Assembly: GCA_030684395.1 (NCBI GenBank)
Contig: JAUXTT010000004.1
Span: forward strand, 124,001 to 188,000
DNA from: Bacteroidota bacterium
GTDB lineage: Bacteria > Bacteroidota > Bacteroidia > B-17B0 > Aurantibacillaceae
Direction of reading: 5' to 3'
Length of the DNA stretch: 64,000 nt
Both the position numbers and the translations under genes were made by a program. Positions 1-64,000 of the stretch are shown in pieces; positions within the stretch are counted from its first letter, which is position 1; every line of letters begins with the position of its first letter. The notes below the pieces were generated by a model, which saw nothing but the letters and a program-made list of their open reading frames with translations, was not told the DNA's origin and did no database searches.

Positions 1-2
1 TT

Positions 3-671
3 TATAAAACCTATTTGAGTAAGAGTAAAGCTCCGAAAATTGTAGTAATGAATATTGATTTTCACTTTTCTCATCACAGTAGTGATACTATTTATGAATT
101 CCCGCGTTATTTCCCATATTTAGATAATGAGATATTGTATAACGAACTTAAGCAAAGGGATCCCAGATTTTATTTGTTCAAATATATGCCATTGTACAAA
201 TTAGCCTTTATGGGAGATAAGTACCTGAACATAGCTGCAAGAGGATACACCGGTAAGCCGGGTATTTATGACTGGGATTGCTACAAGGGGTTTCAGGCGA
301 TCAATCCAATTCAGTTTAAAGATATTTCAAAAGAAGATACAAGCACCTATAAAGGAATTATTTTAAAGGAAAACATAGATTACCTGGATTCAATAATAAG
401 CATCAGCAAAAAAAATAGCACAAAGGTGTATATTGTTGTTTCGCCAACTTATATTAAAGGAAGTAAAAGGATAGTGAATTTAGAAGAACACATGAAAGGT
501 TTTGAGAAAGTAGCAAAGGAGAGGGAAATTCCTTTTATGGATTACACCAAGGATTCAATATGTTATAAGGGCAATCTCTTTGCCGATTTTTATCACATGA
601 AAAAAGAAGGTGCTGTAAGGTTTAGCTCAAAATTTGCCAATGATTTTAAAAAACTACTCAGTAAAGAGTAG
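3..671 (+). CDS. C-terminal part of an SGNH/alginate-acetyltransferase-like protein (5' end outside window)
   Basis: The frame is open to the left edge of the window, so only the last ~223 codons are seen. The visible part reads as the alpha/beta C-terminal half of an SGNH-hydrolase-like protein: a beta strand (KVYIVVSPTY) is followed by a helix, then FMDY, and finally a D-F-Y-H-M segment near the end that could hold the Asp-His pair of an SGNH active site. Such proteins often work with MBOAT acyltransferases in acetylating envelope polysaccharides. An MBOAT gene lies 5.8 kb away but is not adjacent. The nucleophile region is not visible, so activity cannot be judged. A TTG at 15 could serve as a start but is more likely internal. 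Confidence 0.5.
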   Translation, partial: YKTYLSKSKAPKIVVMNIDFHFSHHSSDTIYEFPRYFPYLDNEILYNELKQRDPRFYLFKYMPLYKLAFMGDKYLNIAARGYTGKPGIYDWDCYKGFQAINPIQFKDISKEDTSTYKGIILKENIDYLDSIISISKKNSTKVYIVVSPTYIKGSKRIVNLEEHMKGFEKVAKEREIPFMDYTKDSICYKGNLFADFYHMKKEGAVRFSSKFANDFKKLLSKE

Positions 672-713
672 GTTTAACTGCAATAATCTGCCGACCTGAG
701 CGTTTAAGAAAGT

Positions 714-1505
714 ATGAAATCAGGGTTTTATATATGTATTATTTTCTTTGCGGTATTCAGCAACAAAATAGTGTCGCAAAGCAAACCTATGATAGTATTG
801 CCACAGGTTAGGGGAGCCGATATTATGTGGTCTAAAGAAATCTGGCGCACAATTGATCTTTCGGATCGTTTCAATTTCTCGTTTTATTTTCCCACCCAAA
901 AACGAAAAGATCAACTCTGTTTGTTTGACGTTATTTCGAAAGGGTTGATCAATAATGAATTTAATGCATACAAAACGGATGAGATAACGGAAGGAGATAC
1001 TTTGTCTCCCGATCAGGTTAAAAGTAAAATAGTATTCAGAGATTCGATGTTGTTTTATTATGCCGATGAGTTTGGAAATGATAGCACTGAGAAAAAATTA
1101 GTAACCGACACGATGAGTGGGGAATACATTGTACAATACTATGTAAGGGAAGTTTGGTTTTTCGACAAACAAAGATCCGTTATGGATGTCAGGATCAAAG
1201 CAATTTGTCCAGTGAAATATGACATGGAAAAGGGATTATTAATTCCTTTATTCTGGATCAATTATGAAGAAGCGAGGCCATGGCTAAGTTCATTTTCCGC
1301 GTTAAATTCAAAGAACGATTCGGAGAAAAGAAGCTTTGATGAACTTTTTGTAAAAAGAAAATTCAATAGTACTATAAAAAAGGAAAGCAATCTATACGAT
1401 AGGGAAATAGCCGATTATGTTCAGAACGAAAAAGAAGCAGTACAAGAATCAGAAAGAATAAAAGATTTTCTTAGGAATTTTGAATGCGATATGTGGGAGT
1501 GGTGA
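714..1505 (+). CDS. gldN: GldN-family gliding motility / type IX secretion protein (orphan copy)
   Basis: 263 aa with an N-terminal signal peptide ending near SQSK. The D-I-M-W-S-K-E-I-W-R-x-I-D-L segment at residues 34-48 and the C-terminal signature YDREIADYV...ESERIKDFLRNFE.DMW match the GldN family. GldN is a periplasmic partner of GldK in the T9SS outer-membrane ring. It normally sits at the end of a gldKLMN operon, but here no gldK, gldL or gldM is adjacent: the upstream neighbour is an SGNH-like protein 42 bp away and the downstream gene faces the other way. It is therefore probably a paralog. The family call is firm; the claim that it is a second copy cannot be tested from this window. 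Confidence 0.85.
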   Translation: MKSGFYICIIFFAVFSNKIVSQSKPMIVLPQVRGADIMWSKEIWRTIDLSDRFNFSFYFPTQKRKDQLCLFDVISKGLINNEFNAYKTDEITEGDTLSPDQVKSKIVFRDSMLFYYADEFGNDSTEKKLVTDTMSGEYIVQYYVREVWFFDKQRSVMDVRIKAICPVKYDMEKGLLIPLFWINYEEARPWLSSFSALNSKNDSEKRSFDELFVKRKFNSTIKKESNLYDREIADYVQNEKEAVQESERIKDFLRNFECDMWEW

Positions 1506-1509
1506 ACGG

Positions 1510-1711
1510 GAATGCTTTTAACACAGAGAGCACTGATCTTTTATAAAACCATTAAGCATAGAAGTTCATATAAGAATAGTAACTTAAATGCCCTTACATG
1601 CCTTATATGGTTGCTGAGCTTACCGATGTATGGTTCAAATCTGCTTGTTATTGTTTTCTCTACAATTCTATAAAACTCTGTGTAACTCAAAATACTCTGA
1701 GTTGAGAGAAT
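1510..1711. repeat. Degenerate intergenic repeat of the cacagag type
   Basis: This noncoding stretch between convergent genes contains AACACAGAGAGCAC, a run resembling ataaaaccattaagcatagaag, and CTCTGTGTAACTC near its right end. It looks like a decayed member of the dispersed 'cacagag/ctctgtg' intergenic repeats seen in many environmental bacterial genomes. No gene, tRNA or strong terminator is visible. Confidence 0.35.
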
Positions 1712-3013
1712 TTACCTCAATATCAATAACCGATTCGCATCCAGCTTAATAAAGATAAAAAGCAAAATAGTAAAACTCCACAGAGATGATCCTCCGTAAC
1801 TAAAGAAGGGCAAAGGAATTCCGATAACCGGCATCAGTCCTATCGTCATGCCAATATTTACTGCAAGGTGAAAAAATAAAATGCTGGCAACACCGTATCC
1901 ATAAATTCTACTAAAAGGAGATCGTTGCCGTTCTGAAATATTAAGTACCCGAAGCATCAATGCTATTTGAAGTATAATGACAAATGCGCTCCCTACAAAC
2001 CCCCATTCTTCACCAACCGTACAAAAAATGAAATCGGTATCCTGTTCGGGCACAAAATCGTATTTAGTTTGTGTTCCTTTTAAATATCCTTTTCCTAAAA
2101 AGCCGCCGGAACCAATTGCAATTTTTGCCTGATTCACGTTGTAGCCCTCTTTTTTCATGTCAACTTCACCACGGCCAAGCAATACATCAATCCTTGTCTT
2201 CTGATGTTTTTCGAGTTTTTCATAAACATAAGATGCCCCGAAAACCATACTGCCCGCAAGCCCTGTGCAGAGGATAACTATAATCAAATTCTTGCGGTTT
2301 CTTTTGATGAATACAAACGACAAAAGCGAAATGGCACCAATAATGGTATACAAATAAATATCTTCCACCATAAGGGCAAGTATCATTAAAATTACCGCCA
2401 GAAAACCTACAAGAAGAAAATTTACAGATAAGCCTTCGCGATAGAGAACCGCAATAAAAGCAATAAACACAATAGCTAATCCGGTTTCGTCCTGCAATAA
2501 TTTAATGATGATTAAAGGTGCCATAATGATGATACCTGCAATCAAAGTGTTTTTGTAGTTTTTAATAATGGAAGAAAGATTTGTTTTTACATTCTCCACT
2601 TTTAGGTTAACGTTACTAAGGAATTTTGCAAGTGCGAGATTGGTAGCGAACTTCATGAATTCAGCGGGTTGTATACCAAAATCACCAAAGCGGAACCAGG
2701 ATTTACTTCCTTTTACTTCGCGTCCCAAAAAGGGAACTGCAATACATGCGAGTAAAAAGAAACTATAAAATATATAAGCGAAAACGGTATAAAAACCCGA
2801 ATCAATGATAAGAATTAAAATTGCCAGAAATGCCGCTCCACCGATCCACAGTAATTGCTTCCCGTACTTTTGCGACATATCGAAAATGTTACTGTGTTCT
2901 TCGTTATACACAGCAGCATAAATGTTTAACCAACCCATGAGCACGAGAAGTATGTAGATCAGAACCATCCATCTGTCTACATTATAAAATACTTTGCTCT
3001 CGTCTTTTCTCAT
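1712..3013 (-). CDS. rodA: Rod shape-determining protein RodA (SEDS peptidoglycan polymerase)
   Basis: 433 aa with about ten hydrophobic membrane segments. SEDS-family landmarks are present: GSKSWFRFGDFGIQPAEFMKF in the first half, a conserved region around EQDTDFIFCTVGEEWGF, and PVIGIPLPFFSYGGSSL near the end. RodA polymerises lipid II into glycan strands during elongation, paired with the class B transpeptidase encoded 2 bp upstream (3016-4869). It is the last gene of the mreC-mreD-mrdA-rodA operon and must be co-translated with mrdA given that spacing. Confidence 0.95.
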   Translation of the reverse strand: MRKDESKVFYNVDRWMVLIYILLVLMGWLNIYAAVYNEEHSNIFDMSQKYGKQLLWIGGAAFLAILILIIDSGFYTVFAYIFYSFFLLACIAVPFLGREVKGSKSWFRFGDFGIQPAEFMKFATNLALAKFLSNVNLKVENVKTNLSSIIKNYKNTLIAGIIIMAPLIIIKLLQDETGLAIVFIAFIAVLYREGLSVNFLLVGFLAVILMILALMVEDIYLYTIIGAISLLSFVFIKRNRKNLIIVILCTGLAGSMVFGASYVYEKLEKHQKTRIDVLLGRGEVDMKKEGYNVNQAKIAIGSGGFLGKGYLKGTQTKYDFVPEQDTDFIFCTVGEEWGFVGSAFVIILQIALMLRVLNISERQRSPFSRIYGYGVASILFFHLAVNIGMTIGLMPVIGIPLPFFSYGGSSLWSFTILLFIFIKLDANRLLILR

Positions 3014-3015
3014 TT

Positions 3016-4869
3016 TTAGTGATGTGGTTTTTCTGCCGGAACACTTTTACCTGTTATCAGATCAGCTTCCATCATTCGCTTCTCCATATCTGTTCTTAAA
3101 ACTTTTCTGTTCAAATATTTCTCTATCATCAAACTCGAAATAGGTGCTGCCCATGTTCCACCGAAACCTGCATTTTCTACAATACAGGCAATTGCAATTT
3201 TAGGATTGTCTCTTGGGGCAAAAGCAACAAACACCGCATGATCCTTTCCATGAGGGTTTTGAGCTGTCCCTGTTTTTCCGCAAATAACAACATCTTTAAG
3301 TTTAGAGGCAGCAGCCGTTCCCGATTCAACAACTTTTTGCATACCATCAATTACATTTTCATAGTAAATTTTATTAGTAACATAGGTGTAGTGTTTTTCC
3401 ATAAATTTTTTATCGATCGGTGTGCCACTTGTGTTTGCTTTTACAATGTGTGGCGTAAAATAATATCCTTTATTTGCAATGATACACATTACGTTTGCCA
3501 TTTGAACGGGAGAGATCAAAAGTTCAGCCTGACCAATTCCTAAAGAAACAATGGTATTAGATCTCCATCCGTTTTCTCCAAAAACTTTATTATAATATTT
3601 TACGCTGGGCACATTTCCTGAACGTTCAAAAGGAATATCAGAATTTAACTTTTGCCCAACTCCAAAAGTCATAACCGCGTCACGCCAGTGTTGATATCCA
3701 TCTTTAAATTTTGGATATGCCTTTTGATCAACAATACTTCTGAATACATAACTGTAATAAGAGTTACATGAGTGCTGAATAGAAGCAATAAGATTTCCTG
3801 CCGGATGCCGGTGGCACTTTGGTTTACCACCCATTGGAGGGTAACCCATTGCGCAAGGATAAACAGTACTTGTTTGTAGTACGCCATCCTGTTGCCCGAT
3901 CAAGGCATCTATTAATTTAAAGATTGATCCGGGAGGGTAGGTTGCTTGCGTGGCTCTGTTATACAAAGGGTTGTACAAAGTATCTAAATACATTTTGGAG
4001 AATGTTTTGGCACGGTCGTGACCTACTAATAAGTTTGGGTCATAAGTTGGTGAAGATACCAAACAAAGTACTTCACCGGTAGAAGGTTCAATGGCAACAA
4101 TACTTCCTTTTTTACCCATCATCAATTGTTCGCCGTATTTTTGCAATTCAGCATCTATGGTACAGGTAATTCCAACTCCTACAACACCCGCGGTGTCATA
4201 CTTTCCCTCCATATACTTCCCTTGTTCCTGATTATGCACATCAACTAAAACAATGCGAACACCTTTTTTTCCTCTTAATAATTCTTCATAAGAACGCTCA
4301 ATTCCACTTACGCCAATATAATCGCCTTCGTTATAATAAGGATCGCTTTTTGCTTTTTCTTTACTTACCTCGCCCACATAACCCAAAAGGTGCGGGGCAA
4401 GTTTTTCAGGATAAGAACGCACGCTTCTTTTCTGAAAATAAAATCCATTGAAACGAAAAATTTTTTCCTGAAGTTTAGCATAAGTCTCAGATGTTAAAGC
4501 TTTTTCAAAAATGGAAGATTTCCTTCGGCCATTAACGTATTTTGCTTTTTCAATTCGTTTTCTAAAAGTGCCTTTGTCGATATGAAGAATATTACAAAGC
4601 GCCATGGTATCACATCCTTTTACATCAATAGGTATCACCATCAAATCATAGGAAGGCTCGTTCACAACTAATTTTTTTCCATTACGATCGAAAACATATC
4701 CTCGAGGAGGATAATCGGTTAAATAACGAAAGGCATTTTGGTTGGCAGCTTCTTTATAGGTGTCATCAATAGTTTGAATATAGAACAAACGACCAATATA
4801 GATCAATGCAACCAGTACAAAAAAGCCGCCGATGTAATATTGCCTGTTTGATAATTGTGGATTGTTCAT
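3016..4869 (-). CDS. mrdA: Penicillin-binding protein 2 (class B transpeptidase, elongasome)
   Basis: 617 aa. A single N-terminal membrane anchor (about residues 11-31) is followed by the PBP dimerisation domain, then the transpeptidase domain with all three active-site motifs: S315-I-F-K318 (SxxK), S367-C-N369 (SxN) and K532-T-G534 (KTG). It cross-links new glycan made by RodA at the lateral wall. Its start codon overlaps the mreD stop by 4 bp (ATGA), and rodA follows after 2 bp, so the operon is translationally coupled. Length and motif spacing are normal for PBP2. Confidence 0.95.
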   Translation of the reverse strand: MNNPQLSNRQYYIGGFFVLVALIYIGRLFYIQTIDDTYKEAANQNAFRYLTDYPPRGYVFDRNGKKLVVNEPSYDLMVIPIDVKGCDTMALCNILHIDKGTFRKRIEKAKYVNGRRKSSIFEKALTSETYAKLQEKIFRFNGFYFQKRSVRSYPEKLAPHLLGYVGEVSKEKAKSDPYYNEGDYIGVSGIERSYEELLRGKKGVRIVLVDVHNQEQGKYMEGKYDTAGVVGVGITCTIDAELQKYGEQLMMGKKGSIVAIEPSTGEVLCLVSSPTYDPNLLVGHDRAKTFSKMYLDTLYNPLYNRATQATYPPGSIFKLIDALIGQQDGVLQTSTVYPCAMGYPPMGGKPKCHRHPAGNLIASIQHSCNSYYSYVFRSIVDQKAYPKFKDGYQHWRDAVMTFGVGQKLNSDIPFERSGNVPSVKYYNKVFGENGWRSNTIVSLGIGQAELLISPVQMANVMCIIANKGYYFTPHIVKANTSGTPIDKKFMEKHYTYVTNKIYYENVIDGMQKVVESGTAAASKLKDVVICGKTGTAQNPHGKDHAVFVAFAPRDNPKIAIACIVENAGFGGTWAAPISSLMIEKYLNRKVLRTDMEKRMMEADLITGKSVPAEKPHH

Positions 4870-5387
4870 GCGAGTACCCCGTCTTTACGATAAAACAAAA
4901 ACTGAATAATATAAACGAATACAAAACTCGCCAATGTGCTTCCTAAGGTTTTTAATAAAGTGAAAAGGAAATCATTAAAACCAAATTCTTCCAAATAGAA
5001 GAAAAAAAGATGATGTATCAATAACATAGGAAGGGCATAATAAACAAACCAGGCATTACCCATGTATTGAACCGTTGGTTTTAAATTAGCTTCATAACCT
5101 TCGCGCGGAGCAAGTAAACGAAGGAAGTAGAATCGTACAAAACCAAGTACTACACAAGACGAAGCGTGTATGCCCTGAGTGTCATAAAAAACATCTACTG
5201 TTAAACCGGTAACAAATGCCAGAATAAGAACCAATAGCGGCATGGTTTCAAAAGGTAACATCAATAAAAACAAAACGTAGGGCATAGGAACAAAGTAGGA
5301 TCCGAAAGGAATATTCTTTATTATCAGCGTTTGCAATAATATCAATAAAACAAAACGAATTATATTTTTTCCTATCTCTGCGATCAT
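4866..5387 (-). CDS. mreD: Rod shape-determining protein MreD
   Basis: 173 aa, almost entirely hydrophobic with five or six predicted membrane segments. It carries the family's polar stretch around TGLTVDVFYDTQGIHASSCV. It overlaps mreC upstream and mrdA downstream by 4 bp each. MreD is the small integral membrane part of the MreBCD elongasome. Sequence alone is weakly conserved, so the call leans on position between mreC and mrdA. Confidence 0.9.
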   Translation of the reverse strand: MIAEIGKNIIRFVLLILLQTLIIKNIPFGSYFVPMPYVLFLLMLPFETMPLLVLILAFVTGLTVDVFYDTQGIHASSCVVLGFVRFYFLRLLAPREGYEANLKPTVQYMGNAWFVYYALPMLLIHHLFFFYLEEFGFNDFLFTLLKTLGSTLASFVFVYIIQFLFYRKDGVLA

Positions 5388-6232
5388 TTTGGTTTCACCG
5401 GATTTTTAATGAGGTTCTCTAAACTGTCTTGTTCAAGCTTATGAGTTTTTTCTACAACGTGAACGTGGTTGAGTTTTTTGAAATCAGTACTTAGTTTAAC
5501 CTTCAAGGTGTAAAATGCATCTCCTTGTTTACGTTCAAATTTTTCTATAATTCCCACCATCATGTTTTCAGGGAAATAATCGGATAATGCACTTGTTACA
5601 ATTGTGTCGCCGTTTACTAAGCGAACGTGTGTGGGAATATCCGTAAGGTAAGAATAACGATAGTCTTTTCCGTCCCATGACAAAGGGCCGTATGATCCAT
5701 CTTTTTTCACTTTGCAAATTATTTTTTGTTCTGTATGCAAAATAGAAAGGGCGGTGCAGAAATTTGCTGATACATCTTTTACCACTCCAACAATTCCTTC
5801 GCTGTTAATGATAGCGAAATCTTTTTTTACACCCTGATTAGATCCAACATTTAGCGTAAGGAAATTTTTATTGAGATTAGAAGTACTGTTGATCACTTTA
5901 CCTGAACGAAAAATGTATTCCTTTCTGTAGAGCGAATCATTCTTTACAAAATCTGGCGCACGTTGATCTAATATATCGTAGGATGATTTAAGCAGGTTAC
6001 GAAGAGTTGAATTTTCTTTTGCAAGTTTATCGTTTTCTTCTTTTAAACTTAAATATTCTTTTGAGTTGGAAACTACATTGTATAAATTAGAGGAAACTGA
6101 ATTGGTAGAATTTAAGATGGCAGTACTTTGAACGCTTCTGTTATTTATGATCAATAAAAAACAAACCACCTGCAATGCAATAAAGAGCAGGAAATAATGA
6201 TATTTATAAATTAAATTTAATAGATTACGCAT
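5384..6232 (-). CDS. mreC: Rod shape-determining protein MreC
   Basis: 282 aa from the ATG at 6232. It has an N-terminal membrane anchor (YHYFLLFIALQVVCFLLI), a coiled coil (KEYLSLKEENDKLAKENSTLRNL, about residues 55-80), and then the beta-rich periplasmic domain with NVGSNQGVKKDFAIINSEGIVG. An earlier in-frame start at 6280 is possible, but it would fall inside a TAnnTTTG promoter element (6278-6285), so 6232 is preferred. MreC links PBP2 and RodA to MreB. The usual mreB gene is not upstream; a divergent MBOAT gene is there instead. Confidence 0.92.
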   Translation of the reverse strand: MRNLLNLIYKYHYFLLFIALQVVCFLLIINNRSVQSTAILNSTNSVSSNLYNVVSNSKEYLSLKEENDKLAKENSTLRNLLKSSYDILDQRAPDFVKNDSLYRKEYIFRSGKVINSTSNLNKNFLTLNVGSNQGVKKDFAIINSEGIVGVVKDVSANFCTALSILHTEQKIICKVKKDGSYGPLSWDGKDYRYSYLTDIPTHVRLVNGDTIVTSALSDYFPENMMVGIIEKFERKQGDAFYTLKVKLSTDFKKLNHVHVVEKTHKLEQDSLENLIKNPVKPK

Positions 6233-6277
6233 AAATACAGGCTGACAGATAAAAGAGAGATCCTTTTTTCTGTTCCC

Positions 6278-6306
6278 CAAAATTAAGTAATTGCAGGGCT
6301 TTTCAA
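6278..6306 (-). promoter_or_regulatory. Promoter of the mreC-mreD-mrdA-rodA operon
   Basis: On the minus strand TAATTTTG (complement of 6278-6285) fits the Bacteroidota -7 consensus TAnnTTTG, with a TTG (complement of 6304-6306) 18 nt upstream as the -33 element. Transcription would start near 6272, about 40 nt before the mreC ATG at 6232. Confidence 0.5.
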
Positions 6307-6428
6307 TAAGGATTTAGAAAAGAATTTGATTTAGTTTTAAGCTAGGATATTAACAATTTTTTGAGGCACTATTGAAACTATTCGGATGGTTTTTGGAGGC
6401 GAATAAAACATTAAATTAGCCGGAGATT

Positions 6429-7835
6429 ATGCAACTTCTTACCTGGATACTTCCTGTTTTTTTACTTATTCTTGTAAGTGTGAATTTCCTGTTGCCTTCC
6501 CGATTTAGAATGGTGTGGCAATTACTCGGAAGTTGTGTGTTTATTGCCTGGTTTTCTTGGCAGGCTTTGCTGGTAGCTGCTTTTATAAGTCTTGTGAATT
6601 TTGTGGCGGTAAGAAAAGTAAAGGAAAACAAGCAATTTTTTTACTCTTTACTTGTTTTTAATATTGGGTGCATTATACTCGGAAATTATATTGTTACTTA
6701 CCAAACTAATCTTCAATTTCAGTTAACTCAAATTTCCTTTAGTTTAAAACCGGTAGTTTTAACGCTGGGCCTTTCTTTTTACACCTTACAACATATTGCT
6801 TATAGTATTAATTGCAGAAGAGGTACACAAAACCCCGAAACCAATTTTTTGCAGTTTATGTTTTGTTCGCTATATTTTCCAAAATTTTTGAGTGGTCCGC
6901 TTACCAAACATGAGGAATTAAAGGCACAACTTAGTGGGCAAGAAGTGAATCAGGCGAACATGATCTCCGGCTTCAATCGATTGTTGTTAGGTGTGTTTAA
7001 GAAAATGGTTATTGCAGATCGTTTGGCACCTTCCGTTCATTCGGTGTTCGATTTTGCCAATGATTACAGCGGTTTAACTATATTTTCGGCCGCTCTTTTA
7101 TTTACAATTCAATTGTATTTCGATTTCTCCGGTTACACGGATATGGCTCTGGGAGCTTCCAAGATGCTTGGTATTAATTTACCCGAGAACTTCAACTTAC
7201 CTCTTCGTTCCCTTTCCATAAGCGAGTTCTGGAGACGCTGGCATATTTCCCTGATCCGTTTTTTTACCAATTACGTTTTTTACCCTGTTAGTTACAAATT
7301 CCGAAAATATAAGAGTCTGGCGGCCTCGGTGGGAATCGCCGGCACATTTCTCCTTTCTGGCATCTGGCACGGATTGGGTTTACCTTTTATGTTGTGGGCA
7401 ATCTGTCATTTGGTTTACCTGCAAATAGAACTATTTACCAAAGGGATCAGAAACGTTAACAGTATTTTGATGAAGTCATTTGGTTGGTTATTGACGATAC
7501 TTGCAGTTACATTTAGTAATGTGTTTTTCAGAAGCCCGGGATCTGATGCACTCATAACAAATACAAAAAAACTCTTTGATTTCAAAAATTTCTTCCCAAA
7601 AGACTACATCGCTGAGTTACTTGCACCACTTGCGGTTGGCGGACAACAATGGAATTTCTTTAATTTTTATCTGGTGTTGACTTTGGCTTTTGGTTTCTTG
7701 CTTTTCGAAAGAAGAATAAATACTCAATCTATAAAAACGAATTTCTCTGTGGTTTACACTACAATTTTGTTGTTGCTAATTTTCCTCTTCGGGATTTTCA
7801 GTAGTGGAGAGCAATTTATTTACGTGCAGTTTTAA
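6429..7835 (+). CDS. MBOAT-family membrane-bound O-acyltransferase
   Basis: 468 aa, polytopic. It carries the MBOAT landmarks: FDFSGYTDMALG, the EFWRRWHISL motif and SGIWHGLG with the presumed catalytic His. The family (AlgI/DltB/PatA type) moves acyl groups across the inner membrane for O-acetylation of exported polysaccharide or peptidoglycan. A separate SGNH partner usually completes the transfer; the truncated SGNH-like gene at 3-671 is a candidate, though the mre operon lies between. The stop codon (7833-7835) lies at the left end of a MITE-like repeat, so the insertion came right at the gene's end without changing its length noticeably. Confidence 0.9.
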   Translation: MQLLTWILPVFLLILVSVNFLLPSRFRMVWQLLGSCVFIAWFSWQALLVAAFISLVNFVAVRKVKENKQFFYSLLVFNIGCIILGNYIVTYQTNLQFQLTQISFSLKPVVLTLGLSFYTLQHIAYSINCRRGTQNPETNFLQFMFCSLYFPKFLSGPLTKHEELKAQLSGQEVNQANMISGFNRLLLGVFKKMVIADRLAPSVHSVFDFANDYSGLTIFSAALLFTIQLYFDFSGYTDMALGASKMLGINLPENFNLPLRSLSISEFWRRWHISLIRFFTNYVFYPVSYKFRKYKSLAASVGIAGTFLLSGIWHGLGLPFMLWAICHLVYLQIELFTKGIRNVNSILMKSFGWLLTILAVTFSNVFFRSPGSDALITNTKKLFDFKNFFPKDYIAELLAPLAVGGQQWNFFNFYLVLTLAFGFLLFERRINTQSIKTNFSVVYTTILLLLIFLFGIFSSGEQFIYVQF

Positions 7836-8187
7836 TTAGTCGTCCCTCAAAAAGTATTCGGGTATTTATCGATACAAGGAACATATCTTTTACTGCATAA
7901 ATGTTTGGCCACGCTGTGGCCAGCATTCATCTATTAACATTAAATTACTACTATTTGGCTCCGCTGGAGCCGTGCTTTGTAAGAATTTGCTACAGAGGAG
8001 CAAAACAATAATATTACAAGCAATCAAAGTTTTAAGGCTACAGAGTAGCCAAATATTTTTGTGTACAGTAAATATCTGCAAGAATTTTAAAGTAGGTCAA
8101 AGATTCCTTGCAATACGAAACAATATAATTTTGACTGAATTTCCTTTATTAATAATGTTTGTGGAATATTTGAGGGACGACTAATTA
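7833..8187. mobile_element. MITE-like nonautonomous element with perfect terminal inverted repeats
   Basis: The 19-base end TAATTAGTCGTCCCTCAAA (7833-7851) recurs as its exact reverse complement at 8169-8187. TAATTA is itself palindromic, so it may be a target duplication flanking 13-base inverted repeats (GTCGTCCCTCAAA). Subterminal sequences are also inverted but diverged: TACTGcataaatgTTTGGC on the left and the complement of a similar stretch near 8045-8075 on the right. The interior holds four short palindromes and no transposase. The only long frame inside (7972-8184) ends in the right repeat and resembles no protein I know. Confidence 0.7.
7906..8050. repeat. Four REP-like short palindromes inside the MITE-like element
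   Basis: The palindromes are TGGCCAC-GCT-GTGGCCA (7906-7922), GGCTCC-GCT-GGAGCC (7957-7971), TTTGCTAC-AGA-GGAGCAAA (7986-8004, one mismatch) and GGCTAC-AGA-GTAGCC (8036-8050). The first two share the loop GCT and the last two share AGA. They would form stable hairpins in RNA or single-stranded DNA. Confidence 0.7.
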
Positions 8188-8216
8188 TTCCGGAAGAGTA
8201 AGTCTGATAAGGTAAA

Positions 8217-10577
8217 TTATTCGGCACTTTTTATTTTTTCTAATTCCTTAGTAAGAGGCTCACGGCATTTTTGAAAAGTAGTTTCTACTTTTTGAAAATT
8301 AGATTTAATCAGTTCGATGGGAGATATATCCAAGGCCATCTTTTCAATTTCTTTCAGGCTGGCAGCGGCATCATTTATTCCAAGTGTCAAAAATAAACCC
8401 TTCATGCTATGCGATGTGATTTTTATTTTTTTGTAATCATTACTATCAATATCGCTCTTCAATTCTTCCAGTAAGCGGGGAGTATCCGTTAGGAATATTC
8501 CTATCATTTCTGCTAAAAAAGCAGAGTCTCCTTCGGCATGCTCCTTTAGGTAAGTAAGGTCATAAAGACCGGTTAAATCAGTTACAATATTCTTAAGTTC
8601 GGTTTGTTCTTTTAACATGGTGTTAGAGGTTAATTGAATTATTGTTTCTCTTAAAAAATCCGAATTAAATGGTTTGGATATGTATGCATTCATTCCAATA
8701 CTCAGGCACCTCTCAGCTTCTTCTTTTGAAGCATGTGCCGTAAGTGCAATTATAGGAATATTTTTCTTTATTGGATCCTCAAGCGCTCTTATCACTTGCG
8801 TTGCGGTGTATCCATCCATTTCCGGCATCTGAATGTCCATTAATATAATGTCATATTCTCCGGCTTTTAATTTTTCGATAGCTTCAATTCCATTCATTGC
8901 TATTTCCAAATCATCTCCCCATTTTTGGGTAACTTTACGAATCAACCGTTGATTTAGTGGCGTATCCTCGGCCAAAAGAATTTTATGGTTCATACTGTTT
9001 TCTTTATTTATATACTCTGTAGGCTGCTTCAAGTAAGTAATCGGTGTAAATATTTTAGCGCCCGCTTTTTTAAATCTTAAGAAGAATTTAAAAATTGAAC
9101 CTTCGCCAACTTTGCTGCTCACCTCAATTTTTCCTCCCTGAAGATTGAGTAATTGCTGAACAATTGTGAGACCAAGACCTGTTCCTCCATATTTTCGGGT
9201 AGTTTCAGTTGAAGCCTGAGTAAATCGTTCAAAAATTAATTTTAATTTATCCTGCGGAATTCCAATGCCTGTGTCCGAAATTGCAAATTCACATAGCACA
9301 TCGCTTTCAGTTGACTCTATTAACTTAGTTGTAACAGTCACATTACCTTTTTCCGTAAATTTAATTGCGTTACCTACCAGGTTTAACAAGATCTGATTAA
9401 AACGCGCCGCGTCGCCAACCAACGAAAGCGGAATTTTTTCATCGGGCATGAATATCAGTTCTATAGCTTTTTCACGGGCTCTATACTCAAGCAGTTCCAA
9501 AGTAGATTCGATTATCTGATTAATATTCAAGTCGTCTTCCGTAAACTCAAACTTACCTGCTTCAATTTTGGAGAGATCAAGAATATCGTTAATGATTACT
9601 AAAAGGTTTCTTCCGGCAAAATCAATGGACTCAACATATTCTTTTTGTTCTTCATTAAGGGGTGTTTCTTTAAGCAGCGACTGAAATCCTATTATAGCAT
9701 TTAGGGGAGTTCTAATTTCATGGCTCATACTAGCCAAAAATTGTTCCTTGGCCAATTTGGATTGCTCCGCTAATGTATTGGCAGCAAAAAGCTTTTCATT
9801 TTTTTCAACTAATTCCTGCGTTCTTTCTTTTACCCTTGCCTCCAACAGGTTGTTAGTTTCAGAAAGTGCCTGGTCATGCCTTTCTATTTGTACCAACATC
9901 TTATTAAACGCATCTGATAATTTAGATATTTCATCTTTACCATGATGCGTGGAGCGAATACTGTAATTTCTTGTTTTTATTACATTTTCCATCACATTCA
10001 CTAACTTAATAATTGGCTTCGAAATGTATTTTTGTAAAAAAGCGGATAAAATGAATGCGAAAATAAATCCAACGAGAATTACTAACATCCCGATTTTTAT
10101 TTTGGCCATTAACTGATCTTTTATATCAGACAATTCCGCTTTTAAGCAAACTGTACCTATCCACTCCTTTTCATGAACAATTTTATAGTAGATAAACAAA
10201 TCGTTATCTGTAAATTCGGATAATTCTGCTTTCTTAGTGTTAACTTTAAAAGCAAAATTTTGCCCATCAGCCCTAATATAATTAGCCAAAACTATTCCCG
10301 ATGTATCCATTACACAGGCATTGGTAATATTGGTCTCAACCTTTAAGTCGCTTAATATTTCCTCCGACGATTCTCTGTCGTTAAAAAGCAGTGGGGCTAC
10401 CGAGTTTGTACCAATAACTTTTGCTATGGAAAGTAAACTCTTGTTTTTATTTTCACACATCGATTTGTAATCAATCACAAAAAAAGTAACCGAACATAAA
10501 ATAATCACAACAAAAGCTGTTAATACCTGCATAAGTATTAGCTTTCGGTGAATAGATATGTTGGTTAATAGTCCCAT
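8217..10577 (-). CDS. Hybrid sensor histidine kinase: CHASE8-like/HAMP/HisKA/HATPase/REC/HPt
   Basis: 786 aa. A first membrane segment (residues 13-35) and a second (163-181) bracket a ~125-residue periplasmic domain beginning GTNSVAPLLFNDRESSEEIL, which resembles the CHASE8 sensor domain of YfiN-type proteins. Then come HAMP (~183-235), a coiled coil, HisKA with phospho-acceptor His286 (SMSHEIRTPLN), HATPase with GGTGLGL (464-470), a receiver with Asp581 (DIQMPEMDG) and a C-terminal HPt domain with His723 (TSHSMKG). The full phosphorelay is therefore in one chain, but no output regulator is encoded nearby. It overlaps yfiR upstream by 1 bp and is the last gene of a five-gene operon. The YfiR neighbour suggests that periplasmic YfiR controls this sensor. 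Confidence 0.9.
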   Translation of the reverse strand: MGLLTNISIHRKLILMQVLTAFVVIILCSVTFFVIDYKSMCENKNKSLLSIAKVIGTNSVAPLLFNDRESSEEILSDLKVETNITNACVMDTSGIVLANYIRADGQNFAFKVNTKKAELSEFTDNDLFIYYKIVHEKEWIGTVCLKAELSDIKDQLMAKIKIGMLVILVGFIFAFILSAFLQKYISKPIIKLVNVMENVIKTRNYSIRSTHHGKDEISKLSDAFNKMLVQIERHDQALSETNNLLEARVKERTQELVEKNEKLFAANTLAEQSKLAKEQFLASMSHEIRTPLNAIIGFQSLLKETPLNEEQKEYVESIDFAGRNLLVIINDILDLSKIEAGKFEFTEDDLNINQIIESTLELLEYRAREKAIELIFMPDEKIPLSLVGDAARFNQILLNLVGNAIKFTEKGNVTVTTKLIESTESDVLCEFAISDTGIGIPQDKLKLIFERFTQASTETTRKYGGTGLGLTIVQQLLNLQGGKIEVSSKVGEGSIFKFFLRFKKAGAKIFTPITYLKQPTEYINKENSMNHKILLAEDTPLNQRLIRKVTQKWGDDLEIAMNGIEAIEKLKAGEYDIILMDIQMPEMDGYTATQVIRALEDPIKKNIPIIALTAHASKEEAERCLSIGMNAYISKPFNSDFLRETIIQLTSNTMLKEQTELKNIVTDLTGLYDLTYLKEHAEGDSAFLAEMIGIFLTDTPRLLEELKSDIDSNDYKKIKITSHSMKGLFLTLGINDAAASLKEIEKMALDISPIELIKSNFQKVETTFQKCREPLTKELEKIKSAE

Positions 10578-11116
10578 TATTCCTGAACGTTTTGAGCCAA
10601 TTTTAAGAGTTGTGAACTGGCTTTTAAGTTGGCTTTACTCAAGGATCCTAAGTTTATTTCGAATTTTATTCTATTGTCGATTACCATAAAATTGATTCCG
10701 GATCCATATTCCAGACATCCTTGTTTCTCTGTTATGATTAAGGTGTTTTTAGTGTATTTAGAGTTAATACACTCCTTAAGGTTTTTGGAGGAAGATGTTT
10801 CAGGAACAAATAATATTTGGCAGGCTGTAACTTCTGCAGCACTATTAAACCTAACAATCTCAATTTTTCTGTTATTGATTTTTTTGCTTAGTGCTAATCC
10901 CTGTAATGGTTTGTAAATGGAAGATTCACCAACAACTCCGATCACAAATGAGGAAGAGCCGTCCTCCTGTTTTTCCCATTCAACAAATTTTGTAAAATTA
11001 TAGATAAAGGCTGCCTTTGCAGAATACTCTTCCACTTCACTTTTTTGCAATTGAAAAAAAGAACTTGTTATAATAATAACAATAATCAGTAATATGTTCT
11101 TCGATCCTTTATACAT
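10577..11116 (-). CDS. YfiR-family periplasmic regulator (DUF4154)
   Basis: 179 aa. A signal peptide (first ~22 residues) is followed by the family opening E-Y-S-A-K-A-A-F-I-Y-N-F-T-K-F-V-E-W, then FVIGVVG, QILFVPE, and the closing GSGINFMVIDNRIKFEINL...ANLKASSQLLKLA. In Pseudomonas, YfiR is a periplasmic repressor of the CHASE8-HAMP-GGDEF protein YfiN. Here it sits 1 bp from a histidine kinase with a CHASE8-like sensor, so the inferred target is that kinase. I see no conserved extra domain and the length is typical. Confidence 0.85.
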   Translation of the reverse strand: MYKGSKNILLIIVIIITSSFFQLQKSEVEEYSAKAAFIYNFTKFVEWEKQEDGSSSFVIGVVGESSIYKPLQGLALSKKINNRKIEIVRFNSAAEVTACQILFVPETSSSKNLKECINSKYTKNTLIITEKQGCLEYGSGINFMVIDNRIKFEINLGSLSKANLKASSQLLKLAQNVQE

Positions 11117-11142
11117 TTCGTTTTTACAATCTCCTTTATTCT

Positions 11143-13383
11143 TTACAAATCCAAATTTAAACTAATCATAAACGATCTTCCTGCCTGAGGCAGCAAAGAG
11201 TTTCTATATCCGAGACTACGTTTAGTGAAGTCGTCTCCGGAATCTGCTTGTTCTAAGCCGGGGTGAAAATAGTCGATATTTGTAATATTCTTAATCTTAA
11301 AAACCAGTGAGGTAACTTTATAATTAAACGTAATACTCCCATCCATAGTAAAATATGATCCAATTTTATACTCCTTTTCTCGCAAGGCGTTTCTTGAATA
11401 CACTAAACGATCACTTACATAATTTCCCCTAACATTTAAATTAATGTTTTTAAGCACCGGAAGGTTTATTCCGATATTTACTTTGTGGGGAGCAATATCT
11501 CCTAATACAACTTCTCCATTTTCCCACTCTCCCGATGTATGATTATAATGGATACTACTAAGTGCCTGCGTATAAGAATAATAACAATAACCCGAAATTT
11601 TAGCGGAGTTAGGAATAAAATTCTTAAACATTACACTGCTTTTTAACTCAGCGCCGTAGATTTTTCTTTTTCCCGCATTTTCTGCCTCTTCCTTTATAAC
11701 ATTACGATACATGGAATAAAACAAAGAACCTGTTAATGTGAGAGAACCGAAACTATACATGCTTGCTAATTCAAAATTTTGCGCTTTTTCCGGTTTCAAA
11801 TTCACATTTGCTTTTCTTCCATTCCATCCTCCGAAAAGCTGGCGCGGAGGCGGTTCCTGATATGCTTCGCCATAAATTAATTTAACAGCTCCCTTATTCT
11901 TCAATAAATAAATTGTAGATGCTCTTATATTTGTATTGATACCATATATACTATTATAATCAAACCGCCCCCCGGCATTAAACCGAAATTTCTTCAACTT
12001 AGCGAGAAACTGAAGATAAGTTCCTGCATCATCTGTAAACAATAAATTTTCGGCAGGCATTTCAGGATGGGGGGCAACAACAATATCATAAGTAGAATCT
12101 TTACTATGACCGATTCCTGCCCCGTAGCCTTGCGGTCCGGGTGTTGATGTTGGTATGGTTGAACTAAATGCATCCCAATACCCTGGAATATCATACGCTT
12201 TTGTTAACTGTTTTCGTTCATATTTACCACCGGCCTGCAAGCTTATATTTTTATTTATGTCACATGTAAAATCTTCTTTAAATAAGTAACTGTTATTTAT
12301 AGCGTTCCAATTGGTAATGCTTATATACGAATACTGTTCCATGCCGGTATTCCAATCAGGTTCGGCCTCGGCCCAATCTCCCCACACTCTGTTTTTCCGA
12401 AACAACAAAAGTGTATTGAACCTGCACCTTTTATATTCAGTATTATTTTCGAGGTACAACTGAAAAGAAGATTTTTTCCAGAGTGCATTGTTTTGTGCTC
12501 TATCGGCTGCATACCACGATCCATAACCTTCCCTGTTTTTCCAGTTAATAAATCCAATTTTTATATTCTTATAAATAATATGGCCTACTACACCGTAATT
12601 ATCTGCCGGTGAATAATACTTGCCATAATTTACATTAAGGTGTTTATGTTGTAAAACAGGTCCCCAAACAGCTGTATCCGAAAATTGTTTATTAGACAAA
12701 AAACCCCATTTACCCGAAAGATCTGCTTCGTCGCTTCTGTAAAATTTTCCTGCAAGCGAAAAAGAAACATCCCCCTTTTTACCAATAGTGGCCAGTTCTA
12801 CGCTTTTTGTATTATAACTTCCACCTTGCATGCTGACAAAAGTTTTAGTGCCATCCTCATTTAATGAACTCCCATCTTTTGTGATTATATTAATAATCCC
12901 TAAAAAAGCATTAGGACCATATAAGGAAGATGTAGGGCCATAAAGTACTTCAATACGCTCTATATTATATATAGGATAGTGTTTTCCCAACAAGGCTTCG
13001 TGCGCCCACAAATCGTTATCAATAATCCCGTTAATCATTAATAAAGTTCGTTGGGTAATAGGTGTTCTGTAGCCCCTTTGATAGGCAACAATTCCTCCTC
13101 TTCCGTTAGGATTAACCACATCAAAGCCCGGAAGATCTGTAATGATTTCTGTAAGATCAGTATAACCGCGTTTTTTTATTTCTTCGGCCGTTATAACCAC
13201 AATGGTAGCAGGCGCTTCCAACCCTGGTTGTTTGTTCCCGGAAGCTGTTATCACATTGATCTTTAATAATTCTTCGAGACTCATGTCGAGCAAATTAATA
13301 GTTGTATCCTCCTGGGCCAATAGATTTGCGACGGAAAAAACTCCCGCAACTATAATCCCGGCTATGTGTTTATTTTTGGACAC
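11143..13383 (-). CDS. TonB-dependent outer-membrane receptor
   Basis: 746 aa. A signal peptide is followed by a DMSLEELLKINVITASG segment, then a plug domain (APATIVVITAEEIKKRGYTDLTEIITDLPGFDVV, ...RIEVLYGPTSSLYGPNAFLGIINIITK) and a long beta-barrel rich in aromatic strands ending in ...RSFMISLNLDL, a typical outer-membrane C-terminus. There is no SusD partner and no N-terminal carboxypeptidase-like domain, so it is not a polysaccharide SusC type. It lies 26 bp upstream of yfiR and 37 bp downstream of a nucleotidase-like lipoprotein. The ligand is unknown. Confidence 0.9.
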   Translation of the reverse strand: MSKNKHIAGIIVAGVFSVANLLAQEDTTINLLDMSLEELLKINVITASGNKQPGLEAPATIVVITAEEIKKRGYTDLTEIITDLPGFDVVNPNGRGGIVAYQRGYRTPITQRTLLMINGIIDNDLWAHEALLGKHYPIYNIERIEVLYGPTSSLYGPNAFLGIINIITKDGSSLNEDGTKTFVSMQGGSYNTKSVELATIGKKGDVSFSLAGKFYRSDEADLSGKWGFLSNKQFSDTAVWGPVLQHKHLNVNYGKYYSPADNYGVVGHIIYKNIKIGFINWKNREGYGSWYAADRAQNNALWKKSSFQLYLENNTEYKRCRFNTLLLFRKNRVWGDWAEAEPDWNTGMEQYSYISITNWNAINNSYLFKEDFTCDINKNISLQAGGKYERKQLTKAYDIPGYWDAFSSTIPTSTPGPQGYGAGIGHSKDSTYDIVVAPHPEMPAENLLFTDDAGTYLQFLAKLKKFRFNAGGRFDYNSIYGINTNIRASTIYLLKNKGAVKLIYGEAYQEPPPRQLFGGWNGRKANVNLKPEKAQNFELASMYSFGSLTLTGSLFYSMYRNVIKEEAENAGKRKIYGAELKSSVMFKNFIPNSAKISGYCYYSYTQALSSIHYNHTSGEWENGEVVLGDIAPHKVNIGINLPVLKNINLNVRGNYVSDRLVYSRNALREKEYKIGSYFTMDGSITFNYKVTSLVFKIKNITNIDYFHPGLEQADSGDDFTKRSLGYRNSLLPQAGRSFMISLNLDL

Positions 13384-13420
13384 AATTTCTTTATTTATAT
13401 ATCTGCTCTCAACATCAAAC

Positions 13421-14191
13421 TCATTGGAAGCTCACTCTTCCATCTAAAACCGGTGTTAATGGTGAGAAAACTGTAATATACTCCTTCACGGCATTTGCCT
13501 GGTTCTCTCCAAGGTTTTCCTTTTTACCTGCCGAAATGTTTTTAAGTGTAACGTACCCATCATTTCCTTCGGCAATGTATGATGGCAATACCACTTTGTA
13601 CTCCGCGAGTGAATCCAGAGACGCATCATTTATTATCACGGAAACAACTCTGTTACCTGCACTTGTTATACTGTTTTCATCAACACTAAGTAACTGGGGA
13701 GATTTTGTAGGGTCAATTTTCACTTTTATTTGTTTTGATAATTGCATAAAGGGACCCATCGACAATGGTAGCTGAGCACAGGAACGTTCCAGTATTTCCT
13801 TAAGTTGTTTCCCGTTTACTTTAACAATAACGCTGGCATCACCAAAGGGTAGCATTTCATCAACTTCGCCCGCCGTAATATCACCGGCGGGGTATATTCC
13901 GTTAGGCCGTTTTGAAGCACTAAACCGTATATTACCTCCATTTACCATTACAAAATCAACTGTTTTCCCTTTGTTAACCATATCATTCATCACTGCATCA
14001 CATATCATGTTTCCTATAACTGTTTCTTTGTTCCTCACCATATTAAGGTTGGCATCCAGATCAACCGTTATGCTTCCCAATACAGGTGATTCGGGAACAA
14101 CCGGCTTTTTCCTGCAAGCGCTTATGCCCGACAAAACACATACAACTATTACTATTTGGGTTATCTGTTTCATTTTAGCTACCCGATTCAA
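13421..14191 (-). CDS. Lipoprotein consisting of a lone 5'-nucleotidase C-terminal domain
   Basis: 256 aa. The leader ends in a lipobox (LSGISAC; Cys at about residue 26). The rest matches the C-terminal (substrate-binding) domain of UshA-type 5'-nucleotidases: MVRNKETVIGNMICDAV, FVMVNGGNIRF, GDITAGEVDEMLPFGDASVIVKVNGKQLKEILE, and YKVVLPSYIAEGNDGYVTL. The catalytic metallophosphatase domain that normally precedes it is absent both here and in the neighbouring genes. It may bind rather than hydrolyse a nucleotide-like ligand, or work with a phosphatase elsewhere. Its start overlaps the upstream TonB receptor by 4 bp, so they are co-translated. Confidence 0.8.
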   Translation of the reverse strand: MNRVAKMKQITQIVIVVCVLSGISACRKKPVVPESPVLGSITVDLDANLNMVRNKETVIGNMICDAVMNDMVNKGKTVDFVMVNGGNIRFSASKRPNGIYPAGDITAGEVDEMLPFGDASVIVKVNGKQLKEILERSCAQLPLSMGPFMQLSKQIKVKIDPTKSPQLLSVDENSITSAGNRVVSVIINDASLDSLAEYKVVLPSYIAEGNDGYVTLKNISAGKKENLGENQANAVKEYITVFSPLTPVLDGRVSFQ

Positions 14192-16308
14192 AATTTATAT
14201 TTCACATTAAGTAGAACTGATGGCCCGGGTTGTATTAATCCTCTTTTTCCAAAAGAGTTAATGTCGGTAGACTCATTCGGGTCGCTGAATTTTTTTCCCA
14301 AATTTGCCCCTTGCATTGCGAATGAAATATTTTTATTGAGCGTGTAGATCAGATTAAAATTTCCCTGAACATAGAAGGGTATATTTACAAAATGGTCCTG
14401 CTCCAGGTAAGTCCGGTTATTATTATAACAGGAGTTACCAAAGTTTCCTCCGGCAAAAAACTGAAATTTCCATACGTTTATATTTATGCCCGAATTAATA
14501 CGCATTGTGGGCGAATTATTTAGGGTTTTATAATAAGACTCTTGCTTATCAAAAAAAGTGACGTCAAATTTTTTCACTTTATCCCCGTTCCAACTAAAAG
14601 TACTTAAGAAATAAGAATAGTTAGCAAAAAACAGAATTTTTGAATTGAACTTAATATTCAACTCAATTTCATTTCCAATTGTGTATAAATCTCCGATATT
14701 TTCATAGGTTCCTATGCTGCCTTCGCCGTGCGGATCATAAACACGTATCAGGTTTTTATTTTGAATATAAAAAACATTGTATTTTAAAACGAATTTTTCG
14801 TAAGCCGCTTCTACGCCCAATTCATAAGTATTAATTTTTTCAGGAACGAGATTGAGGTTCCCTTTCACCCCTGATTCATTTCCGAGTGTTGTATTATCAT
14901 ACAGTTCCAAAAAGGTGGGCGCCCTGAAGGCTTTTCCTGCCAACGCCTTGAAACTAAAATGTTTTGATAATTTATAAGTTAATCCTGCACGGGGGTTAAA
15001 TGATTGTCCAAAATCACTATAGTCATCATAACGAACACCTAGCGTAACATTCACGTTTTTTATTTTATAACAACCCTGCAAAAAATAAGCGAATACAAAT
15101 CTTCTTTTGTTCTTTTGATCATAAGGGATGTTGTCGTAATTTGAAAACGATTCTTTATTTATATCTCCAACTATTTGATAATTTCTGGTAAGCTCATACT
15201 TTGACAAGGACAGGTCCTCAAATACATTTCCTGTTAAAATATCCAAATGTTCATTTGCCTTTATAAATAAATCAACTGATGCGCCATATAACTTCCCCAC
15301 ATATTTTTCATGATCAAACTTGCCATTTGCAAACGTATCATTAGAAATTGGTGAAATATAGTTATCAGGGGTTTCCTGACTCAGAAAATCATGGTAATTA
15401 ATATTTCCATATACTTTTGGAGAGATAATAACATTTTCACCTATCCTGAAATCATACTTCATGGAAGAAGCAAATTGATTGGTAAACAGTTTAGATTCAG
15501 GAGCGGCAATGTATACCGGACCAACCCATGACCCTTGCTGTCTCCCTATGTTAAACAGATTAAAAGAAAAATTCCCAACAGAAAAATTACTGTTTAAGTA
15601 AAAATCCTTATTCCATCTGTTTGTGGTATATCCGGTATCTCCTTTGGTTAGGCTCCAGGCTTGGTTGCTCACGCGATCTGTATCAACAACTGAGTTTGCC
15701 CCTTTTGTCGTTAATCCACCTACCGATAAACTGAATTTTGTATTTCTCTTTTCCACGTTAAAATTAATATTGGCTTTAACGGTTCCATTGTTCCCGGCGG
15801 CGGCGTTTACCGAAGATTGTTTAATCGTAAATATATTGATTACTCCTGCCATAGCACTTGAACCAAATAAAGCAGAACCCGGACCTCTAACAACTTCTAT
15901 CTTTTCAATAAATTCAACAGGCATATCGTAGATTGCCCTGCCACTATAAAAATCATTTAATTGCTGACCGTTTATTAAAAAAAGAATTTCACCGTCCTTT
16001 CTTGCACCTCTCAATGCTACTCTGTAAAACCCATAGGAATCGATACTCACTTCTACACCGGGTACAAATTTCAACACATCAACTAATGTTATTGCCCCCA
16101 TTTTCGTTATTTGAGCCTGAGTAATTACATTCATAATCGCCGGAGCATCACTTGAACGTTGCAATGTTTTAGAAGCACTAAAAACCTCTACATCCATCAA
16201 CTCTTCCAGAGACATTTCACTGAGTTTATTAAAATTCGTTATAGTATCTGTTTGAGAAAACAAAGTGAGGGAAAGAAAAAGTAGTATAGACGAAAAGCCG
16301 ATTTTCAT
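14188..16308 (-). CDS. TonB-dependent outer-membrane receptor (first gene of the yfiR/kinase operon)
   Basis: 706 aa. A signal peptide ends near FSQTD, followed by a MSLEELMDVEVFSASK segment like that of the second receptor, then the plug (APAIMNVITQAQITKMGAITLVDVLKFVPGVEV, KIEVVRGPGSALFGSSAMAGVINIFT) and a barrel ending in LLNVKYKF. It is a vitamin- or metal-type receptor without a SusD partner. A TATATTTG element lies just upstream on the same strand (complement of 16320-16327), which would give a very short leader. It opens an operon of five genes, all on the minus strand and closely spaced or overlapping. Confidence 0.9.
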   Translation of the reverse strand: MKIGFSSILLFLSLTLFSQTDTITNFNKLSEMSLEELMDVEVFSASKTLQRSSDAPAIMNVITQAQITKMGAITLVDVLKFVPGVEVSIDSYGFYRVALRGARKDGEILFLINGQQLNDFYSGRAIYDMPVEFIEKIEVVRGPGSALFGSSAMAGVINIFTIKQSSVNAAAGNNGTVKANINFNVEKRNTKFSLSVGGLTTKGANSVVDTDRVSNQAWSLTKGDTGYTTNRWNKDFYLNSNFSVGNFSFNLFNIGRQQGSWVGPVYIAAPESKLFTNQFASSMKYDFRIGENVIISPKVYGNINYHDFLSQETPDNYISPISNDTFANGKFDHEKYVGKLYGASVDLFIKANEHLDILTGNVFEDLSLSKYELTRNYQIVGDINKESFSNYDNIPYDQKNKRRFVFAYFLQGCYKIKNVNVTLGVRYDDYSDFGQSFNPRAGLTYKLSKHFSFKALAGKAFRAPTFLELYDNTTLGNESGVKGNLNLVPEKINTYELGVEAAYEKFVLKYNVFYIQNKNLIRVYDPHGEGSIGTYENIGDLYTIGNEIELNIKFNSKILFFANYSYFLSTFSWNGDKVKKFDVTFFDKQESYYKTLNNSPTMRINSGININVWKFQFFAGGNFGNSCYNNNRTYLEQDHFVNIPFYVQGNFNLIYTLNKNISFAMQGANLGKKFSDPNESTDINSFGKRGLIQPGPSVLLNVKYKF

Positions 16309-16469
16309 AAACGAAAAGCCAAATATAATCGATTAGCATAACGAATGTACTAAATTCGGGGCAATTTAGCAAGTTTATTATTGGCTAAAACCCTATGTTA
16401 TAACTACAAGAATAATGGGAATTTTGATAAAGAAATTGATGCATTCATATAAAATTCACTCGAACTTTA

Positions 16470-17654
16470 TTATTCGAAATCTTTATATAAAAGATACTTT
16501 TTACGGATTGGTTTAAACCCGGCAATATCAGGTTGCCAGCTCTTTCTTATCTCTTCTTCGGTTTTACCTTCCTTTATTTGCTTTTGAAGTATATCGTTCC
16601 CTGCATGGAAATTAAAATTCTCATCAAAGTAATTCGGATCCTTGAGACTGTTGTATGTTCCGATGATCCAATAAACATAAACCTGACGGGATACTCTAAC
16701 CACTTCTTCACCAAAAACTTTCAAGTCATACCCATAACATACTTTCCCTTCATATTTAGGAGTTTTTGCGCCTTCCGTAGATTTTGGTGTAAAGTTCATT
16801 CTTCCATCTTTCAAATCAGGATGGCCTATCATTTGAAAAGGATATTCCGTTCCTCTTCCAACCGACATTATTGTTCCTTCGAATAAACCAAGAGAAGGGT
16901 ACAAATAAACGGCAGTCATATTAGGCAAATTTGGCGAAGGTTTTATTGGTAATTGATATGAAACAGTATGATCGTAATTAAGCAATTGAACAACGGTAAG
17001 ATTACATTTTTTTCCACCTGCAAGCCAGCCTTCTCCGTTCACCATCTGTGCGTATTCTCCACAAGTCATTCCATAAACAAGAGGAACGGGATGTAAACCC
17101 AAAAAGGATTTCCACTTCATATCCAGCACAGGTCCATCAATAAAAAAGCCATTGGGATTAGGACGATCTAATACTATGAATTGTTTGTTGTTCTCTGCAC
17201 AAGCTTCCATACAGTAGGTCATGGTAGAAATGTAGGTGTAAAAACGAACTCCCACATCCTGCATATCATAGATTACTATATCAATTCCGGCAAGATCTTC
17301 TTTGGTTGGTTTTTTATGTTTGCCATATAAGGAGATGATGGGCAATCCTGTTTTACTATCAGTTTGATTTCCTACTTTTTCGCCTGCATCCGCTTTTCCC
17401 CTGAAACCGTGTTCCGGAGAAAAGATCTTTTTGATCTTCACCTTCAGTTTGAGAAGCGTATCAACCAGGTGAGTACTGTTTATTTGCGAAGTAACATTAG
17501 CAATAACGGCCACATTTTTCCCTTGCAATAATGGAAGATATTTATCCATTCGTTTAGCGCCTACAACTATCTCCTTATCCGTAAGCACTTTCACGTCCTG
17601 TGCAGATAAACTAAAAAGGGAGAATAAAAAAAATGTAATTGCTAAAATTCTCAT
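16470..17654 (-). CDS. DUF1343 / NamZ-like exo-beta-N-acetylmuramidase
   Basis: 394 aa with a signal peptide ending at LSAQD. DUF1343 landmarks are clear: NVAVIANVTSQ, KKIFSPEHGFRGKADAGEKV, LPIISLYG, DIVIYDMQDVGVRFYTYISTM, VLDRPNPN and LVYGMTCGEYAQM. A characterised member (NamZ) removes N-acetylmuramic acid from peptidoglycan fragments. Here the protein is predicted to be exported, so a role in muropeptide recycling or scavenging is the best inference. It is transcribed away from the permease gene at 17705, whose promoter overlaps its 5' end. Confidence 0.85.
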   Translation of the reverse strand: MRILAITFFLFSLFSLSAQDVKVLTDKEIVVGAKRMDKYLPLLQGKNVAVIANVTSQINSTHLVDTLLKLKVKIKKIFSPEHGFRGKADAGEKVGNQTDSKTGLPIISLYGKHKKPTKEDLAGIDIVIYDMQDVGVRFYTYISTMTYCMEACAENNKQFIVLDRPNPNGFFIDGPVLDMKWKSFLGLHPVPLVYGMTCGEYAQMVNGEGWLAGGKKCNLTVVQLLNYDHTVSYQLPIKPSPNLPNMTAVYLYPSLGLFEGTIMSVGRGTEYPFQMIGHPDLKDGRMNFTPKSTEGAKTPKYEGKVCYGYDLKVFGEEVVRVSRQVYVYWIIGTYNSLKDPNYFDENFNFHAGNDILQKQIKEGKTEEEIRKSWQPDIAGFKPIRKKYLLYKDFE

Positions 17655-17670
17655 GCTATTGTTACCTTTG
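17639..17670 (+). promoter_or_regulatory. Promoter of the LolC/E-like permease gene
   Basis: TTG at 17639-17641 (-33) and TACCTTTG at 17663-17670 (-7) are separated by 21 nt, a good match to the Bacteroidota promoter. It overlaps the start codon of the divergent NamZ-like gene, so the two genes may interfere. The transcript would begin near 17676, about 28 nt before the TTG start at 17705. Confidence 0.55.
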
Positions 17671-17704
17671 TGAAAAGCAAAGCTTAAATATACAGCTTTA
17701 CTAA

Positions 17705-18991
17705 TTGCCCTTACAAATTAAGTTCCAATTTTTGAGATTTCACAGCTTCATATCTTCAAAGATTTCCGCACACAGTGGTGGAAAAAAAAGTATTGCACGT
17801 CCGATAGTGAAAATTGCAGTAGGAGGAATTGCATTAGGAATGGCTGTTATGACTTTAACGCTTGCAATAGTAACCGGTTTTCAAAACGAGATCCGTAACA
17901 AAGTAGTTGGATTCGGAAGTCACATCAGTATAGCTAAATACGACAACAATACTTCTTTCGAACCGCAACCTATGCCTCAAAAGCAGGGTTTTGTAAAAGA
18001 GCTGGAAAACAACCCGGCAATAAAACATATTCAGGTTTTTGCTACTAAAAACGGGATCATTAAAACCAAAACCGATAATGAAGGAATTGTAATAAAAGGT
18101 ATTGACAAAGATTATAACTGGAATTTTTTGGAGAAGAATTTACTCGAAGGAAAAAAAATTGCCTTTACAGATACAGTGGCTTCCAAAGAAATCCTGATCT
18201 CTAAAAGTATTGCCGATAAACTAAATTTAAAACTAGGAGAGAAGTTACTCGTTTATTTTATCAATAAAAGAGCAACCACCGACTCAAGCGATTTTATAGA
18301 GTACGAACAACGCGTACGCGATTTTAAAATTTGCGGAATCTATGAAACAGGCTTTGAAGAATTGGACGCTAAAACGGTTTTTGCAGACATTAAACAAATA
18401 CGTAAACTCAATTACTGGGCACCCGATGAAGTAGGAGGTTTTGAACTGGAGGTAAGTAACTTCAGTAAGCTCAATGAAACAAGCGAATATGTGAACGAAG
18501 CTATTGGTTACAACCTCACTGCACAAAGTATAAAAGAAAGTAATCCGGGCATTTTCAGCTGGCTCGACTTAATGGATTCAAATGCGATTATTATTATTTC
18601 TTTAATGATAGCCGTAGCTGCCATCAATATGATCTCTGCATTGTTGATCCTTATTTTGGAAAGGACCAATATGATTGGTTTATTAAAAGCTTTGGGAGCA
18701 AGTAATGGCTCAGTTCGCAGAGTTTTTTTAAACCAGGCGCTAAAACTTATTGCCCGTGGTTTGTTGTGGGGAAACCTGATTGGAATAAGTATGTGTTTGA
18801 TTCAACAAAAATTCCATTGGATTAAACTCAATAAAGAAACCTATTACCTCGATTTTGTTCCCATTAATTTTGACCTGACGCACATTGTTTTATTGAACAT
18901 TGGAACCGTAGCGGTGTGTATGCTAATGATGATACTTCCTACTCTTGTTATCACCAAAATCACTCCTATTAAGGCTTTGAGGTTTAGGTAA
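17705..18991 (+). CDS. ABC transporter permease, FtsX/LolC-E type
   Basis: 428 aa from a TTG start, which is the first usable codon after the promoter; no ATG occurs before the first membrane helix. Topology is the FtsX/MacB type: helix 1 (IAVGGIALGMAVMTLTLAIVTGF), a ~220-residue periplasmic domain, then three C-terminal helices including AIIIISLMIAVAAINMISALLILILERT and the coupling motif MIGLLKALGASNGSVRRVFLNQ. Homologs release lipoproteins from the inner membrane together with LolD. No ATPase gene is adjacent, which is common for Bacteroidota, so the substrate is inferred. Confidence 0.85.
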   Translation: MPLQIKFQFLRFHSFISSKISAHSGGKKSIARPIVKIAVGGIALGMAVMTLTLAIVTGFQNEIRNKVVGFGSHISIAKYDNNTSFEPQPMPQKQGFVKELENNPAIKHIQVFATKNGIIKTKTDNEGIVIKGIDKDYNWNFLEKNLLEGKKIAFTDTVASKEILISKSIADKLNLKLGEKLLVYFINKRATTDSSDFIEYEQRVRDFKICGIYETGFEELDAKTVFADIKQIRKLNYWAPDEVGGFELEVSNFSKLNETSEYVNEAIGYNLTAQSIKESNPGIFSWLDLMDSNAIIIISLMIAVAAINMISALLILILERTNMIGLLKALGASNGSVRRVFLNQALKLIARGLLWGNLIGISMCLIQQKFHWIKLNKETYYLDFVPINFDLTHIVLLNIGTVAVCMLMMILPTLVITKITPIKALRFR

Positions 18992-19067
18992 ACAGATCCC
19001 CTCACTAACTTTTTATCCTGATAAACTCTCTTAAACCTATTCACTTCTCAACGAATTCGGGCTTTTT

Positions 19068-19119
19068 CATATTTTAACGTCTTTTCATTTTATTGTGTGA
19101 GCTTAACATATTTTAACGT
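19068..19119 (+). promoter_or_regulatory. 13-bp direct repeat upstream of the Bat operon
   Basis: CATATTTTAACGT occurs exactly at 19068-19080 and 19107-19119, 39 bp apart start to start (close to four helical turns). A TAAATTTG element (19141-19148) lies just downstream, 26 nt before the moxR start. The two copies could be activator or repressor sites for the operon. Confidence 0.4.
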
Positions 19120-19173
19120 TCTTAACACTCCCACTAATGTTAAATTTGCACACTACCAAACAAGGCTATAAAT

Positions 19174-20163
19174 ATGACAGATATTAGAGAAATCAACGAA
19201 CGGATACAACGAGAGAGCGCTTTCGTAGATATGCTTTTTTCGGAAATGGATAAAGTGATCGTAGGTCAACGTTACATGGTGGAACGTTTACTGATCGGAA
19301 TGCTTTCAAACGGACATGTGCTTTTGGAAGGTGTTCCCGGCTTAGCAAAAACACTTGCCATTAATACTTTGAGTAAATGTATTGGCGGGCAATTCAGCCG
19401 TATTCAGTTTACTCCGGATCTTTTACCTGCCGATCTTGTTGGTACTATGATCTACAATCAGAAGAAAGAAGAGTTCACTATAAAAAAAGGGCCTGTATTT
19501 GCCAACTTCGTTTTAGCTGATGAGATCAACCGTGCTCCGGCAAAAGTGCAGAGTGCATTGCTAGAAGCTATGCAGGAAAAACAAGTAACCATTGGTGAAA
19601 CTACTTTTAAACTACCAAATCCGTTTTTAGTATTGGCGACTCAAAACCCTGTTGAGCAGGAAGGAACGTATCCTTTACCTGAAGCGCAAGTAGATCGTTT
19701 CATGCTTAAAGTAGTTATTGGTTATCCAAGCAAGGAAGAAGAAAGAAAGATTATCGCCAGTAATATTTCTCCTGAAGGGATGCCAACACCCAATCAGGTT
19801 TTAAAACCCGAAGACATCATTGAAGCAAGAAAAATTGTACGTGATGTTTACATGGATGAAAAAATTGAGCGTTACATTGTTGATATAGTTTTTGCAACCC
19901 GTTTCCCTAAAGAACATAAATTAGAAAAATTAGCCCCGCTGATTACTTTTGGTGGCTCTCCACGTGCAAGTATCAATTTAGCATTGGCTGCAAAAGCATA
20001 TGCGTTCATCAGACGCAGAGGTTATGTGATCCCCGAAGATGTGCGTGCAGTTTGTATGGATGTTCTTCGTCACCGTATTGGTTTAACTTATGAGGCGGAA
20101 GCAGAGAACATCACAACAGAGCATATCATTAATGAGATCCTAAACACTGTTGAAGTCCCCTAG
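19174..20163 (+). CDS. MoxR-family AAA ATPase (first gene of the Bat operon)
   Basis: 329 aa. Walker A is GVPGLAKT, Walker B and its surroundings are FVLADEINRAPAKVQSALLEAMQEKQVTIG, and sensor 1 is LATQNPVEQEGTYPLPEAQVDRF; a C-terminal lid domain follows. MoxR ATPases act as chaperones for von Willebrand A (VWA) proteins, and two VWA genes lie in the same operon. It is followed by a DUF58 gene after 71 bp. Length and motifs are standard. Confidence 0.92.
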   Translation: MTDIREINERIQRESAFVDMLFSEMDKVIVGQRYMVERLLIGMLSNGHVLLEGVPGLAKTLAINTLSKCIGGQFSRIQFTPDLLPADLVGTMIYNQKKEEFTIKKGPVFANFVLADEINRAPAKVQSALLEAMQEKQVTIGETTFKLPNPFLVLATQNPVEQEGTYPLPEAQVDRFMLKVVIGYPSKEEERKIIASNISPEGMPTPNQVLKPEDIIEARKIVRDVYMDEKIERYIVDIVFATRFPKEHKLEKLAPLITFGGSPRASINLALAAKAYAFIRRRGYVIPEDVRAVCMDVLRHRIGLTYEAEAENITTEHIINEILNTVEVP

Positions 20164-20234
20164 GAAATTAATAATGAATAATTAAAAGTTAGCCTCATTT
20201 TTAATTTTATTAATTCTCAATTTTTAATTCATTA

Positions 20235-21101
20235 ATGGATACACAATCGCTTCTAAAAAAAGTACGTAAGATCGAGATTAAAACTCGTGGTCTTTCCGCC
20301 CAGGTTTTTTCGGGTGAGTACCACAGTGCTTTTAAAGGAAGAGGTATGGCTTTTAGCGAGGTGCGTGAATATACTCCCGGAGATGACATCAGAACCATCG
20401 ACTGGAACGTAACCGCTCGTTTTGGAACTCCTTACATCAAAGTATTTGAAGAAGAAAGGGAATTAAATGTAGTGTTGCTCGTGGATGTGAGCGCTTCCGG
20501 ATTATTTGGAACTCACAAACAAACGAAGAAAGACCTTATTACCGAATTGTGTGCTGTACTTTCCTTTTCAGCAAGTACTAATAATGACAAGATCGGTGTT
20601 ATCTTTTTTAGTGATAAAATAGAAAAATACATTCCTCCTAACAAAGGAAAAACACATATTCTTCGGATCATCCGCGAGTTGGTGCATTTTACACCATCCA
20701 ATACAAAAACCGATATTGCTCAGGCCTTAAAATACCTGACCAATGTGGTAAAGAAAAAAAGCATTGTTTTTGTGATCTCTGATTTTATCGACAGCAATTA
20801 TTTTGAAGATGCTATAAAGATCGCCAATAAAAAACATGACATTGTTGCTTTGGAAATATATGACAGAAGCGAACAGGAAATTCCGCAAATTGGTTTAATA
20901 AAACTAAAAGATTTTGAAACAGGCGAAATAAAATGGGTTGATTCTTCCAGTAAGGATTTTCAACATCAATTAAAATTAAACCGTGTTGCTCATGATCACC
21001 GTTTAAAAGATATGCTGAACAAAGCCGGAGTTGACCACGTTCGTTTGAGAACCGACCAGCCTTACATTCAACCATTAATGAATATGTTTAAACGCAGATA
21101 A
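20235..21101 (+). CDS. DUF58 protein of the Bat operon
   Basis: 288 aa, soluble. The DUF58 signature is present (YHSAFKGRGMAFSEVREYTPGDDIRTIDWNVTAR), followed by a VWA-like fold with DVSASG as a degenerate metal-site motif. DUF58 proteins consistently accompany MoxR ATPases; a role in envelope stress or aerotolerance is inferred from Bat operon studies. The next gene starts 3 bp downstream. Confidence 0.88.
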   Translation: MDTQSLLKKVRKIEIKTRGLSAQVFSGEYHSAFKGRGMAFSEVREYTPGDDIRTIDWNVTARFGTPYIKVFEEERELNVVLLVDVSASGLFGTHKQTKKDLITELCAVLSFSASTNNDKIGVIFFSDKIEKYIPPNKGKTHILRIIRELVHFTPSNTKTDIAQALKYLTNVVKKKSIVFVISDFIDSNYFEDAIKIANKKHDIVALEIYDRSEQEIPQIGLIKLKDFETGEIKWVDSSSKDFQHQLKLNRVAHDHRLKDMLNKAGVDHVRLRTDQPYIQPLMNMFKRR

Positions 21102-21104
21102 TAT

Positions 21105-22091
21105 ATGAAACATCTGACAAAATATCTTTTCATATTATTTGCGGTATTACTGCATAAATTTTCTTTTGCACAAGATGTGCAGGCGTTTGCATTAATTGAT
21201 ACAAGTAAAATAAAGATCGGCGAACAAGCAAAAATCGATCTGTTCATCAACTTCAAAGGCGACGCAAAAAACCTTAAGATTCAGTGGCCACAATTAGGCG
21301 ACACGCTTCGGAAAGAAATTGAGGTAGTGAATGTTTCTAAAATTGATACTACTATTCCGGATAAAAACGATCCGAAAACCATTCAGCAACATCAAACCAT
21401 TTATGTTACTTCTTTCGATTCGGGTTATTGGGCTATGCCGCCGTTTAAATTTATAGTGAATGGTGATACTGCAAATCCTGTTTATACTCAGGCTTTATTA
21501 TTGGAAGTGCAAACTATTCCTGTTGATACAGCCGAAGCATCTGTAAAAGATATAAAACCAATTTTTGATGAACCAACTAACTGGAAAGAATACCTTCCAT
21601 ATATTTATTGGGGTCTTGCAATATTAGCTGCTTTAGCCATTTTATATTACGTAATCTATCGACTGGGGAGAAACAAAAAGAAAAAACCCATGGTCATTTT
21701 CAAGCCAAAAATACCGGCGCACATTACAGCACTTCGTGATTTGGAAACCATACGCAATATGAAATTGTGGCAGGAGGGAAAAACAAAAGAATATTATACC
21801 GCTATTACCGACACCATTCGTGTATACATTGAAGGCCGCTACGAAGTGATGGCAATGGAATTAACTACTGATGAAATTATGCAAGTTATGCGTTCGCAGG
21901 TAATTGACAATGTAAGTAAAGACAGATTAAGGCAAATTCTTTCCTTAGCTGATTATGTAAAATTTGCAAAAGCACAACCTATTGATGTAGAAAACGAATT
22001 AACCCTTAACAATGCATTTGAATTTGTAAAAGGAACTTTACGTGAAGAGATAACACCAGAAACTTCTCAATTTAATAAGCCACAACAGTGA
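21105..22091 (+). CDS. Bat-operon membrane protein with periplasmic BatD-like domain
   Basis: 328 aa. A signal peptide (to about residue 22, FAQD) is followed by a periplasmic beta-sandwich (GEQAKIDLFINF...KIQWPQLGDTL), one membrane helix (YIYWGLAILAALAILYYVIYRLG, residues ~165-187) and a cytoplasmic helical domain (ALRDLETIRNMKLWQEGKTKEYYTAITDTIRVYIEGRY) like that of DUF4381 proteins. It lies between DUF58 and batA, overlapping batA by 4 bp. Proteins here are typically unnamed; its fold suggests it assembles with BatA/BatB at the inner membrane. Confidence 0.75.
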   Translation: MKHLTKYLFILFAVLLHKFSFAQDVQAFALIDTSKIKIGEQAKIDLFINFKGDAKNLKIQWPQLGDTLRKEIEVVNVSKIDTTIPDKNDPKTIQQHQTIYVTSFDSGYWAMPPFKFIVNGDTANPVYTQALLLEVQTIPVDTAEASVKDIKPIFDEPTNWKEYLPYIYWGLAILAALAILYYVIYRLGRNKKKKPMVIFKPKIPAHITALRDLETIRNMKLWQEGKTKEYYTAITDTIRVYIEGRYEVMAMELTTDEIMQVMRSQVIDNVSKDRLRQILSLADYVKFAKAQPIDVENELTLNNAFEFVKGTLREEITPETSQFNKPQQ

Positions 22092-23098
22092 TAGGTTTTT
22101 TTTATGATATAACGTTTGCCAATAAAGAAGCATTTTACTACTTCTTTATTTTTCCTATGCTTATTGCGTGGTACATCTGGCGCAATAAAAATCAGGAAGG
22201 TGAATTTCATTATTCTTCGCTACAGGGTTTAGGAAAAATAAGAACATCATTAAAAGTAAGATTGCGCCACTCACTTTTTGTTTTACGTTTGATATGCTAC
22301 GCAGCATTAATTTGCGTGCTTGCAAAACCACAATCGCGTACCGATTGGAAAGATGTGAAAGCGGAAGGGATTGATATTGTTTTGTGTATGGATGTGAGTC
22401 ACTCTATGCTGGCAAAAGATTTTGATCCTAATCGGTTAGAAGCTGCAAAAGAAGTTGCTCAGGAATTTGTTGACGCCCGCCCAAATGATCGCATTGGCTT
22501 AGTAGTTTTTAGTGGTGAAGCTTTTACACAATGCCCGCTTACAACCGACAAAAATGTTTTAAAGAATATTATTTCTCAAATTAAAACGGGGCAGTTGGCT
22601 GATGGAACAGCAATTGGGTTGGGATTAGCTGATGCTGTTGCGCGTGTAAAAGAAAGTACTGCAAAAAGTAAAGTAGTTATTTTGTTATCGGATGGTGTTA
22701 GCAATGTTGGCGAGATAGCACCCTTAACTGCGGGAGAAATCGCTAAAACCTTCGGCGTACGAATTTACACTGTTGGTGTTGGAACCATGGGTAAAGCGCT
22801 TACACCTGTGGCTATATATCCAAACGGACAAATGGAATTTGACTATATGGATGTAGAGATAGACGAACCTGTTATGACCAAAATCTCGAACATGACAGGT
22901 GGAAAATATTTCAGAGCTACCGATAACAAGAGTTTGAAAAAAGTTTACACTGAAATTGACAAGCTTGAAAAAACAACCATCAACGAAAGAAATTTCAGTA
23001 ACAAGGCTGAGCGCTTTTTCTTTTTTGCTTGTGCTGCTGCCATTGCATTATTATTAGAATTTATATTAAAGTTCACAGTTTATAGATCGTTGCCATAA
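22088..23098 (+). CDS. batA: VWA-domain membrane protein BatA
   Basis: 336 aa from a GTG start that overlaps the preceding stop. Two N-terminal helices, then a VWA domain with an intact metal-ion-dependent adhesion site (DVSHSM, a DxSxS motif, plus the downstream Thr and Asp positions around GTAIGLGLADAV and LLSDGVSNVG), and a C-terminal helix. The Bat proteins of Bacteroides and related bacteria are linked to aerotolerance. It is one base from batB (shared A at 23098). Confidence 0.9.
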   Translation: MIGFFYDITFANKEAFYYFFIFPMLIAWYIWRNKNQEGEFHYSSLQGLGKIRTSLKVRLRHSLFVLRLICYAALICVLAKPQSRTDWKDVKAEGIDIVLCMDVSHSMLAKDFDPNRLEAAKEVAQEFVDARPNDRIGLVVFSGEAFTQCPLTTDKNVLKNIISQIKTGQLADGTAIGLGLADAVARVKESTAKSKVVILLSDGVSNVGEIAPLTAGEIAKTFGVRIYTVGVGTMGKALTPVAIYPNGQMEFDYMDVEIDEPVMTKISNMTGGKYFRATDNKSLKKVYTEIDKLEKTTINERNFSNKAERFFFFACAAAIALLLEFILKFTVYRSLP

Positions 23099-24129
23099 TG
23101 ATTAAGTTCGAAAATAGAGAGTTTTTGTGGGCGTATCTACTGGTACCTGTGTTGATCCTGTTTTATATCTGGCTGGCAAAGCGTAGAACAAAACAATTGA
23201 AAAAATTAGGCGATCTGCACCTGATAGAAAGTATGATCCCAAATGTTTCTTCCGACAAACGGGTCGTGAAAGTTATACTTTGGATGCTTGCTTTTTGTTC
23301 TTTGATATTTGCAATTGCCAATTTACAAACCGGCTCTAAAATGCAGGATGTAAAACGTGAAGGCGGAGACATCATGATCTGTTTGGATGTTTCTAATTCT
23401 ATGCTGGCTGAAGATCTTTCGCCAAACCGATTGGAAAGAGCAAAACTGGCATTGGAAAAATTCATTGACAAGTTAGAGGGCGATCGAATTGGATTGATCG
23501 TATTTGCAGGAGACGCTTATGTGCAATTACCAATCACTTCAGATTACGGCGCCGCCAAATTATTTTTAGGTTCTATAAGTCCTGGAATAGTGCCGGTGCA
23601 GGGAACTGATGTCGCCAAAGCCATTGAATTATCAATGGAATCTTTTGGACAGGATGTAGGAAAAAACAAAGCCATTATTATTATTACCGACGGAGAAGAT
23701 CATGAGGAAGGTGCTATAAAAGCGGCAGAAGATGCTGCCACCAAAAACGTGATCATTAATACTATCGGAGTTGGTTCTTCTACGGGTGTTCCCATCCCTG
23801 CATTCGATAATGGTGTGAAATCGGGTTTCAGAAAAGATAAAGAGGGGAATACAGTTGTTACCAAACTAAATGAAAAGTTATTACTGGATATTGCTTCGGC
23901 TGGTAAAGGTGTTTATGTAAAAGCAAATAATGCCGATGTTGGTTTAAGCGCCATCATGAATAAACTCAGAGAATTAGAGAAGAAGGAAATAGAATCTAAA
24001 ATGTATACCGACTACGACGATCAATACATTTGGGGAATTTACGCCGCTATTTTCTTTTTACTCATCGATTTCTTTATCAACGAACGTAAGAGCGAGTGGT
24101 GGAACAAACTAAATCTTTTTGGAAAATGA
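23098..24129 (+). CDS. batB: VWA-domain membrane protein BatB
   Basis: 343 aa, built like BatA: two N-terminal helices (about 11-25 and 58-75), a VWA domain with DVSNSM (MIDAS) and ITDGEDHEEGA, and a C-terminal helix (YIWGIYAAIFFLLIDFFIN). It is a tandem paralog of BatA. The stop overlaps the batC start (ATGA at 24126-24129). Confidence 0.9.
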   Translation: MIKFENREFLWAYLLVPVLILFYIWLAKRRTKQLKKLGDLHLIESMIPNVSSDKRVVKVILWMLAFCSLIFAIANLQTGSKMQDVKREGGDIMICLDVSNSMLAEDLSPNRLERAKLALEKFIDKLEGDRIGLIVFAGDAYVQLPITSDYGAAKLFLGSISPGIVPVQGTDVAKAIELSMESFGQDVGKNKAIIIITDGEDHEEGAIKAAEDAATKNVIINTIGVGSSTGVPIPAFDNGVKSGFRKDKEGNTVVTKLNEKLLLDIASAGKGVYVKANNADVGLSAIMNKLRELEKKEIESKMYTDYDDQYIWGIYAAIFFLLIDFFINERKSEWWNKLNLFGK

Positions 24130-24836
24130 GATCAATACGAACCAACATATCGGGACTAAACATTCTCTTACTAATACTTGCCTGCATTACCGGATTGGAG
24201 TCCTTTGCGCAAGAAGAAAAAAAAATACTGCGTGAAGGAAACCGCAAATACAAAAACGGGAAATATGTTGACGCCGAAAAAAATTATCTGCAATCTATTA
24301 ATGAAAAACAAGGCTACTTAAAAGCTGAATACAATTTAGGAAACACCTATTACAAACAAGGAAAATACAGTGAAGCTGCTGATCAGTTTGAGAATGTAGT
24401 TAAATCAACCAACAATCAGGATACCCTCTCTAAAACCTTTCATAATTTGGGTAATGCATATTTAAAAAAGAAAAACTACGAGCGCGCTGTTTCTGCTTAC
24501 AAAAGTTCTTTAAAAATAAATTCGAAAGACGACAGTACCCGTTACAACCTTGCCTATGCGCTTAAGAAAATGCAGGAGCAGCAAAAACAAGGTGGCGGAA
24601 AAGGTAATGATCAAAAACAAAATAAAGACGATAAGGAAAAGAGTGATAAGGAAAAGCAGGAAATGGCTAAAAAGAATGATGAAAACCAAAAGCCGGATCC
24701 TCAGCAAGGTCAAATGAGTAAAGAAGAAGCGCAACGTATGTTGGATGCTTTAAAAAATAACGAAAAGAAAATTGCCGTGAAGAAAAAACACAAAGGCGAT
24801 AAAAGCGATAGAACTAAACCGGAGAAGGATTGGTAA
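24126..24836 (+). CDS. batC: TPR protein BatC
   Basis: 236 aa using the ATG at 24126, chosen because it gives a clean signal peptide (ILLLILACITGLESFAQ) and a 4-bp overlap with batB. Two to three tetratricopeptide repeats follow (YNLGNTYYKQGKYSEAADQFENV, HNLGNAYLKKKNYERAVSAYKSSL), then a very Lys/Gln/Asp-rich, probably disordered tail. In the usual Bacteroidota operon batD would follow; here the operon ends and a convergent gene begins 104 bp later. Confidence 0.88.
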   Translation: MRSIRTNISGLNILLLILACITGLESFAQEEKKILREGNRKYKNGKYVDAEKNYLQSINEKQGYLKAEYNLGNTYYKQGKYSEAADQFENVVKSTNNQDTLSKTFHNLGNAYLKKKNYERAVSAYKSSLKINSKDDSTRYNLAYALKKMQEQQKQGGGKGNDQKQNKDDKEKSDKEKQEMAKKNDENQKPDPQQGQMSKEEAQRMLDALKNNEKKIAVKKKHKGDKSDRTKPEKDW

Positions 24837-24940
24837 TCCGTGAAATGGAACGCGGATGACGCAGATTAGGCGGATATTCGCGGATTAAATTTAATACATA
24901 CTCATATAAATCAGTGTCATCAGCGTTCTATAACCAAATC
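24837..24940. repeat. Dispersed-type intergenic repeat (cgcggatgacgcag motif)
   Basis: The spacer between batC and a convergent gene contains AACGCGGATGACGCAG, GGCGGATATTCGCGGATTAA and ATCAGTGTCATCAGCGTTCT. These short near-repeats of CGCGGAT and its inverse TCAGCG resemble the 'cgcggatgacgcggat' repeats scattered through many Bacteroidota genomes. No strong terminator with a T tract is visible. Confidence 0.4.
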
Positions 24941-26323
24941 TCATTCCACTCTCAACAGATCACAATATAAATTCAGGTATTTTTTTGAGTAGGCTTCCAT
25001 TTGTTCTTTGTCTGATGTGTTCACCGTTTTACCTTTTATGTGGGCCTTACAGAAAACGCCTATGATTTTAAACAGGTGCAGATAATCTTCCAAAAGCGAT
25101 TTATCGTTTTGCGCCATTACAAATTTTAAATTTCGTGCCGCCAGTTTCTCACAAAAAACAAAATCACCCTTTTTATAAAAACATAAAGCTTCTAATAAGC
25201 GGAGTTGAATTTCGAAAGGAAGGTAAGTTGTTTTTTCATTAATGTCGGACCCAACCTGGATGTAATGCATTGCCTGTTTAAAATCGTTTTTGAGCAGGAA
25301 AAGTTTAATGTAAGCCAAACAGCCTCTCGTTGCCATTATATCGGCTTTCAGTTCAATTAAAGGTGCAAATACCTTTTTTAATAAATCTTCGGCTCTCGAC
25401 CAATCCTTTTTTATCATGCATAACAAAATGTACTGCTCACAATGGTAATGATAACCATACATTTTTTCACTTACTCCCTTATTAAATTCCTGTTGAAATA
25501 AATTATATGCCTCGTCAATTTCCTGTTCTGCAAACAAACGGTCGGCATACATCAGATTGAGGAACTGAGCGATATCTATCGGAAAAAAGTATTGGATCTT
25601 ATCTTTAAGTGCAATACACTTTTTTAAATAAGGCTTGATTTTTTTTGGGTCCTTATGATAAAATGAGTAATAACTAATAAAGGTTCTGAATAAGTAGTAT
25701 TGTGCCAGATAATGTTTTGCGCCTTCCAGTTTTTTTTCTTTTTCAATCAGGTCGTTTTCTGCAAAGCCAAATATTTTGGCCGGGTTTTTTAGTGCCGCGC
25801 AACGATTACAATCGGCGAACAATAAATGGTTTTCTACATACAATGTATCCGAAACAGATCTATTGCTTTTCTTTTGCAAGTATTGGTTTCCATAGAAACG
25901 AACTGTTTTTTTGTCGAAGTACTTATAGGGAACATCAATAAACAAATGAAATAAACGTAAGTAAAATGCTGCCCGTTCGATAGACGGGTCTGAAAGTTGC
26001 AGAAATTTTGTTTCCGCTGTCCGCGCTTCAGAACGCATCAACACATACAAACCTCTCTGCTTGAGAAATTCCAGCAAAGAAAACACATCACCGTTAAACA
26101 ACTGAGCATAGCATTTATTAAGCAATACAGAGTTCAGTTTATATAAATGAGTTTTAGAAACTTCTAATTGTTCGGCAGCAAGATCGCTTTCAGGAATTTC
26201 TTTTTGAAGAAACTTCAAAGTGTAAGCAAATACTTCCTTTTCTTTTCCACGCAGATTAAGATTTTCCAGCCCCTTTTTGTCAGGTTCGCTTAATGCATTC
26301 AGAAAAAGATGAAGTTGACTCAT
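24941..26323 (-). CDS. Hypothetical helical protein, possibly TPR-like
   Basis: 460 aa, no signal peptide and no membrane segment. The sequence is mostly amphipathic helix with recurring pairs such as YFPIDIAQFLNLMYADRLFAEQEIDEAYNLFQQEF and SRAEDLLKKVFAPLIELKADIMATRGCLAYIKLFLLKNDFKQAMHYIQ, which look like degenerate TPR units. I do not recognise a family with a known function. It is convergent with batC and lies 1 bp downstream of the ZIP transporter gene on the same strand, so the two are probably co-transcribed. Confidence 0.7.
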   Translation of the reverse strand: MSQLHLFLNALSEPDKKGLENLNLRGKEKEVFAYTLKFLQKEIPESDLAAEQLEVSKTHLYKLNSVLLNKCYAQLFNGDVFSLLEFLKQRGLYVLMRSEARTAETKFLQLSDPSIERAAFYLRLFHLFIDVPYKYFDKKTVRFYGNQYLQKKSNRSVSDTLYVENHLLFADCNRCAALKNPAKIFGFAENDLIEKEKKLEGAKHYLAQYYLFRTFISYYSFYHKDPKKIKPYLKKCIALKDKIQYFFPIDIAQFLNLMYADRLFAEQEIDEAYNLFQQEFNKGVSEKMYGYHYHCEQYILLCMIKKDWSRAEDLLKKVFAPLIELKADIMATRGCLAYIKLFLLKNDFKQAMHYIQVGSDINEKTTYLPFEIQLRLLEALCFYKKGDFVFCEKLAARNLKFVMAQNDKSLLEDYLHLFKIIGVFCKAHIKGKTVNTSDKEQMEAYSKKYLNLYCDLLRVE

Positions 26324-26324
26324 A

Positions 26325-27368
26325 TTACTCTAATAATTTAAAAGCAACAGCACTTAAGTATCCAATTAGTACACTTAACCCAACCACTTTATGTCCGCCA
26401 ATATGAACAGCTTCAGGTATCATAGTTTGGGCAATCATGGTAAGCATTGCTCCGGCAGCCAACCCTTCAATAGCTATTTCTACTTCATGCGGAACTTCTG
26501 CTCCTAAAAAATAACCAACAGTTGAACCAATAGCAACTATTAGTACCAGCGACATCCAAAGCATAATTATTTTTCCGGTACTCATTCCTTGTTTTTTCAT
26601 TCCAATACTACTTCCTAAAGCCTCAGGGAAGTTTGAAAGAAACAAACCAGCCATCAATGTGTAAGGTATGAGAGAAGAAAACTCGGGTTCAACACCAGCT
26701 CCCAACTTCACCGAAAGAATGGTTAAAAAACCTGCACCAATTACAAAACTTTCAGGAATACCATCGATTAACAAACCGAGCCAGATAGCCATAGCTCCCG
26801 ATTTATGTTCTTCTCCTTCCTTTTGAACTTCTGCACTCTCCAAAATATGAACACTATCATTTACTTCTTCTTCAATATCGCGGTTCTTTTTGGTTTTAAA
26901 ATATGCTATAACAGTAGAAACCTTTCTCATAAAGCCGCCCTTTGAATTTAAGGCGTCATCCAAAACAAAAAATAATAAGCCACCCAATATGCAACCTATA
27001 ATTAAAGCTCCCATGGTAAAAAAAGCATGTTTTTTATCGTGTGCCATGTGTGTAGGGCTTTCGGCCTGACCAACAATTTCCATTACTGTTGGCGCTATTA
27101 ATTCAACACTTAATGCGGCCAGTAAGGCTCCTGCCCCAAAAGCAGTCATGGCGGCCGTTATAGAAGGACGGGGTTTAAACGTGATTCCCGCAATTGCACC
27201 AAGTGGTAACGAAATTGCGCTAACACCGCCCAACACAAATGCCCAGATCGCGTATTTGGTAGTAGGGTGTAAAAGTTCATGCGAAGCTGCATCTTGCGGC
27301 CACATGTAATAGCCAATTCCAAAAAAAATGGCAACCGCAACTAAAACAAGTAGAATTTTCTTATTCAT
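26325..27368 (-). CDS. ZIP-family divalent metal transporter
   Basis: 347 aa from the ATG at 27368. A longer frame reaches 27656 but would overlap typA and its promoter, and the protein before this Met is not membrane-like. It has about eight helices, with the ZIP metal-site helices visible as LGLLIDGIPESFVIGAG and LFLSNFPEALGSS, and a His/acid-rich loop (VNDSVHILESAEVQKEGEEHKSG) between helices 3 and 4. It probably imports zinc or another divalent metal. A TATATTTG element on the minus strand (complement of 27411-27418) gives a leader of about 35-40 nt. Confidence 0.85.
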   Translation of the reverse strand: MNKKILLVLVAVAIFFGIGYYMWPQDAASHELLHPTTKYAIWAFVLGGVSAISLPLGAIAGITFKPRPSITAAMTAFGAGALLAALSVELIAPTVMEIVGQAESPTHMAHDKKHAFFTMGALIIGCILGGLLFFVLDDALNSKGGFMRKVSTVIAYFKTKKNRDIEEEVNDSVHILESAEVQKEGEEHKSGAMAIWLGLLIDGIPESFVIGAGFLTILSVKLGAGVEPEFSSLIPYTLMAGLFLSNFPEALGSSIGMKKQGMSTGKIIMLWMSLVLIVAIGSTVGYFLGAEVPHEVEIAIEGLAAGAMLTMIAQTMIPEAVHIGGHKVVGLSVLIGYLSAVAFKLLE

Positions 27369-27410
27369 AAAAGTTGAGAGTGTAAAAGAGGTTTTGAATA
27401 CACACCTCCC

Positions 27411-27418
27411 CAAATATA
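27411..27418 (-). promoter_or_regulatory. -7 element of the ZIP transporter gene
   Basis: TATATTTG on the minus strand matches TAnnTTTG and lies 43 bp before the chosen ATG. No clear TTG -33 element is found at the right distance. Confidence 0.35.
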
Positions 27419-27543
27419 TCATTTTATAGATTAAAGCACTAATATTTACGATAAAGTTACATAATAAGGGCTGGTTTCGTATTGTTTTCGTTATAAGCAA
27501 GTTAAATCGATAGTTTAAATGAAAAAGTCCAACAAAAATTACG

Positions 27544-27551
27544 TACCTTTG
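27544..27551 (+). promoter_or_regulatory. -7 element of typA
   Basis: TACCTTTG followed by CGCCC is a strong Bacteroidota -7 element, 19 nt before the typA ATG. A TTG -33 element is not obvious. Confidence 0.45.
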
Positions 27552-27570
27552 CGCCCTTAAAAAATTATTA

Positions 27571-29379
27571 ATGTCTACAATTCGTAACATCGCTATTATT
27601 GCCCACGTTGACCACGGTAAAACTACTTTGGTTGACAAGATCCTGCACACCTGCAAATTATTTCGTGATAATCAGGAAACAGGAGAACTTATTTTGGATA
27701 ACAACGACCTTGAACGTGAGCGTGGTATTACCATTCTTGCTAAGAACGTTGCCGTAACTTACAAAGGACACAAGATCAACATTATTGATACTCCCGGTCA
27801 CGCCGATTTCGGTGGTGAAGTAGAGCGTGTATTGAACATGGCTGACGCAGTTGTATTGTTGGTGGATGCTTTTGAAGGTCCAATGCCTCAAACTCGTTTT
27901 GTATTACAAAAAGCTATCTCTCAAGGAAAAAAAGCTATCCTTGTTATTAATAAAGTTGATAAACCAAACTGTAAACCGGATGAGGTGCATGATATGGTTT
28001 TTGATTTGTTCTTTAACTTAAATGCAACTGAAGATCAATTGGATTTCCCTACTGTTTACGGTTCATCTAAACAAGGCTGGATGGGTCCGGATTGGAAAAC
28101 ACCCACTCAGGATATTACCTATTTATTAGATACCATCATTGAAAAAACTCCTATCGCCCCTATTCGTGAAGGATCTCTTCAATTACAAATAACTTCTTTA
28201 GATTATTCTTCTTTCATTGGTCGTATTGCTATCGGTCGTGTTTACAGAGGAACTATCAAAGAAAACAGCCCTGTTAGTGTTGTTAAACGTGACGGAAGTA
28301 TTGTAAAATCACGTATCAAAGATCTTTTTGTATTTGATGGTTTAGGAAAAACAAAAGTAACAGAAGTTATTGCAGGTGATATTTGCGCATTTACAGGTAT
28401 CGAAGGTTTTGAAATTGGTGATACAGTTGCTGATTTTGAAAAGCCTGAAGGTTTGCCAATCATTGCTATTGATGAGCCAACAATGAATATGTTGTTTACC
28501 ATCAACAACTCTCCTTTCTTTGGTAAAGATGGTAAATATGTAACATCACGTCACTTACGCGATCGTTTAATGAAAGAGTTAGAAAAAAACTTAGCATTAC
28601 GTGTTGAAGAAACAGGTTCTCCTGACTCCTATTTGGTTTATGGTCGTGGTATTCTCCATTTATCTGTATTGATAGAGACCATGCGTCGTGAGGGATATGA
28701 GTTACAAATAGGACAGCCACAGGTTATCGTTAAAGAAATTGACGGTAAAAAATGTGAACCAATGGAGGTATTAACAGTTGATTGCCCTGAAGAATCAACC
28801 AGTAAAGTAATTGATTTGGTTTCTCAGCGTAAAGGCGATATGCTGGTGATGCAACCAAAAGGTGATTTAGTTCACATGGAGTTTGAAATTCCTGCACGTG
28901 GTATCATTGGTTTACGTAATAATATTTTAACTGCAACAGCAGGTGAAGCAATTATGGCGCATCGTTTTAAAGCATATGAGCCTTGGAAAGGTCATATCCC
29001 TCAACGTATTGCGGGTGTTTTGATCAGCAAAGAAAAAGGGACCGCCGTTGCATATAGTATCGATAAATTACATGACAGAGGCAAATTCTTTATTGCAGCC
29101 GGTGAAGAAATTTACCCGGGAATGGTAATTGGTGAGCACATTCGTCCTGATGATTTAGTTGTAAACTTGTGTGGTGAGAAAAAACTAACCAACATGCGTG
29201 CAAGTGGAACTGATGAGAAAATGCGTATTGCACCTCCTATTAAATTCTCTTTGGAAGAATCAATGGAATACATTGCAAACGATGAGTATGTTGAGATCAC
29301 TCCAAACCATTTACGTATCCGTAAGATCGTTCTTGATGAGAACGAACGTAAACGTACACAGAAATCAGTAACAGCTTAG
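27571..29379 (+). CDS. typA: Translational GTPase TypA/BipA
   Basis: 602 aa. GTPase motifs are G1 AHVDHGKTT, G3 DTPGHADFGGEVERVL and G4 NKVDK; the EF-G-like domains II, III and V and the BipA-specific C-terminal domain follow (GRGILHLSVLIETMRREGYE, FEIPARGIIGLRN, KLTNMRASGTDEKMRIAPP). It binds the ribosome and helps assembly and stress adaptation. It is monocistronic: divergent from the ZIP gene and followed by an intrinsic terminator. It marks the left border of the cassette region. Confidence 0.97.
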   Translation: MSTIRNIAIIAHVDHGKTTLVDKILHTCKLFRDNQETGELILDNNDLERERGITILAKNVAVTYKGHKINIIDTPGHADFGGEVERVLNMADAVVLLVDAFEGPMPQTRFVLQKAISQGKKAILVINKVDKPNCKPDEVHDMVFDLFFNLNATEDQLDFPTVYGSSKQGWMGPDWKTPTQDITYLLDTIIEKTPIAPIREGSLQLQITSLDYSSFIGRIAIGRVYRGTIKENSPVSVVKRDGSIVKSRIKDLFVFDGLGKTKVTEVIAGDICAFTGIEGFEIGDTVADFEKPEGLPIIAIDEPTMNMLFTINNSPFFGKDGKYVTSRHLRDRLMKELEKNLALRVEETGSPDSYLVYGRGILHLSVLIETMRREGYELQIGQPQVIVKEIDGKKCEPMEVLTVDCPEESTSKVIDLVSQRKGDMLVMQPKGDLVHMEFEIPARGIIGLRNNILTATAGEAIMAHRFKAYEPWKGHIPQRIAGVLISKEKGTAVAYSIDKLHDRGKFFIAAGEEIYPGMVIGEHIRPDDLVVNLCGEKKLTNMRASGTDEKMRIAPPIKFSLEESMEYIANDEYVEITPNHLRIRKIVLDENERKRTQKSVTA

Positions 29380-29420
29380 GCTTCGTCCAAGCTCAGCCTG
29401 ACGCTGGATAATAATATAGA

Positions 29421-29451
29421 AGCCTCGCAATTTTCATTGCGAGGCTTTTTT
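29421..29451 (+). terminator. Rho-independent terminator after typA
   Basis: A perfect 10-bp stem AGCCTCGCAA / TTGCGAGGCT with a 6-nt loop is followed by five T residues. Confidence 0.9.
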
Positions 29452-29467
29452 GTTGGGAATGGTTTTG

Positions 29468-29549
29468 TATATTTGTTTTAGCGAGGCAACCAATTGTAAT
29501 TAATTACAAATACTTATAATTGGAACATGCGCTTAGCGAGAAGTTAGCT
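29468..29549 (+). other. Leading edge of the cassette array, possible attI-like or promoter region
   Basis: TATATTTG (29468-29475) fits a -7 element and could drive the first cassette. TTAGCGAG occurs twice as a direct repeat (29478-29485 and 29533-29540), a perfect palindrome TTGTAATTAATTACAA lies between (29494-29509), and GTTAGCTGC (29543-29551) marks the first cassette boundary. Unlike the later borders, no long hairpin precedes this GTT, as would be expected of an attI-like or terminal border rather than an attC site. No integrase gene is nearby, so this reading is tentative. Confidence 0.3.
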
Positions 29550-29557
29550 GCAACTAT

Positions 29558-30220
29558 ATGGACTTAAAAATTGGCATAGACATAAGAAAAGACGTTTTAT
29601 TAAGTGCCCTCTACGTTGAGGGATATGTTTCGCATTTTCTCGCCAGACTTCTTAACGTAAAGGATCCTGATAAATCAATGTCGTTCGGACACACAGGTAA
29701 AGCTTTATCCTTTAATCAAAAAGTAAACCTTCTAATTGACGTAGGAGCTTTAAAAAAAGAAGACCAGACTAAATTCATAACTTTTATGGAAATAAGGAAT
29801 CAGTTCATGCATAACATGAATGCAAAAACATATGAACTATGCTTTTCTTATATAAAAGGCAAGGACAAATTTCTTTTAGGTATGTATCCACAAAAGGCAA
29901 CACTGTCACCAGAGAAACAATTAGAGAAAGCCGTTTCCGAATTAACAAACGAAGTAACCAAACTTTCCATTTCAGTAATTGATAAGATAGCAGATAAGGG
30001 TGGACAAGAAGCCAAAGCCGCAATGTATAAAGATTTGTTTGAAATTTTGAAAGAGAGTATAGTTGAGGGAACAAAAACGATTGACAATATATCTGAAGAA
30101 ATAATAAAGAAAGGCGGAACTGTTTCATCAAAAACACTTAGTGGACTTGGCAAGACAGTGAGCCAGATAATCTTTCAGACGGCAAAGAAAAAACTTAACG
30201 AAAAGAATAGCAGCAGCTAA
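29558..30220 (+). CDS. Cassette 1: unknown protein with a HEPN-like motif
   Basis: 220 aa, soluble, no signal peptide. The first half is helical and contains EIRNQFMHN, with R80-(x4)-H85 matching the Rx4-6H motif of HEPN domains; the pattern also occurs in MltR/DUF4145-type proteins, so RNase activity is not established. The second half is a Lys-rich helical tail with a predicted coiled coil. The unit begins with GTTAGCTGC and ends with GCAGCTAAC, i.e. inverted copies. The stop codon lies in the attC-like element; a group II intron is inserted there, and joining the two flanks keeps the TAA (30218-30219 plus 32077). Confidence 0.65.
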   Translation: MDLKIGIDIRKDVLLSALYVEGYVSHFLARLLNVKDPDKSMSFGHTGKALSFNQKVNLLIDVGALKKEDQTKFITFMEIRNQFMHNMNAKTYELCFSYIKGKDKFLLGMYPQKATLSPEKQLEKAVSELTNEVTKLSISVIDKIADKGGQEAKAAMYKDLFEILKESIVEGTKTIDNISEEIIKKGGTVSSKTLSGLGKTVSQIIFQTAKKKLNEKNSSS

Positions 30221-32076
30221 TCGAGTAGACGGCCTCGCCTGAATTAACAGACGAGGTGCGCCTCTCACACCACTGTACGTACGGTTCTCGTATACAGCGG
30301 TTCATTAAATTGTGGAGCTACTTTTAAGTAATAATCCAGCATTGATTCGTATCCTTTCTTTTGCAACCGTTTTAAAGTTATTGTGGTTACTAAAATTGGA
30401 CTTTGTGCAACTCGCCACCCTCCCATTCGTGTTCTACTCCACGCATACGCATGATCTTTATCTACTCCTAAACGCATAAGGTTCTTCCTTTTCCGTTCAA
30501 TCTTTTTCCAATCATGCCATATACAGTAGCGCAAGCGGTTGCGCAACCAACTATCAAGTGTTTTGAGTTTGCCATAAATACTTCCCATTCGGAAATAGTT
30601 TATCCATCCCCGTTGCACTTCTTTTAGTTTGCGGGTTCGTTCAACTAAGCTACTTGGTGTAGTTTTGCGTGTAATGGTTTTGAGTTTTTGTTTTAAAGTT
30701 TTCCAGCTTTTATCGCTCACCACTATTTGATATTTACCCCTCACTCCTTTTTCATACGTGGGTACAAATTTACATCCCAGTATTTCAAAATTCACAGGTT
30801 TGCGTATGCCACTCTTTTCACGATTGATTTGCAATTTTAGTTTCTTCTGTAAAAACAGAAATACTTTGTTACCTATCTTTTTCGCTTCACTTTTACTCTT
30901 GGTATAAATACTAAAATCATCAGCATAGCGTACATACTTGTGTTGCCCTTTTTCCAACTCTTTATCCAGTTCATGTAGCATGATATTGGACAGGAGTGGA
31001 CTTAAAGGGCTTCCCTGTGGCACGCCCTTTCTGCGTTTTGTAAGTTTTCCATTTATTAAAATGGGGGCTCTTAACCATTTGCGAATTAGGCGCATTGTTG
31101 TGGGGCATTTAACTTTGTTGTACAACAATTGAAGTAGCAAACAATGGTCTACTTCGTCAAAGAAATTTTTCAAGTCGATATCAACGATATGTTGGTAGCC
31201 ATCGTGAATGTATTTCTGTGATTGTTGTATGCATTGGTGTGCATTTTTGTTCGGTCGAAATCCGTAGCTGTGTTCTTTAAATTCCACCTCAAATTTTAAG
31301 GTGATGGATTGCGTTACACATTGTTGAAGCCAACGGTCTACTACTGTCGGAATACCAAGCAGACGCATTTTTCCGTTGCTCTTTGGAATCGATACTCCTA
31401 AGATGGCTTGAGCATTGTATCTTCCTTTGTATAGTGCCATAGCTACTTCATCTCTGTGCTGTTTCACATAGCTTGTTAGCTCACTTAACTGCATACCATC
31501 CACTCCCGCAGAACCTTTGTTCTTTAGTACTTGTTGATATGCTAAGCGCATATTCCTTCGGTTGATTACATTTTCAATCATCTTTGGTTTACTCTTTTGT
31601 TTTACTCTGTTCCGCTTAACGCATGGCTTCCGCCTATGGCGGATCCATGCAGCATTTGGAACAATTTAATGTTCGGTCCTTCGCTGATTTGTGAGTCCTC
31701 CGATTTATTCATCGGCTCGTTGCTTTCAGCTACTATGACTTCTGCTGACTTCTTTCTCGTTAGCCCGTAACGTGAAAGATCTCCCCCGGTAAGATAAATA
31801 GCCTTCAGTTTATTCCTGCTGCATCTACATAACATCGCTTTTGTATTCTTCGGACTTCGATATGGTGTGCTATCTTATCCACGATATTTTGCCTCATATA
31901 CAGTTTCTGTTCGTCAGTACAAACTTTTGTAGTCTCGCTTACTTCAGATATAACATCACTATTATCACCCTTGCGACTTACTAATGCTTCGAGTTGTTAA
32001 TTCGCGCATAAGAGATTTTCACTCTCTGGCTTCTCTATTTAATTTTAAAGAACTATATTTATCATTCAGGGCACAC
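30220..32076 (-). mobile_element. Group II intron inserted in an attC-like site (opposite strand)
   Basis: Read on the minus strand, the 5' end is GTGTGCCCTG (32076 downward), matching GUGYG, and the 3' end is CTACTCGAT (30220). A domain V candidate is at 30269-30301: ACCGCTGTA pairs with TACAGTGGT, with a two-base CG bulge and a small capped helix. A domain VI hairpin follows (CCTCGTCTG / CAGGCGAGG). The apparent catalytic triad is CGC, as known for group IIC introns. Flanking exons join as GCGCTGT/TAGCTGC. The intron is 1857 nt; 31582-32076 is its noncoding 5' half. The exact 5' base could be 2 nt off. Confidence 0.8.
30265..31581 (-). CDS. ltrA: Group II intron reverse transcriptase/maturase
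   Basis: 438 aa. RT motifs are in order: NKGSAGVDG (RT0/1 region), IPKSNGKMRLLGIPTVVDRWLQQ, EHSYGFRPNKNAHQCI, IVDIDLKNFFDEVDH, GVPQGSPLSPLLSNIMLHELD, and the catalytic YADD (VRYADDFSIY). Maturase (X) and GIIM-type sequence follows (KEVQRGWINYFRMG, LRNRLRYCIWHDWKK). There is no HNH endonuclease domain, as in several bacterial classes including IIC. The last ~11 codons lie inside the domain V sequence, with the UGA just after it. It acts on its own intron, for splicing and retromobility. Confidence 0.93.
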   Translation of the reverse strand: MIENVINRRNMRLAYQQVLKNKGSAGVDGMQLSELTSYVKQHRDEVAMALYKGRYNAQAILGVSIPKSNGKMRLLGIPTVVDRWLQQCVTQSITLKFEVEFKEHSYGFRPNKNAHQCIQQSQKYIHDGYQHIVDIDLKNFFDEVDHCLLLQLLYNKVKCPTTMRLIRKWLRAPILINGKLTKRRKGVPQGSPLSPLLSNIMLHELDKELEKGQHKYVRYADDFSIYTKSKSEAKKIGNKVFLFLQKKLKLQINREKSGIRKPVNFEILGCKFVPTYEKGVRGKYQIVVSDKSWKTLKQKLKTITRKTTPSSLVERTRKLKEVQRGWINYFRMGSIYGKLKTLDSWLRNRLRYCIWHDWKKIERKRKNLMRLGVDKDHAYAWSRTRMGGWRVAQSPILVTTITLKRLQKKGYESMLDYYLKVAPQFNEPLYTRTVRTVV

Positions 32077-32154
32077 ACAGCGCACAAGCGCCAAGCGGCG
32101 AAAAATTATTATATTTGAGAACGCCGCCTGCGCCTGTGCGCAAAACGTTAGTGG
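32077..32154 (+). repeat. attC-like site 1 (right part; left end separated by the group II intron)
   Basis: With the intron removed, the element runs from GCTAAC (left part at 30216-30219) through a long GC-rich hairpin (arms 32080-32100 and 32122-32141, ~20 bp with a few bulges, AT-rich loop) to AAAAC-GTTAGTGG (GTT at 32147). CTAAC and GTTAG are complementary, as the R'' and R' boxes of attC sites are. Total length would be about 83 bp, in the known attC range. Confidence 0.65.
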
Positions 32155-32176
32155 TAATTAAATTCAACAGAAAGAC

Positions 32177-33166
32177 ATGACTAAAATTAAAACAACAATA
32201 TTAATAGTATGCTTAATATCTTGCACCTTCAGAGGTTTTACCCAGTGTGCTGACAAGTATATTAATAATCGATTCGGTGTTGAAATTTGTAACAATTCAA
32301 ACTGGGAAATAAAGGAGCAGCTTCCATATATACTTGTAAAGTCAAACGGAATCAACGTATCAATTTATGCTGAACGATATAGCGGGGACTTAACAGCAAA
32401 GGAGATTTGGCAAACTTCATATGAGCAAGAAAAAAAGGAGAACTCAGATTTGGAATTGAAAAACCAAGAAACGATAAAAATTGATTCTATTCAAGCTTAC
32501 CTTGGAATAACTTACTTATTTCCGATTAATACCGATGCCAAGATGAGAAAGGAAACTCATAATATATCGGTTATTTTTTTGTTTAACGGTTTGAAATATG
32601 TAATAAATAATAACTGTTATTCGAATGACTGTGCTTTAAATGAAAAAATGGTTCGGGACATCATTTCAAACCTAACACTAATTAAGGAAGGCCCTATAGT
32701 TTTGACAAATGAGGAAAAAAAACAAATCACTGTATTGGGTAATAATTTATTCAACTCGTTTAAAAAAGCTGAAATCAATAGTTTTCAAAAACTCTTGATA
32801 AACAAGAAAAACATGAATGAGGGTATAGAACTCAACATGAAAGACAAGGAAATGAAAGTCAGATTTGCCAAAATAATTAATGAAAATTGGGAGGAGGCCT
32901 TCAGTCTATTTGTCACGAAGAGCGAAGAATCTTTTAAAGCCTTATCAGAAGATGGAAACAAACTAAAAATCAAATGGTCTAAAATTGAATTTATAAGTTT
33001 CACTTATGAACCTCATTCTGGAATACCCGACATGAAAAGTGTTTCTGGAATTATGACTTTTAAGTTTTCAGAAAAAAACTACGCAATTAAAATTAAAGAC
33101 ATAATATTATTAAAAGACGGTTGGTATATAGTGGAGCTTAAAGACAAACAATTGCGACAAAATTAA
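32177..33166 (+). CDS. Cassette 2: secreted protein of unknown function
   Basis: 329 aa with a signal peptide (ILIVCLISCTFRGFTQ). The mature part has two similar-sized regions separated near residue 175; the second (LGNNLFNSFKKAEINSFQKLLINKK...) looks like an alpha+beta domain with a final GWYIVELK strand, reminiscent of nuclear-transport-factor-like folds. I do not recognise a family. It is flanked by GTTAGTGGTAATTAA (32147) and its near-exact inverse TTAACTACCACTAAC (33163-33177); the stop codon lies in the latter. Confidence 0.65.
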   Translation: MTKIKTTILIVCLISCTFRGFTQCADKYINNRFGVEICNNSNWEIKEQLPYILVKSNGINVSIYAERYSGDLTAKEIWQTSYEQEKKENSDLELKNQETIKIDSIQAYLGITYLFPINTDAKMRKETHNISVIFLFNGLKYVINNNCYSNDCALNEKMVRDIISNLTLIKEGPIVLTNEEKKQITVLGNNLFNSFKKAEINSFQKLLINKKNMNEGIELNMKDKEMKVRFAKIINENWEEAFSLFVTKSEESFKALSEDGNKLKIKWSKIEFISFTYEPHSGIPDMKSVSGIMTFKFSEKNYAIKIKDIILLKDGWYIVELKDKQLRQN

Positions 33167-33304
33167 CTACCACTAACACGGGTTTTGCATCAGGTGGGCC
33201 GACGTGCAAATTCGAAGCTTTGTGCTTCTATTGAACTTTAGTAATAAATTGAACCTTTGTGCTCCGAAACCCGCCCGAACGCAAAGCCCAAAAACGTTGG
33301 CGGT
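33163..33304 (+). repeat. attC-like site 2
   Basis: It runs from CCACTAAC (33170-33177) to GTTGGCGG (33296-33303). Outer arms GGGTTTTGC (33180-33188) and GCAAAGCCC (33281-33289) pair with one bulge, and GGGC (33196-33199) pairs with GCCC (33273-33276). The interior is long and AT-rich and contains TTTGTGCTCCGAAA, also present in site 5. A reading frame through this region on the minus strand (33173-33394) is not a gene. Confidence 0.65.
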
Positions 33305-33313
33305 AATTTGAAA

Positions 33314-34036
33314 ATGACAAAAAAAACGAAATATACAGAGAACGACATTAAGAGTGTAGATACTTCCGAATGGTTCAAAATAAGACTTTTTCAAAATGCT
33401 GAAATTGACACTTTATATGTGATTATGGGATGTTTACAAGAATATTTCGGTGGTTATTCCTTAGATGAAGAAACAGTTGATGTGTTTTTTGTGGATGAAT
33501 TTGAAAAAGCCAAAATATTTCAAGGTATTTGTGAGCATTACTTGAAATCATTAAATACAGAAAGTGACATTAAGTTAATAAAAACAGAAACTGGACATTC
33601 TTATTTACAATCAAAAATTATTTGTAGAAAACTAAAGGAACATTTTTCTTATCAAGAACTGGATTTTTTGAATCATAAGTGCTATCGATTATCAGAAGAA
33701 AATGATTTATTCAAAACAGCAGAACAACTATATGGAGACAGAAACAAAATGTTCAATTTTAAGAGATATAGTTATTTGTTAGGTGTTCTAATAAAGAATA
33801 AATTGGAAAATAAACCTGCGATTAATTTTGCAAATGCTGGACACAAGGCTGAATTGGCTATTAAGATTTTAAAAGAATTTGATGCTTTTGGAGAAGATAC
33901 TTTTAGAGTGGACTATTTTTTTAGAGTTCCACACGTAACAAGAATTACATTGTCTGACAATAATGCAATTTGGTCCGAATTAGACGAATATAAAAAACGA
34001 ATAAAAACTACCGCCAACAGCGGGTATAAGAAATAG
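33314..34036 (+). CDS. Cassette 3: unknown soluble protein
   Basis: 240 aa from the ATG at 33314; a TTG at 33257 would lie inside the attC-like site and is rejected. It starts with a Lys-rich segment, then WFKIRLFQNAEIDTLYVIMGCLQEYFGG and mixed alpha/beta sequence with no motif I recognise; no signal peptide or membrane helix. The last residues (TTANSGYKK) are encoded by the next attC-like site, so insertion or recombination can alter the C-terminus. Ends: GTTGGCGGTAA at the start and CTACCGCCAAC near the stop, inverted copies. Confidence 0.6.
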   Translation: MTKKTKYTENDIKSVDTSEWFKIRLFQNAEIDTLYVIMGCLQEYFGGYSLDEETVDVFFVDEFEKAKIFQGICEHYLKSLNTESDIKLIKTETGHSYLQSKIICRKLKEHFSYQELDFLNHKCYRLSEENDLFKTAEQLYGDRNKMFNFKRYSYLLGVLIKNKLENKPAINFANAGHKAELAIKILKEFDAFGEDTFRVDYFFRVPHVTRITLSDNNAIWSELDEYKKRIKTTANSGYKK

Positions 34037-34146
34037 CGGGTACAGTGCTAATTCAAACATCCGTGCTTTTAATAAAGTTCGGCACCAAACCGAAAGTGAA
34101 GTGCTTTTTAATCCGCTAATTCTCATACACGCAAACCGTTGTGCGC
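34008..34146 (+). repeat. attC-like site 3
   Basis: It runs from CCGCCAAC (34011-34018) to GTTGTGCGC (34138-34146). Arms AGCGGGTATAAGAAATAGCGG (34019-34039) and CCGCTAATTCTCATACACGC (34113-34132) pair over most of their length with extrahelical bases. Interior stretches such as GTGCTAATTCAAACAT resemble site 5. The overlapping gene end is included. Confidence 0.6.
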
Positions 34147-34183
34147 AACCCTTACAGACAGTAACTCTAAACAAAATTATAAA

Positions 34184-35263
34184 ATGAAAATATTGAATTC
34201 ACTTTTGCTTGCAATTATTTTGACAAATAGCGTTTATTCTCAAACAATAAATACTGACGCTGTTAATAGGTTTTGGACAGTCGTTGAGTTGCTTAAATCT
34301 GATAAGCCCTTAACAGATTCTTTGTGGAATTTTTATTATAGCGTTCAAGGGAATAAAGTTTATATGGATAATAATAGAAGTGAAGAGAATGTTGCGGCAC
34401 ATCGTAAATATTTAGAATTCCTTTTTAAACCAAGTTTAACTGATTCACTAAAAAACATAGAGTCTAATATTAAGAATTTTGAAAATGACGATATTTTTCA
34501 AAATTTATATTTTATAAAATCAAATGAGCAAAAGCTTAAAGAATATTCAAAAGAAATACAAAAGCCAGCGTATTTAGAAACAAGTATTAAACTTGCTAAA
34601 AAATATTTACCAAAAAATAAGTACAATAAAATCCCAAAGAATTTGACGGTCTATATAATGGCAATGACATACGATGCAGCTGTTCAAGACAGTAGTATGT
34701 ATTTTGGAATATCTTGCGTTTATGATTTAGATAGATTTCAAAAGGGCTCTGTTGCAGCTCACGAACTTCATCATATATTGCGAAAAAACAAAGAATTTAA
34801 AATCAAATTATCCCCAAGAGACTCTGCAACCGTAGATATCGTTGACCAAGTGAATAACGAAGGTTGTGCTGACTTAATTGATAAAACAGTTTTCATTGAA
34901 AATGCAGAAAAAATAGCCATTGGAAATGCTATAAAAAATTGGTTAATTAGTGAAGCCGACAATACAATAAAAAAAATAGATTCTTGCTTTATTGTTAATT
35001 CACTTTCAATAAAAGAGTTTACTAATTCCAAAGAATTTAGAAAAATTACAAATTATTCAAGTGGACATATACCAGGGTTTTATATGGTAGACATTATTAA
35101 ACGAAATGGTTATATGAGTGAGTTGATAAGTGTTAATGACAACCCTTTTAATTTCTTTTACATTTACAATAAAGCAGCAAAGAAAGACAAATTGAAACCT
35201 TCTACATTCAGTCAACAAACAATTGAATACCTAAAAAAAATAGAAAGTAAGTTGCAAATGTGA
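34184..35263 (+). CDS. Cassette 4: secreted putative zinc protease with HExxH (DUF5700-like)
   Basis: 359 aa from the ATG at 34184; an upstream TTG start lies in the cassette border. A signal peptide ends at VYSQT. The mature protein is helical and has VAAHELHHIL (H193-E194-x-x-H197), a zincin HExxH motif, followed ~30 residues later by NNEGCADLID, whose Glu could be the third zinc ligand. This order matches DUF5700-type putative Zn-dependent proteases. Substrate is unknown. The cassette ends are GTTGTGCGC at the start and GCGCACAAC after the stop. Confidence 0.7.
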   Translation: MKILNSLLLAIILTNSVYSQTINTDAVNRFWTVVELLKSDKPLTDSLWNFYYSVQGNKVYMDNNRSEENVAAHRKYLEFLFKPSLTDSLKNIESNIKNFENDDIFQNLYFIKSNEQKLKEYSKEIQKPAYLETSIKLAKKYLPKNKYNKIPKNLTVYIMAMTYDAAVQDSSMYFGISCVYDLDRFQKGSVAAHELHHILRKNKEFKIKLSPRDSATVDIVDQVNNEGCADLIDKTVFIENAEKIAIGNAIKNWLISEADNTIKKIDSCFIVNSLSIKEFTNSKEFRKITNYSSGHIPGFYMVDIIKRNGYMSELISVNDNPFNFFYIYNKAAKKDKLKPSTFSQQTIEYLKKIESKLQM

Positions 35264-35265
35264 AG

Positions 35266-35471
35266 GTAGGGCAGCGCACAACAGCACCTAAAAAAATGCG
35301 GGAGGAAGTATAAGTTTTTTGCCTACAAGTTGCCGCTTCGCGGAAGTTTGTTATTTTTATGTAGGCAAAAAAGAGTACAGTATTTCGGCAACTAATTAAT
35401 ATTGTGTGGGTAGAAAACATTTCGGTTTCAAAACCGCACTTCTTTTAGCTCCAAACCGCTATAAGCAACCC
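35266..35471 (+). repeat. attC-like site 4 (long)
   Basis: It runs from GCGCACAAC (35274-35282) to a degenerate GCTATAAGC (35458-35466, GCT instead of GTT). Outer arms GCACCTAAAAAAATGCGG (35284-35301) and CCGCACTTCTTTTAGC (from 35434) pair well. Nested inside is a perfect 13-bp stem TTTTTTGCCTACA (from 35315) / TGTAGGCAAAAAA (35360-35372) with an inner CCGC/GCGG hairpin. At about 190 bp it is longer than typical attC sites, so the nested hairpin may be a later insertion. Confidence 0.55.
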
Positions 35472-35517
35472 TAATAAGACAACACGGTAACAAACTGACA
35501 ACAAAAGAATAGAACAA

Positions 35518-37239
35518 ATGAAGTTAAGTATATCAAAGACGATTAATCTTCAAAAGGCATTTTTCGCGTTTGTATTTACCTTGTTGACTTCTATTACTTC
35601 GACATTTGCGACAACCTACTATGTTGACAATAATGCTGGCAATGATTTGAATAATGGATTAAGCACAGGTTCACCTTGGCAGACACTTATAAAAGTAAAT
35701 TCGTTTTTGTTTTCTCCTAATGATAGTATTTTGTTTATAAGAAATGGTGTTTGGCGTGGACAACTCATTCCCCAAAGTGGTTCTGTTTTGGGCTACATTA
35801 CTTATTCCGACTATGGAACAGGTGCAAAACCTTTGTTTCTAGGTTCTGTGAATAAATCCGCAACAAGCGACTGGATTAATGAAGGAGGAAATATTTGGAG
35901 ATGTTCAGGAACTTTTTCAACTGACATTGGAAATTTGATTTTCAATAACACAACCTCATTTGGCATCAAAAAATGGAGCCAATTAGATTTAGTAACACAA
36001 GGTGATTATTGGTATGATTTAAGTAGCGGAAAACTGAAAATATTTTCAACTATTAATCCTGCTTTTTTTTATTCCGACATTGAATGCGCTCAAAGAAATC
36101 ATATTATCTATCAGCAAAATGTAAGTTATGCTGTTTTCAATAATCTGTCGCTTAAATATGGAGCTGCACACGGTTTTGGAGGAGGGAATACGCAATATCT
36201 GAACATTCGGGCTTGTGAAATTTCATACATCGGTGGTGGAGATCTTAATCAGGACGGGAGTAATATTCGCTTTGGGAATGGCATTGAATTTTGGGGCAAT
36301 GCACACGACAACACAGTTGAACAATGCAAAGTTTGGGAAATTTATGATACTGGTTTAAGTAATCAAAATCAAGGAAGCACAGTTCAACAATACACTATTT
36401 ATTACAAAAATAATATCATCTATAATTGTGCCCTTGCTTCGTTTGAATATTGGAACAAGCCTGCTTCGTCAACAACTGCGAATATTCATTTTGAAAATAA
36501 TACCTGTGTAAATGCCGGTTATGGTTGGGGAACACAGAGGCCCGACAGAGTAGGTGTACATATATTACTTTCATATAACGAGGCCAATACTGACAGTATT
36601 TTTATTCGCAACAATATTTTTTATAAAGCAAATGCTTGTTTAGCAATGCCCTCTACATGGAATACAACTAACGGATACCAAAAATTAAAATTGAGTAATA
36701 ACTGCTATTATCAACTATCACCAACCGACACTGTCGCTTTTCTTTTCTTTTCATCAGCTTATAACACCTCCTCATTTACAACTTATCAAACCAATACAGG
36801 ACAAGATATAGGTTCCTTTATCAACGACCCTTTATTTGTAAATTATTCAAGCAATGATTTTCATATTATATCTACTTCGCCTGTCATCAATCAGGGTTAC
36901 CCAACAGGTATTCTAAATGATTTTGACACCGAAGCCCGTGTTTCTTCCATTGACATTGGAGCGGATGAATTTTATCCTAACACTTCTGTAATTGTTGGAC
37001 AATTAATAAATAAATCACTTTCAATCTTCCCAAATCCAGCGACAGAAACTTTGACTATTAATTTAACCGGCAAAAACAGTACAGTACAAGTTCAAATCTT
37101 CAACCCTATGGGAATGTTGCTCAAAGAATTTGAGGTACCGGAATCAGCAAAAATTAACATTGCCGATTTGCCAAGCGGACTCTATTTTATCCATATAAAA
37201 AATCATCCGCACCAGATGCTCAAATTTATTAAACAATAA
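35518..37239 (+). CDS. Cassette 5: secreted beta-helix protein with T9SS type A sorting domain
   Basis: 573 aa. The leader ends near TSTFATTYYVD, followed by a right-handed beta-helix-like domain with recurring N-N-x-I and ENNTC turns (about 60-480), as in pectate-lyase-fold proteins, then DFDTEARVSSIDIGADEF, typical of these proteins. The last ~75 residues are a type A sorting domain (LSIFPNPATETLTINL...GLYFIHIKN...KFIKQ). It would be exported by the T9SS. No catalytic residues for a known lyase stand out. It is a large cargo gene for a cassette. Confidence 0.75.
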   Translation: MKLSISKTINLQKAFFAFVFTLLTSITSTFATTYYVDNNAGNDLNNGLSTGSPWQTLIKVNSFLFSPNDSILFIRNGVWRGQLIPQSGSVLGYITYSDYGTGAKPLFLGSVNKSATSDWINEGGNIWRCSGTFSTDIGNLIFNNTTSFGIKKWSQLDLVTQGDYWYDLSSGKLKIFSTINPAFFYSDIECAQRNHIIYQQNVSYAVFNNLSLKYGAAHGFGGGNTQYLNIRACEISYIGGGDLNQDGSNIRFGNGIEFWGNAHDNTVEQCKVWEIYDTGLSNQNQGSTVQQYTIYYKNNIIYNCALASFEYWNKPASSTTANIHFENNTCVNAGYGWGTQRPDRVGVHILLSYNEANTDSIFIRNNIFYKANACLAMPSTWNTTNGYQKLKLSNNCYYQLSPTDTVAFLFFSSAYNTSSFTTYQTNTGQDIGSFINDPLFVNYSSNDFHIISTSPVINQGYPTGILNDFDTEARVSSIDIGADEFYPNTSVIVGQLINKSLSIFPNPATETLTINLTGKNSTVQVQIFNPMGMLLKEFEVPESAKINIADLPSGLYFIHIKNHPHQMLKFIKQ

Positions 37240-37264
37240 ACAGAAATGAAAGCGAAAGACAGAA

Positions 37265-37403
37265 GGGTGGCTTGCAACAGCTGGCTTAAGAAATTGGCGG
37301 TTCAGTGGTTAAATCAAGTACTGGTTTTCAATCAAACATTAGTGCAGGTCGACAGTTTTGTGCTCCGAAATCGCCAACTTCTTAAACCTGTAAACCGTTA
37401 TAG
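37265..37403 (+). repeat. attC-like site 5
   Basis: It runs from GGCTTGCAAC (37269-37278) to GTTATAG (37397-37403). Arms 37277-37299 and 37372-37391 pair as ACAG.(C)TTAAGAA.TTGGCG / CGCCAACTTCTTAA.CTGT. The inner region contains TTTTGTGCTCCGAAA, shared with site 2. Confidence 0.65.
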
Positions 37404-37555
37404 ACACCAAACAAATTAATTTTATGAAGACAATAGATAAATTAAAAAACACAAACCGCTAGCAGCACCTAAATTCAATTTGGGCATTTAGCTTTGTCAG
37501 TAATATTTCGGTAGACAAAGTTTCAAAACTAAAATTTAGCTCCAAAACGTTATAC
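37398..37555 (+). repeat. Cassette 6 without a convincing gene, including attC-like site 6
   Basis: From the site-5 GTT to the next GTTATAC (37549-37555) there are only ~150 bp. The only frame is a 12-codon one (ATG at 37424, stop TAG before 37462), with no support. The hairpin pairs AGCACCTAAATT (37464 on) with AATTTAGCTCC (37534-37543), enclosing CTTTGTC (37492-37498) / GACAAAG (37513-37519). Its left box is degenerate (GCTAGC, not AAC). AGCACCTAAA and TTTAGCTCCAAA are shared with site 4. Confidence 0.5.
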
Positions 37556-37583
37556 AAAACAATATCAAACAAATAAAACCCCA

Positions 37584-38009
37584 ATGCCTGAAAAAAAATC
37601 GAAACTCGCAGAGATCAAAACAAAACAAACGGAAAGTAATGTTGAAGATTTCATTGCTAAAATTGCTGATGAACAAAAACGCAAAGATACTTTGGTCTTA
37701 TTAAAAATGATGCAGAAAGCATCGGGAGAAAAACCAAAAATGTGGGGCGCTTCCATGATTGGCTTTGGCATTAAAAGATATAAAAGCCCGGCAACAGGCA
37801 GGGAAGTGGATTGGTTCAAAATTGGTTTTTCTCCGCGCAAGACAAATTTCTCTCTCAATCTTGTTTTAGATATTAAGCAACATGCTACATCTCTCGCGAA
37901 ATTGGGCAAACACAAAACCGGTGTTGGTTGCCTTTACATTAATAAGCTTGAAGATGTGGATGTAAAGGTTTTACAAGAAATGGTAGATGCAGCAATGAAA
38001 GGAAAGTAA
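37584..38009 (+). CDS. Cassette 7: DUF1801-family protein
   Basis: 141 aa, cytoplasmic. It has the DUF1801 features: a N-terminal VEDFIAKIADEQKRKDTLVLLKMM helix pair, WGASMIGFGIKRYKS, WFKIGFSPRKTNFSLNL, and KTGVGCLYINKLEDVDVKVLQEMV. DUF1801 is distantly related to frataxin-like iron chaperones, but the function is not established. It follows attC-like site 6 (GTTATAC at 37549), and no AAC-bounded hairpin follows its stop, so it is the last cassette or has lost its own attC. Confidence 0.75.
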   Translation: MPEKKSKLAEIKTKQTESNVEDFIAKIADEQKRKDTLVLLKMMQKASGEKPKMWGASMIGFGIKRYKSPATGREVDWFKIGFSPRKTNFSLNLVLDIKQHATSLAKLGKHKTGVGCLYINKLEDVDVKVLQEMVDAAMKGK

Positions 38010-38054
38010 TGTTACATTGGTAGTAAAGCTTAAGCTTGGTAAATAAACAGCTAA

Positions 38055-39143
38055 TTACAAACTTATTTTTATTGAGAAAAAAGTTTCACCCTTTTCTGTT
38101 TCACTAAACTCATATGTGAAATTGTTGGAACAGGTTTTGGCAATCTCCAACAAACCTATTCCAACGCGTTCTTGTGGTGATTTACTGATGTTGTCAGCAT
38201 GCTCCTTTGAATATGTATCATCAATACCTTTTAAACTTAATTCCTTTATTCCATCTAACTTGTTTTTAAAAAATGCCACTTTATCCTGTTCAATATAATT
38301 ACCACACTCCACCACAAACGATCCATTTGTTTCTGTAATTGAAAAAACACCTTCACATATACTATTGCTTTTTTTGCCATGCTTAGAAGCGTTTTTAACA
38401 AGTTCAATAAGTGTTTCAATAGTCCTTCTTTCTTCTGGAGAAAAAATGCCATCTGCCATAAAGTTAGTCCGCAAAATCTCCACTAATGGCAATAAAACTT
38501 CTCTCGACATATCGCCCTTGTATAAAATAAGGCAATTTCTATTAATAAGAATGGAATAAAGATCTACAATTGAATTGATGTTGATCTTTGCGTCGTTTCT
38601 TTCCTTTTTATCAATTATTTCAAGTGACAGGAAGAACTGACGATGCGTTTCTGTTAAGGAGTTAAAACGGTATTTAATTGGCAAACCAGATTTCCTTGCC
38701 ATTTCAATCAAGCCAAGTCCTGCACCGCCTTTTTTTGAAAATCCCTTGTTTTCCAATACATCATTGTATAAATCCCTCAGTTCATCCAGATTTAACACGT
38801 TTATTTTATCTATGTTCTTTCCTAAGTTTTCGATTTCTTCATGAGCAATCAGGTTAGCTGTAGATAAAACAATGCGTTCATTAAAAACGTTTATTTGAAA
38901 AAAATCCTTGTGGTTCTTAATAGCTTTTTTTTCCTGGCCTTTTTCAACTCCATGCCGCACTATATTTTGAAAAGATTCAGCAATAAGGAAAGAAACTTTA
39001 TTCTTTAATCTGTTAAGTTCATTGGAACTTTCGAGGTAATACTCACTTATTTCAGTGAACTTGTCAGTGATTGAATCGTCAAACGAACCAAAATAAGATA
39101 GAAAGATTCTTTCCTCACGTAAATGTTTGAACAGTTCGTACAT
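38055..39143 (-). CDS. SiaB-like (DUF6272) protein with two ATPase-like halves
   Basis: 362 aa from the ATG at 39143; a TTG at 39182 overlaps a TATATTTG promoter element (complement of 39180-39187). The N-terminal half resembles the SiaB/DUF6272 family: LIAESFQNIVRHGVEKG (N-box like) and KKGGAGLGLIEMARKSGLPIKY (G-box like). The C-terminal half repeats the layout: TIETLIELVKNASKHGKK and QERVGIGLLEIAKTCSNNFTYEF. It thus looks like two GHKL ATPase-like units in tandem. SiaB kinases work with a PP2C phosphatase and a DUF1987 partner; a phosphatase remnant lies just upstream. Confidence 0.7.
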   Translation of the reverse strand: MYELFKHLREERIFLSYFGSFDDSITDKFTEISEYYLESSNELNRLKNKVSFLIAESFQNIVRHGVEKGQEKKAIKNHKDFFQINVFNERIVLSTANLIAHEEIENLGKNIDKINVLNLDELRDLYNDVLENKGFSKKGGAGLGLIEMARKSGLPIKYRFNSLTETHRQFFLSLEIIDKKERNDAKININSIVDLYSILINRNCLILYKGDMSREVLLPLVEILRTNFMADGIFSPEERRTIETLIELVKNASKHGKKSNSICEGVFSITETNGSFVVECGNYIEQDKVAFFKNKLDGIKELSLKGIDDTYSKEHADNISKSPQERVGIGLLEIAKTCSNNFTYEFSETEKGETFFSIKISL

Positions 39144-39229
39144 TGAATAAATATTAGACCAATGATTTGTGACCTTATTCAAATATACAATTTTAAGGGA
39201 ATTAAAAAACTAATTTCTTCTGCATTTTA

Positions 39230-39328
39230 TTAAAGCCTGGTCCCAACAACACATACATCGTCGACTTGTTCTAAATCCCCTCTCCATTCTTCAAAAGCAG
39301 TATTCCATTTTTCTCTTTGAGTACTTAT
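39230..39328 (-). pseudogene. C-terminal remnant of a PP2C/SpoIIE-type phosphatase
   Basis: Read on the minus strand, the frame gives 33 codons ending FEEWRGDLEQVDDVCVVGTRL then stop, the typical closing sequence of SpoIIE/RsbU phosphatases (W-x-G-x-x-x-Q-x-D-D-V-x-x-x-G). A stop codon (TGA) precedes it in frame at 39329-39331, and no phosphatase body is found upstream. It lies directly before the SiaB-like gene on the same strand, where a SiaA-type phosphatase is expected. I read it as the end of a deleted partner gene. Confidence 0.65.
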
Positions 39329-39411
39329 TCAGAATCCAAGCTTTTAATACAACAAGATTAAATATAATACTATTTCGGGAACCTATCCTTAAAGAAAGGG
39401 AGCAAGCGTTA

Positions 39412-39747
39412 CTACTTCTTTATTCCTTCGATCTTCTTAAGAACAAGATCATACACCTCTTTAAATTCTTTTGGATGTGCGCTATAGTATTGGATATTGC
39501 TTTCGTATTGCTTACGGGTAATAGAGTTTTGTTTGAAAACATTAAATTTCACTAAACTATCTGTATTGAAAGCCGGGTTTTGAATGGTTTTAATGCTTAT
39601 CACCGCTTCTGCCAAACTAAGGTCGGCCATCACGTCGGCCATACGGTTTTTATCGAGCAGGTCCGCCGGTGGAGCCTCTTCAATCTCTTTATTTGTGCAG
39701 GAAAAAACCATTGCTACCAAGCCGACTAATAAGAGATTTTTAAACAT
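39412..39747 (-). CDS. Small lipoprotein, DUF4296 family
   Basis: 111 aa from the Met at 39747 (an upstream Met at 39774 is also in frame). A lipobox LVAMVFSC puts the lipidated Cys about 17 residues in. The mature part is helical: ADLLDKNRMADVMADLSLAEAVI and QYESNIQYYSAHPKEFKEVYDLVLKKI, which matches DUF4296 lipoproteins of Bacteroidota. Function unknown. It is divergent from the small secreted protein at 39845. Confidence 0.7.
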   Translation of the reverse strand: MFKNLLLVGLVAMVFSCTNKEIEEAPPADLLDKNRMADVMADLSLAEAVISIKTIQNPAFNTDSLVKFNVFKQNSITRKQYESNIQYYSAHPKEFKEVYDLVLKKIEGIKK

Positions 39748-39796
39748 GCTCAAAAATAGTGTTTTTAGGCTCAAGTGGTTTTAATTTTAGAACTTT

Positions 39797-39824
39797 TTGG
39801 TTTTCAGGGAAAATACTATCTTTG
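39797..39824 (+). promoter_or_regulatory. Promoter of the small secreted-protein gene
   Basis: TTG (39797-39799) and TATCTTTG (39817-39824) are separated by 17 nt. Transcription would start near 39830, which supports the ATG at 39845 rather than an earlier start. Confidence 0.5.
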
Positions 39825-39844
39825 AGAGTATAATATCAAGCGTT

Positions 39845-40258
39845 ATGAAAAAACTATTTATACTTTTTATTTTTGTTAGCTGTACTAACATTTTGTTTGC
39901 CCAAACTTCAAAAAAAGCCACCAGTGGTGATTTGGAATTGGACAATAGTATTAAAAGCATAACTGCTTCTGCACGTAAAGACGGTGAAACATTCAAAAAA
40001 ACATTAGTAGCGAAGTATTTTATTACCGAAGGCAAGGCTACAGAATACTACGCTCAATATACAGGCGGAGATTTGTTTATGATATTCGAAACAGCGAAAG
40101 AAACAAAAAAGGATGTAACCGATATCTTTAAATTATTCAATACCAGCCGCAACACTAATAAAGGTTGGAACGAAACACTGAAAGAATTAGATGTAAAACA
40201 AGACAGCAAAACATTTGAGAATATTAAATATGCTGTTGTGAATAATGGCTTGAATTAA
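39845..40258 (+). CDS. Small secreted protein of unknown function
   Basis: 137 aa. A signal peptide (KKLFILFIFVSCTNILFAQ) precedes a short basic and acidic mature region with KKTLVAKYFITEGKATEYYAQYTGGDLFMIFETAKETKKDVTDIFKLF. No motif or family is recognised. The start at 39845 is chosen over the upstream in-frame codon because the promoter at 39797-39824 lies between them. Confidence 0.6.
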   Translation: MKKLFILFIFVSCTNILFAQTSKKATSGDLELDNSIKSITASARKDGETFKKTLVAKYFITEGKATEYYAQYTGGDLFMIFETAKETKKDVTDIFKLFNTSRNTNKGWNETLKELDVKQDSKTFENIKYAVVNNGLN

Positions 40259-40261
40259 TAA

Positions 40262-40377
40262 TCTGATTAACCACAAAGTTCACGAAGTTTAGCGCAAAGT
40301 TCACAAAGAAAATTTATCTGCCTACTTTTACATCAATAAACAAAGGCTCTCTGTGTCTCCGTGGTGACTTTTCCGCA
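40262..40377. repeat. Dispersed-type intergenic repeat (cacaaagttcac / ctctgtg)
   Basis: The convergent spacer holds ACCACAAAGTTCACGAAG, GCGCAAAGTTCACAAAG and CTCTGTGTCTCCGTGGTGA; the last is partly complementary to the first (CCAC/GTGG), forming a loose inverted repeat. This is the common 'accacaaagttcacaaag' intergenic repeat type. It may help end transcription on both strands, but there is no classic T-tract terminator. Confidence 0.45.
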
Positions 40378-41562
40378 TTACCTCTGTTTTCCATTAAAAG
40401 GATTAAAATCATTGTGTTTCACATCTATTCCCACTGCCCTACTAATGGCATCTTTCCCGAAACGCTTACGAATATGATCCATTGCCTGATACAATTGTAT
40501 TTGTTCGGTAGTATCTTCAAACATATTGAACTGATAGCTTCCCTGCACAAGATGGCTGAATCGGATCCCTATTAACCGGATCAACATTCTTTTTTGATAC
40601 AGCTTATCAAATAATTCTTTTACTCTTTCAATCAACGTGTGATCAAGTGAGGTATAAGGAATTTTCGCCTGCATGGTATAAGTATTAAAATCTGAATAAC
40701 GAATTTTTACCGTGACACAAGCCGTTAATTTTTCTTCGGTACGTAATTGAAATGCCAACTTCTCTGCCATGCTGATGAGAATAGCTTTTATCGCTTTTAC
40801 ATCAATGGTGTCCCGTTCAAATGTTTGTTCTGTAGAAATGGATTTACGTTCTGAATACGGCTCTACCGGAGAGTTATCAATTCCGTTCGCTTTTTTCCAG
40901 ATTGCCGTTCCGTTTACTCCCAACACTTGCTCCATTAATTCAATCGGCATTTCCTGCAGGGTGCGAATCCACATCACACCCATATCACGTAATAGCTGAT
41001 AGGTTTTATCTCCTACCATCGGGATTTTTTTTATGGATAGTGGTGCAAGAAATTCTTTTTCTGTTCCTCGTGGAATTTCTTTTTGCCCGTTTGGTTTTGC
41101 CTCACCCGTTCCAATTTTAGAAACCGTTTTGTTAGCCGACATAGCAAAAGAAATAGGCAAGCCGGTTTCTCTCGTAATTTTTTGACGCAATTCGGTAGCT
41201 AATTTATAAGAACCAAAAAAACGGTCCATGCCACTGAGGTCAATATAAAATTCATCAATGGAAGTTTTTTCATAAACCGGAACATCTTCCTGAATGATAT
41301 CGGTGATCATATTGGAATAGTAGCTGTATTGTCCGCTATCGCCTTTCACAATAATTGCCTCGGGACATAATTGTTTTGCCATTTTCATAGGCATAGCTGA
41401 ATGAATTCCAAATTCACGCGCTTCGTAACTGCAGGATGCAACTACACCTCTATCACTGGAACCACCTACTAATACAGGTTTACCAATCAGGGCTTTATTA
41501 ATCTTTCTTTCTACAGAAACAAAAAAGGAATCCAAATCGATATGTACAATACTGCGGTCCAT
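40378..41562 (-). CDS. dinB: DNA polymerase IV (Y-family)
   Basis: 394 aa. Y-family motifs: HIDLDSFFVSVE at the N-terminus (catalytic Asp9), SCSYEAREFGIHSAMPMKMAKQLCPE, and SIDEFYIDLSGMD with the catalytic Asp-Glu; helix-hairpin-helix and little-finger domains follow. It performs translesion synthesis. Monocistronic; the stop abuts the dispersed repeat. Length is standard for the family. Confidence 0.95.
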   Translation of the reverse strand: MDRSIVHIDLDSFFVSVERKINKALIGKPVLVGGSSDRGVVASCSYEAREFGIHSAMPMKMAKQLCPEAIIVKGDSGQYSYYSNMITDIIQEDVPVYEKTSIDEFYIDLSGMDRFFGSYKLATELRQKITRETGLPISFAMSANKTVSKIGTGEAKPNGQKEIPRGTEKEFLAPLSIKKIPMVGDKTYQLLRDMGVMWIRTLQEMPIELMEQVLGVNGTAIWKKANGIDNSPVEPYSERKSISTEQTFERDTIDVKAIKAILISMAEKLAFQLRTEEKLTACVTVKIRYSDFNTYTMQAKIPYTSLDHTLIERVKELFDKLYQKRMLIRLIGIRFSHLVQGSYQFNMFEDTTEQIQLYQAMDHIRKRFGKDAISRAVGIDVKHNDFNPFNGKQR

Positions 41563-41624
41563 TTACAACCGCAAGGTACTACGAAAAGTAGGTGTTTTTA
41601 ACTACGAATTGTAGCAATTAGAAT

Positions 41625-42620
41625 TTAAAACTTAGGGCAAGCCACTTCAATACGTTTCTTTTTCTTTTTAGGAACGCAGAACTGGTAGGAAATATTTAGT
41701 TCGTGTGCGCCTTTTGAGGCACCTGCCAATTTGGAGATAGTAACATCATAACTATACCCAACATTAAAGCGATCTGTTTTAACACCTACAACAAAGGCCA
41801 ATGCATCATTGTTTGCGTACCCCGGTTTATAGTGTTTTAAAGGAAGGCCTCTGTACCACATTCCCAAAGTCATTACACTCTGCATGTAATAAAAACCAAT
41901 ATCAAATTGATCAAATTCCTTTTGGCCTCTGTAGTGAACTGCGGCTGTTACCGATTTACGTTGCAACAGGTTTTTTTCCTCTTCATTTAACACAAATTTA
42001 TGCCCACCGTGAAAAGTATACCTGATAGGCATAGGAACATCTTCGTTTCCTAATAACGATTGATTTGGGCGATTCAAATGATACAAAGAAATCCCACCCC
42101 AATAGGAAGAAGAGTAAGCCAAAACACCTGCACCCATATCGAAAAAAGTAACATTTGCCTTAGGAATTTCAACTGTTGAAGCTCCGCCGCCATTAACAAT
42201 TTGGTCCGCAAAAATCAGATTATTAAAATCTACACTCCGCATAGTTACGCCCGGTTGTATTCCGAAGCGCATCCCAAAATCGCGCCCGAATTTTGCTTCA
42301 TAAGCAAGTTGCGGATTAATATAAGTTGTTCTCAAATTTCCCGTTCCGGCTACATCATTAGCTACAAGCATTCCAATACCTAAATTATATTGTTGCAAAT
42401 AATGATCGCCCGCAACCATATATGACCTGTATGTTTTAGAAATTCCCGGCCACTGGTTACGGTATGTCAGGTTAAGCCGCGCACATGCATTTGAGCCGGC
42501 AAAAGCAGGATTCAGATAAAGTGGTGAAGCATAAAATTGGGTAAAGTGCATATCCTGCGCATTTGCATATGCACCGCAAAAAACAAGTATGAATGTTATA
42601 TTTCTTATGAACTTATTCAT
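41625..42620 (-). CDS. PorP/SprF-family type IX secretion membrane protein
   Basis: 331 aa. A signal peptide is followed by the family opening QDMHFTQFYASPLYLNPAFAGS and an outer-membrane barrel with alternating strands (YRNQWPGISKTYRSYMVAGDHYL, NVGYSYDVTISKLAGASKGAHELNISYQF). SprF proteins are needed for surface delivery of the adhesin encoded nearby. It overlaps the upstream TPR gene by 8 bp and completes the operon adhesin - TPR/PD40 - PorP. Confidence 0.9.
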   Translation of the reverse strand: MNKFIRNITFILVFCGAYANAQDMHFTQFYASPLYLNPAFAGSNACARLNLTYRNQWPGISKTYRSYMVAGDHYLQQYNLGIGMLVANDVAGTGNLRTTYINPQLAYEAKFGRDFGMRFGIQPGVTMRSVDFNNLIFADQIVNGGGASTVEIPKANVTFFDMGAGVLAYSSSYWGGISLYHLNRPNQSLLGNEDVPMPIRYTFHGGHKFVLNEEEKNLLQRKSVTAAVHYRGQKEFDQFDIGFYYMQSVMTLGMWYRGLPLKHYKPGYANNDALAFVVGVKTDRFNVGYSYDVTISKLAGASKGAHELNISYQFCVPKKKKKRIEVACPKF

Positions 42621-44187
42621 GTTGTTTCTTAGCTAATTTAAAAGAAAGATCAGTTTCTTCCCCCAATAAATAAGAGTCCAAAACCAGAGGTTCGTAACCT
42701 GCAGCTTGAATTACAAATTTATAAAATTTGTTGGGTTTAGAAATAATAATAGATTTTCCGCTTAATGGATTCGATTTGTATTCGCCATAAATTTCTTTCT
42801 TTTCAAGGTCGGTTAACAATAGCTCTACTTTTTTGATAGCAGTATTAGAATCATCCATTACTTTAATATTATATATATTAAGTGGAGAATTATTTACCGA
42901 AAAATTGATTGAATACAAATCATACGAGCCCATCCCTCCATCTCTTTTAGAAGAGATGTATCCGGTTGAGCCACTTGCATTGAGCACAAAGAAAATATCA
43001 TCATCTACTGTATTCAATGGTGATCCAAGGTTTTCAGGCACGGTAAAATGTTCTACCTCATCAAAACGCGTACGAAAAACATCATACCCTCCCATGTTTT
43101 GGTGACCTTCTGAACTAAAAAACATAACACTATCAAAAGGGTGAACAAAAGGGGCGTCCTCATTGTATTCAGTGTTTATAATCGGTCCAAGGTTCATCGG
43201 CGCTGCCCATTTTCCATTGGGGGCCTTCTTTACAGAATATAAATCCTTACCCCCGTAGCCACCCAACCTATCACTCGAAAAAATAACCATCTGTCCATCC
43301 GGAGAAAAACATGCGCTCGTTTCGTTGTATTTAGGTGAGTTCACGTGAGCATCAAACTTAATTGGTCTTGACCACTTCTGGTCTATAAAAGAACTTTCAT
43401 AAATATGACCATGAACGTGATCTTCGCTTGTATGATAGATCAAGAGTTTCTCACCATCTGCTGAAAGCCCGGCTCCGGCATCGTGATATTCTGTATTCAC
43501 GGTTGTGTCCATCATTTGAGGTGCTTGCCATATCCCATTTTGCTTTTTAGACATATAAATATCTTCATAGTATTCAGCAAGTGCATCTTTTTTGTCCCAA
43601 TAATTATTTTTTCTTCTGGAAGTAAACAACAACACATCTTCCTGCGCAGAAATGAGAGGGGCGTATTCAGCAAATTCCGTGTTCACCACTTTACCCATAT
43701 TCTCCACTTCAATTTCAGTATTATTGATGTTTTTGGTTTGTATCATAGCGAAGTAGCACTTCTCTACCAAACTCTCTACATCTTTTATGGTGCGTTCTTT
43801 TTCTCCTTTATAATTAATATATTCATGATAACTACTAATTGCCTTATCAAATTTACTTTCGGCATGATATAACCTTCCCAAATAATAGTTTGTTTCCGGA
43901 TAAGTAGTTGCAGAAGCCTTCTCAAAATATTTTTTTGCCTGCTCTCTTGTTTTTTTGTTCTCAAATTTACAAACACCTATCTTATAATTAAGTTCAGCAT
44001 TATTTGTATCTAATAGTAACAATCCTTCATACATTTTTAATGCAGCAGGATAATCTCCATAATCGAATTTAGTATTCGCTTTAAAGAAGGTGCGTTTATC
44101 TTTGCGCGAGCTTATCTGCCCAAAAACAACGGAGCACAAAAGAAGTGACAGTAATACCAGTAGTTTTTTATTGAAGTAGTGTAACAT
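42613..44187 (-). CDS. TPR + PD40/WD40-like beta-propeller envelope protein
   Basis: 524 aa from the Met at 44187 (a longer frame starts at 44214 but adds no signal-like sequence). A signal peptide (LLVLLSLLLCSVVFGQ) is followed by TPR units (FDYGDYPAALKMYEGLL..., KYFEKASATTYPETNYYLG), then PD40-type propeller blades (DVLLFTSRRKNNYWDKKD, ACFSPDGQMVIFSSDRLGGYGGKDLYSVKK, VMFFSSEGHQNMGGYDVFRT, GYISSKRDGGMGSYDLY). PorE-like proteins have this layout plus an OmpA domain; here a short carboxypeptidase-like beta domain ends the protein instead. It overlaps the adhesin gene by 20 bp. Confidence 0.8.
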   Translation of the reverse strand: MLHYFNKKLLVLLSLLLCSVVFGQISSRKDKRTFFKANTKFDYGDYPAALKMYEGLLLLDTNNAELNYKIGVCKFENKKTREQAKKYFEKASATTYPETNYYLGRLYHAESKFDKAISSYHEYINYKGEKERTIKDVESLVEKCYFAMIQTKNINNTEIEVENMGKVVNTEFAEYAPLISAQEDVLLFTSRRKNNYWDKKDALAEYYEDIYMSKKQNGIWQAPQMMDTTVNTEYHDAGAGLSADGEKLLIYHTSEDHVHGHIYESSFIDQKWSRPIKFDAHVNSPKYNETSACFSPDGQMVIFSSDRLGGYGGKDLYSVKKAPNGKWAAPMNLGPIINTEYNEDAPFVHPFDSVMFFSSEGHQNMGGYDVFRTRFDEVEHFTVPENLGSPLNTVDDDIFFVLNASGSTGYISSKRDGGMGSYDLYSINFSVNNSPLNIYNIKVMDDSNTAIKKVELLLTDLEKKEIYGEYKSNPLSGKSIIISKPNKFYKFVIQAAGYEPLVLDSYLLGEETDLSFKLAKKQHE

Positions 44188-47100
44188 CGCCAGTTTTATT
44201 ATAGATTTTTCCATTATTCAGTTTAAGGAAAGCTTTCCAAACATAAACATCCTGAGGGCATATTTTCCCTCTATAATATCCATCCCATCCTACATTTATA
44301 TCCGTTGATTCAAAAATTAATTCGCCCCAGCGGTTAAATATTTGCAACTTGTATTCACTCACTCCGGCAGTAAATGGGAAAAACACATCGTTGGTAAGAT
44401 CATTTATATTATAGACTCCCCCTCCAGGTCCACTTGGATTCGGTGAAAACACATTAGGGAAAGCAACGTCCGCATCTGTTGTAACTTCTCTGCTAACAGA
44501 ATCCGTGCAGCCAAACTGATTAGTAGCGATTAACTGCACCTGATATATGCCAACCGTAGAATATGAATACTGAGGGTTGATTGCTGTTGACGTTCCTCCA
44601 TCTCCAAAAGTCCACTGATATGTTTGAGCGCCCGAAGAAGTATTTGTGCATATTAAAGGATCAGTTGGCAAACTCAATGTTGTTGAATTAATAGTAAATC
44701 CCGCAACCGGGTATGGATATGCGTGAATAGTAACAGGGCTTCCGCCATTATTACTGGTACATCCTCCGGGAGTAGATACCATTAAACTTACATTATAAGT
44801 TCCGGGAGCAGAGTATTGATGAGACGGGTTTTGCAAATTAGATGTGGTTCCGTCACCAAAAGTCCATAACCAGGATTCTATTGGATCATTTATGTTTCCT
44901 GTTATTGATGCATCAGTAAACTGAATTGAATTAGGCGCACAAATATCAGTTGTATCCGGCAAAAAACTTATTGTAGGCTGTGGATTAAAATTTACTGTCA
45001 CAGAATCACGAATTATTGTTCCGCAGGAATTTGTAACAGTTGCAATATAAGTGGTAGGTTGAAACGGAGTAACAAGGTGAGCACCGGGTCCACTTGGTAA
45101 ACCGTTATTCCAAACAACACTAACCGGACCGGGGTTTCCATTAATCTGAACAAAAACTCCCGTATTAGTCCCCGGACATATAAGTGTATCTGCAATAACA
45201 TCAATACTTGAAATATTCAGGTCGTAAACGGTTGCAGTTATTGTATCACTGGTTCCCTGACAACCCGATTGATCATATGCAGTAACCGTATATGTAGTTG
45301 TTCCTATAGGAGTAAAAGTTAAACTACCTGCATTTAATGCCGCCGGTGAAAGCCAGGTGAACTCATAGTTACCGCTACCACCACTTGCGGATGCAGTTAA
45401 AGTTGTTGAATTTCCTAAACAAACAACGGTGTTAGGACCGCCTGTTGTTATAACCTGAGAAGGTTGAGTAATACTCACACTGCTTGTTGTAACACAACCG
45501 TTTGCATCGGTAATAGTTGCTGTATAAGTTCCTGCCAAAATATTCTGTGCAGTACTTCCCGTTTGCGAAGGTGAGGTACTCCATGAGTAAGAATAAGGAA
45601 TTGAGCCACCGGTAACAGAAACTGATGCCGCTCCATCCCCGCCAAAACATATTGGGTTAACAGATGAAGATAGAGATGAGGCAAGAAGTGTAGGCTGGGT
45701 AACAGGTAAAGAAATAGATTTTGCGCAACCATTTTGATCAGTAACATTTACAGTATAAACTCCGGCTGTCAGATTACTTATAGTTGGTAAGGTAGACGAA
45801 ACAGGTGCCCATGAATAAGTGTAATTTGGTGTTCCCCCAAAAGGAGCAACTGTAATTGTTCCATTGCCCCCTCCGTTACAGGATACATTAGCAATACCAC
45901 TGATAGCAATTGATAAAGCAGCCGGTTCGGTTATAGTAACCTCAACTGAAGAGTTAATACAACCGAGACCATCCGTTACTACGGCCGTATAAGTTCCTGC
46001 GGCAAGTCCGGTAGCATTCACAGAAGTTCCTCCATTTGGCATCCAGTTAACAGTATATGGTGCTGTGCCTTGTGTTATATTTATTAATGCAGTCCCGTTG
46101 TTCCCACCAAAACAGGAAACGGTTGTAGTACCCGCAGACGTAACTGTTGGTCCTGGAATATTGGTAATGGTTGTAGAAAATGTTTGAACGCAACTTTGTG
46201 CATCAGTAACCTGAACAGAATAAACTCCCGGGCTCAAGCCATTTATTGAAGCAGTATTTGTTGCTCCGTTACTCCACAAATAAGCATAAGGGCTGGTTCC
46301 TCCTGAAATTTGTGCATTCACAATTCCATTGGCTAAACCACAGGAAGGATCTGTAAAAGATAAAGAGCCGATAACCTGTGTTGGTTGACCAATGGTAATA
46401 GCCGTGTTGGTTTGACAATTATTTGCATCAGTGATTGTAACAACATAATTTCCGGGCGTTAACGTATTTGCTGTTTGAGATGTGCCTCCACTTGGGCTCC
46501 ACAAATAGGTATAGGTTGGTGTTCCTCCACTTGGTGTTACAAATGCTGATCCATTATTACCATTGAAACACGATGTAGGGCTTCCTACACTCGTTGCACT
46601 TAAAACCTGAACAGGTTGTGTAACAGTAATGGCCCCATTGGTAGTACAACCCTGGCTATCCGTTACAGTTACGGAATAATTTCCTGTAGATAAATTCCCG
46701 ATCATTTGTGCAGGGCTTCCGGTAGGGTTCCATAAGTATGTATAAGGGCTGGTTCCACCCGAAGGGGTTGCTGTTGCTGTACCATTATTTCCTGAAAAAC
46801 AAGATACAGAAGTTGAAGTTACATTTACACTTAATGCAGCACTTGGTTGAGTAATTGCTAATGTCTGTGTTAGGACACAACTCTTTGTATCGGTAACTTG
46901 TAGAGTATATGTATTTGCATTTAGCCCACTAATGGTTGACCCCGGTGTATTACTTGGAAGCCATAAATATGAATATCCGGGAGTTCCTCCTGAAGCTGCA
47001 GCTGATGCAGACCCATTGGCGCCTGCAAAACAACTAACTCCTACTGTACTCACGTTTACTGATAATGCAGTGGGCTCCGTTATCTGAGATGTTATTGCTG

Positions 47101-50100
47101 AAGACTGACATCCATTTCCATCAGTAGCAGTTACTGTATAAGTTCCGGTTCCTAAACCAACTCCTGTTAATCCGGTTCCTCCCGAAGGCAACCATAAATA
47201 ATTGATGGTTCCTGTTCCACCTACAACATTTGTTGTTGATGTTGCATCACTTCCACCATTACAACTAACATTTGTTGTTGATGTAATTGAAACAACCGGG
47301 CCTGGAGTGTTATTAACAGTTATGTTTACTGTGGCTGTACAATTATTTGCATCGGTTACTAAAACAGAATGCGGGCCGGATGATGTTCCTGTGATAATGT
47401 TTGTAGTTTGGTCTCCGGGTGTCCAAAAGTAGGTATAACTACCTGTACCGCCAACTGCTGTAACGGATGCCGTTCCGTTTGAATTTCCGCAAGTAGAATT
47501 GTTACTGGAAGGAGTAAGAACAATTTGCGTTGGTTGAGTAACCGAAATAGAATTAGATGTTGTACAACTATTAAAATCAGTTATATCAACAGTATAAGTG
47601 GCGGCTATTAATCCTGCAATATTTTGGCCACTTATATTACCTGCCTGCCAGGTATAAGTATAGGGTGATGTACCTCCCGTAACGATAGAAGAAGCCGTTC
47701 CGTCTGCTCCTCCAAAACAGGATACCGGTGTAGCAGAAACTGAAACAGATAAAGCAGCACTAGGTTGTGTTATAGAAAAAGTTTGAGTTTGTACACAGCT
47801 ATTATCATCTGTTATTTGTAAAGTATAAGTTCCTGATGTTAAGCCTGAAATAGTTGTACCGGGAATATTACTCGGCAGCCACAAATAATCAAGCGTACCC
47901 GTTCCTCCACTTGCCGAAGCATTTGCAGTTCCGGTATTACCTCCAAAACAGGCAACAGACGTTGTGGTAATATTTATGCTGATTTCCGGCGGTTCACTTA
48001 TTGGAGGACTTGTTGTTGCCAACGATTGGCATCCATTATCATCTATTACAGAAACTGTATAAATACCCGCTGTTAAACCGGTTGCTACAGGGCCGTTACC
48101 TCCTGTTGGCAACCATTGATAAACAAGAGTGCCTGTACCTCCAACTACACCAACAGAGGCAGAACCATCATTCCCCCCATAACAAGTAACATTTACTACA
48201 CCAAATATAGTGGCCACCGGTCCGCTGTTATCATTAACATTTATAGAACCTGAAGCAGTACAACTATTGGCATCAGTAACTAAAACTGTATAGGATCCGG
48301 AACTTATAGGTACTGTTGTTGAACCCGTTCCGCCAACAGGGAACCATTGATAAGTGTACGGGCCCGTTCCTCCGGCAACTGTTGTGGATGCCTCGCCATT
48401 TGCAAGTGTACAGGTTGAAGGACTGGAAGACAATGAAGGAACAATTTGTGTTGGTTGGTTAACTGTTACAGTATTTGTTGCAGTACAATTCAAATTATCA
48501 CGAACAGTAACGGTATATGTACCTGCAACAAGGTTAGTAATGTTTTGCCCTACAACATTTCCTGGCATCCAGGTAAAACTTGAGTAAGGGCTAGTACCTC
48601 CCGAAGGAGTTGCAGATACGGTTCCATTAGCAGCTCCAAAACATAAAGCCGGAGTAGACGTTGCCGTAACCGATAAAGGTGCTGATGGTTGCGTAATAGT
48701 AATTGTATTTTGGGCGAAACAACCTTTTGTGTCAGTAACCGTGAGGGTATATGTGCCGGCAGATAGCCCGGAAATGTTTGAAGTAATATTTCCGCCGGGC
48801 ATCCACAAGTAAGTATAATTTGGGCTTCCACCCCCAGGAATGCCTGAAACAGAAGCATTATTCCCTCCAAAACAACTTACATTAACCTGATTTGTAAAAT
48901 TGACTGTCACAGCTGGTGGCTGTAAAACCGTAACTGTTCCTGTCCTGAAACATCCGTTGGCATCGGTTACAGTTACAGAATAAACCGCAGCTGACAGATT
49001 GGTTATTGTACTGGTAGTTTGACCTCCCGGCGACCATAGGTATGTATATGCTCCTGTGCCTCCGCTAGGAGTAACCGTTGCTGTACCATCATCTAAATAC
49101 TGGCATATTTCATTGGTTTTTGTAAAAACTAATGAAACGGCAGCAGGTTTTACCAATGTGATTGTTGAGGTGGATGTACAGTTCAAATTATCTCTCACCA
49201 TTAATGTATATGTACCAGCCCCTAAACCAGAAACATTTGCAGTACTCATATTGCCTGGTGTCCAGGTATAAGTATATGCAGGGGTGCCTCCACTTACATT
49301 ACTGGTTATGCTTCCGTCAATAGAGCTGGAGCATAACGGGTTATTACCGATTAAATTAATGTTTAATGCATTTGGTTGTGTGACAGTATAACTTCCATTT
49401 GTTACACATCCATTATTATCTGTTACAGTAACAGTATATACCCCTATACTTAAACCAGTTGCTGTTGCAGCTGTTTGGCCACCCGGTGCCCAAAGATATG
49501 AATATGGTGAAGTGCCCCCCGCGGGGATTGCAGTAATGGATCCATTACCCCCACCAAAACAAGAAACATTTGTTATAGTTGAGCCAACAGAAAGAACTGC
49601 AGCAGGTTGAGTAATTGTAACCGTATTTTGAGCAGTACAAGTATTATTATCTGTTACTGTTACTGTATATGTTCCAGAAGCTAATCCATTCACTGTTGCT
49701 CCGCTAACGTTACCTGGCATCCAGTTATAAGTATAATTAGGTGTTCCTCCCGTGCCCGTTGCCGTAACAGACCCATTTGCTCCCCCGAAACAACTAACAT
49801 TTGATTGGCTCCCAAAAGTTGAAGACAGAACTGCCGGTTCTGTAATGGTAGCAAATACAGCCTCTGTACAACCTCTGCTGTCAGTAACCGTTACTGAATA
49901 AGTACCACTTGCCTGGTTGGAAATGGTAATAGTTGTTTGTCCACCGGGTTGCCATAAATATGTGTAAGGTGCAGTTCCGCCTGCAGGCACAGTAGTTGCT
50001 GATCCATTATTTAAATAAGAACATGTTTCATTGGTTACACTGGTTGTAGCTGTTAGATCGGTAGGTTGAGTTATTGTTACTGTTGCGGTAGTCGAACACG

Positions 50101-52582
50101 ATCTTGTATCGGTAACGGTAAGAGTAAAGGTTCCCGCACTTAAGCCTGTAACATTTGCAGAAGTGGCTCCCGATCCGCTCCAGCTATAAGAATAAGGACT
50201 AGTGCCTCCACTCACGGTAGAAGTTGCCGAACCATTTGCTCCGCCAAAACAAGAAACGTTTACTCCTACTGCCGATGCAGCTAATGGTAGTGGTTGAGTA
50301 TTATTAACCGTAGTAGTAATCTGACAACCTCTGGCATCTGTCACAGTTACTGTATAAACTCCGGCAGGTACTGCAGTTAAAGAAGATGTTGTTGCCCCAC
50401 CCGGAGCCCACAAATAAGTATATGGAGCGGTACCTCCTGAAACAGTAGTTGTAATATTTCCGGCAGCACAACCACCAGTGGTTACCGAAGTGCTTACTGC
50501 TAATTGCGCCGGTTGCGTAATTGTTGTTGATGTACTCAAAGAACATCCTGTAGCATCAGTAATGGTTACAGAATATGTTCCAATACCCAGGTTACTTATT
50601 GTTTGTGTTGTTTGACCCGGAACAGTATTCCAAACGTAAGTAAATGGTGCATTACCTCCTGTTACAGTTGCTGTAACGCTCCCATTGGTTCCGCCAAAAC
50701 AACTAATAGGTGTTGTGGTTGGTGCAACGGTTCCCTGAAATGGGGCATAATTTATTCTTACCGTATCTGCATCTGCAGGACAGGTTCCGTTTCCTGTTGT
50801 TGTTAAAATTAAGTTTGCAAAGCCTGCAGATAATTCCGCTGCGCTTGGAGTATACTGCATATTAGCAAGAGTAGTAGTATTTGGACTATAGGTGCCTCCA
50901 CCTCCGGACCAGACCCCGCCAGTGGCAGCAGTAACTGTCCCGGTTAGTGTGGCAATGGGTGTTTGATTACATCGGTTAATATCTGCCCCAATATTGGCCG
51001 AAATTGTAGATGCAAAAGACGTAACGGTAACAAAATAAAATACCTGACAACCTGAAGCATCAGTAACAGTTACTGTAAAAGTACCTACACCTACTTGTAT
51101 GCTTTGTGTATTGATAGCGGGATTATTGTTCCACATATAGATGTACGGAGGAGTCCCTCCCGAAGGCTGAGCAGTAATAGTTGTGTTTGATGTTCCGAAA
51201 CAAATAGTAGGGTTTTGTGGTCCAATAGTAGTAGCTAAGGTTTGTGGACAAGTAATTACATTGAACTGAAAATCGCGAAGTGTAGAAGAAAGATAAACTC
51301 CATTACGGTATTCCTTCACTAAGATTCCCACTACAAACTGCCCCAAAAGATTTGGGGTTCCTGACAACAAACCTGTTACAGGATCTAAAGTAAGCGGTGT
51401 TCCTCCCAAAGGCGCTGTTGTTGAATAACCACCTAAAAATGTTATAGGTGTAAAATTGGCCACATTGTTTGTGAATGTTGGGTCCAAAGGACCGGCATTG
51501 TTTTCTCCATTATAAGGCGTGTAAAATTCATATACCAAAGAGTCTCCGTCGATGTCAAAAGCTGAATGGTCAAATGTAAATGGAATATTATTACATAAGA
51601 ATAATGGTGGGAAAAGTGTAAAGGTTGGATCACTGTTTGCCACAAAATCATTTGCAAACACTGATACATTATCAAAACTATATACCTCACTTGTAGGTGA
51701 AGTTGCGCTATAATGAACTTTGATTATAATTTGCACAGTAGCTCCCGTCAATCCGGTTTGCGAAGCAATTGCATTTCCAAAATCATCCGTAATTATTCCG
51801 TTTGTTGTAAAAGGAATAAGTGGGCCTCCATTGAGGCTATAAAACACCATCAATGAATCTGTAGCTTCAAGAGTTCCTGATTCTGTAAGATTAACACTTA
51901 GATTAGCGCCCCCGGTAATTGAAGCAATATTAATTGACTGCGAAGTCCATGTTTGTGAACCATTGTCGGCACCTGTTAATTGAAAGAGATTGCCGTTTAC
52001 ACTTGCGGTTGCAGGCGCAGGTGTTCCTGCAGTAATTGACCAGGCTGTAGTTCCATTATCAACTGTAGTTCCGTTTGCTAATGTAAAGTTCTCATACCAG
52101 TTCATTGTTTGACCAGGTATGTATGCATAAAAACTCTCGCCTGTATTAAGTGGGTTAGTAATATTGGTTAAACTTCCATTTCTTGCAACAATTTGAAAAT
52201 ACAAATGATACCCACCTGGATTAGGAGGAAGATTGTTTACGGTTGTTGTATAAATAGCTTGTTGGGTACACGGAATTGGATTTGGTTGTTGAGCGCAAGG
52301 AGGTAGGTTAGCAGGAACCGCGGTTACCGGGCCTAATGTCATAGTAATATCTTTGCTCGGGGTAAATGGCTGGCCATTGTATCCTAAAACACTGATATTA
52401 ACGGTAGCAGGAAAGCTTGCTGTTCCCGGTGTACAATCTCTGAATAATTTTAAGGTAATTGTATAACTTGAACCACCGTTATATACATATGTTAAACTCC
52501 CGCCAACAATGTGTGTGGAGAACATCCAACACGGGAGGCTTAAGAAAAAAAGCAGGATTAAGTAATGTATTCGTTTTTTCAT
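44168..52582 (-). CDS. Giant surface adhesin with SprB-type repeats and T9SS type B C-terminal domain
   Basis: 2804 aa. A signal peptide (ILLFFLSLPCWMFS) precedes HIVGGSLTYVYNGG and an N-terminal domain region (to ~440). About 24 tandem SprB-type repeats of roughly 75 aa follow, each with V-S-C-F-G-G-x-N-G-x ... G-G-T-x-P-Y-x-Y-x-W ... Y-x-V-x-V-T-D-x-x-G-C. Then come PKD-like domains (WTFGDGTTSNLQNPSHQY, WTFGDGGTSTAINPQYSY) and the type B C-terminal domain (FPNVFSPNPSG...FNRWGELIFES). Such proteins are exported by the T9SS and used in gliding or adhesion. DNA repeats here are protein-coding, not CRISPR. Confidence 0.92.
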   Translation of the reverse strand: MKKRIHYLILLFFLSLPCWMFSTHIVGGSLTYVYNGGSSYTITLKLFRDCTPGTASFPATVNISVLGYNGQPFTPSKDITMTLGPVTAVPANLPPCAQQPNPIPCTQQAIYTTTVNNLPPNPGGYHLYFQIVARNGSLTNITNPLNTGESFYAYIPGQTMNWYENFTLANGTTVDNGTTAWSITAGTPAPATASVNGNLFQLTGADNGSQTWTSQSINIASITGGANLSVNLTESGTLEATDSLMVFYSLNGGPLIPFTTNGIITDDFGNAIASQTGLTGATVQIIIKVHYSATSPTSEVYSFDNVSVFANDFVANSDPTFTLFPPLFLCNNIPFTFDHSAFDIDGDSLVYEFYTPYNGENNAGPLDPTFTNNVANFTPITFLGGYSTTAPLGGTPLTLDPVTGLLSGTPNLLGQFVVGILVKEYRNGVYLSSTLRDFQFNVITCPQTLATTIGPQNPTICFGTSNTTITAQPSGGTPPYIYMWNNNPAINTQSIQVGVGTFTVTVTDASGCQVFYFVTVTSFASTISANIGADINRCNQTPIATLTGTVTAATGGVWSGGGGTYSPNTTTLANMQYTPSAAELSAGFANLILTTTGNGTCPADADTVRINYAPFQGTVAPTTTPISCFGGTNGSVTATVTGGNAPFTYVWNTVPGQTTQTISNLGIGTYSVTITDATGCSLSTSTTITQPAQLAVSTSVTTGGCAAGNITTTVSGGTAPYTYLWAPGGATTSSLTAVPAGVYTVTVTDARGCQITTTVNNTQPLPLAASAVGVNVSCFGGANGSATSTVSGGTSPYSYSWSGSGATSANVTGLSAGTFTLTVTDTRSCSTTATVTITQPTDLTATTSVTNETCSYLNNGSATTVPAGGTAPYTYLWQPGGQTTITISNQASGTYSVTVTDSRGCTEAVFATITEPAVLSSTFGSQSNVSCFGGANGSVTATGTGGTPNYTYNWMPGNVSGATVNGLASGTYTVTVTDNNTCTAQNTVTITQPAAVLSVGSTITNVSCFGGGNGSITAIPAGGTSPYSYLWAPGGQTAATATGLSIGVYTVTVTDNNGCVTNGSYTVTQPNALNINLIGNNPLCSSSIDGSITSNVSGGTPAYTYTWTPGNMSTANVSGLGAGTYTLMVRDNLNCTSTSTITLVKPAAVSLVFTKTNEICQYLDDGTATVTPSGGTGAYTYLWSPGGQTTSTITNLSAAVYSVTVTDANGCFRTGTVTVLQPPAVTVNFTNQVNVSCFGGNNASVSGIPGGGSPNYTYLWMPGGNITSNISGLSAGTYTLTVTDTKGCFAQNTITITQPSAPLSVTATSTPALCFGAANGTVSATPSGGTSPYSSFTWMPGNVVGQNITNLVAGTYTVTVRDNLNCTATNTVTVNQPTQIVPSLSSSPSTCTLANGEASTTVAGGTGPYTYQWFPVGGTGSTTVPISSGSYTVLVTDANSCTASGSINVNDNSGPVATIFGVVNVTCYGGNDGSASVGVVGGTGTLVYQWLPTGGNGPVATGLTAGIYTVSVIDDNGCQSLATTSPPISEPPEISINITTTSVACFGGNTGTANASASGGTGTLDYLWLPSNIPGTTISGLTSGTYTLQITDDNSCVQTQTFSITQPSAALSVSVSATPVSCFGGADGTASSIVTGGTSPYTYTWQAGNISGQNIAGLIAATYTVDITDFNSCTTSNSISVTQPTQIVLTPSSNNSTCGNSNGTASVTAVGGTGSYTYFWTPGDQTTNIITGTSSGPHSVLVTDANNCTATVNITVNNTPGPVVSITSTTNVSCNGGSDATSTTNVVGGTGTINYLWLPSGGTGLTGVGLGTGTYTVTATDGNGCQSSAITSQITEPTALSVNVSTVGVSCFAGANGSASAAASGGTPGYSYLWLPSNTPGSTISGLNANTYTLQVTDTKSCVLTQTLAITQPSAALSVNVTSTSVSCFSGNNGTATATPSGGTSPYTYLWNPTGSPAQMIGNLSTGNYSVTVTDSQGCTTNGAITVTQPVQVLSATSVGSPTSCFNGNNGSAFVTPSGGTPTYTYLWSPSGGTSQTANTLTPGNYVVTITDANNCQTNTAITIGQPTQVIGSLSFTDPSCGLANGIVNAQISGGTSPYAYLWSNGATNTASINGLSPGVYSVQVTDAQSCVQTFSTTITNIPGPTVTSAGTTTVSCFGGNNGTALINITQGTAPYTVNWMPNGGTSVNATGLAAGTYTAVVTDGLGCINSSVEVTITEPAALSIAISGIANVSCNGGGNGTITVAPFGGTPNYTYSWAPVSSTLPTISNLTAGVYTVNVTDQNGCAKSISLPVTQPTLLASSLSSSVNPICFGGDGAASVSVTGGSIPYSYSWSTSPSQTGSTAQNILAGTYTATITDANGCVTTSSVSITQPSQVITTGGPNTVVCLGNSTTLTASASGGSGNYEFTWLSPAALNAGSLTFTPIGTTTYTVTAYDQSGCQGTSDTITATVYDLNISSIDVIADTLICPGTNTGVFVQINGNPGPVSVVWNNGLPSGPGAHLVTPFQPTTYIATVTNSCGTIIRDSVTVNFNPQPTISFLPDTTDICAPNSIQFTDASITGNINDPIESWLWTFGDGTTSNLQNPSHQYSAPGTYNVSLMVSTPGGCTSNNGGSPVTIHAYPYPVAGFTINSTTLSLPTDPLICTNTSSGAQTYQWTFGDGGTSTAINPQYSYSTVGIYQVQLIATNQFGCTDSVSREVTTDADVAFPNVFSPNPSGPGGGVYNINDLTNDVFFPFTAGVSEYKLQIFNRWGELIFESTDINVGWDGYYRGKICPQDVYVWKAFLKLNNGKIYNKTGDVTLLQ

Positions 52583-52855
52583 ACTCTACACTTAATTATC
52601 ATTGGGTCTCTGTTCAGTTTAGTCCTACGTTATAAAAAAAGAAAAGTTGCTATTGTTTATTTCTTTAGGATAAGTTGGTAAACATAAAACAACAGCCGGA
52701 TTTAATCAAAGATTATAAATTAATCAGCTGAAAGGGGGATACCAATTTACTAAAGATTTTTCACATATAAAACTTCTTACTCGTTTGTTTGCTCAAGTTT
52801 GCATGCAATTTAACAAAATAAATTTTATACAAACAATCCTGGTGCTCTTTTTAAT

Positions 52856-54463
52856 TTATTCTAATATTTGTACCCACGCATCATTTACTCCTGCGCTCTT
52901 AGCTTCTTTTACTGTTTTCATGGCTTCTTCTTTGCTATTTACTTTTTTTATGTAAACGTAATTATATTGATGTGAGCCTGAAAACATCCACCCGGTAGAA
53001 GCAAAACCTTTTGATTTAAAACGTTTCACTTCTGCTTCTGCAAAATCCTGATACACAAACGTACCAACCACCACATAATAACCTGCTTTAGGAGTAGCAT
53101 TAGCCGCATTTTTAAATCCTGTTGCAGGTGCTGTTACCACCCAAACATTGCCATCCATAACCTTATTAACATTCTCATTCACAACAGCAGCATTCTGGTT
53201 TGCATTATTCTGCGTGCCGGTATTATTAGTTATTGTGTTATTAACCGGAGGGTTTGTATTATTAGATATATTTTGTCCCGAATTATTATTCGTAGCGTTC
53301 TGATTATTGTTGTTTTGCTGATTTGTATTAACTGCATTATTTGCAACGTTATTCTGAATAGCCGTTTGTTGATCTTTTAATTGTTGCTGCTGAATTTTCA
53401 TTTGCTCCAACCTGGCTGTAAGATCCTTGATTTTCTGTTGATTTTCATTTATCTTTTGTTGATTTTCTGAAAGCTCCGTATGCATACTATCTATGCGATG
53501 TTCATATAATTCGTTTTTTGCCTGTTGAGCTAGATAAGCGGTATCAGGTTCATCCGATTTTTTCCCCTTTCCAAATTTATAACTCACCATAAGCTCGTGA
53601 CTAATACCTGAATAGCTGGCCAGATTACCCATAATAAATTCATAGGAATAACCAATGTTTAATTGCTTGTGAATACAAACGCCTGCATTTACGGAAGCCG
53701 CATAATTACTTTTATAGCTGCCTCCGATCCAGAATTTATCTTTCCAGTCAAAATTGATATTCCCATCATATTGAAACGGTGCTCCGGGAACAATGCGTAC
53801 CAGTGCTTGTGGCGCAACCGAAATTCCTTTATCCTCAATAATTGTAATTTTATATTTTACCGAACTCACGTAGTGTCGCAACTGAGTGTAGTATGCCTTC
53901 ACCCCTGAAGTATTATCTACATAATTAATTTTATTTCCCAATAACTGAGGTGCAGATGCTGCCACTTCCAAACCTTTCCAAACAAATGCAAAGCCTGCAT
54001 TTCCATCAAAAGATGTTTTTTGTTGCTGAGTTACAAATAATGTTGGATCATTATAATTTTCGGATACCGCTCTTGAGTAATCTATTGTTTGGTTAACAAG
54101 TCCCGCCGAAAGTCCAAGCAACAGGTACATATCCTCATTAAAATTTGCCCTGTATGAATAAGATACATTGCCTCCGTTACGTTTATTAATTCCACGCTTA
54201 TCACTTAGTAGTGTTAAACCAAGCCCCGCTTTCTTTTCCTTAATAATACCATCTAACATTAGAATATTAAGCTGAGGTGCGCCATTAAAATCCGACCACT
54301 GCGAACGATTGATCATCATTGCTTCCGTGACTTGACTATTTCCGGCAAAGGCAGGATTATAAAACAACGGTTTGTAGAAATAATGATTGTACATACCAAT
54401 CTGCTGAGCTTTTATACCGAAACTCAGTGAAAATAAAATTAATATGTATAAAGCCTTTTTCAT
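52856..54463 (-). CDS. PorP/SprF barrel with C-terminal SPOR-like domain
   Basis: 535 aa. A signal peptide is followed by QIGMYNHYFYKPLFYNPAFAGN and a PorP/SprF barrel to about residue 300, then a coiled coil rich in Gln (SENQQKINENQQKIKDL), a ~70-residue Asn/Thr-rich linker, and a terminal ~80-residue region (GYYVVVGTFVYQDFAEAEVKRFKSKGF...YVYIKKVNSKEEAMKTVKEAKS) with SPOR-like layout. SPOR domains bind glycan stripped of side chains. The fusion would tie an outer-membrane T9SS barrel to the cell wall. It lies 1 bp after the adhesin-type gene at 54465. Confidence 0.8.
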   Translation of the reverse strand: MKKALYILILFSLSFGIKAQQIGMYNHYFYKPLFYNPAFAGNSQVTEAMMINRSQWSDFNGAPQLNILMLDGIIKEKKAGLGLTLLSDKRGINKRNGGNVSYSYRANFNEDMYLLLGLSAGLVNQTIDYSRAVSENYNDPTLFVTQQQKTSFDGNAGFAFVWKGLEVAASAPQLLGNKINYVDNTSGVKAYYTQLRHYVSSVKYKITIIEDKGISVAPQALVRIVPGAPFQYDGNINFDWKDKFWIGGSYKSNYAASVNAGVCIHKQLNIGYSYEFIMGNLASYSGISHELMVSYKFGKGKKSDEPDTAYLAQQAKNELYEHRIDSMHTELSENQQKINENQQKIKDLTARLEQMKIQQQQLKDQQTAIQNNVANNAVNTNQQNNNNQNATNNNSGQNISNNTNPPVNNTITNNTGTQNNANQNAAVVNENVNKVMDGNVWVVTAPATGFKNAANATPKAGYYVVVGTFVYQDFAEAEVKRFKSKGFASTGWMFSGSHQYNYVYIKKVNSKEEAMKTVKEAKSAGVNDAWVQILE

Positions 54464-54464
54464 T

Positions 54465-55838
54465 TTATTTTTTTCTCAAAATATCTACTGTCCCTTTTAC
54501 TATAGTGCTCACATCATCAAATCTTAATACATAATAATAAGTTCCATCCGGTAACTCGGCTCCGTTATATGTCCCTTTCCAATCGTTTGTATACCCCTTT
54601 TTTGTATACACTTCCTGCCCATATATATTATAAACAAACACTTCATTTTTTGGAAACAACTTTATATCCTCTATGTACCAGGTTTCATTAATTGTGTCTC
54701 CATTAGGGCTAAAATAATTTGAAACAATTCCTGTAAAAGCGGGCAAAAACACTGTTACCACAACAGTATCCGCATTTAAGCATCCATTTACATCAGTAAC
54801 GGTAAGAATATAATTGGTTGTTCCGGCTGGCGTTGCAATAGGATTATATATAGCAGGATTATTTAAACCGGTATTAGGTATCCAAAAAGGAATTCCCGTT
54901 CCCGACCCATTTAATTGAGCGGATTGCCCAACATCAATTGTTGTATCTGTTCCTGCATCTACCGCTGCAGGCGGCGCTAATACATTTATAACAATGGATG
55001 GTGTTGTATCGCCCGGACATGAGCCATTCTGAACAATTGATTCAAACAATGTTGTTTGGATCAAAGTGTTTGGATTCAATGTTGTGTTTGTGTTGGCGAT
55101 TACATTCCAGGTAACGCCATTATCGGTAGAAGAAAGCCAGCCTGTTACAATGCCTGTATTACCTGAAAGATTTATGGTATTGCTGTTATACGCATAACAA
55201 ACAGTATCATTGCTTCCCAAAGTAAGGTTTCCGGCAACCGAAGGAGGTGCAAATGTGACAGTAGCCTGGCTTGTTGTATCAATTGTGCAATTCGGACTAT
55301 TTTGAACTACAGCCTCATAAATGGTTGCTTGGGCAACTCCTGCATAAGCTAATGTAATGCTGGTGTTAGCTATTGAACTCCAGGTTGCTCCTCCATCGAT
55401 GGAAGATTGCCAGTTAAGTACATTTCCGATGTTTCCGGTCACGGTTAATGTTCCTGCTGCAGTTGGGGTACATGAAACCGCACTGCCACTTATGGTTCCT
55501 GCAATTGTTGCTGCAAAAATATCAATACATGAAATGGTTGAAGTATCGGGAGGAAATGCTCCATCTGTAACAATTACCCTGTAACACGTAGTTTGAGTAA
55601 GATTGGAATAACCCTGATTAATAGCTGTAGTACCGGTATTGGTCCAGGTTGTTCCGCCATCAGTTGAAGACTGCCACATAAGGCTCGTACCATTGTGCCC
55701 GGATAAACCTAAAAACCCGGAGCCACTGACTACACATGCCTGCGTTCCTCCGGATGTTGTTCCACCAACAGACTGTGCTATTAAATGAATATTTAATAAA
55801 CACAAGGTGGTAGCTATCAGTATGTTTAAACGGCGCAT
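54465..55838 (-). CDS. Secreted multi-domain protein with T9SS type B (gliding-motility-associated) C-terminal domain
   Basis: 457 aa. A signal peptide ends near LIAQS. Three Ig-like repeats of about 85 residues share NWQSSxDGGATW and IxNTSITLAY(A)G features, then a SprB/PKD-like segment (NYILTVTDVNGCLNADTVVVTV) and the type B C-terminal domain (SNYFSPNGDTINETWYIEDIKLFP...VYNIYGQEVYTKKGY...ELPDGTYYYVLRF). It is probably the cargo of the adjacent PorP/SPOR barrel. A promoter lies at 55894-55926. Confidence 0.85.
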   Translation of the reverse strand: MRRLNILIATTLCLLNIHLIAQSVGGTTSGGTQACVVSGSGFLGLSGHNGTSLMWQSSTDGGTTWTNTGTTAINQGYSNLTQTTCYRVIVTDGAFPPDTSTISCIDIFAATIAGTISGSAVSCTPTAAGTLTVTGNIGNVLNWQSSIDGGATWSSIANTSITLAYAGVAQATIYEAVVQNSPNCTIDTTSQATVTFAPPSVAGNLTLGSNDTVCYAYNSNTINLSGNTGIVTGWLSSTDNGVTWNVIANTNTTLNPNTLIQTTLFESIVQNGSCPGDTTPSIVINVLAPPAAVDAGTDTTIDVGQSAQLNGSGTGIPFWIPNTGLNNPAIYNPIATPAGTTNYILTVTDVNGCLNADTVVVTVFLPAFTGIVSNYFSPNGDTINETWYIEDIKLFPKNEVFVYNIYGQEVYTKKGYTNDWKGTYNGAELPDGTYYYVLRFDDVSTIVKGTVDILRKK

Positions 55839-55893
55839 AATATCTAATCGCTGGGTTACTGTTGTTTTTCTGTTTTGTTACCCACCACGTCTT

Positions 55894-55926
55894 CAAAGAT
55901 AAATATTATGCGTGTATCTGTATCAA
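55894..55926 (-). promoter_or_regulatory. Promoter of the type B cargo / PorP-SPOR operon
   Basis: On the minus strand TATCTTTG (complement of 55894-55901) and TTG (complement of 55924-55926) are 22 nt apart. The leader before the ATG at 55838 would be about 50 nt. Confidence 0.5.
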
Positions 55927-56055
55927 AACTGTAGAACTAATTTTCCGTGTACATCCCTTATTTAAAAGACTTAGTCGAATTTTTTCTAAACGCCTAATTT
56001 AAAGGAGAATTGCTATACGACGTTTACGGAATGATTATTTTTCGGTTACCTTTTT

Positions 56056-56086
56056 TTGCAAAAAACTACAAAACGTAGTATATTTG
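56056..56086 (+). promoter_or_regulatory. Promoter with built-in operator for the XRE-S24 repressor
   Basis: TTG (56056-56058) and TATATTTG (56079-56086) are 20 nt apart. Exactly between them lies the perfect inverted repeat ACTAC-AAAAC-GTAGT (56065-56079), where a bound repressor would block RNA polymerase. Since the gene downstream encodes an XRE-type DNA-binding protein, autorepression is the simplest reading. Confidence 0.55.
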
Positions 56087-56109
56087 TTCTATAATTTATA
56101 GCAATGAGC

Positions 56110-56171
56110 TAGACCGTGTGCCTCAGAGTCCATCCCGATTTTATCGGGAACCAATAAAGACACATGGTCTA
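56110..56171 (+). promoter_or_regulatory. Structured 5' leader of the XRE-S24 gene
   Basis: The leader can fold into an outer helix TAGACCGTGTG (56110-56120) / CACATGGTCTA (56161-56171), 10 of 11 pairs, enclosing a perfect 7-bp hairpin TCCCGAT-TTT-ATCGGGA (56133-56149). It ends 36 nt before the ATG at 56208. No T tract follows, so it is not an intrinsic terminator. Confidence 0.5.
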
Positions 56172-56207
56172 ACCCATATGACAATTAAAATCAATAAACA
56201 CTTACAT

Positions 56208-56972
56208 ATGAAACGAATCTCTACTAATATCAAGGTTTTGCGCGATCTTCGGAAGATATCGCAAGAAAATTTATCCTTTCAACTGGATATTACCAGGGCT
56301 CGTTTGGGTGCTTATGAAGAAGGAAGAAACGAACCTCCTATAGAATTGATGATAAAAATTGCCGATTATTTTCATGTTTCGGTTGATGCTTTAGTTCGGG
56401 CCGATCTGCGAAAGACGGATCCGGATGCACTTATGAAAATAGGTAAAAACAGGGTTTTATTTCCAATATTAGTAGATAAGGACAACAATGATTGTGTGGA
56501 AGTAGTTACTATCAGAGCTTCGGCAGGGTATTTGAATGGCTATGCCGATCCTGATTATATAGAAAAGCTACCTATGATGAATCTGCCATTTAAAGTTACC
56601 GGCAAACACCGCACTTTTCCTATTCAGGGAGATTCGATGCCGCCTTTAAAAACAGGATCATTTGTAGTAGGCAAATACATGGAAAGCCTTGATGGTATTA
56701 AAAATGGAAATACTTACATTTTAGTTACAAAAGATGAAGGTATTGTTTACAAACGCATTTACAGAGGAAACAATTTAAGCATACTCGAATTACATTCCGA
56801 TAACAAAACTTATTCGCCTTACCAGATCAAAGCAAAAGATGTTTTAGAAGTTTGGGAATTTGTTTGTTGTTTAAATACTTCGGACAAAAAAGAAGAAGAG
56901 ATCAGTATGGAAAGCGTAATGCACATGCTGAAAAGCATGAAGGTGGAGATCGAGAGTATCAGGAAAAGTTAA
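56208..56972 (+). CDS. XRE-family repressor with S24 (LexA-like) peptidase domain
   Basis: 254 aa from the ATG at 56208; an earlier frame start at 56118 is inside the structured leader. Residues 1-60 are a Cro/CI-type HTH (STNIKVLRDLRKISQENLSFQLDITRARLGAYEEGRNEPP). The C-terminal S24 domain has a candidate Ala-Gly cleavage site (ASAGYLNGY), the Ser of IQGDSMPPL and the Lys of GIVYKRIYRG as the dyad. It may be a stress-responsive repressor that self-cleaves. Promoter and operator precede it, and the KAP NTPase follows after 28 bp. Confidence 0.85.
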   Translation: MKRISTNIKVLRDLRKISQENLSFQLDITRARLGAYEEGRNEPPIELMIKIADYFHVSVDALVRADLRKTDPDALMKIGKNRVLFPILVDKDNNDCVEVVTIRASAGYLNGYADPDYIEKLPMMNLPFKVTGKHRTFPIQGDSMPPLKTGSFVVGKYMESLDGIKNGNTYILVTKDEGIVYKRIYRGNNLSILELHSDNKTYSPYQIKAKDVLEVWEFVCCLNTSDKKEEEISMESVMHMLKSMKVEIESIRKS

Positions 56973-57000
56973 AAGTATTAAGTTTAGAGTTAAAAGCAAG

Positions 57001-58617
57001 ATGAGTACAGGTAAATTAATCACTTCTGCGATAGCTAACATTCCTATTGATAAGGTTCAAAAAGAGTTTCACGACCATCTTGCGATTGAAGGAAATGAAA
57101 AAATTCTTTTCTCAGGGAAGTACGGAATCGGGAAGTCATACTTTTTAGATAACTATTTTAAAAGCGAAGAGGCGCAGAAAAAATATAATACTGTTACTTT
57201 ATCTCCAATCAATTATGTTGTATCTGCAAATGAAGACATTTTTGAACTCATAAAAGTAGACATTATTAAACAACTTTTTTTAAAAGAGAGACTAAAGTTC
57301 GCCGTTGATAAAGACTTCTTACCCACTCTTGTAATTAAGGAAGCCATAATTGAAGGTGCAAAGAAAGTTAAGAAAAAACCAATTAAATCGATTCTTTCAT
57401 TTGCATCCAATTTATCGAAACTCGGGGTTTTTGTTGGAGACACAAAATTAGGAATAGATGCCTCATTGGGCTTGATTGAAGAATTCTCTAAATTCGAAAA
57501 AGAACTTAATACAAAATACAAGCCAATAGAAAACATATTAGGAGAATATGCCGAGGAAAAATATCAGGCTATTGGTTCCTTTTTAGAGTATAATTTGATT
57601 TCAAAATCAATTGCTGATTCATTATATAAGCTAAAAGAAGACGAAAGAAAAGAAAATATTTTAATTATTGAAGATTTTGATCGACTCGACCCTTCTCACA
57701 TATTCCGAGTTTTAAACATTTTTTCCGCGCACAATACGGGTAACAAAGGCAACAAATTTGGGTTTGATAAAATAATTATTGTTTGTGATTTAAGTAATAT
57801 TCAAGGTCTCTATGAACATCTATATGGAACAAAAGTTGACTTTGATGGATATATAGATAAATTCTACTCAACAAATCCATTCTTTTTCGATAACAAAAGG
57901 GCGATATACTTTTATTTAAAAAATGATTTAAAAATTGAATTAGATGATTATGCAGTTGATGTTCTAACAGACATGCTAGCTACTTTTGTTTCAAATGGTC
58001 ATATTTCCTTAAGGTGTATTATAAGAGCGTCTTTTTCTACAAAGAAAGAAGATAGGCATATAATGGATTTTCCGTACAGGAAAATAATTCAAGACAAAAT
58101 GAGTAGATATGACCACACTACTATTAAATATCCTTCTTTTATTCCCTATGCAGTCAGCTCGTTGAAGATATTCAGAAGTGACATCAAACTAATCGAAATT
58201 GCACGATTCTTAAAAGTAGTATTTAGCAGTTATGAAAGTTTACTGAACACAATTAAACAATATGCAAGAGTGGATAAGCCTTTAAACTATCATTATCCAA
58301 TGACAGCGAATTATATTAAACTATTTTTCTTGGCGGAGAACATAATGAAATCTGATAATGATAAACTCATAATGTTTTTCTCTGACGATTATTACTTTCA
58401 TCATCCTAACGTAGAAAAAAATGGCGTTAAACTCTATTTGAGTTTAGCTTGGAGCCCAGACAAAACATACAAAGGTGAAGGAAGTTACTTTGAAGGCTCC
58501 TCTTGGAGAAAAGGCTCTGAAGAAGCGACATATAGTTTTCATGAAGTTCATAAGGTGCTTCAAACCTTTCATGACTTCATTGTTTTTGCAAATAATAATC
58601 GCTGGCTAGAAGACTAA
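57001..58617 (+). CDS. KAP-family P-loop NTPase
   Basis: 538 aa. Walker A is GKYGIGKS (residues 39-46) and Walker B is LIIEDFDRLD (221-230), typical of KAP NTPases. There is no clear transmembrane segment. Several KAP NTPases are linked to phage defence or exclusion, but that is family knowledge, not seen here. It follows an S24-type repressor by 28 bp and is 11 bp upstream of a nuclease gene, so the three may be co-transcribed. Confidence 0.8.
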   Translation: MSTGKLITSAIANIPIDKVQKEFHDHLAIEGNEKILFSGKYGIGKSYFLDNYFKSEEAQKKYNTVTLSPINYVVSANEDIFELIKVDIIKQLFLKERLKFAVDKDFLPTLVIKEAIIEGAKKVKKKPIKSILSFASNLSKLGVFVGDTKLGIDASLGLIEEFSKFEKELNTKYKPIENILGEYAEEKYQAIGSFLEYNLISKSIADSLYKLKEDERKENILIIEDFDRLDPSHIFRVLNIFSAHNTGNKGNKFGFDKIIIVCDLSNIQGLYEHLYGTKVDFDGYIDKFYSTNPFFFDNKRAIYFYLKNDLKIELDDYAVDVLTDMLATFVSNGHISLRCIIRASFSTKKEDRHIMDFPYRKIIQDKMSRYDHTTIKYPSFIPYAVSSLKIFRSDIKLIEIARFLKVVFSSYESLLNTIKQYARVDKPLNYHYPMTANYIKLFFLAENIMKSDNDKLIMFFSDDYYFHHPNVEKNGVKLYLSLAWSPDKTYKGEGSYFEGSSWRKGSEEATYSFHEVHKVLQTFHDFIVFANNNRWLED

Positions 58618-58628
58618 ATTAATAAATT

Positions 58629-60032
58629 TTGTTCGCAATAATAGACATAGAAACCTGCGGGGCTAAATTTGATTTCAGGAAGGGAAGAATTATTGAGATC
58701 TGTATTGTGCGTCATGATGGATTGAGTGTGGTGGATGTGTTTACAACATTGATAAATCCTGAATGTTACATCTCACCCTACTTCACCAATATTTCTCACA
58801 TTGATAATGACATGGTGCGTGATGCACCTAAGTTTCATGAAGTAGCAAAAAAGATTTTAGAGTTAACTGAAGGCTGCATATTTGTTGCGCATAATGTTGG
58901 CTTTGATTACAGTTTTGTAAAAGATGAATTTGCTTCACTCGGATTTAAATACAAAAAAGAAACTCTATGCACTGTTCGTTTGAGCAGAAAATTAATTCCG
59001 GGAAGAATTTCATATAGCCTTGGTCACTTATGTGCTTCGTTAGGAATTGAAATTAACGGCAGGCATCGTGCAGAGGGCGATGCGGTTGCTACAGCAAAAT
59101 TATTCGACCTTTTAATGGCATTAAAAGCCAATCATCCTCAATACAAAAATCAGGGCGTGATGGAGATCATGACACGTCGCGTTGATAACATCAAAAAATA
59201 CATTCTGAATAAATTACCCGAGAGCTGCGGCGTTTATTATTTTCTGAATAAAGAAAAAGAGATCATCTACATTGGCAAAAGTGTGAACATGTATAGCAGG
59301 GCATTAAGTCATTTTAATACCGATGAAAAAAAGGGAAAGAAAATGTTGAACGACTTGATAAATGTGGATTTTGTGGAAACCGGAAGCGAGCTCATAGCCT
59401 TACTTTTGGAAGCAGATGAAATAAAAAAACACAAGCCCAAATACAATCGTATGCGTAAGGCAGATGTATTTACACACAGCATCGATTGGTTCTTAAACGA
59501 CGAAGGAATTATCAGTTTCAAAATCGTTTCGTACGAAGAATCGGAAAACGCACTCTTATCTTTTACAACTTATATAACAGCGCGCGAACGACTGGAAAGC
59601 TGGATAGATGAAAAAACGTTGTGCCTGCAATATTGTTCACTCACCAGCGAAGGAAGTTTGTGTTTTAATCATCAGATAAAAAAATGCAACGGTATTTGTT
59701 GTGGTGAAGAAGAAGTGGAAGAATACAACGAAAGAGCCCGCACAGTTTTAACTGAACATTTATTCGAAGATCCCAATTTTATTATCCTTGATAAAGGCCG
59801 CAATCACGAAGAACGATCTGTTGTTTTAATTGAGGATAGAAAATATGCAGGATTTGGCTATATGGATCAGTACTCCCAGGCCAGCAATGCCCAAGAAATA
59901 AAAGATCTGGTGAAACTCAAACACTATTACCCTGATACAAATGACCTGATAAGAAGTTGGTGTAAGAAAAACAAATACAAGAAAATTATTTTTGAAAAAC
60001 AATCGGAAGAAGGCGAGTATTTTGAAGATTAA
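58629..60032 (+). CDS. DEDDh exonuclease fused to a GIY-YIG (UvrC-like) nuclease domain
   Basis: 467 aa from a TTG start, chosen because it begins FAIIDIETCG as DnaQ-like proteins do. The exonuclease domain (1-~165) has D6/E8, FVAHNVGFDYSFVKDEF and HRAEGDAVAT. A GIY-YIG domain follows (GVYYFLN...IIYIGKS, 201-217) with a UvrC-like region (CSLTSEGSLCFNHQIKKCNGICCG). This fused layout resembles Cho/DnaQ-type repair proteins found in Bacteroidota. It probably acts in DNA repair. A strong terminator follows. Confidence 0.85.
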   Translation: MFAIIDIETCGAKFDFRKGRIIEICIVRHDGLSVVDVFTTLINPECYISPYFTNISHIDNDMVRDAPKFHEVAKKILELTEGCIFVAHNVGFDYSFVKDEFASLGFKYKKETLCTVRLSRKLIPGRISYSLGHLCASLGIEINGRHRAEGDAVATAKLFDLLMALKANHPQYKNQGVMEIMTRRVDNIKKYILNKLPESCGVYYFLNKEKEIIYIGKSVNMYSRALSHFNTDEKKGKKMLNDLINVDFVETGSELIALLLEADEIKKHKPKYNRMRKADVFTHSIDWFLNDEGIISFKIVSYEESENALLSFTTYITARERLESWIDEKTLCLQYCSLTSEGSLCFNHQIKKCNGICCGEEEVEEYNERARTVLTEHLFEDPNFIILDKGRNHEERSVVLIEDRKYAGFGYMDQYSQASNAQEIKDLVKLKHYYPDTNDLIRSWCKKNKYKKIIFEKQSEEGEYFED

Positions 60033-60040
60033 AAGCACAA

Positions 60041-60077
60041 AAGCCTGCCCCCGAAACTCAAGAGCAGGCTTTTTTTG
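60041..60077. terminator. Bidirectional intrinsic terminator
   Basis: AAAGCCTGC (60041-60049) pairs with GCAGGCTTT (60065-60073) across a 15-nt loop and is followed by a T tract (60071-60077); on the minus strand the AAA/TTT ends give a weak T tract as well. It lies between convergent genes. Confidence 0.8.
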
Positions 60078-60082
60078 TAGTA

Positions 60083-61468
60083 TTAATGCTGAACGATAAG
60101 TTTTTGTGTTTGTACAGATTTCCTTGATTTAATTTCTACAGAATATAATCCGTTTGCTAAATCATTTGTATTGTACTTTAAAATATAAGCACCTGCATTC
60201 TGTTTATTTGAAGAAATAGTTTCAATCAACTTTCCTCTTACATCATAAATAGTAATACTAAGTTCTGAACTCTGATCTAAATAGTAGTTGATATTAGTAA
60301 ACTCGTTAGCAGCATTAGGGTACAATAACATTCTGAAAGGGCTAATTTTGTTTGATTTGATGGAAACAGACTGATCATTCAAGCTTAAGTTATCAGCATA
60401 CAGTACCGAATTTCCGTACGGGTTTGAACCTCCTCTGAAAGGTAATACAAAAACTGTTGCGCTATCGGGGACACCTAAAAATGACATGGAATAATTGATT
60501 GGTGCAGAAAAATAAGTGTAGGTATTAACAGTATCAAATTCTTCGTGAAAACCCCAGCCAACCTGGTTGCCCTGGTAAAACATCATGATTCCGATTGAAG
60601 CTGTGTCACCGTTATCAGGGAAAAATTTATAATAACCATTAAAACTACTATCGCGTTGCGTTACAGGAAAACCGGGCATAGGTCCCATTTGTCCCTGCGG
60701 TCCCGCAATAGCATAAGCAGCTGCTAATCCAAACGATCCACTCAAATTTTCGGCACGCAATGCATACAAACCATTTTGTGCGTCAGTAGTTTTTGTTACG
60801 GGAGCTATGCCAAATGGCAAATACGATACATTAGAAGTAAACCACGACATCGGTTCCTCATCATTAAATGTATTCCAAATTTCAAAATCTCCGTTTAAAA
60901 TAGGGTAAGTTGTTCCGGAGGCATCCTTAAATTCCAAATCATCCACAATCATAAAGCCACCCATGGGTTGTTGTAATGTATCGTCAGGATTTGTTGATGT
61001 TACTCCAACAACAACCGAATCCGGGATAGTTGCATCATAATAATTATTCTTAAATCCTAAATGCAGAAAATTACCTCCGCTGTTTCCATAGATTTTATGA
61101 ATATCAAAACTAATAGCAAGACCATTTTTTTTAAATGTAACGAGAACCCATGCAGTATCATTTGCTGCTATAGAGTAATTAAAATTTCCAACTATAGAAT
61201 CAGGTCGATCAGTAGTTGGCAGCCCTCCCCAAAAATTATTTCCATCAGGGTTGCCATGTACAATTGCTCCCGGAGCATCGCCCGCACGTTCCATTCTTAC
61301 AGCAAAATTTCCATTGGCACCCGGCACCTGTGTTATTTGCCCGAAGAAATTCCAGTTAGCCGGTGTCACACTCGGAGTAATATTCCAATTTTCAAAGTCG
61401 GCGTTAGGAATCTGCGATAATCCAACAGCGCTAATTAAAGTAAATAAACTAAGGTAGATTTTTTTCAT
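60083..61468 (-). CDS. Secreted protein with T9SS type A sorting domain
   Basis: 461 aa from the Met at 61468, which starts a good signal peptide (KKIYLSLFTLISAVGLSQ); an upstream Met at 61528 is rejected. Two repeated domains of ~190 residues each begin with NADFENWNI... and NGDFEIWNTF.., as in PCMD/carbohydrate-binding-like proteins; the last ~80 residues are the type A sorting domain (LLYPNAANEFTNINYYL...LIETISSNKQNAG...GLYSVEIKSRKSVQTQKLIV). No catalytic motif is visible. Confidence 0.8.
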   Translation of the reverse strand: MKKIYLSLFTLISAVGLSQIPNADFENWNITPSVTPANWNFFGQITQVPGANGNFAVRMERAGDAPGAIVHGNPDGNNFWGGLPTTDRPDSIVGNFNYSIAANDTAWVLVTFKKNGLAISFDIHKIYGNSGGNFLHLGFKNNYYDATIPDSVVVGVTSTNPDDTLQQPMGGFMIVDDLEFKDASGTTYPILNGDFEIWNTFNDEEPMSWFTSNVSYLPFGIAPVTKTTDAQNGLYALRAENLSGSFGLAAAYAIAGPQGQMGPMPGFPVTQRDSSFNGYYKFFPDNGDTASIGIMMFYQGNQVGWGFHEEFDTVNTYTYFSAPINYSMSFLGVPDSATVFVLPFRGGSNPYGNSVLYADNLSLNDQSVSIKSNKISPFRMLLYPNAANEFTNINYYLDQSSELSITIYDVRGKLIETISSNKQNAGAYILKYNTNDLANGLYSVEIKSRKSVQTQKLIVQH

Positions 61469-61622
61469 GCGTATGTTTTGAATTTGAATACTAATGTACG
61501 TAATTTCCAGCAACCGTAAACATGACATTTCTCAATAAGGTGAAAATTGAAATCTGAATAATTGGTGAGATTGAAATACAGGTAAAGCTTGCTGCATTTT
61601 TCTTACACGCAAGTACACTAAG

Positions 61623-62132
61623 TCACTTTCGTAATTCTAAAACCCTTTCAAAAACGATTTTAAACCAGGCTGTATAGCTTTCAGGGCTATGCAGAAGATC
61701 TTGCTCAATACTTTCTAAGTTTTCATATTTCCAATCAGAAACTTCATCCCTGTTTATATCCGGCTCTCCATTATAAACTCCTAAGAATACATGATCCAGT
61801 TCATATTCTGTTAAGCCACTCTCCAACTCCGCTTTGTAAATAAAACTAAATTTATATTGCAAATCGCATTCAATTCCCATTTCCTCCGTTAATCGTCTTT
61901 TGGCTGCAACATGAGTTTGTTCACCTGGTCGTGGGTGACTGCAACAGGTATTGGACCATAAGTTTGCTGAATGATATTTTTCCTTTGCTCTTTTTTGAAG
62001 GAGGAATTGCCCTTTGTTATTAAAAACAAATACAGATATCGCACGGTGCAGCTTTGCCTCACGGTGCGCCTGAAGTTTTTCCATCGCTCCGATTTCTTCA
62101 TCACTCTCGTTAACCAAAATAACCTGTTCCAT
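61623..62132 (-). CDS. idi: Isopentenyl-diphosphate delta-isomerase, type I
   Basis: 169 aa. The Nudix-type IPP isomerase landmarks are all present: HRAISVFVFNNKGQFLLQKRA, SNTCCSHPRPGE (the catalytic Cys), RLTEEMGIEC (Nudix helix), and ELDHVFLGVYNGEPDINRDEVSDWKY. It converts IPP to DMAPP. The start is used because it gives the family's usual N-terminus. It is divergent from the arginase-like gene. Confidence 0.93.
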   Translation of the reverse strand: MEQVILVNESDEEIGAMEKLQAHREAKLHRAISVFVFNNKGQFLLQKRAKEKYHSANLWSNTCCSHPRPGEQTHVAAKRRLTEEMGIECDLQYKFSFIYKAELESGLTEYELDHVFLGVYNGEPDINRDEVSDWKYENLESIEQDLLHSPESYTAWFKIVFERVLELRK

Positions 62133-62320
62133 AGTCTTTTATCCTCTGCTAAATTACTAATATTCTCAAACAAAGTCTCCTTAATAGAGAGATTCAGCTC
62201 CAATTTGCTTCAAATTTCTATGTTTGAGGAAATGAAAACCCAAAGGTTAATAACTACTTTCTTCTCGCTTCAAACAAAGGAAACGGCACAGTATTTTTGA
62301 AGAAACCGTTTTTTAAGAAT

Positions 62321-63499
62321 ATGTCAGATATAGCTCACTATTTTACACCCATCAATTTAGTTGAAATCAGTAACGATACTATATATGATGCAACTCAAAT
62401 TGGGGGTTCTATGACCGCATTTACCAACAGCGAAGATTTTCCTGAGCTGGAAGGCATTGACATTGCTATTATTGGGGTTTGCGAGGACAGAAGAAGCGAA
62501 AAAAGTTTAGGGGCTTCAAATGCGCCTGATGAAGTGAGAAAATTCCTTTATCAATTGTATCCCGGAAGTATTGATCCAAAAATGATCGATCTTGGGAATA
62601 TTAATGCCGGCTTTGAAGTAGAAGATACTTATTATGCATTGGCAAATACCATTGAAGTTTTAGTAAAAAAGAATATCATCCCGATCATTATCGGTGGCTC
62701 ACAAGATCTTACTTACGCTCAATTCAGAGGGTACGAAAAACTGGAGCAAACCATTAACATTGCAACTGTAGATGCAGAGTTTGATCTGGGCAATCCCGAA
62801 GAAAAACTAACGAATAAAAGCTACTTAGGAAAAATTATTTTACATCAACCGAACTACCTTTTTAATTACAGTAATATCGGATACCAAACTTATTTAGTGA
62901 GTCCTGCTTCCATTAACATGATGACGAAACTATATTTCGACAGTTATCGTTTAGGGCAGATCCGTGATAATATTCAGGAAGCAGAACCTATTATTCGTCA
63001 TGCCGACATGTTGAGTTTTGATTTCTCCTGCATCAAACATGCCGATGCACCGGCACAAAGTGATGCACAGCCAAATGGGTTTTATGCGGAAGAAGCCTGC
63101 CAAATGATGCGTTATGCGGGGATGAATGACAAACTAACATCCATAGGTATCTACGAATTAAATCCATCTTTTGATGAGAGAGGGAAAACAGCCCGTTTAG
63201 CAGCTCAAATGATCTGGTGTTTTATGGATGGGTTTTACAATAGAAAAAAAGATTATCCTACCCGTACAAGTGCTGACTACACCAGGTTTCATGTTTTTTT
63301 ACAGGAAAATAAATACGAGATCAATTTCTTTAAGAGCAATAAAAGTGACCGTTGGTGGATGGAGGTTCCATACCCAAGTCACGAAAAATTGAAATTTGAG
63401 AGGCACACCTTAGTTCCCTGTTCATATAAAGACTATGAAACAGCTTGTAAAGATGAGATTCCCGACAGATGGTGGCAAACCTATCAGAAATTAAGTTAA
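62321..63499 (+). CDS. Arginase/formimidoylglutamase-fold protein with altered metal ligands
   Basis: 392 aa from the ATG at 62321 (an upstream in-frame codon at 62297 adds a poor segment). The ureohydrolase fold is recognisable: IAIIGVCEDRRSEKSLGASNAPDEVRKFLY, IPIIIGGSQDLTYAQFRGYE, then VDAEFDLG where canonical enzymes have DAHxD, and LSFDFSCIKHADAP where SxDxDxxDP is expected. Two metal ligands are thus changed or missing, so it may have another role. Bacteroidota have many such divergent members. The yggS gene starts 2 bp after its stop. Confidence 0.75.
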   Translation: MSDIAHYFTPINLVEISNDTIYDATQIGGSMTAFTNSEDFPELEGIDIAIIGVCEDRRSEKSLGASNAPDEVRKFLYQLYPGSIDPKMIDLGNINAGFEVEDTYYALANTIEVLVKKNIIPIIIGGSQDLTYAQFRGYEKLEQTINIATVDAEFDLGNPEEKLTNKSYLGKIILHQPNYLFNYSNIGYQTYLVSPASINMMTKLYFDSYRLGQIRDNIQEAEPIIRHADMLSFDFSCIKHADAPAQSDAQPNGFYAEEACQMMRYAGMNDKLTSIGIYELNPSFDERGKTARLAAQMIWCFMDGFYNRKKDYPTRTSADYTRFHVFLQENKYEINFFKSNKSDRWWMEVPYPSHEKLKFERHTLVPCSYKDYETACKDEIPDRWWQTYQKLS

Positions 63500-63500
63500 G

Positions 63501-64000
63501 ATGAGTTCTGTAAAAAAGAATTTAGAAGAAATAAAAGGAAACATTCCTTCACACGTAACGCTGGTTGCAGTGTCTAAAACCTATCCTACCGAAGTGGTGA
63601 TGGAGGCTTACAATGCCGGTCAACGTGTATTTGGAGAGAACAAAGTTCAGGAACTCTGTGAAAAAAGAGATCAGATGCCGGATGATGTTGAATGGCACCT
63701 GATAGGCCATTTACAAACAAACAAAGTAAAGTATATTGCTCCCTTTGTTTCCATGATCCACTCCATCGATAGTTTAAAATTATTGCAAGAGGTAAACAAA
63801 TATGCTCACAGATATGATCGGGTAATCAATTGCCTGCTACAAATTCATATTGCACAGGAAGAAACAAAATTTGGACTATCGTTTGAAGAATGTACAGATC
63901 TTTTAAAATCAGAAGAATTTAAAGCATTAAAAAATATTCGCATCGTTGGCCTGATGTCGATGGCCAGTAATACTGATGACCCTAATCAAATAAGAAAAGA
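63501..64000 (+). CDS. yggS: YggS/PLPBP-family pyridoxal-phosphate homeostasis protein (3' end outside window)
   Basis: The first ~166 codons are visible. They begin MSSVKKNLEEIKGNIP and contain VTLVAVSKTYP with the PLP-binding Lys, QRVFGENKVQEL, EWHLIGHLQTNKVKYI, and the start of IRIVGLMSMAS, which fit the YggS family. It binds PLP without known enzyme activity and buffers vitamin B6. It starts 2 bp after the arginase-like gene, in an ordinary operon spacing. Confidence 0.9.
   Translation, partial: MSSVKKNLEEIKGNIPSHVTLVAVSKTYPTEVVMEAYNAGQRVFGENKVQELCEKRDQMPDDVEWHLIGHLQTNKVKYIAPFVSMIHSIDSLKLLQEVNKYAHRYDRVINCLLQIHIAQEETKFGLSFEECTDLLKSEEFKALKNIRIVGLMSMASNTDDPNQIRK

Follow-up and report, generated by a model that had tools for sequence, protein, structure and literature searches.

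A Bacteroidota cassette array that likely belongs to an integron system whose recombinase lacks the IntI-specific insertion

The window analysed here, a stretch of 64,000 nucleotides on contig C26 of a Bacteroidota genome, carries a cassette array that is likely the CALIN-like part of a Bacteroidota integron system. This system would be a second, patch-less type, unlike the canonical one in that its recombinase lacks the IntI-specific insertion. The attC-like sites, their covarying stems and a 9-bp R box (GTTNNNNNN) common to the two ends of a cassette were shown, as were the exact G^TT breakpoints of blaVEB and tet(X) and the linkage of such sites to a recombinase without the IntI-specific insertion. 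No recombination assay stands behind this reading, and the link between integrase and sites rests on position only.

Between positions 29543 and 37583, same-strand units are set apart by long imperfect hairpins bounded by AAC and GTT, as seen in the sequence and the list of open reading frames. The first-pass annotation, made from sequence alone, had described these units and hairpins and had read them as an integron-like cassette array without an adjacent integrase; both claims held. A covariance model built from 47 attC-like sites of other genomes (R2) was searched against the window with filters off and found six attC-like sites, all on the plus strand, with E-values from 4e-21 to 4e-6. These were the right part of attC 1 at 32077..32156 (48.7 bits, E = 2e-9 for 32070-32156; the left part ends at 30219), attC 2 at 33168..33305 (82.1 bits, E = 2e-17), attC 3 at 34009..34147 (74.5 bits, E = 1.4e-15), which overlaps the 3' end of the cassette 3 ORF, attC 4 at 35273..35467 (39.8 bits, E = 2.6e-7), attC 5 at 37269..37406 (97.6 bits, E = 4e-21) and attC 6 at 37454..37558 (34.9 bits, E = 4e-6). 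No further R2 match below E = 0.005 was present in the 64 kb, the next (E = 0.0057) lying within an ORF. Another covariance model, R1, whose training set included three of the six window sites, placed the same six positions at the top of its ranking, with the 35-kb site matched only in part (E = 0.053). An Rfam scan of the window returned nothing attC-like, only intron parts and one sub-threshold chance match. Across the source genome as a whole, at least 18 attC sites were found over 10 contigs at E < 1e-3. Both the attC covariance search and the search for the same hairpins elsewhere in the genome had been called for in the first-pass annotation, which would have been refuted by the lack of any attC match and of an integrase; both were found. 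The six R2 sites at 32070-37558 qualify as a CALIN, which requires two or more attC sites spaced by under 4 kb and no IntI gene alongside, as judged by R2 and not by IntegronFinder's own model. Contig C26 had no TIGR02249 match at E <= 10 and no relative of the integrase found on contig C22. Window-type sites also met the canonical attC criterion of AAC...GTT cores and pairing arms, by covariation and by R2.

Covariation was assessed in 23 sites, three of them from the window. Compensatory changes occurred in 20 of 20 stem pairs, with a covariation score of 0.686 compared to 0.197 for shuffled sites. An A.C mismatch was present in the stem of only 17 of the 23, and the stem register was offset by 4 nt in 37 of 44 sites (three of the 47 were excluded for want of a clear core). 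These observations bear on the extrahelical bases and the unpaired central spacer that mark canonical attC sites in the folded bottom strand. MAFFT displaced some left arms, so the stem was defined manually on a single site and the model rebuilt with aligned matches. Chance pairs were frequent in the output of a home-made stem finder, which was used solely for choosing seed sites. Stand-alone DNA folding was unconvincing for four of the five window sites, which counts against our best reading: only one folded clearly better than its own 200 shuffles, and the shuffles folding as well numbered 38, 2, 42, 80 and 77 of 200 across the five. Neither plain repeat search nor single-site folding brought the sites out as a family, which emerged only from covariation and the cassette-end test.

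The left neighbour of the array is typA (27571..29379, plus strand), the product of which is 94-95% identical in two genomes of the same genus, G001 and G002. Neither carried cassettes after typA in the stretch read by eye, although the G002 contig ends about 1.7 kb on. A leader at 29456..29543 (plus strand) comprises a promoter-like box, TATATTTG, and a conserved stretch of about 45 bp that ends AAG^TTA at the first cassette. Three further copies were found in the source genome (C40, C29, C16), each immediately 5' of a first cassette. An attI-like role for the leader is inferred. A plain attI was not confirmed: the leader is not a consensus attI, and 20 relatives held no match to it better than E = 0.01. 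A synteny search with the right flank was unsuccessful, yielding nothing beyond short, scattered matches, among them several to attC 6 itself.

All cassette ORFs lie on the plus strand. The cassette 1 protein (29558..30220, 220 aa) is weakly HEPN_Cthe2314-like, at 18.4 bits under a cut-off of 27.1. Cassette 2 (ORF 32177..33166, 329 aa; ends GTTAGTGGTA/TACCACTAAC) and cassette 3 (ORF 33314..34036, 240 aa; ends GTTGGCGGTA/TACCGCCAAC) encode proteins without a Pfam match. Cassette 4 (34184..35263, 359 aa) encodes a DUF5700 putative zinc peptidase (PF18958, E = 1.6e-55) and cassette 5 (35518..37239, 573 aa) a secretion-tail protein (Por_Secre_tail, PF18962, E = 1.3e-12). Cassette 6 (37407..37453, plus strand) is a very short, geneless stretch between two R2 matches, and the array ends with a same-strand DUF1801 ORF (37584..38009, plus strand, 141 aa; PF08818, 33.3 bits). 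Several details of the first-pass annotation required correction. Its sixth unit contains no separate ORF as long as 50 aa, the right core of attC 4 is GCT instead of GTT, the last gene is not followed by an attC (no later R2 match below E = 1), and the minus-strand segment at 30220-32076 is a group II intron within the first attC.

This intron (30220..32076) matched the Rfam families group-II-D1D4-3 (E = 4e-28), group-II-D1D4-1 and Intron_gpII, and encodes on the minus strand a reverse transcriptase/maturase of 438 aa (30265..31581; RVT_1 6.5e-42, GIIM 1.5e-15). It splits the attC in the R'' box, at CTGT/T of the bottom strand. In three arrays (window, L171 and L184), the 3' junction of a related intron falls at one and the same TA/A point of R''; the 5' junction was seen in two of them (window and L184). 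Group IIC-attC introns target R'' on the bottom strand of attC, at a point resembling TTGT/T, and run against the direction of the cassettes (PMC7923331); the window intron fits this pattern. It differs in that its target is a Bacteroidota-type attC, and its membership of class C has not been shown by a tree.

Over nine bases, the box GTTNNNNNN, the start of a cassette was found to be reverse-complementary to its own end. This was seen in a set of 36 cassettes that excluded four junctions lacking a clear core as well as gaps longer than 4 kb. Own-partner R boxes matched at a mean of 6.06 of 8 positions compared to 3.20 for shuffled partners, and none of 20000 shuffles scored as high. Identity was 83-100% at positions 4-9 after GTT and fell to 36% at position 10 and 6% at position 11. 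In the window, the nine-base pairing holds for cassettes 2 and 3 and, by eye, for cassettes 1 and 4; it is only partial for cassettes 5 and 6. The canonical R consensus, GTTRRRY/RYYYAAC, was not met: the box is GTT followed by six variable positions that mirror the cassette's own other end. The first-pass annotation had found the outer boxes to fit that consensus only at the GTT/AAC core. The own-end mirroring was absent from it.

An integrase elsewhere in the genome had also been suggested as a possibility, and this held. A tyrosine recombinase gene at C22:105742-106863, an ORF without internal stops, is followed by an attI-like site and same-strand cassettes and looks cognate; a truncated copy, likewise with cassettes, lies on C34. 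The kind of enzyme differs from the IntI type that had been expected. The whole C22 protein scored 210 bits against TIGR02249 (cut-off 265), and the source genome held no IntI at that cut-off, the best single stretch reaching 116.7 bits. The spacing between the GLR and HxLRH boxes was 89-90 residues in 27 of 28 of these recombinases (96 in the other; L043 and L055 had no usable ORF and were excluded) compared to 131 in nine of nine IntI proteins. These scores and spacings show that the C22-type recombinase is not IntI and lacks the IntI-specific insertion. C22-type enzymes also carry an N-terminal extension of about 100 residues. In a quick tree of 46 rows, one of them a duplicate, IntI formed one branch (support 100) separate from the C22-type enzymes; long branches meet in it, and the origin of the enzyme cannot be derived from it. 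A structure model of a relative from Flavobacterium luteum (mean pLDDT 83.4, pTM 0.53) retrieved XerA first and IntI4 fourth in Foldseek, with low query TM-scores of 0.42-0.44 for the top kinds. The sole point drawn from it is that no extra domain is predicted between the boxes.

Relatives of the C22 integrase are present in many Bacteroidota. An attI-like site, TATAWRCWAG^TT, lies about 100 bp past the integrase stop codon, and the motif occurred within 250 bp 3' of the integrase in 72 of 76 loci compared to 3 and 1 in controls. It had been widened after misses of a stricter form, which gave 60 of 80 compared to 3 and 2. R2 found 177 attC matches in 47 of 82 loci, every one of the 177 on the integrase strand; 15 of them lay in three loci that had also contributed to R2 training. 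In the 80 genome loci, 171 of 172 matches lay downstream of the integrase despite twice as much upstream sequence having been searched, the single upstream match being in L128. Among loci with at least 1.5 kb downstream, 39 of 43 had at least one match, and the R2 search found none in L110, L117, L158 and L170. Near-identical cassettes occupied two non-adjacent places in L162 (99.6%) and L130 (100%). By genome, attC was found in 34 of 35 with the integrase compared to 15 of 25 without it (p = 0.00035). Since 15 of 25 relatives lacking the integrase at E <= 1e-60 still carry attC matches, cassettes are not strictly tied to it.

Plasmid-borne blaVEB and tet(X) are located at sites of this kind, and in differing contexts their breakpoints fall exactly at G^TT. 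The start of blaVEB falls at an identical G^TT whether it follows a Bacteroidota-type attI (L185, L187, L189), what we take to be attI1 inside a class 1 integron (L188), or the attC belonging to an aac(6') cassette (L190). Its attC was matched by R2 at 39.8 and 47.2 bits, and R2 with default filters matched no other attC of the L188 class 1 array up to E = 5. Likewise, plasmids of Acinetobacter, Empedobacter and Bacteroides share the G^TT at which tet(X) starts, and in the latter two the gene lies between two R2 attC matches; in the Acinetobacter and Empedobacter records, R'' of its attC mismatches its R'.

In the proposed system, a tyrosine recombinase gene is accompanied by an attI-like site and by same-strand cassettes, each of which ends in an attC-like hairpin. 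The recombinase would release circular cassettes by recombining two attC sites on the folded bottom strand and would insert them at attI, at G^TT. Some cassettes would land elsewhere, giving arrays like that of the window, on which the C22 integrase may still act in trans. Candidates for recognition of a folded attC without the IntI insertion are the N-terminal extension and the frequent A.C stem mismatch. With canonical integrons and CALINs this system shares same-strand cassettes, the R''-L''-L'-R' layout of attC, the AAC/GTT core, the G^TT breakpoint, orphan arrays, the attC-type group II intron and attI beside the integrase, and it met the canonical criterion of attI next to the integrase with cassettes joined at G^TT (72 of 76 loci; blaVEB and tet(X) junctions). 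It differs in its recombinase, which lacks the insertion, falls outside the IntI branch and has the N-terminal extension, in the orientation of the integrase gene, which is that of the cassettes, in the 9-bp R box, and in the offset stem register with its common A.C mismatch.

An ordinary CALIN, that is, canonical cassettes inserted by IntI in trans or by an IntI since lost, is an unlikely alternative. In its attC layout, in the G^TT core and in carrying an intron of the group IIC-attC type, the array matches canonical integrons, and blaVEB with a Bacteroidota-type attC inside a class 1 integron implies that IntI1 can apparently use such sites. However, the source genome has no IntI over the cut-off. 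In the phylum, 84 of 296 genomes have one, and only one of these 84 belongs to the window's class (whose share of the 296 was not counted). The arrays are headed by a different recombinase, and the R box spans 9 bp and is not GTTRRRY. It remains possible that the window array was mobile in the past but is now inert, a fixed relic unrecognised by any integrase in the cell. This would fit the intron in the first attC, the GCT core of attC 4, the terminal gene without attC, the imperfect end pairing of cassettes 5 and 6, and the ends of the arrays on C40, C29 and C16, which are degenerate by eye. Against it, the integrase ORF has no internal stops and attC 2, 3 and 5 score well.

That the hairpins are dispersed intergenic repeats or terminators in an old operon-like cluster is very unlikely. 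The arrays are same-strand and plain single-site folding is weak, as this view would have it, but it does not predict the strand-locked position after recombinase and attI, and it is contradicted by the nine-base mirroring of a cassette's start and own end and by the precise G^TT breakpoints that a single gene shows behind differing neighbours on its left. We consider it equally improbable that the array is a recombinase-associated interbacterial defence (rAID) system of the Bacteroidales kind minus its recombinase. rAID systems likewise have a tyrosine recombinase, short co-oriented genes and conserved intergenic motifs (PMC12247911), and a plasmid that is rAID-like by gene content (L200) carries a related recombinase, 37.5% identical, with 89 residues between the boxes. 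However, the L200 intergenic repeat is about 39 bp long, R2 found no site there up to E = 5, and rAID cargo consists of immunity genes. Pfam found no immunity domain in six window cassette proteins, and PADLOC found nothing in eight cassette proteins. The rAID criterion of a head tyrosine recombinase with immunity cargo was not met, there being no such recombinase on C26. How rAID arrays are assembled is stated to be unresolved (PMC12247911).

Our preferred reading, the patch-less integron system, bears on how integrons have been defined. One survey picked integrases by the IntI extra domain (PMC2426708), and an archaeal survey treated that domain as a defining trait necessary for recombination (PMC9668308); selection of this kind would therefore miss a patch-less system. 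For Bacteroidetes proper, a single complete integron, that of Salinibacter, was reported with IntegronFinder 2 (PMC9024848). Smyshlyaev 2021 called the insertion essential for integron function and also found it not fully conserved in the integron-like subgroup of tyrosine recombinases (PMC8138268), so patch-less members may already sit in those trees; the relevant sections do not link them to cassette arrays. In the open-licence literature searched, we found no Bacteroidota integron with a patch-less integrase, and neither tet(X) nor blaVEB as its cassettes. Should patch-less enzymes prove functional, the rule tying attC recombination to the IntI domain would no longer stand, and the recognition of single-stranded sites could be tested in a second lineage. 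The window array likely consists of movable cassettes akin to those that spread antibiotic resistance in other bacteria, the patch-less enzyme being the most likely agent of their movement, and its system seems to have had tet(X) and blaVEB among its cargo. A bolder reading, which as a whole we favour only by a narrow margin, is that this is a second integron type of Bacteroidota, widespread within the class, whose integrase never had or has lost the IntI-specific domain and recognises folded attC otherwise, that it exchanges cassettes with class 1 integrons, and that blaVEB and tet(X) reached other phyla from it in the form of finished cassettes.

The junctions of blaVEB and tet(X) hint at a concrete route by which resistance genes left Bacteroidota. 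Units of xerD and tet(X3) are known from Acinetobacter plasmids (PMC7530245, PMC8635130). The recombinase upstream of tet(X3) in L186 proved to be a truncated relative of the C22-type integrase, and the unit is read here as the remnant of a head made up of integrase, attI and first cassette.

Plus-strand units in a row fill the interval between typA (27571-29379), which bounds the array on the left, and a minus-strand DUF6272 gene (38055-39182), which bounds it on the right. The first-pass annotation had read this interval as an integron-like cassette array with attC-like hairpins. R2, a covariance model of attC-like sites, identified six such sites in the window and no other match below E = 0.005. 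Across the source genome, R2 found at least 18 sites with an E-value below 1e-3, distributed over 10 contigs; the window site at 37454 was missed at the first stage of this search. R2 was built from 47 sites, all from other genomes, which had been collected by an earlier model, R1, whose 23 training sites included three in the window and one in another part of the source genome; R2 contains no window sequence, yet its alignment was made with R1. All 20 pairs of the attC stem changed on both sides, and stem covariation was 0.686, compared to 0.197 when shuffled and at most 0.162 when the register was slid. When window sites were folded, the fold was weak in four of five, which argues against the attC reading.

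In a cassette that has circulated, one attC supplies both the start and the end, and cassette ends were therefore compared as a test of the recombination sites. In 36 cassettes with clear cores on both sides, the bases following GTT at the start were the reverse complement of those preceding AAC at the end, with 83-100% identity at positions 4-9, dropping to 36% at position 10 and 6% at position 11. Own partners matched at a mean of 6.06 of 8 positions, versus about 3.2 of 8 for the partners of other cassettes, and none of 20000 shuffles was as high as the observed value. Four junctions without a clear core (three in the window) and gaps larger than 4 kb were omitted. The window contributed two of the 36 cassettes, each with 7/8 matches, and two cassettes, both in locus L069, had only 3/8.

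No IntI in the source genome exceeded the cut-off (265 bits) of the IntI profile TIGR02249. The top match, at 106045 on contig C22, was to an ORF of 373 aa with about 100 extra residues followed by SAM-like and Phage_integrase domains. Downstream of this ORF come an attI-like site and a first cassette, GTTAGGCGT, which ends in ACGCCTAAC; a truncated integrase copy on contig C34 likewise lies at the head of cassettes. Relatives at E <= 1e-60 were found in 35 of 60 genomes (source genome counted). The named-genome search returned at least 587 integrase matches, of which the 80 best were retained; these include Flavobacterium, Pedobacter, Chitinophagaceae and other Bacteroidota. The attI motif TATA.{2,7}[AG]GTT[AG] was sought in the 76 loci that had 120 bp or more left beyond the matched ORF. 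It was present within 250 bp after the integrase ORF in 72 of them, and the controls gave 3 (reverse strand) and 1 (upstream). This motif had been loosened after the misses of a stricter version were inspected; the latter occurred within 900 bp in 60 of 80 loci (controls, 3 and 2).

R2 gave 177 matches in 47 of 82 loci (80 genome loci and two plasmid loci), all 177 on the integrase strand, and 15 of these lay in three loci that had also served in R2 training. At the genome loci, 171 of 172 matches were downstream of the integrase and one was upstream (L128); the downstream sequence surveyed totalled 325 kb and the upstream sequence 688 kb. On the downstream side the contig ended within 3 kb for 48 of the 80 integrases, and on the upstream side for 8, as would be expected from assembly breaks at repeat-rich arrays. 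Two findings argue against the linkage: of the 25 genomes in which no integrase passed the threshold, 15 had attC matches, and attC sites were missing from four integrase loci despite sufficient downstream sequence. Near-identical cassettes were observed at two non-adjacent places of one array in L162:12845-16050 (99.6%) and in L130:17249-19314 (100%), as expected of cassette re-insertion. Locus L152, titled as an Azoarcus sp. MAG, a proteobacterium name, contains a member of this integrase family together with an attI motif of the Bacteroidota type; this is perhaps a binning error, and transfer is possible.

The distance from the box I arginine to HxLRH was 131 residues in all nine IntI proteins (IntI1 of record L188 and eight that belong to other classes of the phylum). 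In the patch-less integrases, namely the C22 enzyme and its relatives without the IntI-specific insertion, it was 89-90 in 27 of 28 and 96 in one; L043 and L055, without a usable ORF, fell outside the count. It was 89 in all five plasmid relatives. Two Xer-like proteins of the source genome had spacings of 96 and 104, and a third had no motif match. In a quick and coarse tree, IntI formed a single branch (support 100) separate from the patch-less enzymes; two loci of the box-spacing and tree set yielded no ORF, and one of its rows was a duplicate. IntI over the cut-off was found in 84 of 296 genomes of the phylum, only one of them in the window's class. The patch-less enzyme was found at E <= 1e-80 in 31 of 296, 15 in the window's class (source counted) and 16 in other classes, and eight genomes had both. 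In both surveys only a few first-pass candidates were scored per genome, and the class's share of the 296 was not counted. Because the defining IntI domain was tested for and is absent, the system is not a member of the canonical integrons; we infer from sequence evidence, without a bench test, that it works like one. The sole canonical IntI over the cut-off in the window's class among the genomes surveyed lies at G095:C40:3592-4530, where contamination or transfer is unchecked.

The sequences show how the sites are built, that cassette ends pair, where the breakpoints lie, and how cassettes are oriented and linked to the integrase. It is inferred, again without a bench test, that the integrase would act as IntI does, cutting at G^TT and recombining attI with an attC folded as a single strand. 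On this reading the window array would have formed from cassettes landing at a chromosomal site behind typA; by eye, two same-genus genomes have different sequence after typA. A leader of about 45 bp (window 29456-29543) is present in four copies in the source genome (window, L013, L014 and L015), each directly before the first cassette, and the three copies outside the window head other small arrays. The leader was dissimilar to the consensus attI, and no match better than E = 0.01 was found in 20 relatives. Two readings of the leader are possible: an attI that has decayed, or a preferred secondary target.

The first attC contains a minus-strand group II intron (30220-32076; Rfam D1-D4-3, E 4e-28; RVT_1 and GIIM domains). 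Its flanks (...GCAGCTA|ACAGCGCAC...) are the R'' outer box of that attC, and insertion was therefore on the bottom strand at CTGT/T. Group IIC-attC introns are described as targeting a bottom-strand TTGT/T within R'', in an orientation opposite to the cassettes (PMC7923331). Related introns, with 67-68% identity across about 1.9 kb, occur in a Pedobacter arcticus array (L171) and in one on a Chryseobacterium plasmid (L184). All three arrays share the TA|A point of the 3' junction; the 5' junction motif is present in the window and L184, and was not seen in L171 when the three junctions were compared. The bottom strand was the target in all three cases, which fits a hairpin formed by that strand.

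The blaVEB gene starts at one constant G^TTAGCGGTAATTT behind differing left neighbours. In L185 (Klebsiella) and L187 (Aeromonas) the neighbour is a Bacteroidota-type attI after a fragment of the patch-less integrase family. An attI of the same type precedes blaVEB in L189 (Aliarcobacter), where the 1.2 kb upstream, read in its three forward frames, contains no recognised integrase. In L188 the neighbour is what we take to be attI1 of a class 1 integron, with intI1 annotated, and in L190 it is the attC of an aac(6') cassette. The R2 score of the blaVEB attC was 47.2 bits in L189 and 39.8 bits (E 3e-7) in each of L188 and L190; the site is cut off in L185 and L187. In the class 1 array of L188, R2 run with default filters listed no other attC at E = 5 or below. 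Megablast with the blaVEB unit, in which the G of G^TT is position 5, returned 50 plasmid records, 9 matching from the first base, 39 from positions 2-13 and 2 partially. In PMC8352920, attC was modelled for 11 taxa, Bacteroidota not among them, and its main text has no word starting VEB.

Recombinase-associated acquired interbacterial defence (rAID), a known relative, follows the same plan as the patch-less integrase system, with a recombinase, co-oriented genes and intergenic motifs (PMC12247911), and part of the cassette-system idea may therefore already be in the air. That paper terms the assembly mechanism unresolved, and its text lacks the word integron. By gene content, a Bacteroides ovatus plasmid (NZ_CP081918) carries a rAID-like cluster at L200:4944-11023, in which a patch-less recombinase (37.5% identical) is followed by SUKH, Imm26, DUF2262 and PoNe-immunity genes. 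Its repeat of about 39 bp, of the form TAAC..AAACCATTA, resembles a miniature attC.

On an Acinetobacter plasmid (L186), a truncated patch-less family member lies immediately upstream of tet(X3). The L186 sequence aligns with Empedobacter brevis (97.4%) and with Bacteroides xylanisolvens tet(X2) (87.1%) from the G of G^TTATGTGCC onward. R2 found no attC downstream of tet(X3) in L186, where by eye it appears cut off. Two R2 matches flank tet(X) in L217, the E. brevis record (63.9 and 54.4 bits), and in L218, a B. xylanisolvens plasmid (55.4 and 78.1 bits). The tet(X2) ends pair in L218 (GTTATGTGCC / GGCACATAAC); the right end in L186 and L217 is GGCTACTAAC, which does not pair with the left end. 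An R2 attC match of 55.0 bits also comes after aadS (L218:1-876), so that aadS and tet(X2) are possibly members of one cassette array. On a Flagellimonas marinaquae plasmid (L201:1889-2736), a minus-strand dihydrofolate reductase-family gene lies between two R2 attC matches (61.6 and 23 bits) and adjoins erm(F) and a short patch-less recombinase.
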